NCBI RefSeq assembly: GCF_024464185.1
Contig: NZ_JANHAU010000002.1
Location: 310,001-374,000 of the forward strand
Length of the DNA stretch: 64,000 nucleotides
Direction: 5' to 3'
DNA from: Haloarchaeobius salinus
GTDB taxonomy: Archaea; Halobacteriota; Halobacteria; Halobacteriales; Natrialbaceae
Below the pieces are notes generated by a model that did no database searches, had not been told where the DNA came from, and saw only the letters and a program-made list of their open reading frames with translations. Below are positions 1 to 64,000 of this stretch, one piece after another; the stretch's first letter is position 1; each line of letters starts with the position of its first letter. Position numbers and translations under genes: made by a program.

Positions 1-2
1 GC

Positions 3-1433
3 GGCGGCGAGGCGGTGACGCGGACCGACGACGCCGAACCGGTCGTCGAGCCCCGGGAGAACGTGACGGTCGTCGCTACCGACTCGAACACGTGGCTCGG
101 TGATGCCCAACAGGGGCCGCGCGCGAACGCGGAGCTGATCGCCTTCGACACGGACGGGAGCGTCCTGTACTACGAGGACGACCACACGCGCTACTGGGAC
201 GTGGACCCGGTTCCGGGGACCGAGGCGACCGTGGAGTTCCTCTACGCCGACCACCTCTCGCCGTCGGAGTGCGGTGGGGAGTCAGCGTGTACCCGGAACG
301 GCATCGAGCGGGTGAACCTGACGACGGGCGAGTCGACCGACGTGTACAGCCGGGTGACGCCGGGCAAGCACTCGACGCGCTGGCACGACGGCGACCGGGT
401 GGACGGCGAGCGCTACGCCGTCGCGGACATCGCCGAGGACCGGCTGTTCGTCGCGAACACGACGACCGGGCACGTCGAGTGGGCGTGGGACGCACAGACC
501 GAGTTCGACCCGGCGAGCAGCGGCGGTCCGTACCCGGAGGACTGGACCCACGTCAACGACGTCGAGGTGCTGCCCGACGGGCGGTTCATGGCGAGTCTGC
601 GGAACCACGACCAGGTGGTGTTCGTCGACCCCGAGACGGGCATGGACGGGGAGTGGACGCTCGGGAGCGACGGCGACCACGGGACGCTGTACGAACAGCA
701 CAACCCGGACTACATCCCCGAGTCGGCGGGCGGGCCGGCGGTCGTCGTCGCGGACTCGGAGAACAGCCGCCTGGTGGAGTACCAGCGGGATGACGGCGAG
801 TGGAACCGGACGTGGAGCTGGGCGGACCAGCGACTCCAGTGGGGTCGTGACGCCGACCGGCTCCCGAACGGGCACACGCTCGTCGCGGACTCGAACGGGA
901 ACCGCGTGTTCGAGGTCGACCGCGACGGCGAGATCGTCTGGAGCGCCGACGTGGCGTTCCCGTACGAGGTCGAACGACTGGGCACGGGCGACGAGAGTAC
1001 GGGTGGCCCGAGCGCCGCGTCGGCCGACCTCGAATCGCGGACGCCCGGGGAGACGGCCGAGGGTGGGTCGCCCGGGCTGCTGACCTCGGTGTGGCTGACG
1101 ATCCGGTCGACGTTCGCGGGGCCGTACCTGAGTGCCGTGTTCTACGTCCTCCCGTACTGGATGGGGGCCGCGGAGGCGCTGGCGCTCCTCGGGTTCGTGC
1201 TCGTCGGGGCGGCGTGGGTCGTCACGGAGCTGTACTGGGCCCCCTACACGGTCACGGTGCGGTCGCCGGTCCGGCTTCGCTCGACGGGTGCCGAGGCGAT
1301 GTCGGTCGGGGCCGCCGAGGACGGCGGCGGTGACGGGACGGACACCGACGAGCCGACGACTGGCGGTACGAACGAGGGGTCGGCGGAGAGTGGCCACGAG
1401 GACGTGGACGGAACCGATCAGGAAGACACATGA
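3..1433 (+). CDS. Arylsulfotransferase (ASST)-family membrane protein, 5' end truncated by window
   Basis: The reading frame is open to the left edge, so the N-terminus is probably missing; the first in-window start codon is GTG at 15. The visible 472 residues begin with a beta-propeller-like region of repeated blades (AELIAFDTDGSVLYYEDD, HVNDVEVLPDGRFMASLRN, RLPNGHTLVADSNGNRVFEV). This is typical of the archaeal ASST/PQQ-like propeller family. Two hydrophobic segments follow near residues 370-405, then a Gly/Asp/Thr-rich acidic tail. The propeller probably lies outside the cell, anchored by the C-terminal helices. The glycosyltransferase-like gene starts 13 bases downstream, so the two are probably one operon for surface glycan modification. 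The family is clear; the substrate and true sulfotransferase activity are not shown by the sequence. Confidence 0.75.
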   Translation, partial: GGEAVTRTDDAEPVVEPRENVTVVATDSNTWLGDAQQGPRANAELIAFDTDGSVLYYEDDHTRYWDVDPVPGTEATVEFLYADHLSPSECGGESACTRNGIERVNLTTGESTDVYSRVTPGKHSTRWHDGDRVDGERYAVADIAEDRLFVANTTTGHVEWAWDAQTEFDPASSGGPYPEDWTHVNDVEVLPDGRFMASLRNHDQVVFVDPETGMDGEWTLGSDGDHGTLYEQHNPDYIPESAGGPAVVVADSENSRLVEYQRDDGEWNRTWSWADQRLQWGRDADRLPNGHTLVADSNGNRVFEVDRDGEIVWSADVAFPYEVERLGTGDESTGGPSAASADLESRTPGETAEGGSPGLLTSVWLTIRSTFAGPYLSAVFYVLPYWMGAAEALALLGFVLVGAAWVVTELYWAPYTVTVRSPVRLRSTGAEAMSVGAAEDGGGDGTDTDEPTTGGTNEGSAESGHEDVDGTDQEDT

Positions 1434-1446
1434 CCGGAGTAGACGA

Positions 1447-3201
1447 ATGACTGGGTTGGACACACCCGCGGACGGGGACGAGGAGGAACCGGCAGCCACG
1501 GAACCGGGCGGACGGGTGCCGCTCGACACCGCGCAGTCGTGGCTGGTTGCTGCCGTGGTCGCCGCGACCGTCGCCTATCTCGCGTACGTCCTGACCCACC
1601 CCTATCCAGCCTACGGGGCCGGACTGTACATGCAGATCGCCGACGAGATCACCGGGGCGGGCTTCGCGCTCCCGGAGACCATCCCGCAGTACACCGAGGA
1701 TGGCGTCCCGTTCGCCTACCCGCCGCTGCTGTTCTACGCCCTCGCCGGGCTCCGGTCGGCCGGTGCGAACGCGATAGTGGTGAGCCGGTTCGCCCCCGGA
1801 CTCTTCGTCATCCTGGCCGTCGTCCCGTACTACTTCATCGCTCGCGAACTGCTCGACTCGCGTCGCGTGGCCGGGTTCGCGACGTTCCTCTTCGCGTGTG
1901 CGCCGGCGGTTCTGCAGTGGCACCTCTCCGCCGGCGGCCTCGTTCGTGCGCCGTCGTTCCTGTTCGCGATCTGTGGGGTGTACACGGGTATCCGGACGTA
2001 CCGCGACGACCGTCGCTGGGCGGTTCCCTCGGCTGTGCTGTTCGGCCTGACGGTGCTCTCGCACCCGGTGTACACCGTGTTCTTCGGGCTCAGTCACGTG
2101 CTGTTGTTCCTCGCGTTCGACCGGACGCCGAGAGGGCTCGTCGTCGGAGCGCTCGTCGCCACCGCGGGGGCCCTCATCGCCGCACCGTGGTGGGTCATGG
2201 TCGTCTCCCGGTACGGCCCCGACGTGTTCCTGGCTGCATCGGGCACCCACAGCGGCCTGGGCGGTGGACTCGAACGCGTCCTGTTCGGGGTCCTGTTCAC
2301 CGCCAGCCTCGACATGACGCTGTACCACTTCCTGTTGATGTTCGCCGCCGGCTGGTACTTCGTGTGGAACCGTCGGTTCTTCCTGCCCGCGTGGTTCGTC
2401 ACGACCGGCTACCTCATCGGCAAGCGGCGGTTCCTGCTGGTCGCCGGCTCGATGATGGCCGCCGTCTTCGTCTACGGGTGGGTGGTCCCACGCGTCGTGG
2501 CGGCCGTCGCCGCCCGTCGTGGTGAGTGGGGCCACTCGAGACTGTGGGGAGCGGACCTCGCTCTGGACGTGGACTCGCTCGGACGCGTCGTCCCGGTGGC
2601 GACGGTCGCGGTGGTCGCTACGCTCGCGCTCACGTCGGGCGTCGTCTACGCGATGGGTCTGACCGACCCGGTCGCCACCGACCGACCGCCCCAGCCGGCG
2701 TTCATGGACGAGCAGGACCAGGAGGCGATGGACTGGATCGACGTTCACACCGGTGCCGACGAGGAGTTCGTCGTGCTCGGGGACAGCGCCGAGTGGTTCC
2801 CGCTCTTTTCCAACCGGACGCTCCTCGTCGGGCCGTGGGGGGTCGAGTGGAAGTCCTCGGAGGAGTACGGGGAGCAGATGGAGCGCTATCGGGCCGTCTC
2901 GGAGTGCGCGACGGCCACCTGCCTCACGCGGACGCTCGAGCGGACGAACGTGACCGCGGACTACGTCTACGTGCCCAACGAGAGCTACACCGTCCGTGGC
3001 GAACAGGTACGACCCTCGGAGGGGCTCCACCAGTCGCTCGTGGAGTCCCCACGGTATCAACTCTCGTTCGAGAACGACGGTGTGCTCGTGTTCCACGTCG
3101 TCGACGCCTGCAATGATGGCCGGGAGCTGACCGGGCAGGACCGCCTGACGTGTTTGCACGCCGCCCTCGACGGAGCGCCGGTGGGCGCTCTCACATCCTG
3201 A
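1447..3201 (+). CDS. Multi-pass GT-C-type glycosyltransferase-like membrane protein
   Basis: Protein of 584 residues from the ATG at 1447, chosen because it follows the upstream stop by 13 bases and removes an implausible basic N-terminal extension. A hydrophilic N-terminus of about 30 residues leads into roughly ten membrane helices. An early extracytoplasmic loop has acidic residues (GLYMQIADEITGAG) and is followed by FAYPPLLFYALAG. This layout is typical of dolichyl-phosphate-sugar dependent GT-C enzymes such as the ArnT/PMT and oligosaccharyltransferase-like families. The last 170 residues form a soluble exterior domain with four cysteines. It probably transfers a lipid-linked sugar on the outer face of the membrane, working with the upstream ASST-like protein. 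Enzyme class is inferred from topology; donor and acceptor are unknown. Confidence 0.6.
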   Translation: MTGLDTPADGDEEEPAATEPGGRVPLDTAQSWLVAAVVAATVAYLAYVLTHPYPAYGAGLYMQIADEITGAGFALPETIPQYTEDGVPFAYPPLLFYALAGLRSAGANAIVVSRFAPGLFVILAVVPYYFIARELLDSRRVAGFATFLFACAPAVLQWHLSAGGLVRAPSFLFAICGVYTGIRTYRDDRRWAVPSAVLFGLTVLSHPVYTVFFGLSHVLLFLAFDRTPRGLVVGALVATAGALIAAPWWVMVVSRYGPDVFLAASGTHSGLGGGLERVLFGVLFTASLDMTLYHFLLMFAAGWYFVWNRRFFLPAWFVTTGYLIGKRRFLLVAGSMMAAVFVYGWVVPRVVAAVAARRGEWGHSRLWGADLALDVDSLGRVVPVATVAVVATLALTSGVVYAMGLTDPVATDRPPQPAFMDEQDQEAMDWIDVHTGADEEFVVLGDSAEWFPLFSNRTLLVGPWGVEWKSSEEYGEQMERYRAVSECATATCLTRTLERTNVTADYVYVPNESYTVRGEQVRPSEGLHQSLVESPRYQLSFENDGVLVFHVVDACNDGRELTGQDRLTCLHAALDGAPVGALTS

Positions 3202-3713
3202 GCTGGTCCTTCGGCCGCGCCGAACCGGAACTGGAGCTTCGAGCGCCCATCCACTCGCTGTATCGGGATACCTCGATACCGTCGAACACCTGGCCGAGCG
3301 TCGACGCGTCGGTGAGGGGTTTCAGCAGCACGACGCGCAGCCACCGGCTCCCACGAGAGGTCGGCGGGGTGGCGAACACGTCGTCTCGCACGGGAGCGTC
3401 TCCTCCTGACGGTCGTCCGGACCGTCGTCGGGAGACGACGTCAGCGACGCATGGGAGCAGGTTCAGCTCCAGGCCGACCGCGGTTGTGAGCGGCTCGCTG
3501 TCGTTGCGACCGACGACGCAACGGGGGGTGCCCGGTCCGTACTCAGAGGCTGACCCAGTACCCCTGCGAGTTCTCGCCGATGTGTATTCCAGCGACGCGG
3601 TCCCCCACGCGTACCTCGGCGTCCATCTCGGTCGATGGGGAGCCACGCAGCGCGAGCCCGCCGATGTCGTAGCTGGCGAGCACGTCGCCAGCTCCGTCCA
3701 GCGAACGACATCA
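3191..3713 (-). pseudogene. Possible decayed gene: two coding-like pieces in different frames
   Basis: The stretch of about 560 bases between 3202 and 3762 has no intact gene. On the minus strand, a frame open from 3710 to a TGA at 3543-3545 reads like real protein (VLASYDIGGLALRG, then VRVGDRVAGIHIGENSQGYW). A second frame ending at 3191 also reads naturally near its end (WLRVVLLKPLTDASTLG, then FDGIEVSRYSEWMGARSS). Neither piece has a convincing start with promoter, and the two are out of frame with each other, which fits a frameshifted remnant. I do not recognise the family. The alternative is chance coding-like composition in high-GC DNA. Confidence 0.3.
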
Positions 3714-3762
3714 CTGCGACCGTCCGTCGGTGCTGATCGCGCCGGTCGCTGCTGGGGAGGGG

Positions 3763-4320
3763 TTACCCCCCGCCAGAGTCGACGGCTTCGAGCAGCGCCC
3801 GCGCCTCCCTGACCTTCGTGTCGATGCGGTGGCAGTGGGTCTTGACGGTGCCGAGGTCGAGGCCGAGTTCCTCGGCGATGGCCGCCTGTGACCGGCCGTC
3901 GTCGCGGAGTACCTGCACCTGTGCCTGTCGGGGGGAGAGCCCGGCGCGGACGAGCGACCCGACCGCATCGCTCGGGAGGACGAGCGCCTCGCTGCCGGGG
4001 ACGGACTCGTCCATCACGTCAGCGGCGAACGCGGCGTGGACGGCCATCGCGGCGTCGCACAGCTCGCCGGACAGGTCGAGTCGGTCGGCCAGCTGGTTCC
4101 AGACGTCCGTGCCGACGTACAGCACCGTGGCCAGTCCGTCGTCGGTGGTGTGCCAGGGCTGGTCGTACTCGTCGTCGTAGTGCTGTGTGATGGCGTCGCC
4201 GCCGTCGGCGAGGTCGTCGTGGATGGTCGCGAGCGCGTCGGCGAGGCGGTCCGGGTCGACGCCGTGGTCGCGCGCCGCGTCGTCGACGAGCGACTGCGGG
4301 AAGGGTGTCGTCGTGGGCAT
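3763..4320 (-). CDS. LuxR/sigma-70-region-4-type HTH regulator
   Basis: A 185-residue soluble acidic protein. The C-terminal 60 residues (about 125-180) form a helix-turn-helix of the LuxR/sigma-region-4 type: LSPRQAQVQVLRDDG, then SQAAIAEELGLDLGTVKTHC. The first 120 residues are probably a sensing or dimerisation domain (VLYVGTDVWNQLADRLDLSG) that I do not recognise. The gene stands alone, divergent from the HalOD1 gene at 4533. An inverted repeat GTTTAC-N7-GTAAAC lies 31-49 bases upstream of its start and could be its own operator. Function as a DNA-binding regulator is well supported; targets are unknown. Confidence 0.7.
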   Translation of the reverse strand: MPTTTPFPQSLVDDAARDHGVDPDRLADALATIHDDLADGGDAITQHYDDEYDQPWHTTDDGLATVLYVGTDVWNQLADRLDLSGELCDAAMAVHAAFAADVMDESVPGSEALVLPSDAVGSLVRAGLSPRQAQVQVLRDDGRSQAAIAEELGLDLGTVKTHCHRIDTKVREARALLEAVDSGGG

Positions 4321-4350
4321 GGGCCGGACTACGGCGTCACCAGCCTTGAG

Positions 4351-4369
4351 GTTTACGTCTATTGTAAAC
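4351..4369. promoter_or_regulatory. Inverted repeat, possible operator of the HTH gene
   Basis: GTTTAC and GTAAAC are separated by 7 bases and lie in the promoter region of the HTH gene that starts at 4320. An autoregulatory site is plausible because the product has a DNA-binding helix-turn-helix, but this is inference. Confidence 0.35.
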
Positions 4370-4501
4370 TACCGCGGTCCCCGTCGGTGTGGGGAATCGG
4401 TTCGGAATCCCCGTCGCCCCCGGTCGTCGACGGCCGCCGTGACAGGACGGGGGCGTGGGTCACATCCCCGACGGATACCACCGAGTATTGATAAACCGGG
4501 G

Positions 4502-4511
4502 CTATAAATAT
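4502..4511 (+). promoter_or_regulatory. TATA box of the HalOD1 gene
   Basis: CTATAAATAT lies about 27 bases before the ATG at 4533, the archaeal spacing for a leaderless transcript. A second TATAA-like stretch at 4521-4526 is too close to the start to drive it. Confidence 0.55.
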
Positions 4512-4532
4512 CATGCTGTATTATAAAAGAGC

Positions 4533-4829
4533 ATGGCTGCAAGCGACGATGGAACCTACCCGGAACCAGTAGCGAGAGTGGCACACGACTTCAGTATCGG
4601 AGAGTCGGTCAGCACGACAGTCGCGACCGCACTCGGCCGGGCCGCGGGGCGGGACCCGGCCAGGATCCGGCCACTGTACGACCACATCGACACGGACGCG
4701 CTCGACGCACTCGTCGCCCACGGCATCGAGAACGGCTGCGGGCACTGTGTCAGCGTCGACTTCTCGGTCGACGAGTTCGACGTCTGCGTGCGGGGCGACG
4801 GCGAGGTCTCCGTGTACGAACCCTTCTGA
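4533..4829 (+). CDS. HalOD1 output domain protein
   Basis: A 98-residue protein that is almost entirely one HalOD1 domain, an output domain found widely in haloarchaea next to or fused with signalling modules. Recognisable features are the N-terminal strand (PVARVAHDFSIGESVSTTVATALGRAAG), the middle PLYDHIDTDALDALV helix, and the C-terminal strands VSVDFSVDEFDVCVRGDGEVSVYEPF. It has an NGCGHC cysteine pair. It is a cytosolic single-domain protein with a strong TATA box and a probable leaderless transcript. The biochemical role of this family is not established. Confidence 0.85.
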   Translation: MAASDDGTYPEPVARVAHDFSIGESVSTTVATALGRAAGRDPARIRPLYDHIDTDALDALVAHGIENGCGHCVSVDFSVDEFDVCVRGDGEVSVYEPF

Positions 4830-4858
4830 TTCGACGCCACTCCCTCCAGGCGACGGAC

Positions 4859-5332
4859 TCAGGCCGCCGCGACCGCGTCCAGTAGCGCCTCGTAGTCAGG
4901 CTCGTTCGTCGGGTCGTCCGAGACCCAGGCGTAGCTGACGGTTCGCTCGCCGTCGAGCACGAACACCGCCCGGTTCGCGATGCCGTACAGCCCGAGGTCG
5001 GGGATGTCCATCTCCAGTCCGTACGCACGGATGGCCTCGCCGGCCATGTCGCTCACGAGGTCGAACTCGATGCCGTGCTCGTCGCGGAACGCGCCGAGCG
5101 AGAACGGCGAGTCCGCGCTGACGCCGAGCAGCGTCGCACCGGCCGCGGTGAACTCGTCGTGGCGTTCCTGCAGTGCGACCATCTCGTTCGTGCAGGGTGG
5201 CGTGAACGCGCCCGGGAAGAACGCGAGGACGACCGGGCCGTCGCCGAGGTGGTCGGCGAGGTCGAACGGTTCGTGGTCGCTCGTGCCGTACGTCGCGGTG
5301 AACGTCGGTGCGGTGTCGCCAGTCGAGACCAT
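4859..5332 (-). CDS. Peroxiredoxin (AhpC/TSA, 1-Cys type)
   Basis: A 157-residue thiol peroxidase. The start at 5332 gives MVSTGDTAPTF, the usual peroxiredoxin beginning; a longer start at 5377 is possible. The active-site signature is P40-G-A-F-T44-P-P-C47 with the supporting arginine near R121 (GIANRAVF). C47 is the only cysteine, so resolution must come from another thiol, as in 1-Cys/AhpE-like enzymes. It reduces hydrogen or organic peroxides in the cytosol. The gene is 86 bases downstream of the NnrS-like membrane protein on the same strand. Confidence 0.9.
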   Translation of the reverse strand: MVSTGDTAPTFTATYGTSDHEPFDLADHLGDGPVVLAFFPGAFTPPCTNEMVALQERHDEFTAAGATLLGVSADSPFSLGAFRDEHGIEFDLVSDMAGEAIRAYGLEMDIPDLGLYGIANRAVFVLDGERTVSYAWVSDDPTNEPDYEALLDAVAAA

Positions 5333-5418
5333 GTCGACAGCTCCGGTCGCCACGTCCAAGGTTGGCTGGCCGCACATGTTCGCCCCGTCCACGGCATTTT
5401 CACCGTCCTCGTCGCCCG

Positions 5419-6594
5419 TCAGCGGGTCGCGAACGCCCCCGCCAGCAGGTAGGCGTAGCCGAGGGTGCCGACGAGTGCGAGGCCGACACCGACCGACTCG
5501 ATCCACGTGGTGAGGACCGCGGCACCGACGGCCTGCACGGCGACGCCGACCGCGAGCAGCGCCATCGACGCGAGCGCGGTGCGGTCGTCACAGCCGGGCC
5601 AGCGGCCGACGTTCGGCGGGTAGAACTGGAGGGAGACGCCGACGACGGTCAGCCCGAGGAACCCGAGCAGGGTGAGCCGGCGGTGTGCCGGGACCAGCGC
5701 GCCGTCGAGGCCGGCGAACGCGAACCACGCGCCGAGTGCGACCGCGGCGACGCCACCGCCGGCACCGAGGAGCACGCCGTAGAGCGCGGTCCGGCGGTTG
5801 TCGGACCGGACGAACAGGGTCCCGACGATGGCGGCGTAGCCGACGACGGCGACGGTCTCGACGGCGGCGGCGAGGTGGAAGCCGGGACCAGCGGGCAGGG
5901 TCGCCGCGAGGAGGACGGGACCGACTGCGCCCGCGGGGAGGACGACCCACACCAGCGACTTCGGCGGTTCGGCGACGAGGAACCGGGGCAGGAGGCGCGC
6001 GCCGATGCCGAAGACGAGCAGCGTCGCCGTTCCGGTCCCGAGCAGGTGGGTCGTTCGCGGGGGGTAGCCGTCGAAGACGGGCGGGACGACCCCGGCGACC
6101 CCGAGCGTCGCGTAGCTCCCGACGAGCAGGTACGCGAGCGCGACGGGGACGACCGCGTTGGCGGCGCGGTCGACGCCGGCGCGGTGTGCGTTCGGGCCGC
6201 CCGTCCCCGTCTCCGCCCCGGTGAGGTTGTCCCGGACCGTCCACGCGAGCGTGCCGACGAAGACGACGACGCCGGCGGCCCACAGCACGGCACCGGCGGC
6301 CTCGAGCGTGTCGGGCGTGCTCCGGAGCGGTGCGAGCGCGAGGCAGGCCGTCCCGACGGCGGTGAGCGGGAGCTGGGCGATTGCGGCTCGAGGCTCGGCG
6401 AGCTCGCGGTCGAAGTACGACGGCACCAGCGAGTACGCCTTCCCGAAGACGACGTGGAGGACGAACCCGTACAGGCCCAGTGCCACCTCGGTTCCACGGG
6501 GGACGCCGACGAGCAGGCCGACCTGCCAGGCGAACAGGGCGGCGACGGCGACGCCGACGTACCGGCGCGCCCAGCGGGAGACGGTGGCGGTCAT
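5419..6594 (-). CDS. NnrS-like / haem-copper-type multi-pass membrane protein
   Basis: A 391-residue protein with about twelve transmembrane helices and almost no loops. Helix-embedded histidines occur in FVLHVVFGKAYSLVPSYF, in HLLGTGTATLLVFGIGARLLPRF, and in PAHRRLTLLGFLGL followed by SLQFYPP. This pattern resembles NnrS and distant haem-copper oxidase/NO-reductase-like proteins, in which histidines hold haem and metal. It may protect against nitric oxide or handle haem/copper in the membrane. No other respiratory genes are adjacent. The structural class is probable and the specific role is inference. Confidence 0.5.
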   Translation of the reverse strand: MTATVSRWARRYVGVAVAALFAWQVGLLVGVPRGTEVALGLYGFVLHVVFGKAYSLVPSYFDRELAEPRAAIAQLPLTAVGTACLALAPLRSTPDTLEAAGAVLWAAGVVVFVGTLAWTVRDNLTGAETGTGGPNAHRAGVDRAANAVVPVALAYLLVGSYATLGVAGVVPPVFDGYPPRTTHLLGTGTATLLVFGIGARLLPRFLVAEPPKSLVWVVLPAGAVGPVLLAATLPAGPGFHLAAAVETVAVVGYAAIVGTLFVRSDNRRTALYGVLLGAGGGVAAVALGAWFAFAGLDGALVPAHRRLTLLGFLGLTVVGVSLQFYPPNVGRWPGCDDRTALASMALLAVGVAVQAVGAAVLTTWIESVGVGLALVGTLGYAYLLAGAFATR

Positions 6595-6664
6595 GTCGGA
6601 GTGGTTCGACCGCCCACGTCAAATTCGTGGTGCCGTCTGTGTTCGTTTCTTGCCCCTGCAGAAA

Positions 6665-6714
6665 TTAGGCCTGCCTAAAATTCGAAAGCGATTTAAATTG
6701 TTAGGCGAGCCTAA
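6665..6714 (+). promoter_or_regulatory. Iron-regulated promoter: two DtxR-type palindromes flanking a TATA box
   Basis: Palindrome 1, TTAGGCCTGCCTAA, is at 6665-6678. Palindrome 2, TTAGGCGAGCCTAA, is at 6701-6714. Between them is ATTTAAAT (6691-6698), a TATA box 26 bases before the ATG at 6720, so the transcript is probably leaderless. Each operator is TTAGGC-N2-GCCTAA, the site style known for DtxR/IdeR/SirR metal-dependent repressors. Binding at both sites would block TBP/TFB access and transcription start, giving repression when iron is plentiful. Confidence 0.8.
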
Positions 6715-6719
6715 AACCC

Positions 6720-7922
6720 ATGAGCGACGACTCACATCACGACTCGACACGGCGGCGGTTCCTGCAGACGAGTGCTGGATTCACGACGGTCAGCCTGCTG
6801 GCGGGCTGTCTCGGCGGGGTGGGAACCGGCGACGGCACACCAACCGACGACCCGACGTCGACCGCGCCCACGGAGACGACGGACGACTCGACGACGGATT
6901 CAACCACCGAGGCGTCGTCCGGGGAGACCGGCCCCTACAGCGTCTCCATCGAGCCGGTCGGTTCGGTCGAGTTCGAGTCGGTGCCCGAGACGTGGGTCGC
7001 GAACAACGGCAGCTGGGCCGACATGGGCGTCGCGCTCGGCCTCGAACCGCCGAAGGCCCTGTGGCTGACGGGTCGCTACCACACGCAGTACTACGACGGC
7101 ATCGACGGCGTCTCGGTCGACAAGAGCGACATGGTGTCGCTCTACCAGAGCGGCGTCAGCAAGGAGCTGTTCTACAGCCTCGACGCCGACGTGCACGTGA
7201 TGGACCCGAACTTCCTCATGAACCGCTTCAGCGGCTGGAACGAGGAGGACGTGGCGGAGATCGAGGAGAACGTCGCGCCCCTGTTCGGCAACTGCATCTA
7301 CGCCCAGCACTACCCGTGGCACGCTGACTACCGGTACTACTCGCTGTACGAGGGCTTCGAGAAGCTCGCGCAGGTGTTCCAGCGGACCGACCGGTACGAG
7401 GCGTTCGAGGCCGTCCACGACGAGTTCCAGTCGAACCTCGCCCCCCACGTTCCCACGCAGGGCGAGCGGCCAGCGGTCGCCGTGCTCTGGGGCGTCGGCG
7501 AGGAACCCGAGCAGTTCTACCCGTACATCATCGGCGAGGGAACGGGCTTCAAGCACCTCCGCGACCTGCGGGTCCGGGACGCGCTCGCGAGCACCGACAT
7601 CCAGGACTTCCACGGGAGCCGCGCGGCCATCGACATCGAGACGCTGTTCCAGGTCGACCCCGAGGTGCTCATGCTCCGCGGGTACGAGGCGATGTCCGAG
7701 AGCGAGTTCCGGAGCACGGTCGTCGCCAGCCTCGAGGACCACCCGACCGCGAGCGCGCTCACCGCCGTCCAGAACGGCGACGTCTACCGCGCCGGCGGGC
7801 TCTACCAGGGCCCCATCACGAACATGGTGCTGACCGAGCGAACCGCCGGCCAGCTCTACGGCGTCGACGAGGAGCTGTTCGACCGGGGGCGCGTCGCCGA
7901 GATCGTCGCGGGGGAGCTCTGA
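6720..7922 (+). CDS. Iron/siderophore ABC transporter substrate-binding lipoprotein
   Basis: A 400-residue periplasmic-type binding protein. The N-terminus has a Tat motif (RRRFLQ at 11-16) and a lipobox LLAGC with lipidation at C30, then a Thr/Asp/Ser-rich linker (about 38-75) typical of haloarchaeal lipoproteins. The mature part has the two-lobed FepB/BtuF-like fold (VSIEPVGSVEFESVPETWVA; PEVLMLRGYEAMSESEF; ALTAVQNGDVYRAGGLYQGP). It should deliver an iron chelate to the permease encoded at 9412. It is paralogous to the protein at 11545. First gene of an operon with genes at 7925, 8443, 9412 and 10542; two DtxR-type operators precede it. Chelate type cannot be read from sequence. Confidence 0.85.
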   Translation: MSDDSHHDSTRRRFLQTSAGFTTVSLLAGCLGGVGTGDGTPTDDPTSTAPTETTDDSTTDSTTEASSGETGPYSVSIEPVGSVEFESVPETWVANNGSWADMGVALGLEPPKALWLTGRYHTQYYDGIDGVSVDKSDMVSLYQSGVSKELFYSLDADVHVMDPNFLMNRFSGWNEEDVAEIEENVAPLFGNCIYAQHYPWHADYRYYSLYEGFEKLAQVFQRTDRYEAFEAVHDEFQSNLAPHVPTQGERPAVAVLWGVGEEPEQFYPYIIGEGTGFKHLRDLRVRDALASTDIQDFHGSRAAIDIETLFQVDPEVLMLRGYEAMSESEFRSTVVASLEDHPTASALTAVQNGDVYRAGGLYQGPITNMVLTERTAGQLYGVDEELFDRGRVAEIVAGEL

Positions 7923-7924
7923 GG

Positions 7925-8446
7925 ATGTCCGAGTCGATGGAGCCGGTCGACGACCCGGTCCACGCGGCGGGGCGCGAGTGCGACGCGGGCCTCGTCGCGA
8001 CGCTGCGCCACGAGCGCGAGAACGTCGCACGGCTCACCCACGAGGACGGCGCGTTCGCGGTCGCCTGCCGCGAGACGGGCACCAGCCCCGAGCCCGTCGA
8101 CGGGGCGACGTTCGACACGTTCGACGCTGCCGAGCGCGCCCGCGATGCCGCCCGCCGCTATCGTGCCGTGCTCCGGACGCTCGACCCCGGCCTCGAACGG
8201 TACCAGCTCGCGGTCTGCAGTGCGGACACGGTGGACGGGAGCCTGACACGCGTCCGCCGGCGTACCGACCGGCGACGCGAGAACGGCGTCCCCGAGTCCC
8301 GCCAGACCGTGACGCTGACCGGCCAGGGCTGCGACGAGTGGCTCCGCGTCGAGAACGGTCCGGTCGTCCATCTCGCTGGCCCCGACGCCCTGCTCGACGA
8401 CGAACTGGTGACGCGACAGCTCGAATCGGGGCTGGGGTCCCGATGA
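7925..8446 (+). CDS. Conserved haloarchaeal protein in iron-uptake operon, function unknown
   Basis: A 173-residue soluble acidic protein starting 2 bases after the binding-protein gene and overlapping the next gene by 4 bases (ATGA). It has no signal peptide or membrane segment. Central features are FDTFDAAERARDAARRYRAVLRTLDPGLERYQLAV and a C-terminal part around WLRVENGPVVHLAGPDALLDDEL. I do not recognise the family. Its place between binding protein and reductase-like gene, with translational coupling, suggests a cytosolic partner in handling the imported iron compound. Confidence 0.6.
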   Translation: MSESMEPVDDPVHAAGRECDAGLVATLRHERENVARLTHEDGAFAVACRETGTSPEPVDGATFDTFDAAERARDAARRYRAVLRTLDPGLERYQLAVCSADTVDGSLTRVRRRTDRRRENGVPESRQTVTLTGQGCDEWLRVENGPVVHLAGPDALLDDELVTRQLESGLGSR

Positions 8447-9411
8447 TGGGGGACACCCCCGACCCCGTCGAGCACGACGTGGTCGTCGTCGGTGGCGGTC
8501 CCGCCGGGTGTTCGGCGGGCGTGTTCCTGGCCCGGTCGGGAGCCGACACGGCCATCTACGACCGGGGGCGCTCCTCGCTTGCGCGGTGTGCGCACCTGGA
8601 GAACTACCCCGGTTTCCCGATGGGCATCGACGTGGAGACGTTCTACGACCTGCTCCACGGGCAGGCCGAGAACGCGGGCTGCGAGCTCGTCGGCGACATG
8701 GTCGAGTCGGTCGAACGGCGCGACGACGGCGTAGGGTTCGTCGTCGCGCCACAGGAGGGCGACCCGGTCACCGCCCGTCGGGTCGTCGCGGCGACGCGCT
8801 ACGACGGCGAGTACATGCGCGGACTGGACGACGACGGGGCGATGTTCCGGACGTACGAGCACGACGGTGAGGAGCACGAGTCGTTCGACCCCGATTACCC
8901 TGATACGGACGGCACGACGCCGGTCGAAGGGCTGTACGTCGTGACCCCGGCCAGTCCGAGGGACAAGCAGGTCGCCATGGCGGTCGGTCGCGGCGCACGC
9001 GTCGCCCGCCGGGTTGTCGCCGACCGGCGCATCGCCGACGGCTGGTGGGAGGCCATCGCGGCGAACGTCGACTGGGTGCGCCGGGAGGCCGAACTCGACG
9101 ACGAGTGGGCCGACCGCGAGCGCTGGGAAACGTACTTCGACGAGCAGTTCGGCCCGGACGCACCCTACGAGCTCGACTCCGAGGCGTACGAACGGGTCCG
9201 AGGGGAGGCACTCGACCAGCGGGAGGCGGCGTACATCGACACGGACGAGGTCGAGTCGCGGCGGATGGGCGGTCACGAGGCCGTCGCGGCACACCTCGAC
9301 GCGGGGGCAGTCGTCGCCGCACACGACGAGCACGACCTCCTCGACGCGATGGACGCCGCGGTGGTCGAGGCCTACCTCGACGACGGGAGGGTCACGGAGG
9401 TGGGCGACTGA
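8443..9411 (+). CDS. FAD-dependent thioredoxin reductase-like oxidoreductase in siderophore operon
   Basis: A 322-residue flavoprotein. The dinucleotide-binding motif VVVVGGGPAGCSAGVFLARSG lies at about 13-33, with a following acidic/NAD-side pattern and ENYPGFP (about 53-59), as in the thioredoxin reductase superfamily. The CxxC redox pair of true thioredoxin reductases is absent; only single cysteines such as the one in LARCAHLENYPG are seen. The second half has a C-terminal extension rich in Asp/Glu and Trp. It overlaps its upstream neighbour by 4 bases and ends directly at the permease start. A role in reducing or releasing iron from the imported chelate is plausible, by analogy with ferric-siderophore and ferredoxin-NADP reductases, but is inferred. 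Confidence 0.7.
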   Translation: MMGDTPDPVEHDVVVVGGGPAGCSAGVFLARSGADTAIYDRGRSSLARCAHLENYPGFPMGIDVETFYDLLHGQAENAGCELVGDMVESVERRDDGVGFVVAPQEGDPVTARRVVAATRYDGEYMRGLDDDGAMFRTYEHDGEEHESFDPDYPDTDGTTPVEGLYVVTPASPRDKQVAMAVGRGARVARRVVADRRIADGWWEAIAANVDWVRREAELDDEWADRERWETYFDEQFGPDAPYELDSEAYERVRGEALDQREAAYIDTDEVESRRMGGHEAVAAHLDAGAVVAAHDEHDLLDAMDAAVVEAYLDDGRVTEVGD

Positions 9412-10542
9412 ATGTCGAGCGAGACCGTCCGCGGGACCGGGACCACCCCGCGTCGCGAGCAGCTGCTCGGCTGGTTCGATGGGTCGCTCCTCTCGCTCTG
9501 CATCGGGAGCGTCCTCGTCGTCGTCGCCGGTGCGCTCGTGCAGGTGAGCTTCGGTGCGTTCTCCATGAGCATCGTCCAGGCGTGGCAGGCCGTGTTCAAC
9601 CCGGACGTCCTCTTCAACCGGCAGGCGTGGGAGGCGTTCCTCCTCGGTCACGAGCTGCCGGAGATGAACCGCCGGAGCCTCATCGTCTGGAACATCCGGC
9701 TCCCGCGGGTGTTCGTCGCGATGCTCGTCGGCATGAACCTCGCTGTCTCGGGAGCCATCTTCCAGGCGGTCACGCGCAACGAGCTCGCCAGCCCGTTCAT
9801 CCTCGGCGTCTCCTCCGGTGCCGGGCTGATGATCCTGCTCACGCTCGTCGTGTTCTCGGGGCTGTCGACGTTCCTGCCGCTCATCGCGGCGACCGGGGGC
9901 GCGGTGGCGTTCCTCGTCGTCTACGCCATCGCCTGGAAGAACGGGACCTCACCGGTCCGGCTCGTGCTCGCCGGCGTCATCGTCGGGACCGTGTTCAACT
10001 CGCTGCAGACGGGCCTGTTCTTCTTCGCGGGGGACATCGGCGTCGTCCAGTCCGCGATCGCGTGGACGACCGGCTCGCTGACCGGCACCGACTGGGAGCA
10101 GGTCCGCATGGCGCTGCCGTGGACCGTCGGCGCGATGCTGCTCGCGCTGGCCGGGGCGCGCCAGCTGAACGTCCTCCTGCTCGGCGAGAGCACCGCGAAG
10201 TCCCTCGGCATGTCCGTCGAGAAGGTCCGGTTCGCCCTCTCCGGGGTCGCCGTGCTCGCTGCCGCGGCCAGCATCGCCGTCGCGGGCATCGTCGGCTTCG
10301 TCGGCCTCATCGTCCCCCACATGGTCCGCAACATCGTCGGGAGCGACTACAAGAAGCTCGTCGTCGGCTGTCTGTTCGCGGGGCCGGCGCTGATGGTCGC
10401 CGCAGACGTGGGTGCCCGGCTCGGGATGAGCGTCCTCGTCGGTGCCGACTCGCAGATACCCGTCGGCATCGTGACCGGGCTGGTCGGCGGGCCGTACTTC
10501 CTCTACCTGATGCGGCGCCAGGAGAACATGGGTGAGATCTGA
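9412..10542 (+). CDS. FecCD-family ABC transporter permease
   Basis: A 376-residue inner-membrane permease with about nine or ten helices. It shows FecCD/BtuC hallmarks: NIRLPRVFVAMLVGMNLAVSGAIFQAVTRNELASPFILGVSSGAG near the N-terminus and GIVGFVGLIVPHMVRNIVGSDYKKL near the C-terminus, where the cytoplasmic coupling helix contacts the ATPase. It starts immediately after the reductase-like gene and shares one base with the ATPase gene (TGATG). It forms the channel for iron-chelate import with products of 6720 or 11545 and 10542. Confidence 0.92.
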   Translation: MSSETVRGTGTTPRREQLLGWFDGSLLSLCIGSVLVVVAGALVQVSFGAFSMSIVQAWQAVFNPDVLFNRQAWEAFLLGHELPEMNRRSLIVWNIRLPRVFVAMLVGMNLAVSGAIFQAVTRNELASPFILGVSSGAGLMILLTLVVFSGLSTFLPLIAATGGAVAFLVVYAIAWKNGTSPVRLVLAGVIVGTVFNSLQTGLFFFAGDIGVVQSAIAWTTGSLTGTDWEQVRMALPWTVGAMLLALAGARQLNVLLLGESTAKSLGMSVEKVRFALSGVAVLAAAASIAVAGIVGFVGLIVPHMVRNIVGSDYKKLVVGCLFAGPALMVAADVGARLGMSVLVGADSQIPVGIVTGLVGGPYFLYLMRRQENMGEI

Positions 10543-11453
10543 TGTCGGGACAGCACTGGGACGAGGTCGAGGACGAGTCGACCCGGAGCCAGCAGCCGGC
10601 GGGTGACGGCGAGTCGAGACGGCTGACGGGTGACGAGCTCGTCATCGGCTACCCGGGAACGGACGAACCGGTGCTCGACGGCGAGTCGATGGTCGCCACA
10701 CCCGGCGCGGTGACCGCGCTCGTCGGGCCGAACGGCTCCGGCAAGAGCACGCTGCTGAAGGGGCTCGCGAGCCAGCTGGAGCCGACCGACGGGTCGGTGC
10801 TGCTCGACGGCCGGGAGGTCAAGTCCCTCGGCACGAAGGAGATGGCGAAGAAGCTCGGGCTGCTCTCACAGGAGAGCACGTCGCCGGGGAGCATCAGCGT
10901 CGAGGAGCTCGTCTTCCACGGCCGGTACCCACACCGCGGCTTCTTCGAGACGGTCACCGCCGAAGACGAGCGGGCCGTCGACCGCGCCATCGAGCTCGCC
11001 GGCGTCGGCCACCTCCGCGACCGCCAGGTCGGCAGCCTCAGCGGCGGACAGAAGCAGCTCGTCTGGATCGCGATGGTGCTCGCACAGGAGACGGACGTGC
11101 TCCTGCTGGACGAGCCGACGACGTTCCTCGACCTCCACCACCAGCTCGAGGTGATGGAGATAATCGAGACGCTGCGCGACGAGAGCGACATCACCGTCGT
11201 CGTCGTCCTCCACGACATCGAGCAGGCGGCCCGCCTCGCAGACCGGATGGTCGCGCTGAAGGACGGGGAGATTCAGGTCCGCGGGACGCCCGAGGAAGTC
11301 GTGACGGAGTCGATGCTCGCGGACGTGTTCAGGATCGACGCCGCGGTCGAACAGACCGAACGCGGACCGCGTGTGGAGCCGATTCGCGCCCGGCACGAGG
11401 ACGACGCTGACGAGGGCCGCGAGCGTCCCCCGAGGATGCCGGCCGACGAGTGA
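10542..11453 (+). CDS. Iron/siderophore ABC transporter ATP-binding protein
   Basis: A 303-residue ATPase. Walker A GPNGSGKS is at 62-69, the ABC signature LSGGQ at 166-170, Walker B LLLDEP at 187-192 and the switch histidine in VVLHDIEQAARLADR. The central pattern (VFHGRYPHRGFF) and length fit the FepC/FhuC branch. A hydrophilic N-terminal extension of about 30 residues and an acidic tail are typical haloarchaeal additions. It powers the permease encoded upstream and is probably the last gene of the 6720 operon, with the second binding protein following under its own promoter. Confidence 0.92.
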   Translation: MSGQHWDEVEDESTRSQQPAGDGESRRLTGDELVIGYPGTDEPVLDGESMVATPGAVTALVGPNGSGKSTLLKGLASQLEPTDGSVLLDGREVKSLGTKEMAKKLGLLSQESTSPGSISVEELVFHGRYPHRGFFETVTAEDERAVDRAIELAGVGHLRDRQVGSLSGGQKQLVWIAMVLAQETDVLLLDEPTTFLDLHHQLEVMEIIETLRDESDITVVVVLHDIEQAARLADRMVALKDGEIQVRGTPEEVVTESMLADVFRIDAAVEQTERGPRVEPIRARHEDDADEGRERPPRMPADE

Positions 11454-11489
11454 CGGACGGCGCTGTCTGAGGCGAGTACCAGCGTACTT

Positions 11490-11539
11490 TTTGGCCAGCC
11501 TAAAAATCGGAACGGTTAAAACGTTTTAGGCGAGCCTAA
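11490..11539 (+). promoter_or_regulatory. Second iron-regulated promoter with two DtxR-type sites
   Basis: A slightly degenerate site, TTTGGCCAGCCTAA (11490-11503), and a perfect one, TTAGGCGAGCCTAA (11526-11539), flank an AT-rich TATA-like stretch (GGTTAAAACG, about 11514-11523). The arrangement copies the promoter at 6665-6714, including a short distance from the second site to the ATG at 11545. Both binding-protein genes should therefore answer to the same repressor. Confidence 0.75.
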
Positions 11540-11544
11540 ACAAT

Positions 11545-12750
11545 ATGTCCAGAGATCACGTTGCGCGTGGAAAACCGACGCGCAGGAAGTACCTGACCTA
11601 CGGCGGGACGCTGGCGGGCAGTGCGCTGCTCGCCGGCTGTCTCGGCGGGAGCGGTGACGGGAGCGCCGACCCGACCGAGAGGCCGACGGACGAGGCCACG
11701 ACCACCGACGACGGGACCACGACGACCGACGGCACCGACCCGTACACCGTCTCGATGGCCCCGGTCGGCGAGGTCGAGTTCGAGTCCGTCCCAGAGAACT
11801 GGGTCGCCTACGACGGCGGCTACGCCGACATGGCGGTCGCCCTCGGCCAGGCGGACGGGCTGACCGGCGTCGGGAACGCGGGGCGGTACTACACGTACGT
11901 CTACGACGAGCTGCCCGGCGTCGAGGTCAGTCGTGGCACCGTCGAGGCGAACCCGGAGGTTCGGACCAAGGAGCAGTTCTACGCACTCGACGCCGACGTC
12001 CACCTGTACGACCCGCAGATGCTCGTCAACTGGTTCGACTGGGGCGAGGCAGACGTCGAGGAGATAACCGAGAACGTCGCGCCGTTCTTCGCGAACCTCA
12101 TCTTCCGGCGCTCCGACGAGTGGCACGACTACCGCTACTACACGCTGTACGAGGCGTTCGAGAAGATGGCACAGCCGTTCCAGGAGACGGAGCGCTACGA
12201 GGCGTTCGCCGAGTTCCACGACGAGTTCGTGGCGTCGCTCCAGACGCGGCTCCCGCCCGCCGAGGAGCGCCCCAGCGTGTTCCTCACCTACGAGGGGACC
12301 ACGGAGCCCGAGACGTTCTCGCCGTACCGTCTCGTCGACAACGGGACGAGCAAGAAGCAGTGGCGCGACCTCGGCGTCACCGACGCCCTCGCCGGCACCG
12401 ACATCGAGAACCTCAGCACCTCGAACCGCAACGAGCTCGACTACGAGAACCTGCTGGAGATCGACCCCGACGTCATGCTCGTCCGGGGCCACGAGCGCAA
12501 GTCGCCATCGGAGTTCCGCGACACCGTCCTCGCGTACATGGAGGACCACCCGGTCGGCCGGGAGCTGACGGCGGTCCAGAACGGCCGCGTCTACCGCGGC
12601 GGCTTCCTCTACCAGGGGCCCATCCAGAACCTGTTCCTCACCGAACGGGCCGCACAGCAGCTCTATCCCGACGAGTTCGGGGACGTGACCGGCGACGAGG
12701 AGCTGTTCGACCGCCAGCGGGTCGCGGACATCGTCACCGGCGAGTTCTGA
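11545..12750 (+). CDS. Second iron/siderophore ABC substrate-binding lipoprotein (paralogue)
   Basis: A 401-residue lipoprotein with twin arginine (RRKYL at 13-17), lipobox LLAGC with C32, and a Thr/Asp-rich linker to about residue 65. The mature domain aligns throughout with the 6720 product: VSMAPVGEVEFESVPENWVA, DYRYYTLYEAFEKMAQPFQ, ELTAVQNGRVYRGGFLYQGP. It lacks its own permease and ATPase, so it probably shares those at 9412 and 10542 and widens chelate range. It has its own operator-bearing promoter. Confidence 0.85.
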   Translation: MSRDHVARGKPTRRKYLTYGGTLAGSALLAGCLGGSGDGSADPTERPTDEATTTDDGTTTTDGTDPYTVSMAPVGEVEFESVPENWVAYDGGYADMAVALGQADGLTGVGNAGRYYTYVYDELPGVEVSRGTVEANPEVRTKEQFYALDADVHLYDPQMLVNWFDWGEADVEEITENVAPFFANLIFRRSDEWHDYRYYTLYEAFEKMAQPFQETERYEAFAEFHDEFVASLQTRLPPAEERPSVFLTYEGTTEPETFSPYRLVDNGTSKKQWRDLGVTDALAGTDIENLSTSNRNELDYENLLEIDPDVMLVRGHERKSPSEFRDTVLAYMEDHPVGRELTAVQNGRVYRGGFLYQGPIQNLFLTERAAQQLYPDEFGDVTGDEELFDRQRVADIVTGEF

Positions 12751-12818
12751 CGACCGTCACACCCGAACCGATTTCCGCTTTCCCGAGTTCCTTGAGGCGG
12801 CCGGAACGCCTTCGGAGT

Positions 12819-14312
12819 ATGTCCGCCGACGATAGCCCCGCCGCCTACGACGACCTGCTCGACCGCTACCGACGCGTCTCGAACCTCCGGCAGGCGTCGA
12901 TGTTCCTCAACTGGGACCAGCAGGTGACGATGCCCGAGGGCGGCGCGCCCGGCCGCGCCAAACAGCTCTCGGCCATCTCGGCGACCAGCCACGAGCTCCT
13001 CGTCGACGACGACGTGGGGGCGTGGCTGGACGACCTCGCGGACGCCGACCTCGACGCCGAACAGGCCGCCTCCGTGCGCGAGATCCGCCGGGAGTACGAC
13101 CGCAACCGCTCGGTGCCGGACGAGCTCGTCGAGCGGCTGGCCGAGGTCTCCGCCGAGAACCAGCAGATATGGCAGGACGCGAAGGCCGAGAACGACTTCG
13201 AGTCGTTCGCGCCGCGGCTTGAGACACTGCGCGACCTCAGCGTCGAGCGCGCCGGGCACATCGACCCCGACAAACCGGCGTACGAGGTGCTGTACGAGGA
13301 CGGCCAGCCCACGCTGCCCATCGAGCGCATGGAGGAGCTGTTCGAGACGCTCCGCGCCGAGATCCCGCCGCTCGTCGACGAGATCCGGGAGTCCGGCACC
13401 GACCTCGCCGCCCCCTTCGACGGCGAGTACCCCGAGGCCGACCAGCGGGCGCTCTGCGAGGCCGTGCTCGACTTCCTCGGCTACGACCGCGACCGCGGCC
13501 GCCTCGACAGCGCGCCGCACCCGTTCATGGCCGGCAACCAGTTCGACGCCTGGGTGACGACGCGGTACAGACCCGACGACCCGCTCGACGCGCTCACCGC
13601 GACCGTCCACGAGTTCGGTCACGCGAGCTACCAGCTCGGCTTGCGCGCGGACCGCTACGCCGAGCCGATGGGCCAGCCGCGCTACAGCATCCACGAGTCC
13701 CAGTCCCGCTTCTGGGAGAACCACGTCGGCCGGACGAAGCCGTTCTGGGAGGCGTTCCTGCCGACGCTCACGGAGCACCTCGACGGCCACGACGACCTCA
13801 CCGCCCAGGAGGCGTACGAGGCCGCGAACCGCATCTACCCGGAGAACCTCATCCGCGTAGAGGCGGACGAGCTCACCTACCACCTGCACATCATCCTCCG
13901 GTGCGAGATCGACCGCGCGTTCGTCCAGGGCGAGATTGAGGCCGACGACATCCCCGGACTCTGGAACGAGAAGATGGACGAGTACCTCGGCGTCGTCCCC
14001 GACACCGACAGCGAGGGCTGCCTGCAGGACATCCACTGGACCTCCGGCTTCGCGGGCTTCCAGGGCTACACGCTCGGCAGCGTCGTCGCCGCCCAGCTCG
14101 ACGCCGCCATCCGCGAGGACCTCGACGTGGACGGGCTCGTCCGCGAGGGCGAGTTCGAGTTCATCCAGGAGTGGATGACCGAGCACGTCCACCGCCACGG
14201 CCAGCGCTACGAGACCGAGGAGCTGGTCGAGGTGGCGACCGGCGAGCCGCTGACCGCCGAGTACTTCGTCGACTACGCCCGCGAGAAGTTCGAGGGGCTG
14301 TACGGGCTCTGA
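12819..14312 (+). CDS. M32 family metallo-carboxypeptidase (carboxypeptidase Taq-like)
   Basis: A 497-residue cytosolic zinc carboxypeptidase, full length for the family. The zinc site HEFGH is at 264-268, with the third ligand glutamate in HESQSRFWEN (about 292-301). Other family signatures are HPFMAGNQFDAWVTTRY and the C-terminal WTSGFAGFQGYTLGSVVAAQ. It removes C-terminal residues from peptides in protein turnover. The start at 12819 is chosen because MSADDSPAAYDDLLDRYRRV matches the family's N-terminal helix. It stands alone, 68 bases after the binding-protein gene. Confidence 0.93.
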   Translation: MSADDSPAAYDDLLDRYRRVSNLRQASMFLNWDQQVTMPEGGAPGRAKQLSAISATSHELLVDDDVGAWLDDLADADLDAEQAASVREIRREYDRNRSVPDELVERLAEVSAENQQIWQDAKAENDFESFAPRLETLRDLSVERAGHIDPDKPAYEVLYEDGQPTLPIERMEELFETLRAEIPPLVDEIRESGTDLAAPFDGEYPEADQRALCEAVLDFLGYDRDRGRLDSAPHPFMAGNQFDAWVTTRYRPDDPLDALTATVHEFGHASYQLGLRADRYAEPMGQPRYSIHESQSRFWENHVGRTKPFWEAFLPTLTEHLDGHDDLTAQEAYEAANRIYPENLIRVEADELTYHLHIILRCEIDRAFVQGEIEADDIPGLWNEKMDEYLGVVPDTDSEGCLQDIHWTSGFAGFQGYTLGSVVAAQLDAAIREDLDVDGLVREGEFEFIQEWMTEHVHRHGQRYETEELVEVATGEPLTAEYFVDYAREKFEGLYGL

Positions 14313-14494
14313 ACTCCGGCCCACCGTGACCCGCTGGGTCTCCTCGCGGCGCGAAACGAAGGGACTCCGTTGAGCGACCTGGGGTGACCGGTCGCCGTTC
14401 TCGTCGGGACCCGGGGCTGTGCGACCCCGACCTGGCGAGACCACCCTGACCGTCCAGAGCAACTGCTATTACGCTGGCTCCGAAGGAATCGGTA

Positions 14495-16453
14495 ATGCGG
14501 ACTGGCCCCCCGTTCCTCGCGGTCCTCTCCCAACTGCCGTCGCTCGAACTTCCCGTGTCGGTAGACGTTCTCGTCGTCCTCGCCGTCGTCGTCGTCACCC
14601 TCGTCCTGTTCGTGACCCAACCGGTCCCGATCGACGCCACCGCCATCGCGCTCATGGTGGCGCTGATACTCCTCGGTCCCTGGACGGGGGTGTCCCCGGA
14701 GGAGGGGCTGTCCGGGTTCTCGAACCCCGCGACGCTCACCGTCCTCGCGATGTTCATCCTGAGCGAGGGGGTGCGCCGGACGGGGTTCATCCAGATCCTC
14801 ACCCTGAAGATGCAGGCGTTCGCCGGCGACGACGAGACCCGCCAGCTCCTCTCCATCGTCGGCCTCGCTGGTCCGCCCGCGGGGTTCGTCAACAACACGC
14901 CCATCGTCGCCATGCTGATTCCGGCCGTGACGAACCTCGCACGGCGGACCAACACCTCCCCGTCGAAGCTGCTCATCCCGCTCTCGTTCGCCTCGATGCT
15001 CGGCGGGACGCTGACCGTCATCGGGACGTCGACGAACCTCCTCGCCAGCGACGTCTGGGCGGACGTCGGCGGGCCGGACGCCCAGCCGTTCTCCCTGTTC
15101 GAGTTCACCCAGCTCGGCGCGGTCGTCCTCGCCGTCGGCATCGTCTACCTCCTGACCGTCGGTCGATACCTCACCCCGGCGAGAATCCAGGCCACCGAGT
15201 CGGCAACCGACGAGTTCGGGATGGCCGACTACCTGACCGACGTCTTCGTCGGCCCGGAGTCGTCGCTCGTCGGCGAACGGATCCGGACGCTGGCCGAGGC
15301 CGACCTCGACGTCGACGTGTTCCAGCTCGTGCGCAACGGCCGAACGGTCGTTCACGGCCTGGCTGCCGAGCGGATTCGGGGCGGTGACGTCCTTTCGGTC
15401 CGGACGGACCAGGAGACGCTCAAACAGATCCTCGACGACGAACACCTCCGGCTCCTCCCCGAAGTGCTCGAGGCGGCCGAGAACGGGGACGAACCGCTCC
15501 CCGAGGGGTTCACGCCCGACCAACACGAGTGGAACCCGTCGGTGTCGGGGGACGAGGCCGGCGCATCGACCGAGGAGGACCCCGACGAGGAAGCCGGGGT
15601 GAAGACGACGATCACGGAGGTCGTCCTGCTTCCGCGGCCGTGGGCACGACAGCGCGACGACATCGCGGGCTTCGAGCGCGAGTACGACGTGACCGTCCTG
15701 GCGGTCAGGCGCGGCAACGAGGTGATCCGCAAACGTCTCCGGGACGTCAGGCTCGAGGCCAGTGACGTGCTGCTCGTCCAGACGAGCGACGCCGCTCTGG
15801 ACCGGCTTCGCAGCGACCGCGGCGTCATCGTCTCGGGCGAGGGACGGTGGGAGGAGTTCGACCGGACACGGATTCCGGTCGCGCTGGGGATTCTCGCCGG
15901 CGTCGTCGTCCTGGCCGCGCTGGAGGTGTTGCCCATCGTGGTGAGCGCTCTGACCGGCGTGGTCGCGATGCTCTTCACCGGAATCGTCACGCCGGAGGAC
16001 GCCTATCGGGCGGTGGACTGGGACGTCATCTTCCTGCTCGCCGGGGTCGTCCCGCTGGGGATTGCCGTCGAATCCGCCGGCGTCTCCGAACTCCTGGCGA
16101 ACGGCATCGTGTCCGCGAGCGTGCTCCTCCCGGCGGCCGGCCTCCTCGCCGTGTTCTACCTCGGGACCGCGCTCATCACCGAGGTGGTGAGCAACGCCGC
16201 CAGCGTCGTGTTGATGATCCCCATCGCGGTGGAGGTCGCGACGCGTCTCGAGCTCAACGCCTTCTCGTTCGCGCTCGCAGTCACGTTCGCGGCCAGCACC
16301 CCGCTCCTCACGCCGGTCGGGTACCAGACCAACCTGATGGTGTACGGACCGGGCGGCTACAAGTTCACCGACTTCGCCCGCGTCGGCCTCCCGCTGCAGC
16401 TGATACTCACCGTGGTGACGACCCTCGGAATCGTGTACTTCTGGGGGCTCTGA
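14495..16453 (+). CDS. SLC13-type anion permease with internal RCK_C (TrkA-C) domains
   Basis: A 652-residue membrane transporter. N- and C-terminal halves each hold about five or six helices; the first carries GFVNNTPIVAMLIPAV and IGTSTNLLAS, the second TEVVSNAASVVLMIPIAV and TPVGYQTNLMVYGPGGY. These are the paired SNT-type motifs of the DASS/SLC13 family that coordinate Na+ and the anion. Between them (about 245-450) are two RCK_C domains (LVGERIRTLAEADLDVDVFQ and ITEVVLLPRPW), separated by an acidic stretch. Members carry sulfate, dicarboxylates or similar anions; the RCK_C pair suggests cytosolic ligand control. TATA-like ATTACG precedes the gene. Confidence 0.88.
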   Translation: MRTGPPFLAVLSQLPSLELPVSVDVLVVLAVVVVTLVLFVTQPVPIDATAIALMVALILLGPWTGVSPEEGLSGFSNPATLTVLAMFILSEGVRRTGFIQILTLKMQAFAGDDETRQLLSIVGLAGPPAGFVNNTPIVAMLIPAVTNLARRTNTSPSKLLIPLSFASMLGGTLTVIGTSTNLLASDVWADVGGPDAQPFSLFEFTQLGAVVLAVGIVYLLTVGRYLTPARIQATESATDEFGMADYLTDVFVGPESSLVGERIRTLAEADLDVDVFQLVRNGRTVVHGLAAERIRGGDVLSVRTDQETLKQILDDEHLRLLPEVLEAAENGDEPLPEGFTPDQHEWNPSVSGDEAGASTEEDPDEEAGVKTTITEVVLLPRPWARQRDDIAGFEREYDVTVLAVRRGNEVIRKRLRDVRLEASDVLLVQTSDAALDRLRSDRGVIVSGEGRWEEFDRTRIPVALGILAGVVVLAALEVLPIVVSALTGVVAMLFTGIVTPEDAYRAVDWDVIFLLAGVVPLGIAVESAGVSELLANGIVSASVLLPAAGLLAVFYLGTALITEVVSNAASVVLMIPIAVEVATRLELNAFSFALAVTFAASTPLLTPVGYQTNLMVYGPGGYKFTDFARVGLPLQLILTVVTTLGIVYFWGL

Positions 16454-16544
16454 CAGCCTCCCACGGCTACGGTCGCGGGGCTCCACTGCGAGCGCGGTTC
16501 ACCCCGACGCGAGCGTACAGCAGTCGCCCTGTGTCTGGGAGTCG

Positions 16545-18524
16545 CTACTCCATCGCAGAGCGCATCCGCTCGCGCCACTCGGTGTTGTCCTCGACGGCCG
16601 CTTCGAGGCTGTCGAGCCGCTCGACGATGGCCGCACACTCCTCCTCGCGGAGCTCGAGGACGGCCGCCTCCGTCTCCGCGATGGCGTCGGCGTTCTCCTC
16701 GACGCCGGCCGCGTTCTGCCGGATGTCGCGGGCGTTCAGCGCGATGTTGCGCTCGCCCTCGGCGATGGCGTCGGCGTTCTCCTCGATGCTCGCCGCGTTC
16801 GACTCGACCTTCTGCCCCTGTGCGTCGATGGCGTCCCGGTTCTCCCCGAGGCGCTCGTGCTGGGCCGCCAGCGAGTCCTCCAGCTCCGCGACCGCGTCCT
16901 CGACGGCCCCGAGCGAGTCGCCGAGCTCCTCGACGGTCGCCTCGGTGTCCCCGAGGTCGCCCTCGACGCGCCCGAGCTCGTCGGCCAGTTCCTCGTGCTC
17001 GGCTTCGAGCGAGTCGAGCCGGTCGTCGAGGTCCTCGAGCACCTGCTGGGCGGTGCCCTCCTCGTCGATGAACTCCTCGATGGCGTCCGCGTACGCCGCC
17101 AGGTCCGACACCCGGCCGCTCAGGTAGCGCAGCCGGACGGCGACGCTCGGCTTCGGTCCGACGCCGAGCGCACGCCGGAGGGCGGTGCGCTGGCGTTCGG
17201 GGACCCCGGTCCGGAGCTCCGCGACGAGTTCGTCGAGCAGTCGCCCGTCGTCGGCGCGTGCCCGCTCCGCGGTCCCGGATCGCGACGCGGCGTCGGGCCG
17301 GTCCGACTCCGCGCCGGGCTCGACCGAGAACTCCTCCCACGTCATGTCGGGCGTCCTGGCCTCGGCCACCCCGTCGGGCGTCGTGGTCTCGAACTCGCCG
17401 CTGAACCCGGTTTCGAGCTCGGTCGCCAGCGACGCGAACCGCTCGCCGGCGTCGTCCGAGCCACAGCCGGCGTCGCCGGCGGCCATCACGAGCGCGGCCG
17501 GGTCGAGCTCCTCGACCACGGTCTCGTCGACCCGCGTCAGTTCGACGGCCGTCACCGGGTCGAGCGTCGCCACCGCACGCCGGACCGGCTCGGCGTCGAG
17601 CCGTGCACCGACGACCAGGTCGAGCGTCCGGTCGAACGACCCGTTCCGGAGGGCCGTTGGGGCCGGGTCGCTCCCGAGCAGGTAGAACGCGTTCTCCAGC
17701 GACCGGAGCACCCGTTCGACGTCCTCGGCGGTCGCCCCCGACGTCGTCTCGACGTGGAGGTGGTAGAGCGACGGCGTGTCGGAGTCGTCGAGGCCGCTCG
17801 TGAGCGCCCGCCGTATCGCGTCGTCGGTCGGGTCGTCGTCGGGGGCGTCATCGTGGGTCGGGTCGTCGTGGTCGGTCGCGTCGTCGTCTGCCACGTCGCG
17901 GTCGACCGCGTCGTCGCCGTCTCCCCCGTCGTCCGCAGTGGCGTCGGCTGTCGCGTCCTCGCCGGCCGCGGTCCCGCCGCCGTCGTCGCTCGCGTCGGGT
18001 TCGACGACCTCGACGACGGGCGCATCTGTCTCGGCGTCCTGGCCACTCGCCTCGGTCTCGGAGCCCTCGTCGGCGGCCCCGTCCCCGAACTCGGGAACGG
18101 CCTCGTCGGTCTCGTTCCCACCGCCGGCGTGCAGGATCGGGTGTGCCGTCTCGACGGACGCGATCTCCGGCGTCGCGTCGAGCCCGATGCCCTCGACCGC
18201 GTCCGGGTGGACGTCGTACCCGGTGAGCAGCTGGCTCTCGCCGTTCACGCGACGGGACCATACGAGTCGGCCCCCCTCGACCGACCAGTTCTGCGGGTCG
18301 TGCTCCTCCCGGAAGGTGATCCCCCGTGCCATCGCCTCGGTCTCCAGACAGTCGTCGACGAGCCGGACCCTCGCGTCGTCGGCGCGTTCCGACTCGATTC
18401 GGTACGTGACGACGACGCCGTCGCGAGACTGGCCTTCCGCGCTGTTCACGAACTTCGTCACCGTGATTCCCCCATTGCTTGCATCCATCGTGCCCACCCC
18501 CATGGGCGAGGAATAGTTGGGCAT
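16545..18524 (-). CDS. Large acidic coiled-coil protein, function unknown
   Basis: About 659 residues. The N-terminal 110 residues form a compact domain (ITVTKFVNSAEGQSRDGVVV, LVWSRRVNGESQLLTGYDV). Residues about 140-240 are a low-complexity Asp/Glu/Ala linker. A middle domain (about 250-350) begins SLYHLHVETTSGATAEDVERVLRSL. From about 430 to the end is a long coiled coil with heptads (EELADELGRVEGDLGDTEATVEEL). No membrane segment is seen. An AT-rich TATA-like stretch only 5-15 bases upstream of 18524 would place transcription start inside this frame, so the true start may be the ATG at 18503 or 18488. Possibly a signalling or structural scaffold; the family is not recognised. Confidence 0.7.
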   Translation of the reverse strand: MPNYSSPMGVGTMDASNGGITVTKFVNSAEGQSRDGVVVTYRIESERADDARVRLVDDCLETEAMARGITFREEHDPQNWSVEGGRLVWSRRVNGESQLLTGYDVHPDAVEGIGLDATPEIASVETAHPILHAGGGNETDEAVPEFGDGAADEGSETEASGQDAETDAPVVEVVEPDASDDGGGTAAGEDATADATADDGGDGDDAVDRDVADDDATDHDDPTHDDAPDDDPTDDAIRRALTSGLDDSDTPSLYHLHVETTSGATAEDVERVLRSLENAFYLLGSDPAPTALRNGSFDRTLDLVVGARLDAEPVRRAVATLDPVTAVELTRVDETVVEELDPAALVMAAGDAGCGSDDAGERFASLATELETGFSGEFETTTPDGVAEARTPDMTWEEFSVEPGAESDRPDAASRSGTAERARADDGRLLDELVAELRTGVPERQRTALRRALGVGPKPSVAVRLRYLSGRVSDLAAYADAIEEFIDEEGTAQQVLEDLDDRLDSLEAEHEELADELGRVEGDLGDTEATVEELGDSLGAVEDAVAELEDSLAAQHERLGENRDAIDAQGQKVESNAASIEENADAIAEGERNIALNARDIRQNAAGVEENADAIAETEAAVLELREEECAAIVERLDSLEAAVEDNTEWRERMRSAME

Positions 18525-18710
18525 CCAATTATTTTAGTGTGGTGGCAATGAACGGTTCAATGAACGGTATAGGTGCCCTACCCCGCATATTCTGCATGGC
18601 ATGTCAGGTGGTGGCAACCAGGCCCATCACGTTTCCGACACATGGTGTCGCTCGGGCGCGCTGGTCGGACCGGTGGTCTGCGGGGCGCGACCGGGTGGTG
18701 CCCGCCCCGG

Positions 18711-19850
18711 CTACGAACGCACCCCGGACAGTCGAACAACCACGTGCTCCGTGCCGGTCGCCCGCGTCTCGACCGACCGGAACCGCTCGAACTGCCGGGA
18801 GAGGTCCAGGCCGCGGTGATGGACGACGGTCGCAGAGCCACCGGGGGCCAACACGCGTGCGATGCCCGAGAACAGGTCCGTGAGCACGCCCTCCCCGGCG
18901 TGAGTCGGTGGGTTCGAGAGGACCCGATCGAAGCGCCGGTTCCCGACGCCCGACACCGCGTCGGCGGTGACGACGGTCCCATCGACGCCGTTCGCGGCCA
19001 GCGTGCGCTCGGCACAGGCGGCCGCGACCGCGTCGTCGTCGGTCAGCCACAGGTCGGAGCCGGCGACGGAGCCGGCGTACGCACCGACCGGGCCGTAGCC
19101 ACAGCAGAGGTCGAGGACGCGGTCGTCGTCCGCGACGGTAGCGGTCTCCAGGAGCAGCCGGGTGCCGTGGTCGAGATGGCCGGCCGAGAACGTGCCGGGG
19201 ACCGAGACGAGCGGGAGGTCGACGCCGTCGACCGTGGCCGAGAACTCGCGGGGCTCGACGAACACGGGCGGGTCGACCGTTTCGGGCCGAGTCGCCGCGA
19301 CGACGCGCGCGTCGCCGTCGTGGACCGTCTCGACGCTGCCGGCGAGGTCGGCGAGGCAGTCCTCGTATCGGGCCAGTCCCGTCTCGGTCCTGCCGCCGAC
19401 GTAGAGCGTGCCGCCGGGGGCGAGCGACGCCAGCGCGTTGGCGGCCCGCTGCTTGCCAACCGCGACGGGCGTGTACGGTTTCGGGGCGTAGGCGACGGTG
19501 TCGAACTCGCCGTCGCGGTCTGCCGGGTGTGCGGTCGTCGACACCGTCGCGTCGACGCCGTTCGTGGCGGCGTTGCGCTCGCAGCACGCGGCGGCGCGGG
19601 CGCTCGTCTCGGTCATCGTGACCGCGTCGGCGGAACCGGCGAGGACGCAGCCGACGACGCCGTAGTTCGCCTGGGGGACGAGCAGGTGACCCAGGTCGTC
19701 GCCCCAGCACGCCTCCAGCAGGGCGAGTGCAGGGGTGCGGAAGGCGTCGGGCGAACACAGGCCATCGGCGGTGTGGAACTCGTAGCGCGGCGGGCCGCCG
19801 TCGACGCGGGAGCCGAGGGCGAGGTCCGGTTCGTGGCGACTCAGCGGCAT
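18711..19850 (-). CDS. RsmC/RlmG-like class I SAM-dependent methyltransferase
   Basis: A 379-residue protein from the ATG at 19850, chosen because the upstream extension is Pro/Arg-rich and unlike protein. The C-terminal half is a Rossmann methyltransferase: DDRVLDLCCGYGPVGAYAG (SAM site), then the catalytic-type DRVLSNPPTHAGEGV (NPP motif of N-methyltransferases). The N-terminal half is a degenerate copy of the same fold (LLVPQANYGVVGCVLAG; TVAYAPKPYTPVAVGKQRA). The two-lobed plan is that of RsmC and RlmG, which methylate the 2-amino group of guanines in rRNA. RNA methylation is likely and the exact site is unknown. Confidence 0.8.
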   Translation of the reverse strand: MPLSRHEPDLALGSRVDGGPPRYEFHTADGLCSPDAFRTPALALLEACWGDDLGHLLVPQANYGVVGCVLAGSADAVTMTETSARAAACCERNAATNGVDATVSTTAHPADRDGEFDTVAYAPKPYTPVAVGKQRAANALASLAPGGTLYVGGRTETGLARYEDCLADLAGSVETVHDGDARVVAATRPETVDPPVFVEPREFSATVDGVDLPLVSVPGTFSAGHLDHGTRLLLETATVADDDRVLDLCCGYGPVGAYAGSVAGSDLWLTDDDAVAAACAERTLAANGVDGTVVTADAVSGVGNRRFDRVLSNPPTHAGEGVLTDLFSGIARVLAPGGSATVVHHRGLDLSRQFERFRSVETRATGTEHVVVRLSGVRS

Positions 19851-20242
19851 CGCGGACCTCCCGTCGTCGGCCCGGAGACGACGGTGGTGGGGCGCGTGAG
19901 GATCGGCGGGCGGTGCGACTGGTGGAACTGCGGACGGATCGTGGGTGTAGCGTGCATCGACGTGGGTCGTCGGCGGCGGCGGTCGGCGGGCGGAACGTCC
20001 CACGCGCTCCGCTAGCGGGTTCGAGAACCGGGAGAACGGTCCACGCAACGCTGGCGGGGCGCGCGAACCGGGGTGCCGATCAGCGTGACGCCGCGCCGGG
20101 AGCCGACCCCTCCGGTCGGTCCGTCACGGTGCCCACAGCCGGCGAGCCGGCCGACCCTCGCGTCAGACCGCGACGCGAGCCCGAGTCGACCGCGAGCACG
20201 TGTTCAATGCGGGCGGTAGTCGAACCGCCGCGGAAAAAAGCG
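19851..20242. other. Intergenic stretch without recognised content
   Basis: About 390 bases between the methyltransferase start and the end of the next minus-strand gene. It is GC-rich with several short inverted GC repeats and no convincing ORF, TATA box or tRNA-like fold. It presumably holds the methyltransferase promoter, but I cannot point to it. Confidence 0.4.
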
Positions 20243-21085
20243 TTACCCCCGTCGTTCGACCAGATGCGCCTCGACGCGGTCGGCCATCGCGCTCCGGACC
20301 GCTGACTCGTCGGTGTCGACCGAGCCGTCGTGGAACGCCCGGACATGCTCCCGCGCCAGCGCCTCGACGGCGCGCTCGAACAGCAGGTCGAAGCCGAGTT
20401 CGTCGGCGGCGACACCGACGCTGGCGACCACGCCCTCGAGCCAGCGGTCGGTGACGTGGCGCTCGACCAGCTCCTCCGGGGTCGAGGCCACCGGTTCGTG
20501 TCCGCCAGCGGTCTCGACGGCTGGGTTCCTGAGCACGGCCCGGTGGCCGGTCTTGTCCGCGAGCAACACACCGGCGACGGGGCCATCGCGCCAGTCGGAG
20601 TCGGGGAACGGGTAGCTCTCCGGGTCGAAGTCGACAGCCCGCACCTCCTTCTCGAGTGCGTTCACTGGTGCCAGCCCGAGCCCCTCGTAGATGCTCGCGA
20701 CCGAGTCCGGTGGCAGAAACGCGCCGTGGTCGGCGTCGTACACCTCGGTGCCCAGGAACGACGGCGTGCGTGCCCAGTCGTAGGCGACGTGGCTCCCGTC
20801 GACCGCGACGCCGACGAACGTCACCGACGCCACGTCGTCGACCGACGCCCGGAACGCCTCGCGGTCGAAGCGCTCGCGGACGTGCCGGACCGCGTGGGCG
20901 TACGGCAGTGGCACGTCGTCGTGGTCGAACTCGCGCTCACCGTCGCCGAAGGCGAGCACGCCCGAGGCCTGGAGCTGGAACCGGAACGGGCTCCCGGTGA
21001 CGTGCTCGCGGAGCCAGAGGTGACCGCCGTCGAGCAGGGCGTCGGGTGCGTCGGCGAGCGGCGGTGTCGGTGGTGGGTCGTGCAT
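20243..21085 (-). CDS. Conserved haloarchaeal protein, possibly nucleotidyltransferase/RNA ligase-like
   Basis: A 280-residue soluble protein. The N-terminal part (LWLREHVTGSPFRFQLQASGVLAFGD, about 23-48) recalls the start of RNA-ligase/capping-enzyme folds, but the diagnostic KxDG lysine is not obvious. The middle has VASVTFVGVAVDGSHVAYDW and VEVRAVDFDPESYPFP-like segments; the C-terminus is helical (VASVGVAADELGFDLLFERAVEALAREHVRAF). There are no membrane segments. It is divergent from the zinc-transporter operon. The ligase suggestion is weak; treat the gene as real but unassigned. Confidence 0.55.
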   Translation of the reverse strand: MHDPPPTPPLADAPDALLDGGHLWLREHVTGSPFRFQLQASGVLAFGDGEREFDHDDVPLPYAHAVRHVRERFDREAFRASVDDVASVTFVGVAVDGSHVAYDWARTPSFLGTEVYDADHGAFLPPDSVASIYEGLGLAPVNALEKEVRAVDFDPESYPFPDSDWRDGPVAGVLLADKTGHRAVLRNPAVETAGGHEPVASTPEELVERHVTDRWLEGVVASVGVAADELGFDLLFERAVEALAREHVRAFHDGSVDTDESAVRSAMADRVEAHLVERRG

Positions 21086-21191
21086 CGGTCAGGTTGGTCC
21101 GTCGTTGCGCGGGCGGGGACAAAACGGTGTCCCTGCAGCGGGGTCGTGGACCGCCAGCCGGTGTTAACAATAGGGAAACAGAGAAACACAA

Positions 21192-21208
21192 TTCTTATTA
21201 AATATAGT
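21192..21208 (+). promoter_or_regulatory. TATA region of the znuA-like operon
   Basis: The AT-rich stretch TTCTTATTAAATATAG lies 17-33 bases before the ATG at 21224, fitting a nearly leaderless transcript. It is flanked by an imperfect inverted repeat (AGGGAAAC before it, GTTCCCAT after it) that could be a metal-repressor site; that last point is weak. Confidence 0.5.
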
Positions 21209-21223
21209 TCCCATCTTAGTAAT

Positions 21224-22324
21224 ATGCGAGAACTCACTCGACGGCGAGTGCTGGCGGGAACCGGACTGGCGGGACTCAGCGCCGTCGCCGGCTGTCTCGA
21301 CGGACTGAGCGCAGGCGGCGACACCGAGTCTGGCGGCGTGGAGTCGTCGTTCTTCGTCTTCGGCGCGGTCGCGGCCGCGGTGGCAGGCGACGCCACGGAC
21401 GCCTCGGTCCTCGTCCCGGTCGGCCAGCACGGCCACGGCTGGGAGCCCGGCCCCCGCGTCCGGGAATCCATCCGCGACGCGTCGCTGCTGGTCCACGGGA
21501 TGCCCGGCTTCCAGCCCTGGGTCGACGACATCACGACCGACCTGGACGCCGACGATGCCGGGGTCGAGACGGTCGATGCGAGCGCGGACGTCGACCTGCT
21601 CCAACTCGGCTATGGCCACGGCGACGGCGAGGAGGAGCACGGGACCGAACACCACGACGAGCACACAGCGGAGCACCACGACGGGGACCACGGCACGGAG
21701 CACACCGGAACCGACCACCACGACGACGAGCACGACGGCACCGAACACCACGAGGAGGAACAGCACGACGACGGCCACGACCACGGCGGCGAGTTCGACC
21801 CGCACTTCTGGCTCGACCCGCTCCGTGTCCGGACCGCCGTCGACACGGTCCGCGAGCGGCTCGTGGCGGTCGACCCGGCGAACGCCGACGTCTACGAGTC
21901 GAACGCGACGGCGTACCGGCAGCGACTCGACTCGCTCCACGCCGACCTCGAGGCGACCGTCGCCGACGCGTCGAAGGGGACGCTCCTCGTCGCCGGCCAC
22001 GACGCGTTCCAGTACCTCGGCGACAGGTACGGGATCGAGGTCGAGGCGCTCACCGGGATGTCGCCCGACTCCCAGCCGACGGCGCGGGACATCGAACGCG
22101 CACAGGAGGTAATCGAACACCACGACCTGCAGTACATCTGTGCGGACCCGCTCGAGTCCCAGCGCGCCGCCGAGCAGCTCGTCGCGGAGACCGACGCCAC
22201 CGAGGTGCTGCCGTTGACCGCCCTGCCCGGCCTGCACGCCGACTGGGCCGACCGGGACTGGGGCTACGTCGACGTCGTCGAGAACGTGAACCGCCCGACG
22301 CTCGAGCGGGCGCTGGAGGCGTGA
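21224..22324 (+). CDS. znuA: Zinc/manganese ABC transporter substrate-binding lipoprotein with His-rich loop
   Basis: A 366-residue cluster A-I (ZnuA/TroA) metal-binding protein. It has a Tat-like start (RRRVLAGTG) and lipobox VAGC (C24). The first metal-binding part is VLVPVGQHGHGWEPGPR. A loop at about 130-189 carries some 17 histidines among Asp/Glu, the zinc-collecting loop of ZnuA. Then come DPHFWLDPLRV (metal ligand histidine), VAGHDAFQYLGDRYGIEVEAL and a distal acidic/DPLESQRAAEQLV segment. It binds metal outside the cell and hands it to the permease. It overlaps znuC by one base. The His-rich loop favours zinc over manganese. Confidence 0.87.
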   Translation: MRELTRRRVLAGTGLAGLSAVAGCLDGLSAGGDTESGGVESSFFVFGAVAAAVAGDATDASVLVPVGQHGHGWEPGPRVRESIRDASLLVHGMPGFQPWVDDITTDLDADDAGVETVDASADVDLLQLGYGHGDGEEEHGTEHHDEHTAEHHDGDHGTEHTGTDHHDDEHDGTEHHEEEQHDDGHDHGGEFDPHFWLDPLRVRTAVDTVRERLVAVDPANADVYESNATAYRQRLDSLHADLEATVADASKGTLLVAGHDAFQYLGDRYGIEVEALTGMSPDSQPTARDIERAQEVIEHHDLQYICADPLESQRAAEQLVAETDATEVLPLTALPGLHADWADRDWGYVDVVENVNRPTLERALEA

Positions 22325-23064
22325 TGGCGGTCGTCGAGGCCGAGGGCGTGACGTTCGGGTACGGCGACACGCCGGTCGTCGAGGACGTCTCGCTCGCCGT
22401 CGAACCCGGCGCGTTCCTCGGGCTTGTCGGCCCGAACGGCTCCGGGAAGACGACGCTGCTCGAACTGCTCGTGGGGCTGCGCCGACCCGACGCCGGGAGC
22501 GTCTCGCTGTTCGGCGAGCCCGCCCACTCGTTCGCCGACGGCGAGCGCGTCGGCTACGTCGCACAGGACGCGACGCACACGGGCGGCCGGATGCCGGTGA
22601 CCGTCCGCGAGGCCGTCCGGATGGGGCGGTACCCCCACCGGCCCTTCGGCCGGTTCTCGGACGACGACCGACGAGCCATCGAGTCCGCGCTCGACCGCGT
22701 CGGTATCCGCGACCTGGCGGACCGACGCGTCGACCGCCTCTCGGGCGGGCAGCGCCAGCGCGTCGCCATCGCACGCACGCTCGCGGCGGAGGCAGACCTC
22801 CTCGCGCTCGACGAGCCGACGGTCGGCGTCGACGCCGAGTCGCGCGAGGCGTTCTACGAGCTGCTGGCAGAACTGAACGCGTCGGGCCTCACGGTCATCC
22901 TCGTCGAACACGACATCGGCGTCGTGACGAGCCACGCGAGCGAGGTCGCCTGTCTCAACCGCGAGCTGTTCTTCCACGGCGACCCGGAGACGTTCGTGGA
23001 GACGGACGCCCTCGCGGACGCCTACGGCGGGAACCAGCACGTGCTCGCGCACGACCACCCATGA
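22324..23064 (+). CDS. znuC: Zinc-type ABC transporter ATP-binding protein
   Basis: A 246-residue ATPase from the ATG at 22324 inside TGATG. Walker A GPNGSGKTT, Q-loop YVAQDATHTGGRMPVTV, signature LSGGQRQRVAIA, Walker B LLALDEPTVGVD and switch EHDIGVV are all present. The VREAVRMGRYPHRPFGRF segment is typical of the metal-import branch. It overlaps znuB by 4 bases (ATGA), so the three genes are translationally coupled and form one importer. Confidence 0.9.
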   Translation: MAVVEAEGVTFGYGDTPVVEDVSLAVEPGAFLGLVGPNGSGKTTLLELLVGLRRPDAGSVSLFGEPAHSFADGERVGYVAQDATHTGGRMPVTVREAVRMGRYPHRPFGRFSDDDRRAIESALDRVGIRDLADRRVDRLSGGQRQRVAIARTLAAEADLLALDEPTVGVDAESREAFYELLAELNASGLTVILVEHDIGVVTSHASEVACLNRELFFHGDPETFVETDALADAYGGNQHVLAHDHP

Positions 23065-24092
23065 CGGGGGGAACGCTCTCCGTAGCCGGACTGCCGCTCG
23101 TGCTGGCCGGGTTGCTCGACTGGGTCCTCGACGACGTGTGGGGGACCCTCCTCGACGCGCTCGCGGCGGTCATCGGCGTCGAGATGCTCGGCTACCCGTT
23201 CATGCAGCGGGCGTACCTCGCGGCGGTCTGCATCGCCATCATCGGGCCGCTCGTCGGGAGCTTCCTGGTCCACCGGGAGATGGCGATGATCGGCGACACG
23301 CTCGCGCACTCGGCGTTCGCGGGCGTCGCCGTCGGCCTGTTCGTGAACGCGACGTTCGCCCTGTCGGTGCCGCCGCTGCTGACCGCGCTGGTGGTCGCCG
23401 TCGTCGCGGCGGTGCTCGTCCAGCTGCTCGTCGACCGCGTCGGGACCTACACCGACACCTCGCTGGCGGTCGTGCTGACGGGCTCGTTCGCGGTCGGCAG
23501 CGTGCTGGTGACGGCGACCGACGGCGGCATCGCCGTCGGCATCGACGCCTACCTGTTCGGCTCGCTGGCGACGGTCCTGCGCGGGAGCGTCGGCATCCTG
23601 CTGGCGATGACGCTGCTGGTGACGACGGTCGTCGTCCTCGCCTACCGGCCGCTGCTCTACGCGACGTTCGACCCGGTCGGTGCGCGCGCGGCCGGGCTCC
23701 ACGTCGGCCGCTACAACCTGCTGCTGGTTGTCCTGACGGCCGTCGTCGTCGTCGGCGCGATGCAGATCATGGGCGTCATCCTCGTCGCCGCGATGCTCGT
23801 GATCCCGGTCGCCACGGTCTCCTCGCTCCGGGGGTTCCGGCGGGCCATCGTCGCGTCGGTCCTCGTCGGACTGTTCGCGACGACCACCGGTGCGACACTC
23901 TCGTACGTCTACGACGTGGCGGCCGGGGGGGCTATCGTGCTCGTCGCCATCGCTGCCTACGCGGCGGTGGGGTTCGGTCGGGTCGTCCGGCGCACCGTCG
24001 CCGACGCGACCCGTGACCTGCGTGCACCGTGGAGTTCTGACCGGCCGACCGTGGAGGCCGACGGAGGGGACGACGAGCGGGACCTCGACTGA
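23061..24092 (+). CDS. znuB: Zinc-type ABC transporter permease
   Basis: A 343-residue ABC-3 family membrane protein with about eight helices. Family signatures are YPFMQRAYLAA, VGSFLVHREMAMIGDTLAHSAFAGVAVG, and GLHVGRYNLLLVVLTAVVVV followed by QIMGVILVAAMLVIPVATV. It forms the metal channel with the ATPase encoded immediately upstream. The last 50 residues are a charged cytoplasmic tail. The gene ends the operon; the AIM24 gene is convergent 73 bases on. Confidence 0.9.
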   Translation: MTGGTLSVAGLPLVLAGLLDWVLDDVWGTLLDALAAVIGVEMLGYPFMQRAYLAAVCIAIIGPLVGSFLVHREMAMIGDTLAHSAFAGVAVGLFVNATFALSVPPLLTALVVAVVAAVLVQLLVDRVGTYTDTSLAVVLTGSFAVGSVLVTATDGGIAVGIDAYLFGSLATVLRGSVGILLAMTLLVTTVVVLAYRPLLYATFDPVGARAAGLHVGRYNLLLVVLTAVVVVGAMQIMGVILVAAMLVIPVATVSSLRGFRRAIVASVLVGLFATTTGATLSYVYDVAAGGAIVLVAIAAYAAVGFGRVVRRTVADATRDLRAPWSSDRPTVEADGGDDERDLD

Positions 24093-24165
24093 CGGGTCCT
24101 ACGACGGCCGGGGGCGGTGCTTCCGCTCGACAGACTGTCGTCACGAGAAGTAGGTGCCGACCGGA

Positions 24166-24828
24166 CTACTGTTCCGGGCCGACTTCCTCGTAGGGCTGGA
24201 CGATGACCCAGCCGCCGGGCTGGCCGAAGTCGAGCTGGAACGTCTCGCCGGAGGTCTTCCCGATGAACGACTTGAGGTTCATGTCACGGTGCGAGCCGGG
24301 CGAGACGTTCCCGCTCCAGGCGACGGTCGCCTGCGGGTCCGTCCGAACCGGCGTCTCCAGCACGAGCGGGTCGCCGTGGGTGGTGATGGCGACGAAGCCG
24401 GGGCCCTTCAGGAAGACGTTGAACATCCCGCCGGCGCTCGCGCCGCTGATGCTGCTGATGGTCTTGATGTCCCACTCGACGCGGTCCTCGAACGCGAGCA
24501 CGTCGTTGCCGTTGACGCTGATCTCCTCGCCGGGGTCGAGTTCGATGACCTGGACGTTCTTGCCCTCGTCAGCGAGGAAGAGCTGGCCGTTGCCGCTGGC
24601 CCGCATCATCGTCGAGCCCTCGCCCGTCGCCTTCTTCTTGATCATGCCCGTCAGGCCACCGCTGGATTTCTGTTCGAACGAGATGTCGCCCTCGTAGGCG
24701 ATCATCGAGCCCGCCTTCGCCATGACGGAGCCGTTCACGTTCACGTCGAGCAGCTTCGAGTTCTCCAGCTGGAAGACGTCCCCTCCCTCCTTCGGTGCGT
24801 TCCGTGTCTTGAATTCGTCGAGGTCCAT
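24166..24828 (-). CDS. AIM24 family protein
   Basis: A 220-residue soluble beta-rich protein of the AIM24/TIGR00266 family. Recognisable parts are FQLENSKLLDVNVNGSVMAKAGSMIAYEGDISFE, MRASGNGQLFLADEGKNVQVIEL, EGISV-type GEEISVNGNDVLAFEDRVEWDI and the final LDFGQPGGWVIVQPY. Family members in bacteria and archaea are single-domain trimers of unknown biochemical role; the eukaryotic one is mitochondrial. A perfect inverted repeat and a TATATA element precede it, so it is probably regulated. Confidence 0.88.
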   Translation of the reverse strand: MDLDEFKTRNAPKEGGDVFQLENSKLLDVNVNGSVMAKAGSMIAYEGDISFEQKSSGGLTGMIKKKATGEGSTMMRASGNGQLFLADEGKNVQVIELDPGEEISVNGNDVLAFEDRVEWDIKTISSISGASAGGMFNVFLKGPGFVAITTHGDPLVLETPVRTDPQATVAWSGNVSPGSHRDMNLKSFIGKTSGETFQLDFGQPGGWVIVQPYEEVGPEQ

Positions 24829-24864
24829 TGAAAGTCACCGAGACGCGCCGTGACGCATCTCCAG

Positions 24865-24893
24865 AGTATATACATAGTTCATGTTATATGAAC
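24865..24893 (-). promoter_or_regulatory. Promoter of AIM24 gene with operator-like palindrome
   Basis: GTTCATGTTATATGAAC (24877-24893) is a perfect GTTCAT-N5-ATGAAC inverted repeat. Directly downstream in the minus direction is GTATATAC (about 24866-24873), a TATA box. A repressor or activator bound there would touch the transcription machinery. A similar GTTCA...TGAAC repeat occurs at 55916-55933. Confidence 0.5.
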
Positions 24894-25005
24894 CTCGTGT
24901 TTGTGCCGTGAGGGCCAGATGAAGCGACGAGAGAACCACTGAGGCGGCCTCTGTGTGGACGGAAGTGCTGAACAGCGATATGAAGGTGAGACGGATATTC
25001 GTCGG

Positions 25006-25356
25006 TCACGGCGTCGGGAACGCGACGCTGTACAGCCGGCCCTGGTACTCGATGTAGGTGCGGTAGCCGTCTGCGGACTCCAGCTCGACCGGTCTCGGCA
25101 GGGTCGTGCTCCGGTTGGACGCGTTCAGGACGCGCCGGAACTCGCGCTGTTGCTCCGCGGAGAGGTTCTCGAAGTGGACGACGGTGTCGTTCTCGGGCTC
25201 CTCGACCGCCTCGATGGTGACGGACTGCCCGTCCGCGTCGTGACCCGCGGGCTGTCGCATCTCGGTGACGGCGAAGAAGAACCCGACGCCCACGAGGATG
25301 AGCACCCAGAGCACGAGGACGGCGGCCGCGGTCAGGACGGCGTCGGTGTCGACCAT
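25006..25356 (-). CDS. Small membrane-anchored protein (paralogue of 25696 gene)
   Basis: A 116-residue protein with one N-terminal transmembrane helix (about 8-30) and a 85-residue exterior or cytosolic domain. Diagnostic segments are VVHFENLSAEQQREFRRVLNASN, PRPVELESADGYRTYIEYQGRLYSVAFP. The same pattern occurs in the protein at 25696-26046, so the two are paralogues. I do not recognise a named family. An inverted repeat (GTATC-N8-GATAC, 25366-25383) lies 10 bases upstream of the start. Confidence 0.7.
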   Translation of the reverse strand: MVDTDAVLTAAAVLVLWVLILVGVGFFFAVTEMRQPAGHDADGQSVTIEAVEEPENDTVVHFENLSAEQQREFRRVLNASNRSTTLPRPVELESADGYRTYIEYQGRLYSVAFPTP

Positions 25357-25365
25357 CGTGAACGT

Positions 25366-25383
25366 GTATCTGAAATCTGATAC
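25366..25383. promoter_or_regulatory. Inverted repeat upstream of small membrane protein gene
   Basis: GTATCTGAAATCTGATAC, arms GTATC/GATAC with a nearly symmetric centre, sits between the divergent genes that start at 25356 and 25461. A regulator site is plausible. It could equally be a chance palindrome. Confidence 0.3.
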
Positions 25384-25460
25384 AGTCGTGAGGTAAGTAC
25401 TTTCTCGTCGACTATCGATGATGGTGGCGATTTATACGAATCAGCGACGATTCAAGAGGT

Positions 25461-25664
25461 ATGACGAGTTCCGATACGGGAACGAGTGGAGGACGCCGCC
25501 AGCGGGTCCGGGTCGCACTCCAGCTCGGGCTGGCTGTCGGGCTGCTCGTTCTGGGGGTCGGCAACCTGACCGACACCATCACGTGGACGCTCCCGCCCGT
25601 CGTCTACCTGCTGGCGGGCGTCGCGCTGTTCGCGTACGGAACCGTCATGTTTCGCTCACGGTGA
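25461..25664 (+). CDS. Small two-helix membrane protein
   Basis: A 67-residue protein with a charged N-terminus (GTSGGRRQRVRV) and two membrane helices (about 18-36 and 43-62) ending MFRSR. A TATA box, ATTTATAC (about 25427-25435), lies some 27 bases before the ATG, giving a leaderless transcript, which supports it being a gene. Function unknown. Confidence 0.6.
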   Translation: MTSSDTGTSGGRRQRVRVALQLGLAVGLLVLGVGNLTDTITWTLPPVVYLLAGVALFAYGTVMFRSR

Positions 25665-25695
25665 ATTCAAACGATACTAGATATGGAACCTGGGA

Positions 25696-26046
25696 TCACC
25701 CAACCGGGAAGCTGAATCGATACAGAGTACCTTCGTACTCGATATAGAAGCGATCGTTGTCGATAGATTCCAGTTCAACCGGGTCTGGAAGTTCGGCAGT
25801 TTGGTCGGAGGCGTTCAGTGCTTTCTGAAATTCCTGTTGTTGTTCGTCGGTCAAGTTTTCGAATGAAAGGACACTACGATTATCTGGGGACTCCACTTGT
25901 TCAACGCTGAGGAGCGAGGTATCAGGATTTTCTCCTGTCGGTTGCTGCATCACGTTGGTGGCATACATGTAACTAAGGCCCAGTATCGAGGCGATTAACA
26001 GCAGCATCACTCCCAGGTACTTGAATTTATGTTCTTTATAGTTCAT
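25696..26046 (-). CDS. AT-rich paralogue of the 25006 small membrane protein
   Basis: A 116-residue protein with one N-terminal membrane helix (YLGVMLLLIASILGLSYMYA) and a domain matching the 25006 product: SVLSFENLTDEQQQEFQKALNASDQ, LPDPVELESIDNDRFYIEYEGTLYRFSFP. Codon use is strikingly different from neighbours: many A/T third positions, lysines and asparagines rather than Asp/Glu/Arg. It sits in an AT-rich islet (about 25665-26215). This points to recent acquisition from a lower-GC haloarchaeon or virus rather than tandem duplication in place. Confidence 0.7.
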   Translation of the reverse strand: MNYKEHKFKYLGVMLLLIASILGLSYMYATNVMQQPTGENPDTSLLSVEQVESPDNRSVLSFENLTDEQQQEFQKALNASDQTAELPDPVELESIDNDRFYIEYEGTLYRFSFPVG

Positions 26047-26210
26047 TTTCTACATAAGCATGCGACTCGACTGAGAAAGAGCAGATATAAAAAAGTCCTG
26101 ATAATATTTTACTTAATCTATTTTTATTTCTTATAGATATATTTTGGAGGAGGTAGGGACATAGGCCCATACAACGCCATTAGCGGAAATTAGTTCTGGA
26201 AATATTTTAA

Positions 26211-27068
26211 TTACTCGTACGTCAACGTCATCCCGCCGTCGAACAGCAGGTCGCCGCCGTTGAGGTGGTGGGCGTGCTTCGAGAAGCCGAACGCGAACAG
26301 GTTGCCGACGTCGACGGGCTCCATCATCTCCTTCGTCCTCGCCTGCCCGAGCATCACGTCCTCGACGACCTCCTGCACGGAGATGCCGCGCTGCTCGGCG
26401 GTGTCCGGGATCTGGTCGGTGACGAGCGGCGTCTTCACGTAGCCGGTGCTGACCGAGAACGACCGGACAGTGCCCGCCCCCTCGGCCGCGATGGACTGCG
26501 TGAGCCCCCGGAGCCCGAACTTGGCGACGTTGTAGGCGACCTTGTCGGCGGTGACGTAGTGGCCGTGGACCGACGCCATGTTGCCGACGCAGCCACCGCC
26601 GCTGTCGCGGAGGTGCGGGAGGACGAGCTTCGAGAGGTAGACCGGGGCCCGGAGCATCACCTCGTGCATGGTGTCGTACACCTCCATCGGGAACTCCTCC
26701 AGCGGCGAGATGTGCTGCATGCCGGCGATGTTGGCGAGATACGCGAGGTCGCCGTACTCGGCCGCGGCCGCGACGACCGATTCGAGGTGCTCGTCGTCGG
26801 TGAGGTCGGCGGGCTCGGGGTGGATGTCGCCCGGGAAGCCCAGTTCCGCGCCGCGCTCGCGGGTGTCCGCGAGGCCGTTCTCGTCGACGTCCGTCGCGAC
26901 GACCGTGAGCCCGTTCGCCGCCAGCACCAGCGACGTGGCACGGCCGATGCCCGACGCCGCGCCGGTCACGAGCGCGACGCGGTCGGCCTCGAAGTCGGCG
27001 TCGTCGATCCGCAGGACGTCGTCGCCGGTCAGCTCGGGCGGCTCGACGCTGTCGTCGGTCCCTGTCAT
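26211..27068 (-). CDS. Short-chain dehydrogenase/reductase
   Basis: A 285-residue NAD(P)-dependent oxidoreductase. The cofactor motif TGAASGIG is in ALVTGAASGIGRATSLVLAANG; the catalytic group is Ser in NMASVHG with YNVAK 12-13 residues on. D at the end of strand 2 (VVATDVDENG) favours NAD. Closest in layout to 3-hydroxybutyrate dehydrogenase-like SDRs (GYVKTPLVTDQIPDTAEQRGIS), so a 3-hydroxyacid substrate is possible. The start at 27068 (MTGTDDSVEPPEL) is preferred; a start at 27125 would add 19 residues. Divergent from the membrane regulator at 27208. Confidence 0.82.
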   Translation of the reverse strand: MTGTDDSVEPPELTGDDVLRIDDADFEADRVALVTGAASGIGRATSLVLAANGLTVVATDVDENGLADTRERGAELGFPGDIHPEPADLTDDEHLESVVAAAAEYGDLAYLANIAGMQHISPLEEFPMEVYDTMHEVMLRAPVYLSKLVLPHLRDSGGGCVGNMASVHGHYVTADKVAYNVAKFGLRGLTQSIAAEGAGTVRSFSVSTGYVKTPLVTDQIPDTAEQRGISVQEVVEDVMLGQARTKEMMEPVDVGNLFAFGFSKHAHHLNGGDLLFDGGMTLTYE

Positions 27069-27207
27069 GGCTGACACTGCACGAGGGAGCGTGGTATAGG
27101 CGGTGGTTGATATGTTAACGTGCATCTCGCCGCCGTCGGCGTTATTTTCGGAACTGCACGTATCACAAACCCTATGGCTCGCGGGTCGCATACGGTTCAG
27201 ACGATAG

Positions 27208-29337
27208 ATGGTCGGGTTGGCTGCGGCGTTCCACGTGTCGTTGCTCGGACTCTCCGCACTGCTGACGACGTGGCTCGCGGTCGTGGGCTGGCAAAACCGT
27301 GGCCGCCCGGGGGCGACGCCGTTCACCGGGATGATGGCGGTCGCGAGCGTCTGGAGCGCCGGCTACGCCGCCGGCCTGCTCACGCCTGCCGATCAGGATG
27401 CACTCCGACTGTTCTTCGAGCAGCTCCAGTGGTTCGGGATCGTCCTCGCGCCCGTCTTCGTCCTGCTCTTCTTCGCCGAGTACACCGGGTTCGAGGAGCT
27501 CCAGCGCCCGGCCGTCGTCGCGGGGCTGTGCATCGTCCCGGCGGTGACGCTGGTGCTCGTCTGGACGAGCCAGTACCACCCGCTGGTCTGGCGGGACTGG
27601 ACGTTCCATGCCGTCGACGGCGTGACCGTCGCCACCCAGCAACAGGGTCCCTGGTACCGCATCAACCTGCTCTACACCTACCTGCTGCTCGGCGGCGGGG
27701 TCGTGCTGCTCCTGTATACGGTCCGGCGGTCGGAACAGTCGTTCTCCGCGGCGAGCGCCGCACTCGTCCTCGGCATCGCGACGCCGACCGTCGCGAACCT
27801 GCTCTCGGTGCTGGGCTACGCCATCTACGAGGGTCACGACATGACGCCCTACGCGTTCAGCATCACCGGGCTCGCGTTCGCCATCGCCGTCTTCGAGCAT
27901 GACCTGTTCGAGCGGCCGCCCTCCATCCTCCAGCTCGGGCGCACCTCGGCACTCGGCACGCTCAACGACCCCGTCCTCATCACCGACGGCGAGGGCACCG
28001 TCGTGACCGACAACCAGGCGGCCCGCGACGTGCTCTCGATGCCCACGACGTTGCCCGACGACGAGCGCGGGACCGGCCTCATCGGGGTCGCCATCGACGC
28101 ACTCCTCCCGGAGCGGCCCGACCCGGGCGGCGAGTCCGCGCTCATCGCCAGCGACGGGCACCAGTTCGAGGTGTCCGCCTCGCCGGTCGAGGACGGCTGG
28201 GGACGTCCGGTCGGCACCGCCTACCTGCTCCACGACGTGACCGAGCGCGAGCACCGGCTCGCCGAGCTCGAACGCCGGCAGGACGAGCTCGAGCGCCAGC
28301 GGACCGAGCTGCGCGAACTCGACGCCATCAACCAGTCCATCCGGAGCGTGCTCACGAGCATCGTCCGCGCGCAGTCCAGACCGGAGCTGCTCGACGGCGT
28401 CGCCAACCGTCTCGCGACCACGCCCTGGTACGTCGACCCGGAGATCAGCGACGAGACCGTGGCGGAGACCGCGGTCGAGGAGACCGACGGCGGCCGGATG
28501 CGGGCGCAGGTCCCGATCGCCTTCGCCTCCGTCGGCTACGGCACGCTCGCCGTCGAGAGCGAGCGCGAGGGTGCGTTCGACGACCACGAGCTGACCATCC
28601 TCGAGGAGCTGTGCGCCAGCGTCGGCATGGCGCTGAACGCCATCGAGACGCGCGAGACACTGCTCTCGGACAGTCTCGTCGTGCTCACCTACCGGGTACC
28701 GGCCGAGGGGTCGGTCCTCGCCCGCGTCAGCGCCGCCCACGACTGCACCCTCACGGTCGAGGGGACGGTCCCGGTCGAGGACTCCGGCCTGCTGTGTTAC
28801 ATCGAGGTCGCGGACTGCGACGACGTCGAGGCGGTCGTCTCGACGCTCGGGGACGCCGACGAGGTCGAACGCGCCCGACGGGTCCCGAACCGCGACACCG
28901 TCGAGGTCCGGCTCCGTGGCCCGTCGGTACTCGGTGTCGTGACCGCCCGCGGCGCACGGCTCGGGGAGGCCAGCGCCCGCGACGGTGAACTGACGTTCGT
29001 CGCGGAGACCGCCACCGGGAACGCAGTCCGGGAGTTGACGGAGGCGCTCGAGGAGGCCGTCGGGCCGGTGACCCTGCGCTCGAAGCAGGAGCGCCCACCG
29101 GTGGCGGAGGACGGGGTTCGCGCCGCCGCTATCGAGGGACTCACCGACCGCCAGCGGGAGGCCGTCGTCGCCGCCCACAACGCCGGCTACTTCGAGTGGC
29201 CCCGCGAGAGCACGGCCGAGGAGATCGCCGACGCGATGGACATCGCCTCGTCGACGTTCCACAGCCACCTCCGGAAGTCGCTCTCGAAGGTCGTGACGGC
29301 ACACGTGAACCGCAACGGCGACGAGCCCGACGACTGA
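27208..29337 (+). CDS. Membrane-tethered sensor/transcription regulator: 7TM-PAS-GAF-Bat HTH
   Basis: A 709-residue protein. Residues about 1-215 form seven helices of the histidine-kinase N-terminal 7TM type. About 235-345 is a PAS domain (GTLNDPVLITDGEGTVVTDNQAA ... HDVTERE), followed by a short coiled coil. About 375-485 is GAF-like (LTILEELCASVGMALNAIETRE). About 490-620 is the bacterio-opsin activator region. About 640-695 is the HTH_10 DNA-binding domain (LTDRQREAVVAAHNAGYFEWPRESTAEEIADAM). No histidine kinase catalytic domain is present, so sensing is coupled directly to DNA binding from the membrane, a one-component design. Signal and targets are unknown. Confidence 0.85.
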   Translation: MVGLAAAFHVSLLGLSALLTTWLAVVGWQNRGRPGATPFTGMMAVASVWSAGYAAGLLTPADQDALRLFFEQLQWFGIVLAPVFVLLFFAEYTGFEELQRPAVVAGLCIVPAVTLVLVWTSQYHPLVWRDWTFHAVDGVTVATQQQGPWYRINLLYTYLLLGGGVVLLLYTVRRSEQSFSAASAALVLGIATPTVANLLSVLGYAIYEGHDMTPYAFSITGLAFAIAVFEHDLFERPPSILQLGRTSALGTLNDPVLITDGEGTVVTDNQAARDVLSMPTTLPDDERGTGLIGVAIDALLPERPDPGGESALIASDGHQFEVSASPVEDGWGRPVGTAYLLHDVTEREHRLAELERRQDELERQRTELRELDAINQSIRSVLTSIVRAQSRPELLDGVANRLATTPWYVDPEISDETVAETAVEETDGGRMRAQVPIAFASVGYGTLAVESEREGAFDDHELTILEELCASVGMALNAIETRETLLSDSLVVLTYRVPAEGSVLARVSAAHDCTLTVEGTVPVEDSGLLCYIEVADCDDVEAVVSTLGDADEVERARRVPNRDTVEVRLRGPSVLGVVTARGARLGEASARDGELTFVAETATGNAVRELTEALEEAVGPVTLRSKQERPPVAEDGVRAAAIEGLTDRQREAVVAAHNAGYFEWPRESTAEEIADAMDIASSTFHSHLRKSLSKVVTAHVNRNGDEPDD

Positions 29338-29338
29338 G

Positions 29339-29518
29339 TCAGGGCCCGACGAGGAGACCGTACAGCACCGCGAGGGCGAGCAGGAGCCACAGTCCCAGCA
29401 CCACCGAGCGCTTGTCGACCCGGTGAAACGGTTCGAGCGGTGCGACTGGCATGCCGTCGCCCGGTGGCTCGTCCTCGTCCGCCGCCGGCGGACCCGACTG
29501 CTGGGGCGGCGCGTTCAT
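29339..29518 (-). CDS. Small tail-anchored membrane protein of the SipW-type locus
   Basis: A 59-residue protein that starts at 29518, overlapping the upstream gene by 4 bases (ATGA). It is Pro/Gly/acid-rich for the first 35 residues (PPAADEDEPPGDGMPV) and then has one hydrophobic helix to the end (SVVLGLWLLLALAVLYGLL). Translational coupling places it as last gene of the 32618-29339 unit with signal peptidase and secreted proteins. Function unknown. Confidence 0.6.
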   Translation of the reverse strand: MNAPPQQSGPPAADEDEPPGDGMPVAPLEPFHRVDKRSVVLGLWLLLALAVLYGLLVGP

Positions 29519-29937
29519 CGCCGTCCTCCGAGGGTGAGGGGCCGGGCAGCGGGTGCGACGTACCGGCCGCCGTCGTTGCCGCCGGAGCCGCCGCAGCCCG
29601 CGAGCCCGTTCCCGGCGGGCGCGTTGCCCGCGCTGCCGGACGGTGCGTTGCCCGCACTGCTGGACGGTGCGTTGCCCGCGCTGCTGGACGGTGCGTTCCC
29701 GGCCGACCCCTGTCCCGAACCGCACTGCTGACCCGTGCCGTCGCCACCGCCGCCCGGCTGGCTGTTCGCGACGGCGTCGACGACGGTCACGTCGGCACCG
29801 AAGTCGTCCGCACTCGAGACGTTCCCGTTGGCGGTGGCGGAGTCGGTGAGCGTCGCGACGGTCCCGAAGCCGGCGAGGTACGCGGCCGAGACGAGCAGTG
29901 CGCTGCAACCGAGCGCGAAGAGGGCGGTTCGGTCCAT
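29515..29937 (-). CDS. Secreted SipW-type small protein with SSSAGNAP repeats
   Basis: A 140-residue protein with an N-terminal hydrophobic segment (LFALGCSALLVSAAYLAGFGTVATLTDSATANGN) of the kind cut by SipW-like signal peptidases. A region with about four 8-residue repeats of the form SSSAGNAP follows, then a Gly/Asn-rich part and a cysteine pair region (QQCGSGQG; LAGCGGSGG). The start directly abuts the stop of the signal peptidase gene, so it is a probable substrate. Likely a cell-surface or fibre component. Confidence 0.65.
   Translation of the reverse strand: MDRTALFALGCSALLVSAAYLAGFGTVATLTDSATANGNVSSADDFGADVTVVDAVANSQPGGGGDGTGQQCGSGQGSAGNAPSSSAGNAPSSSAGNAPSGSAGNAPAGNGLAGCGGSGGNDGGRYVAPAARPLTLGGRR
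29621..29706. repeat. 24-nt in-frame tandem repeat
   Basis: About 3.6 nearly identical 24-base units (plus-strand unit begins GCGTTGCCCGC and ends GGACGGT) encode the SSSAGNAP octapeptides of the secreted protein above. Units differ by one or two bases, suggesting recent expansion by slippage. Confidence 0.85.
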
Positions 29938-31116
29938 TCAGTCCACCTCCTCCGTGCCGCCGGTGGTGTCGTCGAACACGCCGGAGTCGGTCGGTTCGAC
30001 GTCGGGAGCTGGCTCGTCGAAGAAGCCGTCGTCGACCGACGTGCCGTCGCGCTGTTCGGGTTCCGGTGCGGTCTGACTGGCGTCCGGTGCCGGGTCACCC
30101 GCCACCGCTGCACCGTCGTCGGCTCCCGCTGCGCTGGTGCCGAACGCGGTGTCGGGTTCGCCGTCGTCGAGGCCGTCGTCCCCGTCGAACCCGAAGCTGT
30201 CGTCGTCCGGAAGTGTCCAGTCGGCCTCGTCCTCCCAGCTGTCGTCGACGAACGAGAACCCGTCCTCGTCGCCGTCTTCGCCGCCGTCACCGTCGCCCGG
30301 CGAATCGGGGGCGGTCGCGGGCTGTCCCGTGTCGCCGCGTCGGGCGGTGAGCCAGAGCCCGGCGACGCCGAGGAACGAGAAGACGGCGGCGAACGCGGCC
30401 GTGAACGTCACCGGGTTCCGGAGCTGGAGGGCGACGTACACGGTGTACGGTGCCACCAGCAGGAGGATGCCGGTCGCGAGCGTGAGGTCCGTCGCCGTGA
30501 GGGTGACCTCGCCGTCGCCGTCGTCCGCATCGGCCTCCGTCACCGTCGCCGAGCCGGTGGTGGTCGCGCTCGTCGCGACGGTCCCGCCACCTCCGTCGGC
30601 CACGGTGCCTCCGTCACCGCCCTGCTTCCGGACGATGGCCCAGACCTCCGAGAGCCCGAGCAGCCCGAGCGGCAGGAGCACGAGCACGACGAAGCCGACC
30701 GGCCGCTGGGCGAACTGGATGACGTGGCCGATGTACGGGATGGTGACGGCCACCTCGCCGATGACGTTCCCGGCTGGTATCGGCTGGGAGTCGACGTCCT
30801 CGTTCGCGTCGCCCTTCGTCGTGAACACCGTGGTGTCGCCGCGCTCCTCCACCCCGACGACGCGGTGGGTCACCGGCTTGTCGCCCTCGCCCCTGACGAA
30901 GGTGACGACGTCACCCTCCTCGATGGCCGCGGTCGGGCGCTCGTCGACGATGACCACGTCCCCGGGGGAGATCTCTGGCTCCATGCTGCCCGAGAGCACC
31001 ACGAAGCTGTGGTCCGCGCCGACGGCCCCGGGGAAGGCGTAGACGACGAACGGCACGACGACCACGACGAGCACGAGCAGCCCGAGGACGTGCAGGATGC
31101 GCCTCGCGTCCACCAT
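29938..31116 (-). CDS. Archaeal SipW-type signal peptidase I with long acidic tail
   Basis: A 392-residue membrane protease. A first helix (about 8-28) precedes the catalytic serine S44 in SGSMEP; the second catalytic residue is histidine H84 in VTHRVV, replacing lysine as in archaeal and ER-type/SipW enzymes. KGDANEDVD is the conserved box D/E. A helix follows near 140-160, and two more helices near 225-265. The final 110 residues are a long acidic tail, unusual for the family. The gene shares one base with the SipW-type protein upstream and abuts the small repeat protein downstream. It is probably dedicated to processing the SipW-type proteins of this locus. Confidence 0.88.
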   Translation of the reverse strand: MVDARRILHVLGLLVLVVVVVPFVVYAFPGAVGADHSFVVLSGSMEPEISPGDVVIVDERPTAAIEEGDVVTFVRGEGDKPVTHRVVGVEERGDTTVFTTKGDANEDVDSQPIPAGNVIGEVAVTIPYIGHVIQFAQRPVGFVVLVLLPLGLLGLSEVWAIVRKQGGDGGTVADGGGGTVATSATTTGSATVTEADADDGDGEVTLTATDLTLATGILLLVAPYTVYVALQLRNPVTFTAAFAAVFSFLGVAGLWLTARRGDTGQPATAPDSPGDGDGGEDGDEDGFSFVDDSWEDEADWTLPDDDSFGFDGDDGLDDGEPDTAFGTSAAGADDGAAVAGDPAPDASQTAPEPEQRDGTSVDDGFFDEPAPDVEPTDSGVFDDTTGGTEEVD

Positions 31117-32618
31117 CAGTCGTCCACCTCGCAGAGGCTCTCGCCGGCCTTGTTCCGCGCCGATTCGACCGTCAGCGTGTACGTCGGGTCGTCCTGGTCG
31201 TCGACGAGTTCCATCCCGATACCGAAGACATCCGAGCAGCTGGTGTGCAGCGCATCCGTGTTGGACTGCGCCGGTACCGAGAGCGTCGTGCCGTCGACGC
31301 TCACGACGAAGTTCGGCTGCCCGGAGCCGTTGAGAGTCACGGTGATCGGCTGGCCGTCGGTGACGTCTTCGACGAGCACGTCGTTCTCGGGCTGGCCACC
31401 GTTGTCGTTGTTGTTCCCGTTGCCGTTTCCGTTGCCATTGCTGTTCTCCCCGCCGTTCCCGGACGACTGCTGGTCGAACAGCACGTCGACACCGCCCGGT
31501 CCCGTGTAGCCGAACGTCGCCTGGTCGATGCGTTCGCCCTCCCCACCCCCCTCGGGCGGGCAGCTCACGCAGTTGCCGGGGTCGTCATCCTCGCCACAGA
31601 CCGAGATGGTGATGTTGCTGATGGCGGGGAGGCTGCCGGCCGAGTTACCGTCTCCGGGTGAGCAGAGCTCCCCCGGGGTTCGTGTCGAGAGCGGACCCAG
31701 GTCGTCGCCGTCGTACGTGACGGTCTCGTTTCCACCCTTGATCGCGACCGAACACAGCGGCGGTGCGTCCGTTTCCGCCCCGTCGGCCAGCAGCGCGAAC
31801 GACGCACACACCGTCTCCTCCCTGTCCCCATCGTCCTTGTTCTTCACTGTCAGCACCTCGATCTCGTACGTCGGGTCGTCCTCGAGGGGGTAGGTCTCGC
31901 CCGGTACCAGCTGATTCTCCGGGACCTCGACCGTCCCGACCTCGACGCAATCTGGGCAGTCCGGCTCTGGGCAGTCGGAAGGCTGGAACGGCGAGGTGGC
32001 GCTCTCCTCGGAGACGTGGCGGCACTGCTCCGCGGCGACCTCGAACGTCAGCTCGGTCGAGAGATCCTCCGCCCATGTCGCGTCCTCGGGCAGCTTGTAC
32101 TCGAGGTCCAAGCAGAGCGTGCCGTCGAGACACGGCTCGCCGTCGAGATTGTCGAGTCGCAGTCCGCCACGGAGGTCGGACCGGAACCCGTTCAGCGTTC
32201 CCCACGAGCCGTCCTCGGACGGATACACCTGTGTGGTCCCGCTTCCATCGCAGCCGGGGTCTCGGGACAGCCGCACCTCGACGGCGTCGCCGAGCGGGTC
32301 GACGGGTCCCGGGCAGTTGGTCCGCAGCCAGGCTCGAACCGGGTTCGCGTCGGCGGTGATGTGGAACCGCTCGGTTCGGACGACGTCGTCGGGTTCCAGC
32401 CCGCCCAGGCCGAACGACACCGAGCCGTCGCTCCCGGTCGCACAGCTGTCACAGTCGATGCTCACACCGACCTCGCCGGCGCTCATCGAGGCGGCGAACG
32501 TCTCACTGTCCTCGAAGAGCGCCCACGTCCCGAGCCCCGACGCGCCACTGAGCGCGCCGACGGTGCCGACACTCCCGAGCAGCTGCCGCCGGCTCAACGA
32601 GGCGCGCTCGCGGCTCAC
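31116..32618 (-). CDS. SipW-dependent-type secreted protein, cysteine-rich
   Basis: A 500-residue exported protein. The N-terminus carries twin arginines and a hydrophobic stretch ending WALFEDSETFAASM, the SipW-type cleavage style of camelysin/TasA proteins. The first half is the SipW-type beta domain, including FEVAAEQCRHVSEES. The second half has many cysteines (CPEPDCPDC; ICGEDDDPGNCVSCPPEGG) and a low-complexity Asn/Gly stretch near 385-405. It differs from the 33033-40578 paralogues in having its own promoter and coupling directly to the signal peptidase. A probable surface fibre subunit or anchor. Confidence 0.72.
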   Translation of the reverse strand: MSRERASLSRRQLLGSVGTVGALSGASGLGTWALFEDSETFAASMSAGEVGVSIDCDSCATGSDGSVSFGLGGLEPDDVVRTERFHITADANPVRAWLRTNCPGPVDPLGDAVEVRLSRDPGCDGSGTTQVYPSEDGSWGTLNGFRSDLRGGLRLDNLDGEPCLDGTLCLDLEYKLPEDATWAEDLSTELTFEVAAEQCRHVSEESATSPFQPSDCPEPDCPDCVEVGTVEVPENQLVPGETYPLEDDPTYEIEVLTVKNKDDGDREETVCASFALLADGAETDAPPLCSVAIKGGNETVTYDGDDLGPLSTRTPGELCSPGDGNSAGSLPAISNITISVCGEDDDPGNCVSCPPEGGGEGERIDQATFGYTGPGGVDVLFDQQSSGNGGENSNGNGNGNGNNNDNGGQPENDVLVEDVTDGQPITVTLNGSGQPNFVVSVDGTTLSVPAQSNTDALHTSCSDVFGIGMELVDDQDDPTYTLTVESARNKAGESLCEVDD

Positions 32619-33032
32619 GGCGTCTCACCTCCCGCGAGGTGTCCTGTCCCGCCCGTTCGACTGTCGCCGTCGGATATGCCTGGATTCACAGGTCTCCCCC
32701 CTCGTCCGTCCGGCCCCCACCGGACGGGCGTGTTCGTGGAACAACGTACCCCAAGCAGGGGCATATGAATGAGTGTCGTACCGGGCAGCAACGACCGAAT
32801 ATCGTGGCGGTATATAGTTCCTATGCGGTGGTAATCGGTGGTTTTCAGGCCAGCAACTAGTCGCAAAGGTGGGGACGCTGGGGTGGCCGACACGAGCGTG
32901 ACTACGGCGACGCGGTCGGATCGCTCTCGAACGATTCGAAGTCGGCGGACTCGGTGAGGACGCTTTCGGTCACCGGGTCAAGGGCGACATTCCCGCCGCT
33001 GGTGCCTCGTTGCCGTCGCCACTGCTGCTCGG
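32619..33032. other. Intergenic leader region between the two SipW-type units
   Basis: Apart from the possible small ORF (32902-33036) and the TATA box near 32812, I see no gene. The part nearest 32618 contains short GC-rich inverted repeats, such as CCGTCCGG/CCGGACGG near 32706-32731, that could form a leader hairpin. Confidence 0.4.
32805..32820 (-). promoter_or_regulatory. TATA box of the SipW/signal peptidase unit
   Basis: On the minus strand AACTATATACCG (TATATA at about 32812-32817) is followed by some 190 bases of leader before the start at 32618. This suggests the 32618-29339 genes form a separate transcript from the upstream five-gene array, with a long untranslated leader. Confidence 0.45.
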
Positions 33033-33036
33033 TCAA
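32902..33036 (-). CDS. Possible small ORF overlapping the end of the 33033 gene
   Basis: A 44-residue frame with a TTG start overlapping the stop of the upstream gene. It reads TEQQWRRQRGT then GGNVALDPVTESVLTESADF and ends in an acidic tail. Composition is protein-like and the overlap would allow coupled translation. It may instead be the out-of-frame remnant of another paralogue's C-terminus. No family is recognised. Confidence 0.25.
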   Translation of the reverse strand: MTEQQWRRQRGTSGGNVALDPVTESVLTESADFESFESDPTASP

Positions 33037-33785
33037 CTACCGTCGTCGTGGCGGCACTGCTCGGTGTACAAGCCGAGGTCGAACACGACACCGTCCGACT
33101 GGGTCACGTTGACGTCGCGGGGGTCGGCGTCCCCGTCGAACGACCAGGCCAGGACGAACCCGATCGAGTCGTCGCCGGACAGGCAGGAATCGCTCGTTGG
33201 GCCTCCCTCCGCAGGGTCGAGTAGCGTCGGCGTCGAGAGGGCAGTAGCCACCGACGTGAGCGACCCGTTCGCGTCGGGGTGGACGAGCGACTCGCCAACG
33301 TCCTGGATCCCGTTCTCCGCACCGAACGCGTCGAAACCTCGAAGGCCGGTGTCGTACCAGAGCGAGACGGTCAGGAACTCCTGTAGCTCCCCTCGCTCGG
33401 GAGTGTCGTCGAGGCTCGCCTCGGAATCGTTTATGCCGTTCTCCGGGGTCGCAGCCAGGTCGAGTGAGAGGAACGGCTGGACGGCGACGTCCTCCGACGT
33501 GTCGTCGAGCCGGAGCCTGATGCTCAGTGATCCCCTGTCGCCGGGGAGCACGTTCGAGACGGCTAGCCGTGGCCCGGTCTCCGTTCCGGTCACGGTCGTC
33601 CCGCCGTCGACAGTCGTCCCGTTGTACGTCTCCCGCCAGTCGTACCGAAGGGGTGTCGATGCGAGCGCCGTTGAGTCCGGGTACGCCTTCGCTCCCTCGG
33701 TCAGCAGGGCGAGCCCACCGACCGAGGCGACACCGGTGGCTCCGAGTCCGGCGAGCAACCGTCTGCGATTGAGTCGTTCTATCAT
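33033..33785 (-). CDS. SipW-dependent-type secreted protein, minimal paralogue
   Basis: A 250-residue protein, last of five tandem paralogues. It has a twin-arginine start (NRRRLLAGLGATGVASVGGLALL) and lacks the usual SAYFSDTE cleavage motif, having TEGAKAYPDS instead. The mature part is a single SipW-type domain: VLPGDRGSLSIRLRLDD, LTVSLWYDTGLRGFD and the terminal motif FDLGLYTEQCRHDDGS. It has no inserted domain, so it shows the core fold of the family. A tRNA-like element precedes it by 18 bases. Confidence 0.8.
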   Translation of the reverse strand: MIERLNRRRLLAGLGATGVASVGGLALLTEGAKAYPDSTALASTPLRYDWRETYNGTTVDGGTTVTGTETGPRLAVSNVLPGDRGSLSIRLRLDDTSEDVAVQPFLSLDLAATPENGINDSEASLDDTPERGELQEFLTVSLWYDTGLRGFDAFGAENGIQDVGESLVHPDANGSLTSVATALSTPTLLDPAEGGPTSDSCLSGDDSIGFVLAWSFDGDADPRDVNVTQSDGVVFDLGLYTEQCRHDDGS

Positions 33786-33803
33786 GTTTGGAGTCGTATC
33801 AGA

Positions 33804-33869
33804 GACCGACCACCGGAGTCGAACCGCCGCCGTCCGGGGTGTGTGCCCGGACGAGCACCGACGTGGGTC
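33804..33869 (-). ncRNA. tRNA-like intergenic element, copy D
   Basis: 66 nt between the stop at 33882 and the start at 33785. Closing stem GACCCAC/GTCGGTC has one mismatch. The linker contains CGG. A perfect 8-bp hairpin follows, CGTCCGGG/CCCGGACG with loop CACACAC. The T-arm is CGGCGG/CCGGTG with loop TTCGACT (one mismatch). It is the most divergent copy in sequence yet keeps the whole layout. It could act as RNA in the mRNA or as a DNA structure. Confidence 0.5.
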
Positions 33870-33881
33870 TACCGCCTGCAG

Positions 33882-35489
33882 TCACTCGGTCGTCGGTGCC
33901 TCGGTCGTACCGTCCGGCCCACTCCCGTCGTTGTGTCGGCACTGCTCGGTGTAGAAGCCGAGATCGAAGGTGGTCGTGTCACCCTGGATGACGTTGCCGA
34001 CGTCCGTCGAGACCTCCCACTCGAAGCCGACACAGAAGCCGGCTTCGGCGGGGAAGCACTCAACGTCCCCGGTATCCGGTTCGGCGTCCAGCTGGAGCAT
34101 CCCCTCGAAGCCCTCGTCGCCCTCCTCGGCGTCCTCTTCGACACCGAGATTCTCCATCAGTTGGGCGAGGGTCCCTGCGAAGATCTCCGTCTCCTCTTCG
34201 TCGTAGAGGTTGTCGCAGTCCTCGTCGTACCAGAGAGTCACGTCGACGTTCTCGGCGAGGTCCGCGTCGTTATCGGCGTCACCCTCAGCGACCTGCTCGG
34301 GCTCGGGGTTCGCGCCGCCGTCCTGTGAGAAGCCGGCGGCGGTGAACCAGACGTATCCAGGGTTGTCACATAGGTGCAGCGAGAACGTTATCTCTCCACT
34401 GTCTCCCGGTTTCACGTCGTCGAGTTCGATGAGGTGCTCTTGGTCGGGGTAGTTCTCGCTCTGGAAGACTGCGGGCGTCTCCAGTTGCGAGCCGCTGTCG
34501 ATCCCGCAGGAACTGTGGATGGTGATCGAATCGAGGTCACCGTCGGTTCCGACAGTATCTTCGAGGACTACCTCTGTGGACGTATCTCCGTCAAGGAGCA
34601 CCAATCGTTCGATGTCAGTCTGATCTTGGAAGACCGAGTTTCCATCGTACGTAGCTGCATCGTTCAACGCCGGAGTAACCCGTAGAGCGAAGTCTTCGTC
34701 CAACGTACCGAGAACGCCGCCGTCGGTTTTTCGATTCTGCCAGGCCCAGTCAGCCATCGCGACGTTGCTCCCATTGGCGTTCTGATAGGTGTCGATGTCG
34801 GTGCCAGGTTCATCCTGACCGACCCACGCTGCGTTTAACCACTGGTTTCCCTCAGCACCTTCGACAGTGACTGAAGCGACGAACCCATTATCCGAGCTTC
34901 TGGTGTTGTCGAGTTGATTATGGATAATGAAAAGGTGGAGGTCACCTTCATCATCCTCGTACAGGAAGAGAACAGTCGTGTTCCGTCGCTGAATGTCACT
35001 GTTCAGTGACGACCATTCCCCCGTATCGTAATCGTAGAACTCCTCTACGCTTTCGTCCTCCGAGATTGCGCTGATACAGTACGATTCGCCAGCGTAGGTG
35101 ACGTAGTACTCGTCTTCGTCACAGTCACAGCAGGCGGGGACCTCGGCAGCGTTGAACACCGGGTCGGTCTCGCCCGCGCCGGAGTAGTTGACGCCGTCGA
35201 GATCCTGGAGACCGTCGCCATACGTTTCCTCCCCGACTGCACTATCCGGGTAGGCGTTCACCGGGTGCTCTCCGACCTCACCCCCACTGCTGGGAATCGG
35301 CCCGTTATAGGTCTGCTGCCAGTCCACCTTGAGGTCGAGCTCGCCGGCAGCCATGGTGTTGCCGTCGAACGATTCGGTGTCGCTGAAGTACGCGCTCGTT
35401 CCCATGCCAGCACCGACGCTGGCGACGCCCGCCGCGCCGATGCCGGCCAGTATCTTCCGCCGTGACAGTTCGATATCCTTTCTCGTCAT
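33882..35489 (-). CDS. SipW-dependent-type secreted protein with N-terminal-half insertion
   Basis: A 535-residue paralogue. Signal region SRRKILAGIGAAGVASVGAG ends at TSAYFSDTES, combining a twin-arginine start with the SipW cleavage motif. A unique insertion of about 200 residues (roughly 85-290) begins with a CCDC cluster and YYVTYAGESYCISAISEDES; I do not recognise it. The family core resumes with DVKPGDSGEITFSLHLCDNPGYVW and LWYDEDCDNLYDEEETEIFAGTLAQL. It ends DLGFYTEQCRHNDGSG plus a short Thr/Pro tail. The insertion is lower in GC than the core. Start at 35489 is set by alignment with the paralogues. Confidence 0.82.
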   Translation of the reverse strand: MTRKDIELSRRKILAGIGAAGVASVGAGMGTSAYFSDTESFDGNTMAAGELDLKVDWQQTYNGPIPSSGGEVGEHPVNAYPDSAVGEETYGDGLQDLDGVNYSGAGETDPVFNAAEVPACCDCDEDEYYVTYAGESYCISAISEDESVEEFYDYDTGEWSSLNSDIQRRNTTVLFLYEDDEGDLHLFIIHNQLDNTRSSDNGFVASVTVEGAEGNQWLNAAWVGQDEPGTDIDTYQNANGSNVAMADWAWQNRKTDGGVLGTLDEDFALRVTPALNDAATYDGNSVFQDQTDIERLVLLDGDTSTEVVLEDTVGTDGDLDSITIHSSCGIDSGSQLETPAVFQSENYPDQEHLIELDDVKPGDSGEITFSLHLCDNPGYVWFTAAGFSQDGGANPEPEQVAEGDADNDADLAENVDVTLWYDEDCDNLYDEEETEIFAGTLAQLMENLGVEEDAEEGDEGFEGMLQLDAEPDTGDVECFPAEAGFCVGFEWEVSTDVGNVIQGDTTTFDLGFYTEQCRHNDGSGPDGTTEAPTTE

Positions 35490-35514
35490 CGTTGTATTCC
35501 CCCCCTCCGGGGAG

Positions 35515-35579
35515 GACCCACCGACGGAGTCGAACCGTCGACGCACGGGCGCGAACCCGGGCGTTCACCGGTGTGGGTC
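35515..35579 (-). ncRNA. tRNA-like intergenic element, copy A
   Basis: 65 nt, 13 bases after the upstream stop and 25 before the start at 35489. Closing stem GACCCAC/GTGGGTC (7 bp, perfect). Linker ACCGGTGA. Hairpin ACGC-C-CGGG / CCCG-T-GCGT with loop TTCGCG. T-arm CGACGG/CCGTCG (6 bp) with loop TTCGACT, matching the tRNA T-loop consensus. A second small hairpin (CTCCCC/GGGGAG-like) follows and overlaps the G-rich ribosome-binding region. Confidence 0.55.
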
Positions 35580-35592
35580 GTTGTTCGTCGTT

Positions 35593-37329
35593 CTATGCGG
35601 AGGTTTCACCGCTGCCGTCGTTGTGGCGGCACTGCTCGGTGTAGAAGCCGAGGTCGAAGCCGACCGAGTCGCTCTGGACTTCGTTGCCGACCTCCCGGGG
35701 GAGCCACCACGCGAAGCCGACGAAGTAGTTCACACCCGGATCGAAGCACTCCCGGTCGGGGTCGTCGGCCGGGTCGTTCAACTCGTCGAACTCCGTCGAC
35801 AGGTCCCCGTCGAGCGGGATGCCGTTCCCGTCGGCCAGCGCCTCCAGGTCGTCCGCGAGGGTCCCCCGGTGGAACACCTCCTCTTCCATGGCGACGTTCG
35901 CAAGGATGTCGTCGAGTATCGGCCCGATATCGCCGATGCTCTCCGCACTGTAGTAGTCCGCGTCCGCGCCCGAGATGTAGTCCCGGAGGTACGCCGAGAG
36001 CGTGGTGATAGAGTTCCCATCGCAGTCCTCCGCATCGGGGTTCCCCGTGATCGCCCCGTCATCGTCGATACCGACGGTGAGGATGCGGTGGTCTGCCCTG
36101 ATGTCGGCTGCGATGGTCGCGGTCTCACAGAGCTCCGCGTTCTCGACGATGGCGTTGCTCGAGTCGCCGTCGGCGTAAGGCCCTGGCGTGTACCCGCCGC
36201 CGATGGGGAACTCGTCGTACCCGGCGTTCGGGTAGTTCGGTCCGCCATCGCTGAAGACGATGATGAACGTCTCGGCGTCAGACCGGCCGTTGACGTCGAG
36301 TTCCTCGCGTGCGACGTCGAGCGCTGCGGGCATCGGCGTGTTCCCGTTCGCCTCGAGGTCGCTGAACATGGCCGGACCGTCGGCCAGGCTGGTGAAGTCC
36401 TCGACCATCCCACCCCCGAACGAGAGGCCACCGACTCTGGCGTTACCCGTGTCGTCCAGCGAGGTCGAGAGATCGTTCGCGAACCCCTCGAGCTGGTCCA
36501 GGTCCTCCTGGTCGAGTGACCCGGACGTGTCGACGGCGATCATCACGTCCACCTCGCCGATGGAGGAGTCGATGACGTTGTTCCCGTTCGTGTCGTACCA
36601 CCAGGCGGTCTGGATGTTCTCGGCGAGTTCGGGCTCCTCCGGCGAGTCGTCGACCTCGCTCTCGGGGTCGGTCAGTCCGTTCTCGGACTCCGAGACGTTC
36701 GCCGCCTGGAGCCAGACGTAGCCGGGGTTGTCACAGAGGTGGAAGCTCAGCGTGAACTCCCCGAAGTCGCCGGGCTTCACGTCGTCGAGACTGAGGAGGG
36801 GTTTGTAGTCCTCCTCCTCCTCGTTCCAGGTGTCGCCGTTGTCAGTTCTAAGTGCACCCTCAGCGCTTGGGTCGAGGTGCATCGGCAGGTCCGCACCGTG
36901 GTCGCACGGCCAGTAGGTGAATTCGTCGTTGTCCATCTCCTGTTGCCCGTCACCGTCCGGGTCCGGGAACGCCTCGATGGCGGTGTTGGCCATGTACGTC
37001 GGGATGTCGTCCTCGTGGACCCAGACGTGTGGGTTCTCCGGGTCCGGGAAGCCGACGTAGCCGTCGTCGCCGTCCGGTTCCTCGTACAGGATGTCGTAGT
37101 CGAGGCCGTTCGTCGGGTCTTCGAAGCCGAGCAGCTGGGGGTAGGCGTAGTGCTCCTCCCAGTCGACCTTCAGGTCGAGTTCGCCGGCCGCGATGGTGTT
37201 CCCGTCGAACGACTCGACGTCGTTGAAGTAGGCACTGGTCCCCAGGCCTGCGCCGACGCTGGCGACGCCCGCCGCGCCGATGCCGGCCAGTATCTTCCGC
37301 CGTGAAAGTCCGATGTTCTCGTTGCTCAT
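35593..37329 (-). CDS. SipW-dependent-type secreted protein with nested vWA domain
   Basis: A 578-residue paralogue. Signal region residues 9-40 end in TSAYFNDVES. The core is DVKPGDFGEFTLSFHLCDNPGYVW (about 183-206) and AWWYDTNGNNVID (about 242-254). A von Willebrand A domain then occupies about 259-480, with MIDAS motif D267-TSGS and later IIVFSDGGPN. The core resumes with VFHRGTLADDLEAL and ends GFYTEQCRHNDGSGETSA. The vWA domain should bind a divalent metal and a ligand on other cells or surfaces, which suggests adhesion. Confidence 0.88.
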   Translation of the reverse strand: MSNENIGLSRRKILAGIGAAGVASVGAGLGTSAYFNDVESFDGNTIAAGELDLKVDWEEHYAYPQLLGFEDPTNGLDYDILYEEPDGDDGYVGFPDPENPHVWVHEDDIPTYMANTAIEAFPDPDGDGQQEMDNDEFTYWPCDHGADLPMHLDPSAEGALRTDNGDTWNEEEEDYKPLLSLDDVKPGDFGEFTLSFHLCDNPGYVWLQAANVSESENGLTDPESEVDDSPEEPELAENIQTAWWYDTNGNNVIDSSIGEVDVMIAVDTSGSLDQEDLDQLEGFANDLSTSLDDTGNARVGGLSFGGGMVEDFTSLADGPAMFSDLEANGNTPMPAALDVAREELDVNGRSDAETFIIVFSDGGPNYPNAGYDEFPIGGGYTPGPYADGDSSNAIVENAELCETATIAADIRADHRILTVGIDDDGAITGNPDAEDCDGNSITTLSAYLRDYISGADADYYSAESIGDIGPILDDILANVAMEEEVFHRGTLADDLEALADGNGIPLDGDLSTEFDELNDPADDPDRECFDPGVNYFVGFAWWLPREVGNEVQSDSVGFDLGFYTEQCRHNDGSGETSA

Positions 37330-37348
37330 TGTACCCCCCTCCGGGGAG

Positions 37349-37413
37349 GACCCACCGACGGAGTCGAACCGTCGACGCGCGGATGTGATACCGAGCGTTC
37401 ACCGGTGTGGGTC
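37349..37413 (-). ncRNA. tRNA-like intergenic element, copy B
   Basis: 65 nt, 14 bases after the upstream stop and 19 before the start at 37329. Closing stem GACCCAC/GTGGGTC. Linker ACCGGTGA. Hairpin ACGC-T-CGG / CCG-C-GCGT with loop TATCACAT. T-arm CGACGG/CCGTCG with loop TTCGACT. It shares stem and T-arm sequences with copy A but differs through the variable hairpin. A hairpin CTCC-CC-GGAGG follows and would mask the GGAGGGG ribosome-binding site. Confidence 0.55.
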
Positions 37414-37427
37414 GTGGTCGCCGTCCG

Positions 37428-39095
37428 TTACGTCGCTGCTATGTTGTCGTTGTTTTCGCCGTTCTCGTCGCTCTGCCCGCTACCGTCGTTGTGGCGGCAC
37501 TGCTCGGTGTAGAAGCCGAGATCGAAGCTCACGGTGTCGGACTGGACTTCGTTGCCCACCTCGGTGGGGAGCCACCACGAGAAGCCAATGCAGTTGGTCT
37601 CGGGTGTCGGCTCGAAGCAACCCCGTTCGGAAGCGTCGGGCTCGTCCTCCAGTTCGTCGAAGTCGTCGCCGCCGTCGCCGTCCAGCGGGATACCGTTGTC
37701 TGCGCTGAGTGCGTCCAGTGCGCTTGCGAGATTCCCTTGGAAGAAGATCTCCTCGCCACTCGACGATATCTCGCCACCGATGTCGTCGAAGGCGTCTTCG
37801 ACCTCCGACTGGGTCGGTGCGTCGAAGAAGTACGTGCTGTCGGGGTCACTCGCGATTTCTTGCATGACGCTGTCATCAGCATCGTCCCCGTACGCGATTG
37901 CGTAGATATCTGCAGGGATATTTTTCACTGCCTGGGCTTCGGTACTGTAGTCCCCACCGCTGCTTCCGTTGGACAGGAAGACCATCACCTTCTGTGCGCC
38001 AGAACGGTGCCCGCCGCTCGCCGTGATCTGGGGGGAAACGTCGTTCCCGGTCAGTTCCTCGTTACCCGCATTTAGCGCGTCCGAGAAGTCGGTCCCTCCG
38101 CCAGCAGTCAGACCATCGACAGCAGTCTCGATGTCGGAGTAATCTGTCGTCAGGCCCTGTTGAAGGTACGCACTGGAGTCGAACGAGACCAGGCCGACCT
38201 TCGTTCCGGGGTTCGAGAGGACTTCGGAAGCGAGCGCTTTGGCACCGTTCTTGGCGGCATCGAACTTTCCAGTCTCGAAATCCATCGACCCGGACTCGTC
38301 CAGCACGATGACGACGTCGACTTCCTCAGTGGTACCTCCGGAGCCGCTGTCGACCAGATTGTCACAGTCGTCGTCGTACCACAGGGCCGTCTGGATGTTC
38401 TCGACGAGTTCCACGACACCCTCCTCCTCGTCCTCGCTTTCGCCCTCGGGTTCGGTAACGCCGTTCTCGGAGGCGTCGACGTTCGCCGCTTGCATCCAGA
38501 CGTAGCCCGGGTTGTTGCAGAGATGGAAGCTCAGCGTGACCTCGCCGAAGTCGCCGGGTTTGACGTCTTCGAGTTCGATCAGCGGGTCCCCAGGTTCAGT
38601 CGCCGCGTTCTCCGTCCGGGAATCCGAGCTGAGCCCGCCGCTCTCGCCACCGACGTCAGCGAGCACGTCACAGGCGTCCTCCTCGTCGAACTCGTCCTGG
38701 ATTCCGTCGTCGTCCTCGTCGGGGAACGCCTCGATGGACGTGTTGTCCATGTACGCGGGCACGTCGTCGTTGTGGACGTACAGGAGCGGGTCGTAATCGC
38801 TCGTGGCCTCGACCCCCGGCGGGAACGCCGTGTAGTTCTCTGGATCCTCGGGATCTATCGTGACGTCCAGCCCGTCGGTCGGATCACCCATATCGTAGAG
38901 CTGTGGGTAGTTGTAGTGCTCTTCCCAGTCGACCTTCATGTCGAGCGAGCCTGCAGTGAGCGTGTTCCCCTCGAACGACTCGGTGTCGCTGAAGTACGCG
39001 CTAGTCCCCAGCCCTGCGCCGACGCTCGCGACGCCCGCTGCGCCGATGCCGGCCAGTATCTTCCGCCGTGAGAGTGCGATTGGTTTCTCTGACAT
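37428..39095 (-). CDS. SipW-dependent-type secreted protein with nested vWA domain (second)
   Basis: A 555-residue paralogue of the 35593 product. Signal region ends TSAYFSDTES. The core has DVKPGDFGEVTLSFHLCNNPGYVW and ALWYDDDCDNLVD. The vWA domain (about 258-455) has a canonical MIDAS DESGSM (266-271), the threonine region GGGTDFSDAL and VMVFLSNGSSGG. The core resumes with IFFQGNLASALDAL and ends GFYTEQCRHNDGSGQ plus an Asn/Asp-rich tail. The vWA part is lower in GC and differs greatly from its neighbour's, whereas the flanking core is well conserved. Start at 39095 by alignment. Confidence 0.88.
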   Translation of the reverse strand: MSEKPIALSRRKILAGIGAAGVASVGAGLGTSAYFSDTESFEGNTLTAGSLDMKVDWEEHYNYPQLYDMGDPTDGLDVTIDPEDPENYTAFPPGVEATSDYDPLLYVHNDDVPAYMDNTSIEAFPDEDDDGIQDEFDEEDACDVLADVGGESGGLSSDSRTENAATEPGDPLIELEDVKPGDFGEVTLSFHLCNNPGYVWMQAANVDASENGVTEPEGESEDEEEGVVELVENIQTALWYDDDCDNLVDSGSGGTTEEVDVVIVLDESGSMDFETGKFDAAKNGAKALASEVLSNPGTKVGLVSFDSSAYLQQGLTTDYSDIETAVDGLTAGGGTDFSDALNAGNEELTGNDVSPQITASGGHRSGAQKVMVFLSNGSSGGDYSTEAQAVKNIPADIYAIAYGDDADDSVMQEIASDPDSTYFFDAPTQSEVEDAFDDIGGEISSSGEEIFFQGNLASALDALSADNGIPLDGDGGDDFDELEDEPDASERGCFEPTPETNCIGFSWWLPTEVGNEVQSDTVSFDLGFYTEQCRHNDGSGQSDENGENNDNIAAT

Positions 39096-39118
39096 CGTAT
39101 CTCCCCCCATACGGGGAA

Positions 39119-39185
39119 GACCCACCGGCGGAGTCGAACCGCCGTGGCATCGCAGATATCAGCGATACCGTGCTCCGAATGGGTC
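39119..39185 (-). ncRNA. tRNA-like intergenic element, copy C
   Basis: 67 nt, 13 bases after the upstream stop and 23 before the start at 39095. Closing stem GACCCAT/GTGGGTC (one G-U pair). Linker TCGGAGCAC. Hairpin GGTATCGC/GCGATGCC (8 bp) with loop TGATATCT. T-arm CGGCGG/CCGCCG with loop TTCGACT. Relative to copies A and B, an A-U pair in the T-stem is replaced by G-C and the variable hairpin has an unrelated sequence but intact pairing. Confidence 0.55.
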
Positions 39186-39198
39186 GGCCGCGGTTGGT

Positions 39199-40578
39199 TC
39201 AGTCGACGTGGACGTCCATCGCGACGTTCTCGCCGGTTGCGCCGGCGAACTCGATGTTCACGTCACCGGTGAGCGTCCAGTCGACGGTCGTGTCGACATC
39301 CGTGATGTGCAGGTGCGTGGGACTCGTTCCGTCACCGCTCGCGGAGACGCTTGTCGCACCGCTCGGCGAGGTCCCGTTGAGCATCACGTTGCTCACGTCG
39401 ACACTCGAGCCAGCAGTGTTGGCCTTCGCGGTAATCCCCAGTTCGTCGGCCGAGCCGTCGCCCGTCGACGCCTGGTCGTCCAGCCCGGTGTACGTCGCCG
39501 AGGAGAGCGACGAGCCGCCACTGTCGTACAGCGTGATCGTCCCCTCGTTCGCGTCCGAGTCGTATTCGACGGAGAACGAGCCCTCGAACGTGTCCGGCCA
39601 GTCGTACTGGTCCTGGTTGTAGTCACCGCCAGCAGCATTGTTTCCGATGTAGAGCTCGCCCTGTGCTGCGCCACCTCCGGGGCCATCGCCAGCCTTCAGG
39701 CGACCGAACCACGTCTCGGCCTCGTCGCCGAACTGGAACTTGCCCCAGTCCTCACCGCTGGTCGACGTGATACACGGGTTCACGTCGCCGTCGTTGTGGC
39801 GCGACTGCACCGCGACGAACGAGAAGTCGAACTCGACGGAGTCTGTCTGGATCTCGTTACCGACGTCGGTCGGGACCCACCACTCGACGCAGACGCAAGG
39901 ACCTGCCGTCTCGTTCGAGGACTCGACGCCCGGGAAGGGGCTCCGGTCGTCCTCCTCGAGGTCGCCGTCGAGTGCGACACCATTGTCGAGCTGGGACATG
40001 ACCTCCCCGAGCGTCCCTTCGAGGATGACGATCGGCTCCTCGTCGTCGTCGAGGATCGGGTCGCCGTCCTCGTCACAGTACGTCAGCGAGACCATCATCG
40101 CGTCGGCGAGTTCGCCCTCGCCGTCGATGTCCCCATCCGGGTCGTAATCGTTGTCCTCACCGTCCGCGTCGGCCTCCGGCTCAGTGACCGAGTTCTCGTC
40201 GTTGGCGGTAAGCTCCCCACACATCCACATCCACGCGGGGTTGTCGACGATGGAGAAGCAGAGTTCCCCTTCGCCGGAGTCCCCGGGCTTCAGGTCGTCC
40301 ACGTCGATGGTGAGCGCTTCACCGTCGGGGTCCTCGCCGAAGGTGTCGCCCTGGATGACGCCGTCGATTTCGTAGTCACCGTAGCTGCCCTGGTCCTCCT
40401 CGTAGTCCACGTGGACGTACAGGTCGAGCGAGCCAGCTTCGAGGATGTTTCCGACGAACGATTCTGTGTCGCTGAAGTACGCACTCGTACCGAGTCCTGC
40501 GCCCGCGGACGCGACGCCGATGGCACCGAGGCCACCGAGGACGCGCCGGCGCGACAGTCCGATTTTCTTGTCTGACAT
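39199..40578 (-). CDS. SipW-dependent-type secreted protein with C-terminal choice-of-anchor-like domain
   Basis: A 459-residue protein, first gene of the array. Signal region SRRRVLGGLGAIGVASAGAG ends TSAYFSDTES. The core has DLKPGDSGEGELCFSIVDNPAWMW and VSLTYCDEDGDPILDDDEEPIVILEGTLGEVM. The family motif appears as FSFVAVQSRHNDGDV at about 260, no longer terminal. It is followed by a beta-rich domain of about 185 residues (WGKFQFGDEAETWFGRLKAGDG, then GELYIGNNAAGGDYNQDQY) resembling choice-of-anchor-type surface domains. It may be the cap or anchor subunit of the assembly. Confidence 0.8.
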   Translation of the reverse strand: MSDKKIGLSRRRVLGGLGAIGVASAGAGLGTSAYFSDTESFVGNILEAGSLDLYVHVDYEEDQGSYGDYEIDGVIQGDTFGEDPDGEALTIDVDDLKPGDSGEGELCFSIVDNPAWMWMCGELTANDENSVTEPEADADGEDNDYDPDGDIDGEGELADAMMVSLTYCDEDGDPILDDDEEPIVILEGTLGEVMSQLDNGVALDGDLEEDDRSPFPGVESSNETAGPCVCVEWWVPTDVGNEIQTDSVEFDFSFVAVQSRHNDGDVNPCITSTSGEDWGKFQFGDEAETWFGRLKAGDGPGGGAAQGELYIGNNAAGGDYNQDQYDWPDTFEGSFSVEYDSDANEGTITLYDSGGSSLSSATYTGLDDQASTGDGSADELGITAKANTAGSSVDVSNVMLNGTSPSGATSVSASGDGTSPTHLHITDVDTTVDWTLTGDVNIEFAGATGENVAMDVHVD

Positions 40579-40989
40579 TGTAGTTTCCCCCCGAACCCCC
40601 CTCCAGCGGGGGCGTTCGGTTGTCGTTTACATGCAGAGATACCCCCGTAGTTATCCGTCACCACGTCACCGTTCAATCCCGGAATTGAGGTCGAGAGCGG
40701 CCTCGAACGGCGCGATACAGGTGGGTAAACGACCGCTTCCCCGAGCGGGGGCGGTCACGACCGACGACGGTCGGTGGTCGGCGGGGGTGTTATCAGACTC
40801 CTAAACACTCGATATCGGCCGACTGCGTCGGGGCGAACCAGCGTGTCAGAGCACCGATAACGTGTCATAAGTGGACACGTCGGATCACCCCCCGAAGTAC
40901 AACGCTCGCATACCGAACCCGTATGCTCCTCATGGTGACGGTGCTTCCACCCGTCGGACCGAACAGCAGACCCTGGGGAGGGGGGAGAT
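40579..40989. other. Divergent promoter region, SipW-type array and DUF7344-like gene
   Basis: No gene seen in these 410 bases. They hold the leader hairpin at 40591-40619 and must contain promoters for both directions. Short AT-rich stretches at about 40790-40815 and 40855-40875 are candidates, none convincing. A GGGGAGGGGGGAG ribosome-binding-like run lies at 40976-40988, directly before the ATG at 40990. Confidence 0.45.
40591..40619 (-). promoter_or_regulatory. Leader hairpin before the SipW-type array
   Basis: CCGAA-CG-CCCCC pairs with GGGGG-G-TTCGG around a short loop, 12 bases upstream of the start at 40578. It occupies the ribosome-binding region and resembles the G-rich hairpins that follow the tRNA-like elements, but no tRNA-like element is present here. 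Confidence 0.4.
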
Positions 40990-41520
40990 ATGTTCAGGAC
41001 GGACACACTACCGGAGGGGACGATATACGAGGTACTGGCGAACGACCGTCGACGGGAGACGATCAGACACCTCACCGTCGAGTCGTCGGGCGAACCGACG
41101 ACGCTGCACGAGCTCTCACAGGAGATCGCGGCGAGCGAGACGGGCGAGTCACCGCCCCCGCGCGCCGCGCGCGAGAGCGTCTACAACTCGCTGCATCAGA
41201 CGCACCTGCCGAAGCTCGAGGAGCTGGGCGTCGTGGACTACGACCGGGAGGCCCGGGAGGTCCACCCGAGCGAGCACGCGCGCGACGTCGACCAGTACAT
41301 GGAGGTCGTCACGAGCCACGGCGTCACCTGGAGCGAGGTGTACCGGAGCCTCGGCGTCGCCTCGCTGACGCTGGTGCTCTGGTCGCTCGTCGGCCTCCCG
41401 GTGGTCTCGGCGGTCGATCCGGTGCTGTGGACGAGCGGGTCGCTCGCGCTGTTCGCCCTGCTGGTCACCTACCAGCTCTGGACGAACCGGTGGTACATCC
41501 GACAGAGCCTGCGGGACTGA
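40990..41520 (+). CDS. DUF7344-like winged-helix protein with C-terminal membrane helices
   Basis: A 176-residue protein. Residues 1-105 form a winged helix of the haloarchaeal type: LPEGTIYEVLANDRRRETIRHL, LHELSQEIAASE, VYNSLHQTHLPKLEELGVVDYD. Two hydrophobic helices follow (about 118-138 and 145-163). Such proteins are thought to be membrane-associated transcription regulators. It is a paralogue of the gene at 41849. A strong purine-rich ribosome-binding stretch precedes it. Proximity to the SipW-type array makes it a candidate regulator of that array; this is inference. Confidence 0.75.
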   Translation: MFRTDTLPEGTIYEVLANDRRRETIRHLTVESSGEPTTLHELSQEIAASETGESPPPRAARESVYNSLHQTHLPKLEELGVVDYDREAREVHPSEHARDVDQYMEVVTSHGVTWSEVYRSLGVASLTLVLWSLVGLPVVSAVDPVLWTSGSLALFALLVTYQLWTNRWYIRQSLRD

Positions 41521-41848
41521 GCCGTCCACCGCGCGTGCGACCGCCACGGTGGGGCTCCACACACCGGTATATACACCCACGCGAAACAGTTCGTGTCTCC
41601 GGACCTCTGTGCCGTGTCGAGCACGCATCGGCCTGTGTGCGTTCCGACCAATCGACTGGAGGGGGGTGCGCTCCGGAGTCCTCGATAGCGCTCGGTACCC
41701 GGCCGCAGCCTGTCGATTTCGGGCGAGAATCGATCTGCTAACGCGGTGTTAGGACAGACCTGTAGTACCCGTGAACAGTGATAGAGAGTGAACAGTTGGC
41801 TCCCTTTATAGTGACGTACGTCGCCGGAGTGTCTGGGGGGGAACTAGC
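41521..41848. other. Intergenic region between the two winged-helix genes
   Basis: No gene. It contains TATA-like GTATATAC near 41567-41574, a palindrome CTAACGCGGTGTTAG at 41737-41751, and CTTTATAG at about 41811-41818, the likely promoter of the next gene. The palindrome may be a regulator site. Confidence 0.45.
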
Positions 41849-42418
41849 TTGCAACTCGATCAGCCCGAACTATCTACCACAGGCGGAGCCGAACCGACGA
41901 ACCGAGACACGACACTCTCGCAGGACAGCGTCTTCACCGTCCTGTCGAACGCGCGTCGTCGGTTCGCGATCAAGTACCTGAACCAGCACGCGACGGACGA
42001 ACGCGTCGAGCTGCGCGACCTCGCGGAGCAGATCGCGGCCTGGGAGAACGACATCCCGGTCGAGGAGGTCACCTACAAGCAGCGCAAGCGGGTGTACACG
42101 TCACTGTACCAGTCGCACCTGCCGAAGCTGCACGAGCTCGACGTGGTCGAGTACGACTGCAACCGCGGGACCATCGAACGGACCGACACCGTCGACGAAC
42201 TCGACGTCTACCTGGAGGTGCTCGAGGGGGACGAGATACCCTGGAGCGACTTCGCGGTCGGCGTCGCGGCGGTCAACGCGGCGTTCGTGCTCGCGGCGGC
42301 GACGGGTGTCATGCCGTTCTTCGGCGGCAACGGCTTCGCCACGGCGGCGGTCGGTGCCGGACTCTTCCTCGTCGTGGCGCTCGCACACACCGTGTACACG
42401 CGTCGTCGGCGACTCTGA
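41849..42418 (+). CDS. DUF7344-like winged-helix protein with C-terminal membrane helices (second copy)
   Basis: A 189-residue paralogue of the 40990 product: VFTVLSNARRRFAIKYL, LRDLAEQIAAWENDIP, VYTSLYQSHLPKLHELDVVEYD. Two helices follow (about 135-155 and 162-180). The start is a TTG at 41849; no ATG fits. CTTTATAG some 31-38 bases upstream would give a transcript beginning close to the TTG, supporting this unusual start. Probable membrane-associated regulator. Confidence 0.72.
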   Translation: MQLDQPELSTTGGAEPTNRDTTLSQDSVFTVLSNARRRFAIKYLNQHATDERVELRDLAEQIAAWENDIPVEEVTYKQRKRVYTSLYQSHLPKLHELDVVEYDCNRGTIERTDTVDELDVYLEVLEGDEIPWSDFAVGVAAVNAAFVLAAATGVMPFFGGNGFATAAVGAGLFLVVALAHTVYTRRRRL

Positions 42419-42436
42419 GGACGCCGACCGCACGGC

Positions 42437-42991
42437 TCAGTTTTCGTCGCTGTCGACGAGTGCGTCCGTGAGGTCCCACTCCCGTGCCTTCCGACGGGCC
42501 TCCTCGCGTGCCCGGTCGCGGATGGCGTCCAGTCGCTCCTCGTCGGCGAGGAACGCCGCCACCGGGTCCGAGGGTGCCGCGTCGTCGTCCGTCCACGCCG
42601 GTGGCGCGGCCGCCCGGGTCCGTTCCGCGAGCTCCGAGTCTCCGGCGAGCCGTTCCGCCGGCGCGTCCGGGGAGACGACGAGCTCGCCCGCGTCGGGGAC
42701 GTCCTCGATGGCGGCCCGGTCGACCGCGTAGCAGTCGGCGCTGTACGGCCCGGCCCCGGCGACGTCGGCGAGCGCGGACGTGCCGCCGCGCTCGGTACCG
42801 GTGTGGTACGCGAGCCGGGGCACGCCGTCGGCGAGTGTGAGGACGCACGCGTCGTCGTCGCCGCCGAGCAGCGCGTCGGCCGGTTCGAGGACGAGGTAGC
42901 CGGTGTGTGCCGCGTCGAGCGCCCAGGCGAGCGTGTCGTCGGGAGCTGTCGCGGTGCGCGAGCGCACGAGGTCGCCGCGCGGGAGCCTCAT
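42437..42991 (-). CDS. Haloarchaeal protein coupled to MinD/ParA ATPase
   Basis: A 184-residue soluble protein overlapping the stop of the upstream ATPase gene by 4 bases. The first half has TLAWALDAAHTGYLVLEPADALLG and VPRLAYHTGTERGGTSALADVAG; the middle has YAVDRAAIEDVPDAGELVVSPDAPAERLAGD; the end is a basic/acidic helix (RLDAIRDRAREEARRKAREWDL). I do not recognise the family. Coupling suggests it is a partner or cargo protein of the MinD-like ATPase. Confidence 0.6.
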   Translation of the reverse strand: MRLPRGDLVRSRTATAPDDTLAWALDAAHTGYLVLEPADALLGGDDDACVLTLADGVPRLAYHTGTERGGTSALADVAGAGPYSADCYAVDRAAIEDVPDAGELVVSPDAPAERLAGDSELAERTRAAAPPAWTDDDAAPSDPVAAFLADEERLDAIRDRAREEARRKAREWDLTDALVDSDEN

Positions 42992-43761
42992 GGCTGCTCG
43001 GGGACGACCGCGCTCCGGAAGCGTGCGGCCACGTCGTCGGCGTCCTCGTCGCGGATCTCGATCCCGGCGGCGGCCTCGCGGAACGCCGCGGCGGCCGCTG
43101 ATCCGGGGGCGTGTGCGAGCAGCGGCTCGCCGGCGTCACGGGCCTCGCGGGCGGCGTCGGCGTCGGGGACGCTCGCGAGCACCGGGCCGTCGAAGTAACG
43201 CTCGGTCTGCTCGGCGATGCGCTCGACGCTGTCGTCGTCGTGGACCTTGTTGAACAGGACGCCCGCGCCCTCGGTGCCGTAGGAGCGGGCGTACTCCTGC
43301 ACCTTCAGGCCGTCAGAGAGCGCTGGGACCGTCGGTTGGAGGACGACGACGATGCGGTCGGCGAGCACGACGGGGAGGACGGCGCTGACGCTGCCGAGGG
43401 CGGCCGGGGAGTCGAGCAGGAGCACGTCGGTGTCGCTCGCCAGCTCGGCGACCACGTCGCGCAGGCGGGTCGGGTCCGCCTCGCGGAAGCCGTCGAGCGA
43501 GGTGCCACAGGGGACGACGTCCATCCCGAAGCGGTGGTAGACCGCGTCCTCGACCGCCACGTCGGCGTCGCCGAGCAGCAGGTCGTGGAGCGTGACGGGT
43601 GCGTCGGCGAGGCCGGCGTGGAACAGCAGGTTCGCCATGCCGGTGTCGGCGTCGACGACGGTCACGTCGTGGCGCTCCGCGAGCGCCATCCCGAGCGCGA
43701 GCGTCGCCGTCGTCTTGCCGGTGCCCCCCTTGCCGCTCGCCACGGCGACGGCTTCGACCAT
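42988..43761 (-). CDS. MinD/ParA-family ATPase
   Basis: A 257-residue deviant-Walker ATPase. Walker A KGGTGKTTATLALG is at about 10-23, with the signature lysine of the MinD/ParA family (SGKGGTGKTT). VVDADTGMANLLFHAG is the switch I region and LLLDSPAALGSVSAV the Walker B. The short family-typical length and absence of a DNA-binding domain fit MinD-like positioning ATPases. Its start at 43761 is chosen because MVEAVAVASGKGG is canonical. Upstream gene on the same strand is cobyric acid synthase, 180 bases away. Confidence 0.85.
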   Translation of the reverse strand: MVEAVAVASGKGGTGKTTATLALGMALAERHDVTVVDADTGMANLLFHAGLADAPVTLHDLLLGDADVAVEDAVYHRFGMDVVPCGTSLDGFREADPTRLRDVVAELASDTDVLLLDSPAALGSVSAVLPVVLADRIVVVLQPTVPALSDGLKVQEYARSYGTEGAGVLFNKVHDDDSVERIAEQTERYFDGPVLASVPDADAAREARDAGEPLLAHAPGSAAAAAFREAAAGIEIRDEDADDVAARFRSAVVPEQP

Positions 43762-43941
43762 ACCACGACTGCTGCCCGTCCGTACAAAGAGGTTACGTGT
43801 CGCTACAGGATGAAAGAAAACCGATGGGGGAATCGGTAGGGGGGAGTAGCTGCCATCCACGCCGAGCGTGTGACTGGCCGGGGGGTGCCCCAACCACGTG
43901 TACGGAGACGGCCCCCGCTAGTAACTGTTGTGGCCGATACG

Positions 43942-45510
43942 TCAGTAATTAACACACACTCCGGCGGCAGACAACAACGCGTCCACGTCGACCGACTCGC
44001 GGAGGAGCGTCGCCGTGCTGTCGTACGGATCTCCGGCCTCTGAGTCGGTGTCTGCCCCGGCCCGACCGGCCTCCACACCGACGGCCGCCAGCAGCCCTCG
44101 TCGTGCGACCCCGTTCCCGAACAGTCCGTGGAGGTAGGTGCCACAGACGTTCCCGGCCGACGCACCGAACGCCGCGCTCGCCTTGCCGTCGACCGCGAAC
44201 GGCGTCTCCACGGCGGCGACGGCGCGCGTCTCGCCCATGTGTATCTCGTAGCCCGACGCGGTCCCGGTCGCCCCCGCGAGCGGGCCGACGCCGTCGAGCT
44301 CGTACGTCGCCCGACGAACCGCCTTCTCGTGGTCGAAGCGCGTGACGACCGGGAGCAGGCCGAGGCTGGGTACTGCGTCGGCCTCGCCCGCGCCGACCGA
44401 CTCGTCGCGGCCCTCGACGCTCGCGTTCTCGATGCGCTCGCCGAGGAGCTGGTAGCCGCCGCAGAGGCCGACGACCGGGCCGTCGAACTCGGCGAGTGTG
44501 TCGCCGAGCCCCGCGTCGCGGCAGGCCAGCAGGTCGTCGACCGTGTTCTTCGTCCCCGGGAGGACGACGGCGTCGAGGTCGCGCAGGTCGTCGCCGGGCG
44601 GCACGTACACCACCCGGACGCCCGGCTCGCGGGCCAGTGGCTCCACGTCGGTGACGTTCGACGCCCGCGGGAGCCGGACGACGCCGACCCGGACCGGGTC
44701 GTCGTGCTCGTCCCGCCCCACGACGTGTCGCTCGCCGACCGCCGGGAGCGCGACGCTGTCCTCCTCGGGGAGCCCGGGATCGTCGTACGGGACGACGCCG
44801 AGTATCGGCACGCCGGTCCGGTCCTCGAACTCGCGGAGGCCGGGTTCGAGGATGGCCTCGTCGCCGCGGAACTTCGTCACCACCGCGCCGACGACCCGGT
44901 CGCGCACGTCGTCGGGCACCAGTTCGAGCGTCCCCACGAGCGACGCGAACACGCCGCCGCGCTCGATGTCGGCGACGAGGACGACGCTCGCGTCGGAAAA
45001 GCGCGCGGTCTCGACGTTCGCCAGGTCGCGGTCGTGGAGGTTGATCTCCGCGATGCTGCCCGCACCCTCGGCGACGACCACGTCGTGCTCGCCGGCAAGT
45101 CTCTCGTGGGCCCGCTCGGCCGCCTCGCGCGCGGTGGCCCAGTGCTCGTCGTAGTACGAGCCCGCCTCGTACGTGCCGACCGCGCGACCGTCGACGACGA
45201 GCTGCGACGCGCCCGAACCGCTGGGCTTCAGCAGCACCGGGTTGTGGTCGGTCGTCGGCTGGACCCCGGCCGCCCGGGCCTGGACGTACTGCGAGACGCC
45301 GATCTCGCCCCACGCCTCGTCGACGTGCGGGGCCGGGACCGCCCGCGCGTTGTTCGACATGTTCTGGGCCTTGAACGGGGCCACGCGCACCCCACGGTCG
45401 GCGAGCAGTCGGCAGAGCCCGGCCGCGACCGTCGACTTGCCGACGTGGCTCGCCGTCCCGGCCACCAGTATCGTCGCGGACACACTCTGGGTGTCGGGGA
45501 CGCCGAGCAA
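43942..45510 (-). CDS. cbiP: Cobyric acid synthase
   Basis: A 522-residue glutamine-dependent amidase that adds four amide groups to adenosylcobyrinic acid diamide in cobalamin synthesis. The N-terminal synthetase domain has [21 protein letters not shown] and the diagnostic [11 protein letters not shown]. The C-terminal glutamine amidotransferase domain has the catalytic cysteine in [11 protein letters not shown] and histidine in YLHGLFG. Length and order are full for CobQ/CbiP. It is alone here; other cobalamin genes must lie elsewhere. Confidence 0.95.
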
Positions 45511-45597
45511 AGGGGTTGCTGTCGCGGTGCCCCGTCGTCACGAGCCCCCGGGACACCGAGATAAAGTGCTTTCAGGGAGCCCGCACGAGGTTCATCC

Positions 45598-46095
45598 ATG
45601 ACCGAGATTCACTCCGGCCAGCGCGTCGCCATGCTCGTGGACGCGCAGAACCTCTACCACACGGCACAGAGCATCTACACCCGCAACATCGACTACTCCG
45701 CCCTGCTGGAGAAGGGGGTGCAGGGGCGCGAACTCACCCGGGCCATCGCGTACGTCATCCGGGCGGACTCGCCCGAGGAGGAGAGCTTCTTCGAGGCGCT
45801 GGAGGATATCGGCTTCGAGCCGAAGATCAAGGACATCAAGACGTTCTCGGACGGCTCGAAGAAGGCCGACTGGGACGTGGGGATGAGCCTCGACGCGGTC
45901 ACGCTCGCGAAGAAGGTCGACACGATGATCCTCTGTACGGGCGACGGCGACTTCTCGCGGCTCTGCTCGCACCTGCGCCACGAGGGGGTGCGCGTGGAGG
46001 TGATGGGCTTCGAGAGCTCGACGGCGGACGAGCTCGTCGAGGCGACCGACCGGTTCATCGACCTCTCCGACCGGCCGGAGACGTTTCTACTCTGA
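45598..46095 (+). CDS. NYN domain (LabA-like PIN-fold) protein
   Basis: A 165-residue NYN/PIN-like protein. Acidic metal-site motifs are AMLVDAQNLYHTA (about 10-22), DWDVGMSLDAV (about 88-98) and CTGDGDFSRL (about 110-119), the pattern of LabA/DUF88 ribonuclease-like proteins. RNA cleavage or RNA-related regulation is the expected role. A lone gene with a purine-poor leader; cobQ is divergent. Confidence 0.85.
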   Translation: MTEIHSGQRVAMLVDAQNLYHTAQSIYTRNIDYSALLEKGVQGRELTRAIAYVIRADSPEEESFFEALEDIGFEPKIKDIKTFSDGSKKADWDVGMSLDAVTLAKKVDTMILCTGDGDFSRLCSHLRHEGVRVEVMGFESSTADELVEATDRFIDLSDRPETFLL

Positions 46096-46123
46096 CGCTG
46101 CGGACCGGAGAAGAATCGCCCGT

Positions 46124-46300
46124 TCAGACGGGGCGACCGCCCTCGGACGTACCGACGAGCAGCGCGCCGGCCGCCATCGCGAGCGAGGCAGCACCGCCGG
46201 CGAGCATCGGGATGGGGCTCCCGGGTGAGCCCATCATGAGCAGGATGGCCGAGCTCAGGAACAGGAGCACCGCCCCGAGCGCGATCTTGGTCGTGTTCAT
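46124..46300 (-). CDS. Small two-helix membrane protein
   Basis: A 58-residue protein with two hydrophobic helices (KIALGAVLLFLSSAILLMM and MLAGGAASLAMAAGALLVG) joined by a Gly/Pro/Ser turn. Start at 46300 gives MNTTKIALG. AT-rich sequence with TATATG lies about 26-33 bases upstream. Function unknown. Confidence 0.6.
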   Translation of the reverse strand: MNTTKIALGAVLLFLSSAILLMMGSPGSPIPMLAGGAASLAMAAGALLVGTSEGGRPV

Positions 46301-46476
46301 TTCGTGTTGTGACTGGCAGAGAGCCCGCATATATGTTTCTCTTGTTCTTCACTTCGAAGAATGGTAACAGTACGCATGACTCTCCGTGACGAGATCCTCG
46401 GTGAGTGTGGCTGCCGCTCGCATCCCCACAGCACGGGTTCGACACGCGTTTATCCGCGGCCACGCAACGCCGGGGT

Positions 46477-46950
46477 ATGAGCGACGAGGACCACGACGTC
46501 CCCGACCTGCGGACGCTCGCGGACTACCAGTTCGGGGCCGGTGCCGGCGCGGCGCTGTTCCCCGCCACCGACGACCTGGAGGTGCGCCGGACCAGCTCCG
46601 GCCGCCCCGAGCAGGTCATCGCCGACGAGGGTCGGCTGGTCAGCCACGGCGTCGACGGCCGGTTCACGCTGGGTCTCGCTGGCGGCCGCCGGCTGCACGA
46701 CTCCCTCGACCACCCCACGGCACGGGTCGTCGTCGGCGACGACAGCGAGCCGTTCGTCCGCGAGGGGAAGAACGTGTTCGCGAAGTTCGTCCGCGAGGTC
46801 GACCCCGCGGTGCGCCCCGGCGACGAGGTCTGTGTCGTCCACCACGACGGCCACCTGCTCGCGGTCGGCCGCGCCGAGCTCGACGCCGGCTCGATGTGCG
46901 ACTTCGAGTCGGGGATGGCCGTCTTCGTCAGGAGCGGCGCTGGCGACTGA
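46477..46950 (+). CDS. PUA domain protein
   Basis: A 157-residue protein whose second half is a PUA RNA-binding domain (PTARVVVGDDSEPFVREGKNVFAKFVREVDPAVRPGDEV ... LAVGRAELDAGSM). The first half (LRTLADYQFGAGAGAALFP) matches the archaeal PUA-domain proteins that resemble the C-terminal part of archaeosine tRNA-guanine transglycosylase. It lies beside nac and the tRNA methyltransferase gene, a common archaeal translation cluster. Expected to bind tRNA or rRNA. Confidence 0.82.
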   Translation: MSDEDHDVPDLRTLADYQFGAGAGAALFPATDDLEVRRTSSGRPEQVIADEGRLVSHGVDGRFTLGLAGGRRLHDSLDHPTARVVVGDDSEPFVREGKNVFAKFVREVDPAVRPGDEVCVVHHDGHLLAVGRAELDAGSMCDFESGMAVFVRSGAGD

Positions 46951-47076
46951 CCGGCTGCCGGTCACGCATCGTCCGAAACCCGACCGGCCGTAACGGTACC
47001 AGCCGACGGCGACGCCCACCCCCGCGCCGCCCCGGAGTTCGTCATGTTTTTGCCGGTACGTGCGCTGGTTCCGGGT

Positions 47077-47469
47077 ATGTTCGGAGGAGGCGGCGGGCTC
47101 AACCCCCGCAAGATGAAGCAGATGATGAAGCAGATGGGGATCGACGTCACCGAGATCGACGCCGAAGAGGTCGTCATCCGCACGGAGGAGCACGACCTCG
47201 TCTTCGAGGACGCCGAGGTCACGAAGATGGACGCTCGCGGACAGGAGACCTACCAGATCGTCGGCGAGCCCTCGGAGCAGGCCCACGGCGAGCTCGAGTC
47301 CGGCGACGCCGGCGCTGACGCCGACAGCGACGAAGACGACGACGGCGGCATCCCGCAGGACGACATCGACATCGTCGTCGCACGCACGGGTGCCCGCGAG
47401 GACGAGGCCCGCGCCGCGCTGAAGGCCAACGACGGCGACCTCGCCGCGGCCGTCGACCAGCTAGAGTGA
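47077..47469 (+). CDS. nac: Nascent polypeptide-associated complex protein
   Basis: A 130-residue archaeal NAC. The N-terminal NAC domain has [21 protein letters not shown] and [32 protein letters not shown]; an acidic linker leads to a C-terminal UBA domain ([35 protein letters not shown]). It binds nascent chains at the ribosome exit tunnel as a homodimer. It overlaps the downstream methyltransferase start by 4 bases. Confidence 0.95.
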
Positions 47470-48188
47470 GCGTCGTCCTCGTCCACGGCGACCGCGAGTA
47501 CCTCGTCGCGCCCGGCGACGAGCTCCAGACCGACCTCGGCGTGCTGGAGGTCCCCGAGGACCCCGAACCGGGAACCACGCTGGAGACCCATCTCGGCGAG
47601 CCCTTCACCGTCCGTGCATTGCGTGGCCCCGACCTCTTCAGCCACTTCGAGCGCACCGGCGCGCCGATGATGCCCCGCGACATCGGCCTCGTCATGGGCG
47701 AGACCGGCGTCGGCGAGGGCGACCGCGTCCTCGACGCCGGTACCGGGACCGGCGTCCTCGCCGCCTACCTCGCCCGCGCGGGCGCACACGTCGTCACGTT
47801 CGAGCGCGACGACGAGTTCGCCGACGTCGCTCGCGAGAACATGCGCCTCGCCGGCGTCGACGACAGGGTCGACGTCCGCAGCGGCGACGTCCGCCCCCAC
47901 CTCGACGACCTCGGCAACTTCGACGTCATCACACTCGACACCGGCGACGCCGCCGACGTGGTGGCGCGCGCACCCGGACTCCTCGACAGCGGCGGCTTCG
48001 TCGCGGTCTACTCCCCGTTCGTCGAGCAGACCCGGGCCGCCGCCGAGGCCGCCCGCGAGGCCGACCTCTCGGGTGTGACCACCTACGAGACCATCCAGCG
48101 CGAGATGCAGTTCGACGACCGCGGGTCGCGGCCGTCGACGCGCGGCGTCGGGCACACCGGCTACCTGACGTTCGCGCGGTACGAGTAG
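47466..48188 (+). CDS. trmI: tRNA (adenine-N1) methyltransferase, TrmI-like
   Basis: A 240-residue SAM methyltransferase beginning with GTG within GTGA at the nac stop. The short N-terminal beta domain ([22 protein letters not shown]) and the [36 protein letters not shown] core are typical of TrmI, which makes m1A57/58 in archaeal tRNA. The catalytic-site segment is [10 protein letters not shown]. The gene cluster PUA-nac-trmI supports the call. Confidence 0.88.
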
Positions 48189-48651
48189 CTGTTTTCGTGT
48201 AGATTTGTTTTCGGAGGTCGTTCTCCTGCAGTGGGGGCATCACCTGGGGTTCGAACACGCAGAAAGCCCCGAGCGTCTCGACTCCCGGGACTGGCGAGAC
48301 TCCTCCGTCGTCTCGCTGCCCTCCGCTCGCAGGCTCGCGGAGAACTCGCTGCGATCTTCGTGGCTGCGGTCCTTGCTTCGGCCGGGTTCGTCGAGACGCT
48401 CGCCCCTTTCAGTCCCACCCCGCACAGCACCACGACCGCACCTCACGCCTCCCCAGCCTCTTCGCTCGGTCGCAGGCTCCCTCGCTCATCCCTCGCGCGC
48501 CGGCGGCTCGAGGCCTCGCGATGCTCGACACGCTCGCCAGCGCGCGCCGGCGGTGAAAAGTTTACAATATATGTAATCTATTAACCGGTTCGACCGCGAC
48601 GCCACCGGCTACTCGAACGACGAAGAACGACGGAAACCCCGGAACCGGAAT
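48189..48651. other. Intergenic region between convergent genes, inverted GC-rich repeats
   Basis: About 460 bases with no gene. It is made of short direct and inverted motifs built from words such as CTCGC, GAGCG and CTCGCGGAG, typical of decayed haloarchaeal intergenic repeats. It ends in an AT-rich patch (TTTACAATATATG near 48560-48572). A GGTTCGAAC word near 48249 resembles a tRNA T-loop, but no matching stems were found. Confidence 0.45.
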
Positions 48652-49482
48652 TCAGCTCTGCAGCCGCTCGATGCGCTTCTCGACCGGCGGGTGGGTCGCG
48701 AGGACCCGCCGGAGGAGGCTCTTGTCGCTGTCGAAGATGCAGAGCGCGGCGGTGCTGCTGTCGATGCGGGTCTCGCCGGCGTTCTCGCTGCTCACCTGGA
48801 TCTTCTGGAGCGCGCGGGCGAGCGGGTCGCCGCTGCCGACGTACTGGCGGGCGTCGGCGTCGGCGACGTACTCGCGGTACCGGGAGATGGCGAGCACGAA
48901 CACCATGACGAGCATCTGGGCGACCATGCCGGCGATCCAGCCGAGGATCCAGTCGACGATGGCGTTGTCGCCGGCGAGGATGACGACCCATTGGACGGCC
49001 ATGCCGATCATGGCGGCGATGGACTGGCCGACGACCATCGTCACGACGTCCCGGTTCTTGATGTGCGCGAGCTCGTGGGCGAGGACGGCCTCGACCTCGT
49101 CCGGTTCGAGCACCTGCAGGAGCTCGGTGGAGACGACGACGACGCCCGCACCCTTCCGGCCGGTCGCGAAGGCGTTGGGGACGCCCATCCGGGCGAGCTT
49201 GAGCTCGGGCTTCTCGATGCCCATATCGTCGGAGAGGTCCTCGACCATGCGGTGTATCTCGCGGAACTCCCCCTCCGGCATGTCCTGTGCGCCGACGCTG
49301 CGGAGCGCGGCCCACTTGCCGATCTTGTACTGGACGCCGACGAACAGCAGCGTCCCGACGGCGACGAACGGCCAGACGCCCGTGCCGAACACGCTGAGAG
49401 CGACGAGCGCCAGCGCCGAGTAGAAGCCGAACAGGATGGTCCCGACGAACGCCATCCTGAGTTTGAGACCTGTGTGTTGCAT
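48652..49482 (-). CDS. htpX: HtpX-like M48 family membrane metalloprotease
   Basis: A 276-residue zinc protease. Two helices near the N-terminus (about 12-50) precede the catalytic domain. The zinc motif HELAH is at 136-140 in VLAHELAHIKNRD, and the third ligand lies in the E of YREYVADADA. NAFATGRKGAGVVVVSTELL is the family's substrate-cleft segment. Two more helices span about 145-200. It degrades misfolded membrane proteins. Start at 49482 gives MQHTGLKLRM, usual for archaeal HtpX. Confidence 0.92.
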   Translation of the reverse strand: MQHTGLKLRMAFVGTILFGFYSALALVALSVFGTGVWPFVAVGTLLFVGVQYKIGKWAALRSVGAQDMPEGEFREIHRMVEDLSDDMGIEKPELKLARMGVPNAFATGRKGAGVVVVSTELLQVLEPDEVEAVLAHELAHIKNRDVVTMVVGQSIAAMIGMAVQWVVILAGDNAIVDWILGWIAGMVAQMLVMVFVLAISRYREYVADADARQYVGSGDPLARALQKIQVSSENAGETRIDSSTAALCIFDSDKSLLRRVLATHPPVEKRIERLQS

Positions 49483-49831
49483 ACCCGGCGGGTAACGGTG
49501 CGTCCCTCTTAAATGCCGTCCAAAGGTGACACGGGTTCCCGCGGAGTGTGACCGGTTTCCACGTCACCGCGACCCATGTCACTCGCTTCGACCCGCGACA
49601 GCTTCTGCCGGGCAACACAAGCGTTATATCGGTCGCGCACCGTGAACCATGTGATGACCACCGCCGCTCCCATCCGGGCTCGACCCGAGACGAGCGGCGC
49701 GTTCGGTTTCGGCTTTACAGGGAAATTCTATACACGGTAAGTGCTCGGTGCGGGCGTGGCGACCCCGTTCCGGGTGCACTCGACTTCTGAACCGTGTGAC
49801 GACCGACGACTCCCGACGAAACCCGAACGAA
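49483..49831. other. Promoter and leader region of the lysine operon
   Basis: Two candidate TATA boxes are GTTATATCG (about 49624-49632) and TTCTATACA (about 49726-49734). The second leaves a leader of about 75 bases before dapA. No lysine riboswitch-like fold was recognised. Nothing else supportable is seen. Confidence 0.4.
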
Positions 49832-50749
49832 ATGACGACAATCGAACTCAGTGGCGTCTACCCCGCCATCACGACACCGTTTCACGACGACGGCAGCATC
49901 GACTACGACACACTCCGCGCGAACGTCGGGCGCCTCGAATCGGCAGGCGTCGACGGCATCGTCCCCGTCGGCTCGACCGGCGAGTCCGCGACCCTCAGCC
50001 ACGACGAACACGTCGACGTGGTCGCGGCCGTCGCCGACACCGTCTCCGACGTGCCGGTCATCGCCGGCTCCGGCAGCAACAACACCGCCGAGGCGCTCTC
50101 GCTCTCGCGCCGGTCCGTCGAGGCCGGTGCCGACGCGCTCCTGCTCATCTCGCCGTACTACAACAAGCCCGAGCAGCGCGGACTGGTCGAGCACTACCGC
50201 ACCATCGCCGACGAGGTCGACGTCCCCCAGATCGTCTACGACGTGCCCTCGCGCACGGGGCAGGGCCTCGCGCCCGATACCGTCGTCGAGCTCGCGAGCC
50301 ACGAGAACATCGCGGGCTTCAAGGCCGCGACCGGTGACCTCGGCGAGATCAGCGAGATCGCAGAGCGCACGCGCGACGAGGAGTTCGCGGTGCTCTCCGG
50401 CGACGACGGCCTGACGCTGCCCATCTGCTCGGTCGGTGGCGTCGGCACCATCTCGGTGGTCGCCAACGTCGAGCCGGAGCGGACCTGCGCACTCGTCCAG
50501 GCCGCCCTCGACGACGACTACGAGCGTGCCCGCGAGATCCACCACGAGCTCGCGCCGCTCACCCGTGGACTGTTCGTCGAGACCAACCCCATCCCGGTGA
50601 AGGAGGCGCTGCACATCCGGGGCCACGCGCCGCCGCACCTGCGCCTGCCCCTCACGCGTCTCTCCGAGGAGCACGTCGAGCCGCTGGCGGACCTGCTGGC
50701 CGAGCTCGAAGACGCCGCGGACGCGCACCTCGCGGAGGTGGGCAACTGA
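49832..50749 (+). CDS. dapA: 4-hydroxy-tetrahydrodipicolinate synthase
   Basis: A 305-residue aldolase-type enzyme that condenses pyruvate with aspartate semialdehyde, the first step of the diaminopimelate/lysine branch. Motifs: GVYPAITTPF, VPVGSTGESATL, SPYYNKPEQRGL (active-site tyrosine), and the Schiff-base lysine in GFKAATGD. Start at 49832 (MTTIELSGVYPA) matches the family. It shares one base with dapB, heading six overlapping genes. Confidence 0.95.
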   Translation: MTTIELSGVYPAITTPFHDDGSIDYDTLRANVGRLESAGVDGIVPVGSTGESATLSHDEHVDVVAAVADTVSDVPVIAGSGSNNTAEALSLSRRSVEAGADALLLISPYYNKPEQRGLVEHYRTIADEVDVPQIVYDVPSRTGQGLAPDTVVELASHENIAGFKAATGDLGEISEIAERTRDEEFAVLSGDDGLTLPICSVGGVGTISVVANVEPERTCALVQAALDDDYERAREIHHELAPLTRGLFVETNPIPVKEALHIRGHAPPHLRLPLTRLSEEHVEPLADLLAELEDAADAHLAEVGN

Positions 50750-51525
50750 TGCGACTGGCCGTCACGGGCACGTCCGGACGGATGGGCGGTGAGGTACTCG
50801 CCGCCGCGGCCGACCGCGCGGAGAGCGTGGTGCTGGCCGTCTCGTCCGACCCGGCTGCCGTCGATACGGGGGCGGTCGACGCGGAAACGGAGATCGTCGC
50901 GGACGCCGACCTCCCCGCCGCGCTCGCGGCGCACGAGGTCGACGTCCTCGTCGACTTCACCGCACCGGACGCCCTCGCCGACTCCGCCGCCGCCTGCGCC
51001 GACGCCGGCGTCGCGCTCGTGACGGGTACCACCGGGCTGACCGACGACCACCGGGGCGCACTGGCCGACGCGGCCGGGTCCGTCCCGGTGCTCCACGCGC
51101 CGAACTTCTCGAAGGGCGTCGCCGTCCTCACCCAGCTCGTGGGCGAGGCCGCCGCCGCACTCGCGGACTACGACGTGGAGCTCGTCGAGGCCCACCACGA
51201 CGGCAAGACCGACGCCCCCTCCGGCACGGCGCTCTCGCTGCTCGACGCCGTGGACGACGCCCGCGGCGAGTCGCCGCGCGTCCACGGGCGCGAGGGCGAA
51301 GCACCCAGAAGGGAGGGCGAGATCGGCGTCCACGCCGTCCGCGCGGGCGACGTGACCGGGATGCACGAGGTGTGGCTCGCCGGCGGTCGCGAGGAGCTCC
51401 GGCTCACCCACCGCGCCGAGTCGCGCCGCGTGTTCGCCGAGGGCGCGCTCGACGCCGCCGCGTGGCTCGCCGGACGCGACGCGGGCGAATACAGTTTCGC
51501 CGAAGTGCTGGAGGTGGGCGCATGA
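50749..51525 (+). CDS. dapB: 4-hydroxy-tetrahydrodipicolinate reductase
   Basis: A 258-residue NAD(P)H-dependent reductase for the second step of the pathway. Cofactor site VTGTSGRMGGEV; DFTAPDA and GTTGLTDDHR; catalytic segment ELVEAHHDGKTDAPSGTAL with the family's histidine pair and lysine. It is coupled by ATGA to dapD. Confidence 0.96.
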   Translation: MRLAVTGTSGRMGGEVLAAAADRAESVVLAVSSDPAAVDTGAVDAETEIVADADLPAALAAHEVDVLVDFTAPDALADSAAACADAGVALVTGTTGLTDDHRGALADAAGSVPVLHAPNFSKGVAVLTQLVGEAAAALADYDVELVEAHHDGKTDAPSGTALSLLDAVDDARGESPRVHGREGEAPRREGEIGVHAVRAGDVTGMHEVWLAGGREELRLTHRAESRRVFAEGALDAAAWLAGRDAGEYSFAEVLEVGA

Positions 51526-52349
51526 GCCTCGAATCCGATATCCGGGACCTCTGGGCGCGCCACGAGGCCGACGAACTCGACGCGCACGCCCCCGAGACCC
51601 ACGACGTGCTCCACGCGCTCCTCGACGCGCTCGAAGCCGGCGAGGTCCGCGCCGCGGAGAAGCGCGACGGGTCCTGGGAGGCGAACGAGTGGGTGAAGCA
51701 GGGCGTCCTGCTCAACTTCGTCTGCCACGACATCGCCGCCTACGACTACGGCGGGGTGACGTACAACGACGTGCTCCCGCTGCAGGACACGAGCGACCTC
51801 GGCGCGCGCGGCAGCCGGAACACGCCCGATGGCACGGTCGTCCGGGCGGGCGCGCACATCGGCTCGGACTGCATCATGATGAGCCCGAGCTTCGTCAACA
51901 TCGGCGCGCACGTCGGCGACGGCACGCTCGTGGACTCCTGTGACACCGTCGGCTCCTGCGCCCAGATCGGAGCGAACGTCAAGCTCGGCGCGAACACGCT
52001 CATCGGCGGCGTCCTCGAACCCGTCGAGGGCGCGCCGGTCGTCGTCGAGGACGGCGTCTCGCTCGGGGCTGGCTGTCGGGTCACCTCGGGCTTCGTCGTC
52101 GGCGCGAACTCGGTCGTCGGGGAGAACACGCTGCTCACGCCCCGGATTCCGGTGTACGACCTCGTCGAGGAGGAGATCCTGTACGGCGAACTCCCGCCCG
52201 AGCGCCGGGCGTTCCAGCGCTTCGTCGAGTCCTCGCTCGGCGAGCACGACCTCATCGACGGCGGCGCGTACAAGCCCGCCGTCGTCGCCACCGGACTGGA
52301 GGCAGAGACGCTCGAAGCAACCCAGCGCGAGGAGGTGCTGCGCGAATGA
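51522..52349 (+). CDS. dapD: Tetrahydrodipicolinate N-succinyltransferase
   Basis: A 275-residue enzyme transferring succinyl from succinyl-CoA to tetrahydrodipicolinate. The left-handed beta-helix hexapeptide repeats are visible (VVRAGAHIGSDCIMM, VNIGAHVGDGTLVDSC, QIGANVKLGANTLIGG, CRVTSGFVVGANSVVG). The start at 51522 lies within the dapB stop. Its presence fixes the pathway as the succinylase route rather than the acetylase or direct dehydrogenase route. Confidence 0.95.
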   Translation: MSLESDIRDLWARHEADELDAHAPETHDVLHALLDALEAGEVRAAEKRDGSWEANEWVKQGVLLNFVCHDIAAYDYGGVTYNDVLPLQDTSDLGARGSRNTPDGTVVRAGAHIGSDCIMMSPSFVNIGAHVGDGTLVDSCDTVGSCAQIGANVKLGANTLIGGVLEPVEGAPVVVEDGVSLGAGCRVTSGFVVGANSVVGENTLLTPRIPVYDLVEEEILYGELPPERRAFQRFVESSLGEHDLIDGGAYKPAVVATGLEAETLEATQREEVLRE

Positions 52350-53677
52350 ACGGCGAGGTCGCGCGGGACGACCGCGACGAAGCCGGTGGAGACGCTCACG
52401 GCAGCGCCGCCGCTGGCGCACCGTTCGACGACGGCCCCGCGGCCGAAGGTGGCCCCGACATCCGCCGGCTCGACGACTGGGATGCGGGCGTCCTGCGTGA
52501 CCTCGTCGCCGACTTCGGCGGTCCGCTGTACGTCCTCGACCTCGACCGCGTCCGGGAGAACTACCGCCGGCTCGCGGCGGCGTTCCCCGACGCCGACGTG
52601 TACTACGCGGCGAAGGCCAACACGCTCGGCCGGACGCTCGCCGCGCTCGCCGACGAGGGCGCGGGCGTCGAGTGTGCGAGCGCCGGCGAGGTGCTCCGTG
52701 CGCTCGACGCCGGCGTTCCCGCCGACCGTGTCCAGTACACGGCGGTCAACCCGCCGGCGCGCGACCTCGACCTCGTCGTCGACCGATGGCGCGAGCACCC
52801 CGGGCTGACCGTCACGGTCGGCGCGCTCGACACGCTCGACCGGCTCGCCGAGCGCGGCTACGACGGCCGGCTCTGCCTGCGCGTCACGCCCGGCGTCGGC
52901 GCGGGCCACCACGAGAAGGTCCGCACCGGCGGCGACGCCACCTTCGGCGTGCCGTACGACCGCGCTGGTGACGCGCTCGCCGCCGCATCCGACCGCGGCT
53001 TCGACGTGGTCGGCATCCACGCCCACGCCGGCTCGGGCATCACCGACGCCGCGGACCTCGCGGCCCACCGCGAGCTCGTCGGTCGGATGGGCGACCTCGC
53101 TCGCGAGGCCCCAGTCGACCTGGCGTTCGTCGACGTGGGCGGCGGCTTCGGCGTCCCCTACCACGAGGACGACGCACCGCTCGACCTCGACGCCGTCGCC
53201 GCAGCCACCCGCGACGCCCTCGGCGACGTGGACGCGACGCTCCGGGTCGAGCCCGGCCGCTACGTGGTGGCCGACGCGGGCGTGCTCCTGACCACGGTCA
53301 ACACCGTGAAGGAGACGCCCGACACCGTCGTCACCGGCGTCGACGCCGGCATGACGACGCTCGCGCGCCCGGCGATGTACGGCGCGTACCACGCGATTCG
53401 GAACCTCTCCGCGGACGGCCGCGAGACGGTCCCCCAGACCGTCGCCGGCCCCATCTGCGAGAGTTCGGACACGTTCTGTACGGACCGCCCGCTCCCCGCC
53501 CCGGAGCGCGGCGACACGCTCGCCGTCGGCAACGCCGGCGCGTACGGCTACGAGATGGCGAGCCACTACAACTCCCGCCCGCGACCAGCCACGGTCTCTA
53601 TCGCGGCGGGGACGGCGACGCTCGCGCGACGGCGCGAGACGCTCGCCGACGTCACGAGACCGGAGGTACCAGAATGA
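52346..53677 (+). CDS. lysA: Diaminopimelate decarboxylase
   Basis: A 443-residue PLP enzyme making lysine from meso-diaminopimelate. The PLP lysine is in VYYAAKANT; substrate/phosphate segments include VGIHAHAGSGI, VDVGGGFGVPY and VEPGRYVVADAG; GPICESSDTF near the end carries the catalytic cysteine region. The first 35 residues are an acidic extension not found in bacterial enzymes. ATGA overlaps on both sides. Confidence 0.95.
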   Translation: MNGEVARDDRDEAGGDAHGSAAAGAPFDDGPAAEGGPDIRRLDDWDAGVLRDLVADFGGPLYVLDLDRVRENYRRLAAAFPDADVYYAAKANTLGRTLAALADEGAGVECASAGEVLRALDAGVPADRVQYTAVNPPARDLDLVVDRWREHPGLTVTVGALDTLDRLAERGYDGRLCLRVTPGVGAGHHEKVRTGGDATFGVPYDRAGDALAAASDRGFDVVGIHAHAGSGITDAADLAAHRELVGRMGDLAREAPVDLAFVDVGGGFGVPYHEDDAPLDLDAVAAATRDALGDVDATLRVEPGRYVVADAGVLLTTVNTVKETPDTVVTGVDAGMTTLARPAMYGAYHAIRNLSADGRETVPQTVAGPICESSDTFCTDRPLPAPERGDTLAVGNAGAYGYEMASHYNSRPRPATVSIAAGTATLARRRETLADVTRPEVPE

Positions 53678-54555
53678 GCATCTCACAACGACACGTACGA
53701 TACGGCAAGTACAACGGCACCGGCAACGACTTCATCGTCGTCGACGCGGACGAGTACGTCCCCGACCGGGGCGCGTTCGCGGCACACCACTGCGACCGCA
53801 CCGACGGTATCGCAGGCGACGGCGAGCGCGCCGGCGCGGACGGCGTGCTGTTCCTCGCGCTCGAGGAGAAGTACAGTCCACCACGCGTCGTCATGACGCT
53901 CGTCCAGCCCGACGGCTCGACCGCCGAGATGTGCGGCAACGGCGCACGCGTCGCCGCCGAGTGGGCGATGGCCCGCACCGGCGCGAGCGAGGTCATGATC
54001 GACACGCAGGCCGGCACCCGCCACGCACGACGGGTCGACGGGCCAGACGGCGGGCCCGAGGTCGCTATCGAGATGGGCGAGCCATCGTTCGCACCGGAGA
54101 TCGTCCCGCTGGACCGCGACGAACCGCTCGTCGAGGGCCAGCTCGGGGGCTACGCGGTCACCGGCATCAACACTGGTGTCCCGCACGCGGTCATCTTCGT
54201 CGACGACGTCGACGCGGTCGACCTCGCGGCCGACGCGCCGCCCATCCGACACCACGACGTCTTTCCCGAGGGCGCGAACGTCACGTTTGCCGCCCCTCGC
54301 GACGACGGCGGCTACGACCAGCGCACGTTCGAGCGCGGCGTCGAGGGCGAGACGCTCTCCTGTGGCACCGGCGCGGTCGCCATCGCCGCCGTCGCCGCCC
54401 ACCTCGGGCGCTGCGAGGACGACGTGGCCACCGTCTCGCCGCCGGGCGGGGACCTCCGCGTCGAGGTGCCGGACGACGGCCCGGCCGTCCTCTACGGGCC
54501 GGTCGCCCACGAGTTCGACGGCGAGGTGCCGGTGACGCCGCCGACGGCCGACTGA
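53674..54555 (+). CDS. dapF: Diaminopimelate epimerase
   Basis: A 293-residue epimerase converting LL- to meso-diaminopimelate without cofactor. The two catalytic cysteines are in EMCGNGARVAA and LSCGTGAVAIAA; KYNGTGNDFIVVD is the conserved start. It overlaps lysA by 4 bases and shares one base with the next gene. Confidence 0.96.
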   Translation: MSISQRHVRYGKYNGTGNDFIVVDADEYVPDRGAFAAHHCDRTDGIAGDGERAGADGVLFLALEEKYSPPRVVMTLVQPDGSTAEMCGNGARVAAEWAMARTGASEVMIDTQAGTRHARRVDGPDGGPEVAIEMGEPSFAPEIVPLDRDEPLVEGQLGGYAVTGINTGVPHAVIFVDDVDAVDLAADAPPIRHHDVFPEGANVTFAAPRDDGGYDQRTFERGVEGETLSCGTGAVAIAAVAAHLGRCEDDVATVSPPGGDLRVEVPDDGPAVLYGPVAHEFDGEVPVTPPTAD

Positions 54556-55670
54556 TGGGCGAGGCGTTCGACCCGGTCGAGTTCCTGCAGCGGGCGGTGC
54601 CGGTCGCGTCCCACGAGGACGTCTCCGAGATGCGGACGCTCCTCGTGGACGAACTGGCGACACACGGCGTCGATGCGACGGTCGACGACGCCGGCAACAC
54701 CCTGGCGACACGCGGGACGGGGCACCCGCACGTCGTCCTGAACACGCACATCGACACGGTCACGCCGCACGTCCCCTACGAGTACGACGCCGATGCTGGC
54801 GTGGTTCGGGGGCGCGGGTCCTGCGACGCGAAGGGCCCACTGGCGGCGCTGCTCGCGGCCTTTCTCACGGTCGACCCCGGCGACGGCCGGGTGACACTCG
54901 CGGTGACACCCGACGAGGAGGTGCTGTCGACCGGCGCGCACCACCTCGTCACGGGCAACGACGGTGAGCCCGTCGACGCTATTGCCGACGCCGACGCGTT
55001 CGTCGTCGGCGAGCCGACGAATCTCGACGTCTGCACCGCTGCGAAGGGCCGGTTCCAGGGGACGGTGACGCTCTCGGGCGAGAACGCCCACGCCGCCGAA
55101 CCTGACTCGGGAGTCAACGCCGTGAGCGCGCTGGCGCGGGTGCTCGACGCGCTGGCGACGTTCGACGAGCGCGACGACGCGCCCGGGACGCACCCGCAGC
55201 TCGGCGGGGCGACGCTGACGCCGACGACCGTCGAGGGCGGGTCGGCGACGAATCAGGTGCCGGCGTCGGCCCGGCTGGTGCTGGACCGGCGCTCGGTCCC
55301 GCCGGAGGCGGCCGAGGGCTTCCGGGCGGCGCTGCTCGACCACCTCCGCGAGGCGGTGCCCGGCGACGTGGGGGTCGACTTCGCCTTCTCCGACCGCGAG
55401 ACCCCGTTCCTCGGGCCCTGGGCGACCGACGAGGACGCGGCCGTCGTCCGGGCGATGCGCGAGGCTGGCGCTCGCGAGGCCCGGCCGTTCACCGCCGCGA
55501 CGGAGGCGTCGTACTTCGCCGAGCACGCGCCGACGGTCGTCTTCGGTCCCGGAGTGCTAGCCGACGACGAGGGAGCGGTGGCGCACGCGCCGCGGGAGTA
55601 CGTCACCGTCGTGGCCGTCGAGGAGGCGGCGGCGGTGGTGACGGACGCGGTCGACGCGCTGGTCGGCTGA
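54555..55670 (+). CDS. dapE: M20 family deacylase, probable succinyl-diaminopimelate desuccinylase
   Basis: A 371-residue zinc hydrolase. Metal ligands are visible in LNTHIDTVTPH, VRGRGSCDAKGPLAALLA and AVTPDEEVLSTGAHH (catalytic acid E). GENAHAAEPDSGVNAV is the dimerisation-domain histidine motif. Position after dapF in a succinylase-type operon argues for desuccinylation of N-succinyl-LL-diaminopimelate. LysK/ArgE-like deacylases are the alternative. No aminotransferase (dapC) is found in the operon. Confidence 0.85.
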   Translation: MGEAFDPVEFLQRAVPVASHEDVSEMRTLLVDELATHGVDATVDDAGNTLATRGTGHPHVVLNTHIDTVTPHVPYEYDADAGVVRGRGSCDAKGPLAALLAAFLTVDPGDGRVTLAVTPDEEVLSTGAHHLVTGNDGEPVDAIADADAFVVGEPTNLDVCTAAKGRFQGTVTLSGENAHAAEPDSGVNAVSALARVLDALATFDERDDAPGTHPQLGGATLTPTTVEGGSATNQVPASARLVLDRRSVPPEAAEGFRAALLDHLREAVPGDVGVDFAFSDRETPFLGPWATDEDAAVVRAMREAGAREARPFTAATEASYFAEHAPTVVFGPGVLADDEGAVAHAPREYVTVVAVEEAAAVVTDAVDALVG

Positions 55671-55970
55671 GCGCGGCGCGGCAGCTACCGACTTCGACTG
55701 GCGAACAGGCGGCACGTCTGCTGCCGTACCGGGTGTGCCGCACTCCCGCCCTGGCCACGGTACGGCGGTGCTCAGACCACGCCGGGTCTGGTCGCGTGCC
55801 GGTACTTGAACCCCCGCCCGGAGCGGATAGCGTTGTCGGGGAAACTATCTCGGGTGCGGTAGCTCGCCCTGTGGCCCGTCCTGTATCGGAACCCGGTGCT
55901 TGAGGCCACAACGCGGTTCAAAAATATCTGAACGGAATATTTATGAGTTCACGTATCGAATATCCGAATT
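55671..55970. other. Intergenic region upstream of the ABC-2 exporter operon
   Basis: No gene in 300 bases. The first 230 are GC-rich without recognisable content; the last 55 are AT-rich and hold the operator-like repeats and promoter listed separately. Confidence 0.45.
55916..55970 (+). promoter_or_regulatory. Promoter and TetR-type operator of the exporter operon
   Basis: GTTCAAAAATATCTGAAC (55916-55933) is an inverted repeat, GTTCA-N8-TGAAC, immediately followed by AT-rich TATA-like ATATTTATG (55938-55946), about 25-33 bases before the ATG at 55971. A TetR-family gene ends the operon and is the natural candidate to bind here and repress its own expression. Confidence 0.55.
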
Positions 55971-56924
55971 ATGAGCGCGATATCGGTGGACGGGCTGACG
56001 AAGGAGTACGGCGACGTCCTCGCCAACGACGCGGTGTCGTTCGAGGTCGCCGAGGGCGAGACGTTCGGCTACCTCGGTCCGAACGGGGCCGGGAAGACGA
56101 CGACCATCAGGACCCTGATGGGATTCCAGTCGCCGACCGCGGGGACGGCGACGGTGCTCGGTGCGGACGTACGTGACGAGGCTGCGCTCGTCGAGGCGAA
56201 GGCGAACGTCGGCTACCTCCCGTCGAACCCCGGCTTCGACGAGACGGCGACCGGGATGGAGATACTCGACCTCCACGCGTCGGTCAAGGGTGATCCGCGC
56301 CGCGCGGAACTGCTCGACCTGTTCGACGTCCCCGTCGAGCGGAAGATACGGAGCTACTCGACCGGACAGAAGCAGAAGCTCGGGCTCGTGCAGGCGTTCA
56401 TGCACGACCCCGACCTCGTCGTGATGGACGAGCCGACCGCGGGGCTTGACCCCCTCGTCCAGCAGCGGTTCAACGAGTTCATCCGCGACGAGACGGCGGA
56501 CGGGACGACCGTCTTCCTCTCCTCGCACGTCCTGAGCGAGGTGCGACGGGTCTGTGACCGGGTCGGCATCATCCGCGACGGCCGCATCGTCACGGTCGAG
56601 CGCGTCGGCGACCTGCTCGACCGCAGTGGGAAGTTCGTCCGGCTCGCCGTCGCCAGCGAGGTGGGCGCGGACGACGTCACGCTCGACGGGGTCCACGACG
56701 TCTCCGTTCGGCCCGTGGACGGCGTCGCCGCCGAGGCGGCCGCTGGTGGCGCGGGCGGGACCGTCACCGCGACGGCGACCGAACTCACGTTCACCTTCAC
56801 GGGCGACCTGAACGCGTTGGTCGACTTCGTGGCCGACTTCGAAGTGCTCGAACTCGATGTCGAGGAGGCTCCGCTGGAGGAGATATTCATGCGGTTCTAC
56901 GACGACGGGGAGGTGACCGCCTGA
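55971..56924 (+). CDS. ABC-2 type exporter ATP-binding protein
   Basis: A 317-residue ATPase. Walker A GPNGAGKTTT, a diverged signature YSTGQKQKLGLVQAF, Walker B LVVMDEPTAGLDPL and switch SSHVLSEVRR are present. The C-terminal 90 residues are the DUF4162-type extension found in drug/lipid exporters (VADFEVLELDVEEAPLEEIFMRFYDD). It shares one base with the permease gene. Probable efflux of a toxic compound, with the TetR gene sensing it. Confidence 0.9.
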   Translation: MSAISVDGLTKEYGDVLANDAVSFEVAEGETFGYLGPNGAGKTTTIRTLMGFQSPTAGTATVLGADVRDEAALVEAKANVGYLPSNPGFDETATGMEILDLHASVKGDPRRAELLDLFDVPVERKIRSYSTGQKQKLGLVQAFMHDPDLVVMDEPTAGLDPLVQQRFNEFIRDETADGTTVFLSSHVLSEVRRVCDRVGIIRDGRIVTVERVGDLLDRSGKFVRLAVASEVGADDVTLDGVHDVSVRPVDGVAAEAAAGGAGGTVTATATELTFTFTGDLNALVDFVADFEVLELDVEEAPLEEIFMRFYDDGEVTA

Positions 56925-57712
56925 TGTTCGAGTTCGCGTGGTACCACGGCCGTCGACGGATAAAGGGTGCGGGCGCGCTGACCGTCGGCCTCGGCCTGAT
57001 GACGGCGCTGTACGTCTACATGTTCCCGACCATCACCAGCGAGGTGAACCTGGACGAGTACGTCGAAGCGTGGCCGCCCGCGCTCCGGGAGGCGTTCGGC
57101 GTGGAGTCGCTTTCGACCATCGAGGGGTTCCTCGCGACGGAGCTGTACGCCTTCGGCTGGGTCATCCTGCTCGGGCTGTACGTCGCCTACAGCGCGGCGT
57201 CGCTCGTCGCCGACGACGTGGAGCACGGCCGGATGGACATGACGCTCTCGCTGCCGGTGACCCGGTCGCGCGTACTGCTGGAGAAGTTCGCGTCGATGCT
57301 CGTGCCGGTGTTCCTCGTGAACCTGGTGATGCCGGTCATCGTCTACGTCGGTGTGCTGGCCATCGACGAGTCCATCCCCGTCGCGGACCTCGTGATGGTG
57401 CACGCGCTGTCGATCCCGTACCTGCTCGCGGCGGCGTCGGTCGGGCTCCTCGCGTCGGTCGCGTTCGACCGGGCGAGCATCGCCCAGCGCGCCGCGATGG
57501 GCGTCGTGTTCGGGCTCTTCCTCGTCGACTCAGTCACCTCGAGCACCGACTTCGCGTGGCTCGGGGCGCTCTCGCCGACCCGCTACTACGACCCGGCCGC
57601 GATCCTCGTCCGCAGCAGCTGGGACCTCCAGGGGGCGGGTATCCTGCTCGTGGCGACGCTCGTGCTCGTGCTCGTCAGCCGGGAGCTGTTCCGGCGGAAG
57701 GACATCCAATGA
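56924..57712 (+). CDS. ABC-2 type exporter permease
   Basis: A 262-residue membrane protein with six helices. MFEFAWYHGRRRIKGAG is the usual cytosolic start, and the LVADDVEHGRMDMTLSLPVTRSRVLLEKF segment is the coupling region of ABC-2 permeases. It ends RELFRRKDIQ. It overlaps the tetR gene by 4 bases. Confidence 0.88.
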   Translation: MFEFAWYHGRRRIKGAGALTVGLGLMTALYVYMFPTITSEVNLDEYVEAWPPALREAFGVESLSTIEGFLATELYAFGWVILLGLYVAYSAASLVADDVEHGRMDMTLSLPVTRSRVLLEKFASMLVPVFLVNLVMPVIVYVGVLAIDESIPVADLVMVHALSIPYLLAAASVGLLASVAFDRASIAQRAAMGVVFGLFLVDSVTSSTDFAWLGALSPTRYYDPAAILVRSSWDLQGAGILLVATLVLVLVSRELFRRKDIQ

Positions 57713-58308
57713 GCGGCGGGTTCAGCGACGCCGAACGCGAGCGGATCCGCGAGGGGCTCGTCGCCGAGGGTCGAGAGCTGTTCAGCCGCTACGGCCTGTC
57801 GAAGACGACGCTCGCCGACCTCACCGACCCCGTCGGGATCGCGACGAGCACGTTCTACCAGTTCTTCGACTCGAAGGAGGCACTCTACCTCGAAATCCTC
57901 GACCGAGAGGGGGAGAAACTGCTCCCGCAGATGCTCGCGCCGTTCGAGGAGCACGACGACCCCGAGGACGCCATCGTCGGGTTCCTCACCACGTTGCTGG
58001 ACGAGATAGAGACGAACCCGCTGGTGCGACAGCTCGTCATCGAAACCGACGAGCTCGACAGGCTGCGCGAGCACCACACCGGGACGGAGCTGCGCGAGGA
58101 GCGCGAACGGAGCCTCGCGTACTTCCTGCCGTACGTCGAGGCGTGGTACGAGGCGGGGCAGGTGGAGGGGCCGAGTCCCGAGGTCGTCGCGAACGCCATC
58201 CGGTCGGTCTCCTTCCTGACGCTGCATCGGGAGGACATCGGCCGGGACCGCTACCGGGAGACGCGGGACCTCGTCATCCGGGCGGTGGCGAAGGGCCTGA
58301 CAGCGTAG
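57709..58308 (+). CDS. TetR/AcrR family transcription regulator
   Basis: A 199-residue regulator. The N-terminal HTH (GRELFSRYGLSKTTLADLTDPVGIATSTFYQFFDSKEALY) is canonical TetR; the remaining helices form the ligand-binding and dimerisation domain. It is the last gene of the exporter operon, translationally coupled, so it probably controls the operon through the repeat at 55916. Confidence 0.92.
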   Translation: MSGGFSDAERERIREGLVAEGRELFSRYGLSKTTLADLTDPVGIATSTFYQFFDSKEALYLEILDREGEKLLPQMLAPFEEHDDPEDAIVGFLTTLLDEIETNPLVRQLVIETDELDRLREHHTGTELREERERSLAYFLPYVEAWYEAGQVEGPSPEVVANAIRSVSFLTLHREDIGRDRYRETRDLVIRAVAKGLTA

Positions 58309-58311
58309 GCG

Positions 58312-59394
58312 CTACGCCTCCCACCGGGCGCAGCGCTCGTGGACGGTCGTCCGAAGCCGGTCGGCCGCCGCCTCGCGCTGCGGCTCGGGCACGCCGAACA
58401 CGTCGAGCGCGTCGTCGAAGTTGAACAGCTCGTGGCAGTCGACGAGTAGCTGGTAGGCCGTGCGGTTCGACTCGAGGCGGTCGGTGACCGTGTCGGGGGC
58501 GGCCTCGCGGTAGCCCGCGACGAGGGCGGCACGGATGCGGCCGTGCTGGTCCGGCGCGTCGGGCGTGAACGACCAGGAGCCGCCGGCCAGACTGCGCTCG
58601 ACGAACGCGAGGTCGTAGGCGGGCGTGCCGGCGAACTGGAACTCCCAGTCGAGGAACGCCGTCGTCTCGCCGCTGTCGGGGTCGACGAGCAGGTTGTCGA
58701 GCGAGTGGTCGACGCGACAGACGGTCGGGTCGGCGGGGTCGTCGACCGCCTCGATGGCGGCCTCGACCGCCGGTTCCACCGTCGTCTGGAGGTCGGCGAA
58801 GCGCGTCTCGTCCAGTCCGTCGACGACGCCCTCGACCGACGCCCGGAGGCAGGCCGTCCAGTCGTCGGTCGCGTCGGTGACGACGAGCTGGTCGGTGTCG
58901 CCGCTCGGGCGACCGCCCGCGAGCGCCTCGTCGTACTCGACGCCGACGTAGCCGTAGCCGTCGACGGCGTCCATCGCGTGCAGGCTGGCGAGATGCCGGC
59001 CGGACGAGCGTGCGAGGGCGTCGATTCGGTCGTCGGGCAGCCCGCCGAGGCCGGTCCGGTCGAAGTCCTCGCCGGGTACCCGCGACGAGAGGAAGAAGGG
59101 GGCCGGGAGCGCGTCGTGCTCGTCCACGACCCCGAACACCTCGGGGACGGGAACGGTGGTGTGTTCGTCGACGATGGCGAGCATCCGTGCCTCCACGTCG
59201 CAGCTAGCCGGTTTGCCCTCGGGCGTCGCCTTGAGGACGCAGTCGCGCGGTCCGCTCCCGGTCTCGACGGTGAGCAGGTAGACGATCTGGTGGCCGGCCG
59301 TCGCGGGCGTCGATTCGGTTATCTGCCAGTTCGGTTCGATCAGCTGTACCATCCGTTGAATCGTGTCGCTATCCGCGGTTCTGTCGTAGTTCAT
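58312..59394 (-). CDS. APH family phosphotransferase-like protein
   Basis: A 360-residue kinase-like fold of the aminoglycoside/choline phosphotransferase family. N-lobe segments HQIVYLLTVETG and CVLKATPEG contain the ATP lysine. The Brenner-type catalytic loop reads VDHSLDNLLVD, with H-S replacing the usual H-G-D, and the metal motif is FLDWEFQFAG. The aspartate of VDHSLDN is displaced relative to HGDxxxxN, so catalysis may be altered. The substrate is unknown. Convergent with the TetR gene, 3 bases apart. Confidence 0.82.
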   Translation of the reverse strand: MNYDRTADSDTIQRMVQLIEPNWQITESTPATAGHQIVYLLTVETGSGPRDCVLKATPEGKPASCDVEARMLAIVDEHTTVPVPEVFGVVDEHDALPAPFFLSSRVPGEDFDRTGLGGLPDDRIDALARSSGRHLASLHAMDAVDGYGYVGVEYDEALAGGRPSGDTDQLVVTDATDDWTACLRASVEGVVDGLDETRFADLQTTVEPAVEAAIEAVDDPADPTVCRVDHSLDNLLVDPDSGETTAFLDWEFQFAGTPAYDLAFVERSLAGGSWSFTPDAPDQHGRIRAALVAGYREAAPDTVTDRLESNRTAYQLLVDCHELFNFDDALDVFGVPEPQREAAADRLRTTVHERCARWEA

Positions 59395-59775
59395 CTGTCG
59401 TGTGTCTCTGTGGTTCGTGTCTGCTGACTGTGCGTGGTCGTGGAGGCGATGCGTCGGTCGTCGGGACGGTCCGTGGTGTCGGGTGTGGAAGCGTGCATGG
59501 CTGGCTGGTCGCTGTGTTGCGATGGTGCGGAGCCCAGCGTGCGAGCCGTCGACGTGCGACGGCCGGTCGGCTGGCTACTGGTGAATACGGAAGAACACCG
59601 CCGACGCGGACGCTATCGGGGGGTCACGGTCGGCGGGAACCGGCGTCGAGTCCAGTCGGGGCTACGCGGTTGTCGGGGTCGGCGGACCCGACGGCCGGGC
59701 GAGTTCAGTGACTCATCGTTGCCAGGAGTGTCGGGAACCGCTGTAAAATCCTTTGTGGAGGTGTGCGGACCGTTG
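59395..59775. other. Intergenic region without recognised content
   Basis: About 380 bases between the kinase-like gene start and the purB stop. It is GT-rich near 59400-59600 and has no convincing ORF, promoter or RNA fold beyond what the kinase-like gene requires. Confidence 0.4.
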
Positions 59776-61164
59776 TCAGTCGAGTTCGTCGACGAGTTCG
59801 CTCCCGACGCCGACGTAGCCGGCCGGGGTGAGCGCCTTCAGTTCCTCGCGGACGCTCTCGTCCACGTCGAGGTCGTCGAACAGGTCGTGGAAGTCGTCGA
59901 GGGTGACGCGCTTGCCCCGGGTGAGCTCCTTGACGCGCTCGTAGGCCGCGGTGTCGCCCTCGCGCCGGAGGATGGTCTGGACGGCCTCGCCGATGACCTC
60001 GGGGGTCGATTCGAGGTCGTCGCGGGCGACCCGTTCGTTCGGCACGACCTTCGCGAGCCCGCTCCCCGTCTTGCCGTAGGCGACGAGGCAGTGGGCGAAC
60101 GCCGCGCCGATGTTGCGCTTGACCGTCGAGTCGGAGAGGTCGCGCTGGAGCCGGGAGGTGGTGACGTAGTCCGCGAGGAACGTGAGGTCCGAGTTCGCCT
60201 TCGAGAGGTTGCCCTCGCTGTTCTCGAAGTCGATGGGGTTGACCTTGTGGGGCATCGTCGACGAGCCGGTCTCGCCGGCCGTGGTCTCCTGGCCGAGGTA
60301 CCGCTTGGAGACGTAGAGCCAGGCGTCGCGGTCGAAGTCGAGCAGGACGTTGTTCGCGCCCCGCACCGCGTCGAAGACGGCGGCGAGGTCGTCGCAGGGG
60401 TTGACCTGCGTCGTCAGCGGCTCGTGCGCGAAGCCGAGGCCGGTGACGAACTCGCGGCTGAACGCACGCCAGTCGACGTCGGGGTAGGCGGCGACGTGGG
60501 CCGCGAGCGTCCCGGATGCCCCGCCGAGCTTGCCGGTGACGTCCTCGGTGGCGGCGCGGATGCGGGCCTCCGCACGTCCGAGGCGGGCGGCGTAGACGGC
60601 GAACTCCTTGCCGAACGTCGTGGGGGTGGCGGGCTGGCCGTGGGTGTGGGCGAGCATCGGCACGTCGCGGTGCTCGCGGGCCATCTCGGTCAGCGTCTCG
60701 CGGATGGACGCGAGTTCGGGCAGCAGCACGTCTTCGACGGCCCCACGGACGAGCAGCCGGTGGGCGAGGTTGTTCACGTCCTCGCTGGTCAGGCCGAAGT
60801 GGATCCACTGCGCGGCGTCGAGGTCGTCGGGCAGGTGCAGCCGGACGAAGTACTCGACGGCCTTCACGTCGTGGTTCGTCGCGGGGAGGTCCTCGTACCC
60901 CGCCGTCTCGATGGTCTTGACGAGCTCGGCGTCCTCGCTGTCCCAGTCCTCGTAGAGCGACCGGAGTGCGGCGCGCTGGTCGGCGTCGATGGCCAGCGGC
61001 GTGGCGTCGAGGTCGGCGAGCGCGAGCAGGTACTCGACTTCCACGTGCACGCGAGCGCGCAGGAGCGCGGACTCGCTGGCGTACGGCGCGAGCGGACGTG
61101 TGCGACCGGCGTAGCGACCGTCCAGCGGCGAGACGGCGTCGAGGGGGTCGGGCATACGCGTCAC
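59776..61164 (-). CDS. purB: Adenylosuccinate lyase
   Basis: A 462-residue lyase acting twice in purine synthesis, on SAICAR and on adenylosuccinate. Signature SSTMPHKVNPIDFENSEG, active-site LAHTHGQPATPTTFGKE and TSEDVNNLAH are present. MTRMPDPLDAVSPLDGRYAGRT is the family start; the ATG at 61155 (MPDPLDAVS) is an alternative. It is divergent from the purN-purH fusion, so the 168-base space between them probably carries both promoters. Confidence 0.95.
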   Translation of the reverse strand: MTRMPDPLDAVSPLDGRYAGRTRPLAPYASESALLRARVHVEVEYLLALADLDATPLAIDADQRAALRSLYEDWDSEDAELVKTIETAGYEDLPATNHDVKAVEYFVRLHLPDDLDAAQWIHFGLTSEDVNNLAHRLLVRGAVEDVLLPELASIRETLTEMAREHRDVPMLAHTHGQPATPTTFGKEFAVYAARLGRAEARIRAATEDVTGKLGGASGTLAAHVAAYPDVDWRAFSREFVTGLGFAHEPLTTQVNPCDDLAAVFDAVRGANNVLLDFDRDAWLYVSKRYLGQETTAGETGSSTMPHKVNPIDFENSEGNLSKANSDLTFLADYVTTSRLQRDLSDSTVKRNIGAAFAHCLVAYGKTGSGLAKVVPNERVARDDLESTPEVIGEAVQTILRREGDTAAYERVKELTRGKRVTLDDFHDLFDDLDVDESVREELKALTPAGYVGVGSELVDELD

Positions 61165-61332
61165 TGCTCCCCGACCCGGAAAAAGCGTGTCGGATGCGTT
61201 CCCCCACGAGCCGCCGTTTTATGCAGAAACGTGCATATCGTAGTGCCTTCGAGCCATGGAGTATGTCGGTAGGTGCATAGAATACCGGCGGAGACCGCAA
61301 CTCCTTTTGCCCGGGCCGGACCCACTTCTGGT

Positions 61333-62961
61333 ATGACACGCATCGCTGGCCTCGCCGGCAACCGCGGCCGGAACCTCCTGCACATCGACGACCTCGAACC
61401 GGGCGGCGCCGAGCTCGCCGTCGTGCTCGCGACGGCCCCCGACGCCCCGGTGCTGGACGCCGCAGCGGAGCGCGGCATCCCCACCGAAGTCGTCCCGCTC
61501 GGCGACGACGAGTCCCGCCGCGACCACGAGCGACGGGTGCTCGACGCGCTCGCGGACCACGAGTTCGACCTCGTCTGCCTCGACGGCTACATGCGCATCC
61601 TCTCCGACACGTTCCTCGACGAGACGCCGACGACGCTGAACGTCCACCCGAGCCTCCTCCCGTCGTTCCCCGGCATGGACGCCTGGGGCGACGCGCTCGA
61701 CGCGGGCGTCAAAACGGTCGGCTGCACCGTCCACGTCGTCACCGACGCGACCGACGAGGACGGCGACGTCGTCGAGAGCGAGGTCGACGGCGGCCCCATC
61801 GTCACGCAGGAGCCCGTCCCCGTCTACGAGGGCGACGACCGTGAGAGCCTGAAGGAGCGCGTGCTCTACGAGGGCGAGTTCACGGCCTACCCGCGTGCCG
61901 TGAAGTGGTTCGCCGAGGGTCGCGCCACGGTCGACTGCGAGTCGAACACGGTCTCCGTCGAGGGCGACGAGGGCGGCCCCCTCCCGGCACGTCGCGTCGT
62001 CACCGAGGACCGCCACGCCGACCTGCGCTACGGCGAGAACCCCCATCAGGACGCCGCGCTCTACGCCGACTACACCTGCGAGGAGCCGAGCGTCGTCCAC
62101 GCCGACCAGCTGAACGAGGGCGCGAAGGCGCTCAGCTACAACAACTACAACGACGCCGACGGCGCGCTGAACCTCGTCAAGGAGTTCGACGAGCCCGCCG
62201 CCGCCGTCATCAAGCACACGAACCCGGCCGGCTGTGCCACCGCCGACACGCTCGCCGAGGCGTACTCGGACGCGCTCTCGACCGACGCGAAGTCGGCCTA
62301 CGGCGGCATCGTCGCCCTGAACCGCGAGTGCGACGCCGAGACCGCCGAGCTGATCAATGACTCGTTCAAGGAGGTCGTCGTCGCGCCCGGCTACACCGAC
62401 GACGCGCTCGCGACCCTCACCGAGAAGAAGAACCTTCGCGTGCTCGACCTCGGCTGCGAGCCCGCCGCACTGCGCGAGCGTTCCGAGCCGATGACCAGCA
62501 AGGACCTCGTCGGCGGCACGCTCGTGCAGGAGCGCGACCTCGCGGAGGTCACCCGCCGCGACCTCGAGGTCGTCACCGAGCGCGAGCCCACCGACGAGGA
62601 GATCGAGACGATGCTGTTCGCCTGGAAGGTCCAGAAGCACGTGAAGTCCAACGGCATCGTGTTCGCCACGGACACGGAGACGGTCGGCCTCGGCGTCGGC
62701 CAGGTCTCCCGAGTCGACGCGGTCGAGATCGCCGCGATGAAGGCCGACCGCGACGCCGAGGGCAAGTCCGCCGAGGGCGCCGTGATGGGATCGGACGCGT
62801 TCTTCCCGTTCCCGGACGCTGTCGAGAAGGCCGCCGAGGCCGGCATCGAGGCCGTCATCCAGCCCGGCGGTTCGAAGCGCGACGACCAGGTCATCGAGGC
62901 CTGCGACGAGCTCGGGATGGCGATGGTCATGACCGGGCAGCGGTGTTTCCGGCACGACTGA
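61333..62961 (+). CDS. purH: PurN-PurH fusion: formyltransferase domain plus AICAR formyltransferase
   Basis: A 542-residue two-domain enzyme. Residues about 1-200 are a glycinamide ribonucleotide formyltransferase-like domain (LVCLDGYMRILSDTF, LNVHPSLLPSFPGMDAW, GCTVHVV; the catalytic N-H-D pattern is recognisable). Residues about 215-542 are the AICAR transformylase half of PurH (RYGENPHQDAALYAD, KALSYNNYNDADGALNLV, IKHTNPAGCA, SDAFFPFPDAVEKAAEAGI, VIQPGGSKRD). The IMP cyclohydrolase domain of bacterial PurH is absent; archaea use a separate PurO. This fusion is known in haloarchaea. Start at 61333 (MTRIAGLAG). Confidence 0.9.
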   Translation: MTRIAGLAGNRGRNLLHIDDLEPGGAELAVVLATAPDAPVLDAAAERGIPTEVVPLGDDESRRDHERRVLDALADHEFDLVCLDGYMRILSDTFLDETPTTLNVHPSLLPSFPGMDAWGDALDAGVKTVGCTVHVVTDATDEDGDVVESEVDGGPIVTQEPVPVYEGDDRESLKERVLYEGEFTAYPRAVKWFAEGRATVDCESNTVSVEGDEGGPLPARRVVTEDRHADLRYGENPHQDAALYADYTCEEPSVVHADQLNEGAKALSYNNYNDADGALNLVKEFDEPAAAVIKHTNPAGCATADTLAEAYSDALSTDAKSAYGGIVALNRECDAETAELINDSFKEVVVAPGYTDDALATLTEKKNLRVLDLGCEPAALRERSEPMTSKDLVGGTLVQERDLAEVTRRDLEVVTEREPTDEEIETMLFAWKVQKHVKSNGIVFATDTETVGLGVGQVSRVDAVEIAAMKADRDAEGKSAEGAVMGSDAFFPFPDAVEKAAEAGIEAVIQPGGSKRDDQVIEACDELGMAMVMTGQRCFRHD

Positions 62962-63195
62962 GCGCTAGCGAGGGAGTGCCGGAAAGCAGTGAGACGAGCG
63001 GAGCGAGTCTCACGCGCTTTCAGACACGATTGAGCGCCAGCGAGTGAGTGTCTGAAACTCGTGACAGCTCTGCTGTCACGGTGCTTTAGACACGACTGAG
63101 GCCACAGGCCGAATGAGTGTCTAAAGTCAGCGGGTCGCAGCGACCGAACGACCGCAGGGAGTAAGGTCGACCGTCTCGTGCGATTTCCGGCACGA
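62941..63195. repeat. Array of successive hairpins with related sequence
   Basis: Five or six units follow one another: TTTCCGGCAC/GTGCCGGAAA (begins in the purH stop region), TGAGAC/GTCTCA, TTCAGACAC/GTGTCTGAA, GTGACAG/CTGTCAC, and CTTTAGACAC/GTGTCTAAAG. Their loops repeat the words GACTGAG and GAGTGAGTG. TTTCCGGCACGACCGAG recurs at the end. It lies between convergent genes. It may work as transcription terminator for both or be a decayed mobile repeat. Confidence 0.7.
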
Positions 63196-63209
63196 CCGAG
63201 GGTCTGTCC

Positions 63210-64000
63210 TCAGTTCTCCCGCTCGATTGGGACCGTTCGCTCCATATTGCCGAACCCCCAGGAGGCGTCGATGGTCACCTCTTGAGCCTCCCTGACCGGG
63301 ACCCACACGGTCAGTGACGGACGCCGTTGCTCACCCGGCGGCACTGTCAGCTGTGCGGACCACCCGCCGTCTATAACTCTGTCGTGGTCGACCCGATAGT
63401 CGAGTGTCCACGACCGGTCACCGTCGTTCGTCACGAGGAACTCGATATCGACCTCGGCCGGGTCGTCCGCGGTCGCGATGGTCTCTGGGATAGAGGCCGT
63501 GACAGAGAGGTCCGGCGTATGGCCCATCGCGGTCCGGATGTGCTCGGGGATCGGGAGTCGGTACAGCCGGTCCGAGCCGTAGAACAGGAGCGCGGCAGTC
63601 TCGGGCACCTCGCCGACCGGCAAGGGGGCAGCGAGTCGGGCAGCCTGGCCGTCGAGATTCTCGCTGAAATCCGCTCCGAGTTCGGCGTACTCGAGCGATA
63701 TCGGGTCGCCGTTCACGGTCACCTCGCACTGGCTGCCGGCGATGATGTTCCTGCTGTCGTAGTCCGACAGGTCCGCGTCGAAGACGGCGTATATCCGGTC
63801 GTCACCGCCCAGGACACGTCCACCGTATCGACGCCACGTGCCGAAGTTCGCCTGGGGGCCGACGAACTCTCCGAGCGTGATGGGTCCCTGATACAGTTCC
63901 ACGTCGTCTCCGGGCTCGACGACGACGGTCTCGGTCGGTTCGTCGGTCGTCTCGGTCGGTTCATCGGTCGACTCCGTCGGAGAGTCGGTCTGCTCGGTCC
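63210..64000 (-). CDS. Secreted protein with Thr-rich linker, 5' end beyond the window
   Basis: Open to the right edge on the minus strand. The part nearest the edge is a Thr/Glu/Pro/Asp linker with repeats of the type PTETTDE, common after a lipobox in haloarchaeal lipoproteins. The remaining 230 residues begin VELYQGPITLGEFVGPQANFG and contain a beta-rich domain (VDIEFLVTNDGDRSWTLDYRV, LTVWVPVREAQEVTIDASWGFG) like CARDB/Ig-type surface domains. Probably a lipid-anchored surface protein. Family not named. Confidence 0.65.
   Translation of the reverse strand, partial: TEQTDSPTESTDEPTETTDEPTETVVVEPGDDVELYQGPITLGEFVGPQANFGTWRRYGGRVLGGDDRIYAVFDADLSDYDSRNIIAGSQCEVTVNGDPISLEYAELGADFSENLDGQAARLAAPLPVGEVPETAALLFYGSDRLYRLPIPEHIRTAMGHTPDLSVTASIPETIATADDPAEVDIEFLVTNDGDRSWTLDYRVDHDRVIDGGWSAQLTVPPGEQRRPSLTVWVPVREAQEVTIDASWGFGNMERTVPIEREN

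Follow-up and report, generated by a model that had tools for sequence, protein, structure and literature searches.

tRNA-like elements before haloarchaeal SipW-type genes: candidate mRNA-borne t-elements

Introduction

What is a compact piece of tRNA architecture doing between protein-coding genes, and could it mark the places at which a polycistronic message is cut? The question is raised by contig NZ_JANHAU010000002.1 of Haloarchaeobius salinus, of which positions 310,001–374,000 of the forward strand (64,000 nt; the window, within which all positions below are counted) contain an array of genes with SipW-type signal peptides and four such elements. A first-pass annotation had described the elements as D-armless and tRNA-like, and had named cleavage by RNase P and/or tRNase Z as one reading and a DNA cruciform as another.

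The tRNA punctuation of mitochondrial polycistronic RNA relies on tRNA-shaped units that lie between the genes and show RNase P and tRNase Z where to cut. For archaea, a 2012 paper on t-elements is said to give 47 elements in Haloferax volcanii. The t-element located before the 5S rRNA (Hoelzle et al., 2008, RNA 14:928, as cited in PMC4326828, PMC3296008 and PMC7714728) is, according to the first two of these, an experimentally known substrate of tRNase Z and RNase P in H. volcanii. Furthermore, the artificial release of crRNA in this species uses flanking t-elements (PMC4326828, PMC4946936), and CRISPRi of the RNase P RNA gene has been described in it as well (PMC4946936). In the literature consulted, t-elements appear in two settings, upstream of 5S rRNA and, in one species, as a tool for the laboratory; that literature contained no paper linking SipW to haloarchaea and nothing usable on archaeal Taf fimbriae.

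Materials and methods

When MAFFT was given only the copies of this one genome, the acceptor strand came out split in the alignment, and the covariance model was therefore built on compact copies from many genera. The E values quoted for the four window elements are per genome.

Results and discussion

The array and its four elements

The array is encoded on the minus strand and begins with SipW-type gene 1 (39199–40578), which has a cognate_SipW signal and a choice-of-anchor W domain. The same signal is present in gene 2 (37428–39095) and gene 3 (35593–37329), both of which have a VWA domain, and in gene 4 (33882–35489); the last gene (33033–33785) is short, starts with an RR signal and has no family match. 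A signal peptidase I of the archaeal/SipW type on the same strand (29938–31116; TIGR02228, 6.6e-34; NF046067, 1.1e-31, below the NF046067 cut-off) is likely to be the processing enzyme of the array.

Four elements had been claimed on the minus strand, and all of them are there when the sequence is read directly: e4 at 39119–39185 between genes 1 and 2 (46.3 bits, E = 4.9e-8), e3 at 37349–37413 between genes 2 and 3 (54.1 bits, E = 4.4e-10), e2 at 35515–35579 between genes 3 and 4 (54.0 bits, E = 4.7e-10) and e1, a decayed copy, at 33804–33869 before the short last gene (28.5 bits, E = 0.0022). On the basis of these E values, a chance origin can be dismissed. The 7-bp closing (acceptor) stem and the 6-bp T-stem described for all copies are complete in the intact e2, e3 and e4 (7/7 and 6/6 pairs), whereas e1 retains 6/7 and 5/6 pairs. 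Likewise, the free folds of the three intact copies (−30 to −34.5 kcal/mol) recover the shared layout, in which closing stem, hairpin and T-arm meet at a three-way junction, but e1 folds differently. The variable hairpin has 8 bp in e4 and is weakest in e3 (ACGC/GCGT plus CGG/CCG). The T-loop reads TTCGACT in all four elements, and the linkers, in which a CGG had been noted, contain (A)CCGG, GTCGG or TCGG. The strict spacing was also reproduced, with 13, 14, 13 and 12 nt from stop codon to element and 23, 19, 25 and 18 nt from element to start codon. The model has no further match in the window, so the statement that no other junction of the locus carries an element stands.

tRNA mimicry and covariation

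The elements share with tRNA (RF00005) a 7-nt T-loop TTCRANT, closing G–C pairs, an acceptor stacked on the T-stem and a GG resembling G18–G19 of the D-loop; however, they are 41–67 nt long, have a 6-bp T-stem and lack a D-arm and usually an anticodon arm. They have the form of a t-element, in which the acceptor-like stem stacks on a T-arm, the T-loop follows the tRNA consensus and there is neither a D nor an anticodon arm. True tRNAs, which the annotation had wished to see excluded, were not detected by ARAGORN in the window, and the Rfam tRNA model is unmatched; the elements are not tRNA genes with a cloverleaf and an anticodon arm. No Rfam 15 family matches them at the gathering score, and at E ≤ 10 there is no match around three of the four. 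An intrinsic terminator, that is a stem-loop followed by a T run, was found at none of them.

The claim that pairing is kept while the sequence changes is borne out by strong covariation in the stems. In 29 sequences with 13 pairs, 97.9% of the cells are paired and 40 cells show double changes, compared with 8.1 in shuffles (none of 500 as high); among 144 hits, acceptor and T-stem positions change in concert. The T-loop is TTCGA[CT]T in 142 of the 144, and the linker GG, which had been thought able to dock on it, is present in 144/144, a figure partly shaped by the model because GG belongs to its consensus. Mimicry of a tRNA at the RNA level, with a D-armless layout, is supported. The outer two acceptor pairs are frequently mismatched, a feature that speaks against cutting.

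Distribution and gene association

The search of haloarchaeal genomes that had been proposed was positive for 230 of 391 Halobacteria genomes and 66 of 86 genera; numbers obtained at E ≤ 0.05 should be read as maxima, since some weak hits (∼24–30 bits) look like chance. A phylum-wide sample gave no element outside the order of the window. Halomicroarcula rubra and Halolamina rubra are culturable species with an array. Of the 144 best hits, 97 lie directly upstream of SipW-type signal-peptide genes (antisense control, 0/144), and most of the others precede genes for Taf fimbrial, DUF1102 or other twin-arginine secreted proteins. The orientation is always that of the gene's sense strand, the median distance to the start codon is 23 nt, and an ORF on the same strand ends within 150 nt upstream in 83 of the 97 cases, compared with 18% at random points. 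In a systematic sample of 40 genomes, 20 of 65 TIGR04088 genes carry the element at 68–139 nt, and 45 of the 65 have no detectable one; most of the latter look like first or single genes. A few are internal, an observation that weighs against cutting.

These data bear on two readings that assign the RNA no role. A DNA-level feature, either a cruciform or relics of the tRNA-type attachment sites at which recombination built the arrays, would suit the paralogy of the array genes, and tRNA T-arms are common integrase targets. However, in 66 genera the elements stand before genes that are single or have diverged, their distance to the start codon is fixed and their covariation is of the RNA type; the cruciform in particular is disfavored because the element is always on the sense strand and its loop and linker bases are conserved. 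We therefore regard a DNA-level origin as very improbable. Passive carriage by recent gene duplication, without a selected function, had been named beforehand as fatal to the proposal. The high similarity of e2 to e3 would agree with it, but the genes of these two are diverged (31–45% identity over aligned stretches), and from family to family the elements are retained while their stems change in a compensatory way. This reading fails because genes that have diverged are preceded by the element in as many as 66 genera, and hardly any credence is left to it.

Relationship to the 5S rRNA t-element

In the 40-genome sample, the model built on SipW-associated copies also detects a mini-tRNA before 5S rRNA, which starts within 5 nt of the match. 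These copies, which covary too, have a 5-bp acceptor followed by 3 nt (2 or 5 nt in boundary cases) and then the 5S rRNA; the 3-nt spacing matches N71–N73 and the tRNase Z site. Since the same covariance model finds the 5S rRNA t-element, the SipW-associated elements are classed, on the strength of the model, as mRNA-borne t-elements. The analysis demonstrates structure, conservation, covariation, gene association, identity of form with the 5S element and a hairpin abutting the element.

In both kinds, an acceptor and a T-arm make up a mini-tRNA whose short linker contains GG, and structured RNA lies directly 3′. In contrast to the H. volcanii 5S element, those described here separate protein-coding genes and stand upstream of SipW/Taf-type genes for secreted proteins, with an extra hairpin and then a start codon on their 3′ side; the acceptor is usually 7 bp and GACCCAC-like, and the linker sometimes has a hairpin insert. 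What is new is the association with SipW/Taf genes across the class, together with the second hairpin abutting the acceptor. In much of the haloarchaea, the mini-tRNA is a conserved part of the mRNAs that encode one class of secreted proteins that form fibres. Artificial crRNA release likewise relies on t-elements, in haloarchaeal cells, to trim a longer transcript to defined ends, but that system is engineered, whereas a natural polycistronic mRNA is proposed to use them here. Mitochondria use real tRNAs, whereas these elements lack an anticodon arm and, in the compact form, any third arm.

The 5S copies also bear on the idea of a binding site for a regulator or a tRNA-binding protein (a modification enzyme, synthetase or ribosomal protein) that would control a regulon without cutting. 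Such a site would fit the close association with a single class of genes for secreted structural proteins. However, the same fold occurs before 5S rRNA and is therefore not specific to a gene class, and no conserved bases other than the tRNA-like ones were seen in the elements examined, which makes this explanation improbable.

The abutting hairpin and the proposed cutting

The conserved hairpin just 3′ of the element was absent from the earlier description. In the window it is TTCCCC-GTAT-GGGGGG next to e4 (39101–39118) and CTCCCC-GGAG-GGGGGG next to e3 (37332–37348) and e2 (35498–35514), all on the minus strand, with approximate boundaries derived from the sequence and class-wide statistics; e1 has none. 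The G-rich arm of the e4 hairpin lies at Shine–Dalgarno distance upstream of the ATG. Among 78 short spacers, 68 have a second hairpin directly next to the acceptor, compared with 12.4 in shuffles (maximum 21), and the median distance of this hairpin to the start codon is 8 nt. The leader of the first SipW gene (CCCCCGCTGGAGGGGGG...ATG; 40576–40610, minus strand, approximate boundaries) has a similar hairpin without a tRNA-like element, as do some other first genes. In many copies, either the pairing of the hairpin extends all the way to the acceptor or the discriminator position is followed by CC; each might hinder tRNase Z and so argues against cutting.

The suggestion that the elements are RNase P/tRNase Z signals is likely to be correct, because one model also finds the 5S rRNA t-element, a known substrate. 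The sense-strand RNA would fold as a mini-tRNA in which an acceptor of 7 bp (5 bp or more) stacks on the 6-bp T-arm and a short GG-bearing linker, sometimes with the variable hairpin inserted, stands in for the D and anticodon arms. RNase P would most likely cut at the 5′ border of the element and tRNase Z on the 3′ side of the discriminator-like base, with the same geometry as before 5S rRNA. The cuts would split the message and give each downstream cistron a defined 5′ end, namely a terminal hairpin with its G-rich 3′ arm ∼8 nt before the start codon, so that internal cistrons would acquire leaders resembling those of first genes. We consider it probable that the elements are t-elements at which polycistronic SipW/fimbrial mRNA is cut, so that subunit levels can be set gene by gene; cleavage, how stable its products are and how it affects expression are inferred. 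The wider proposal, about equally easy to believe and to doubt, is that a dedicated, class-wide mRNA-cutting cassette of mini-tRNA, 5′-terminal hairpin and ribosome site travels with SipW/Taf genes as mitochondria-like punctuation that sets the subunit ratios of surface fibres. If cleaved, the elements would represent tRNA punctuation of mRNA in archaea, explain unequal product amounts from long fibre-subunit operons and supply many naturally occurring minimal substrates of RNase P and tRNase Z. An RNase P cut would strip the upstream mRNA of a 3′ protective structure, a consideration against cutting.

The second array and the compact form

The same genome has a second SipW array with four further elements. 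One of them sits in the 5′ leader of the first gene; the restriction to internal junctions therefore holds for the window array but not for the elements in general. One element lies ∼250 nt upstream of its gene.

These positions bear on translational control of an uncut message, in which the mini-tRNA and hairpin would stay in the mRNA, stop or compact the intercistronic stretch behind the upstream stop codon and gate the next start, the Shine–Dalgarno-like arm being held in the hairpin. The strict spacing after the stop codon in the window and before the start codon generally, the Shine–Dalgarno distance of the hairpin arm and the hairpins of first genes that have no element are all consistent with it. 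However, it leaves the retention of the tRNA T-arm, T-loop and GG linker unexplained, an identical module precedes the non-coding 5S rRNA, elements occur in first-gene leaders, and one lies ∼250 nt from its gene. We consider it unlikely, though it deserves some weight; cutting at t-elements is the preferred reading.

One second-array element was called as tRNA-Leu, at a place where the Rfam tRNA model has no match. The elements of this array are mostly compact, with a 7-bp acceptor, a GG linker of ∼10 nt and a 6-bp T-arm, and have no variable hairpin, which is an optional insert in the linker and not, as the earlier layout had it, a constant part.

The SipW-type array and its elements

Five consecutive minus-strand genes make up the SipW-type array. 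Each of the first four (40578-39199, 39095-37428, 37329-35593 and 35489-33882) carries a cognate_SipW signal (TIGR04088) and two of them have VWA domains; the last gene lies at 33785-33033 and a signal peptidase of the archaeal/SipW type is found downstream (31116-29938). The first-pass annotation had assigned one tRNA-like element to each of the four internal junctions, which the sequence bears out (39119-39185, 37349-37413, 35515-35579 and 33804-33869, all minus strand). The stem pairing that it described is complete in the first three of these (7/7 acceptor and 6/6 T-stem pairs), whereas the element at 33804-33869 (6/7 and 5/6) is decayed. Free folding of the three intact copies reproduced the closing stem, hairpin and T-arm of the proposed layout, and ARAGORN and Rfam searches of the window elements returned no tRNA and no known RNA family.

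Eighteen copies of the T-arm string are present in this genome, four of them in a second SipW array (contig C4, locus L009) with its own downstream signal peptidase. Three elements of this array are compact, consisting of GACCYGG, an 8-11 nt GG-bearing linker, a 6-bp T-stem (its outer pair mismatched in one case), TTCGACT and CCRGGTC. Since the middle hairpin is absent from all three, the variable hairpin seen in the window is an optional insert. One second-array element lies in the leader of the first gene and one ∼250 nt ahead of its gene. ARAGORN called a tRNA-Leu(cag) over one of these elements (L009:9161-9236, minus strand), which is a likely cause of spurious tRNA annotations in genomes of this kind.

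Distribution, covariation and anatomy

A gapped pattern matched 66 of 391 Halobacteria genomes, and the reversed pattern almost none. Alignment of 29 element sequences gave a clean two-helix structure with 97.9% of cells paired; double-change cells (40 versus 8.1 in shuffles) and covariation (0.369 versus 0.121) support the covarying stems claimed earlier, being far above shuffles. The covariance model matched 230 of the 391, representing 66 of 86 genera (E ≤ 0.01, the E-values being rough); in a phylum-wide sample of 295 genomes, 20 had a match, every one in the order of the window.

The model that ranked the matches had itself been trained on sequences like them, and percentages therefore describe the strongest members; paralogues and related genomes are not independent of one another. 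Among the 144 best matches, the T-loop is TTCGACT (n = 112) or TTCGATT (n = 30), and all 144 have GG within the opening bases of the linker (median linker 10 nt). The T-stem is anchored by its loop only and its pairs co-vary, the third being G-C in 99, A-T in 35, C-G in three and T-A in one. In the acceptor, the inner five pairs are kept and the outer two are variable. Together, the two stems (6 and 7 bp) form a 13-bp stack, one base pair longer than that of most tRNAs.

Gene context

A SipW-like signal peptide follows just 3' of 97 of the 144 best matches (own profile, E < 1e-3), and the antisense upstream control for the same matches yielded none. Most of the others precede TafE/TafA-like proteins (which start with RR or K/NRR plus GxGAFTS), TafF/DUF1102-like proteins or other RR-signal proteins; the Taf scores are under the curated cut-offs, and the likeness is therefore taken as relatedness, not membership. 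A same-strand ORF ends within 150 nt upstream of the element in 83 of 97 cases; for random points the figure was 177 of 970. Of the 65 TIGR04088 genes in 40 systematically sampled genomes, 20 had an element, located 68-139 nt ahead of the domain. Many SipW genes without an element look like first or single genes, several of which carry a hairpin of their own ahead of the ATG; in a few internal genes the element is missing or decayed.

Relation to the 5S rRNA t-element

Many weaker model matches in the 40-genome sample lie directly 5' of 5S rRNA. These copies share the mini-tRNA form and GG linker of the SipW elements. Covariation is present in them too: across 21 sequences, 100% of cells are paired and double-change cells number 34 versus 11.2. 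Their acceptor has only 5 bp, which fits the outer two SipW acceptor pairs being dispensable in many copies. The gap between acceptor and 5S is 3 nt, with 2 or 5 nt in the boundary cases, matching the position of tRNA N71-N73, and the 5S start thus falls at the tRNase Z site. In Haloferax volcanii, tRNase Z processing of the element before 5S makes the 5S 5' end, and t-elements in general serve as substrates for both RNase P and tRNase Z (PMC4326828; in agreement, PMC3296008 and PMC4946936). SipW/Taf gene leaders and 5S rRNA share one RNA structural class, and some of our elements may already figure among the H. volcanii t-elements catalogued in 2012.

Proposed processing and the second hairpin

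By analogy, we infer that the SipW elements would be cut on both sides, releasing a separate message for each gene. A 4-7 bp hairpin begins immediately after the acceptor and would cap the 5' end of each such message. It was found at nt 0-1 with an energy of ≤ -4 kcal/mol in 68 of 78 short spacers, compared with 12.4 (maximum 21) in shuffled spacers and 16 in coding pieces. Its end lies a median of 8 nt ahead of the start codon, a position at which the G-rich arm looks like a Shine-Dalgarno site. The main rival, an element that acts in translation and stays uncut, accounts for this second hairpin but leaves the kept tRNA features unexplained.

Other occurrences

Within the family of the window, three loci (L106 in G118, L126 in G241 and L151 in G164) have elements that share this fold, 46-57 nt long and with acceptors of the GACCCGC type, and small ORFs starting MAT... 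follow 2-4 nt after them. These ORFs have no SipW or Taf similarity and are a second, unrelated gene setting for the element. Three similar tRNA-like elements (AGCCCRC..CCCGGTTCGATTCCGGG..) lie close together on the minus strand of L208 (G300:C5; 1436-1483, 1828-1875 and 2796-2843), two of them preceding small ORFs starting MTDQ or MPD, and may represent another repeated t-element family. The genome of the window has an extra copy with a long linker insert (L181, G000:C1:1097480-1097568; 35.4 bits). Its downstream sequence is similar to the one that follows L082, an element of a congener with a DUF1102-like gene coming next. At L128 (G017:C1:2905966-2906012), a TATA-like stretch and a surface-glycoprotein-like gene (MNGKRFTAVIAALALVLSAFAAPGVFA) both lie downstream of the element, which may therefore end an upstream transcript rather than lead that of the glycoprotein-like gene.
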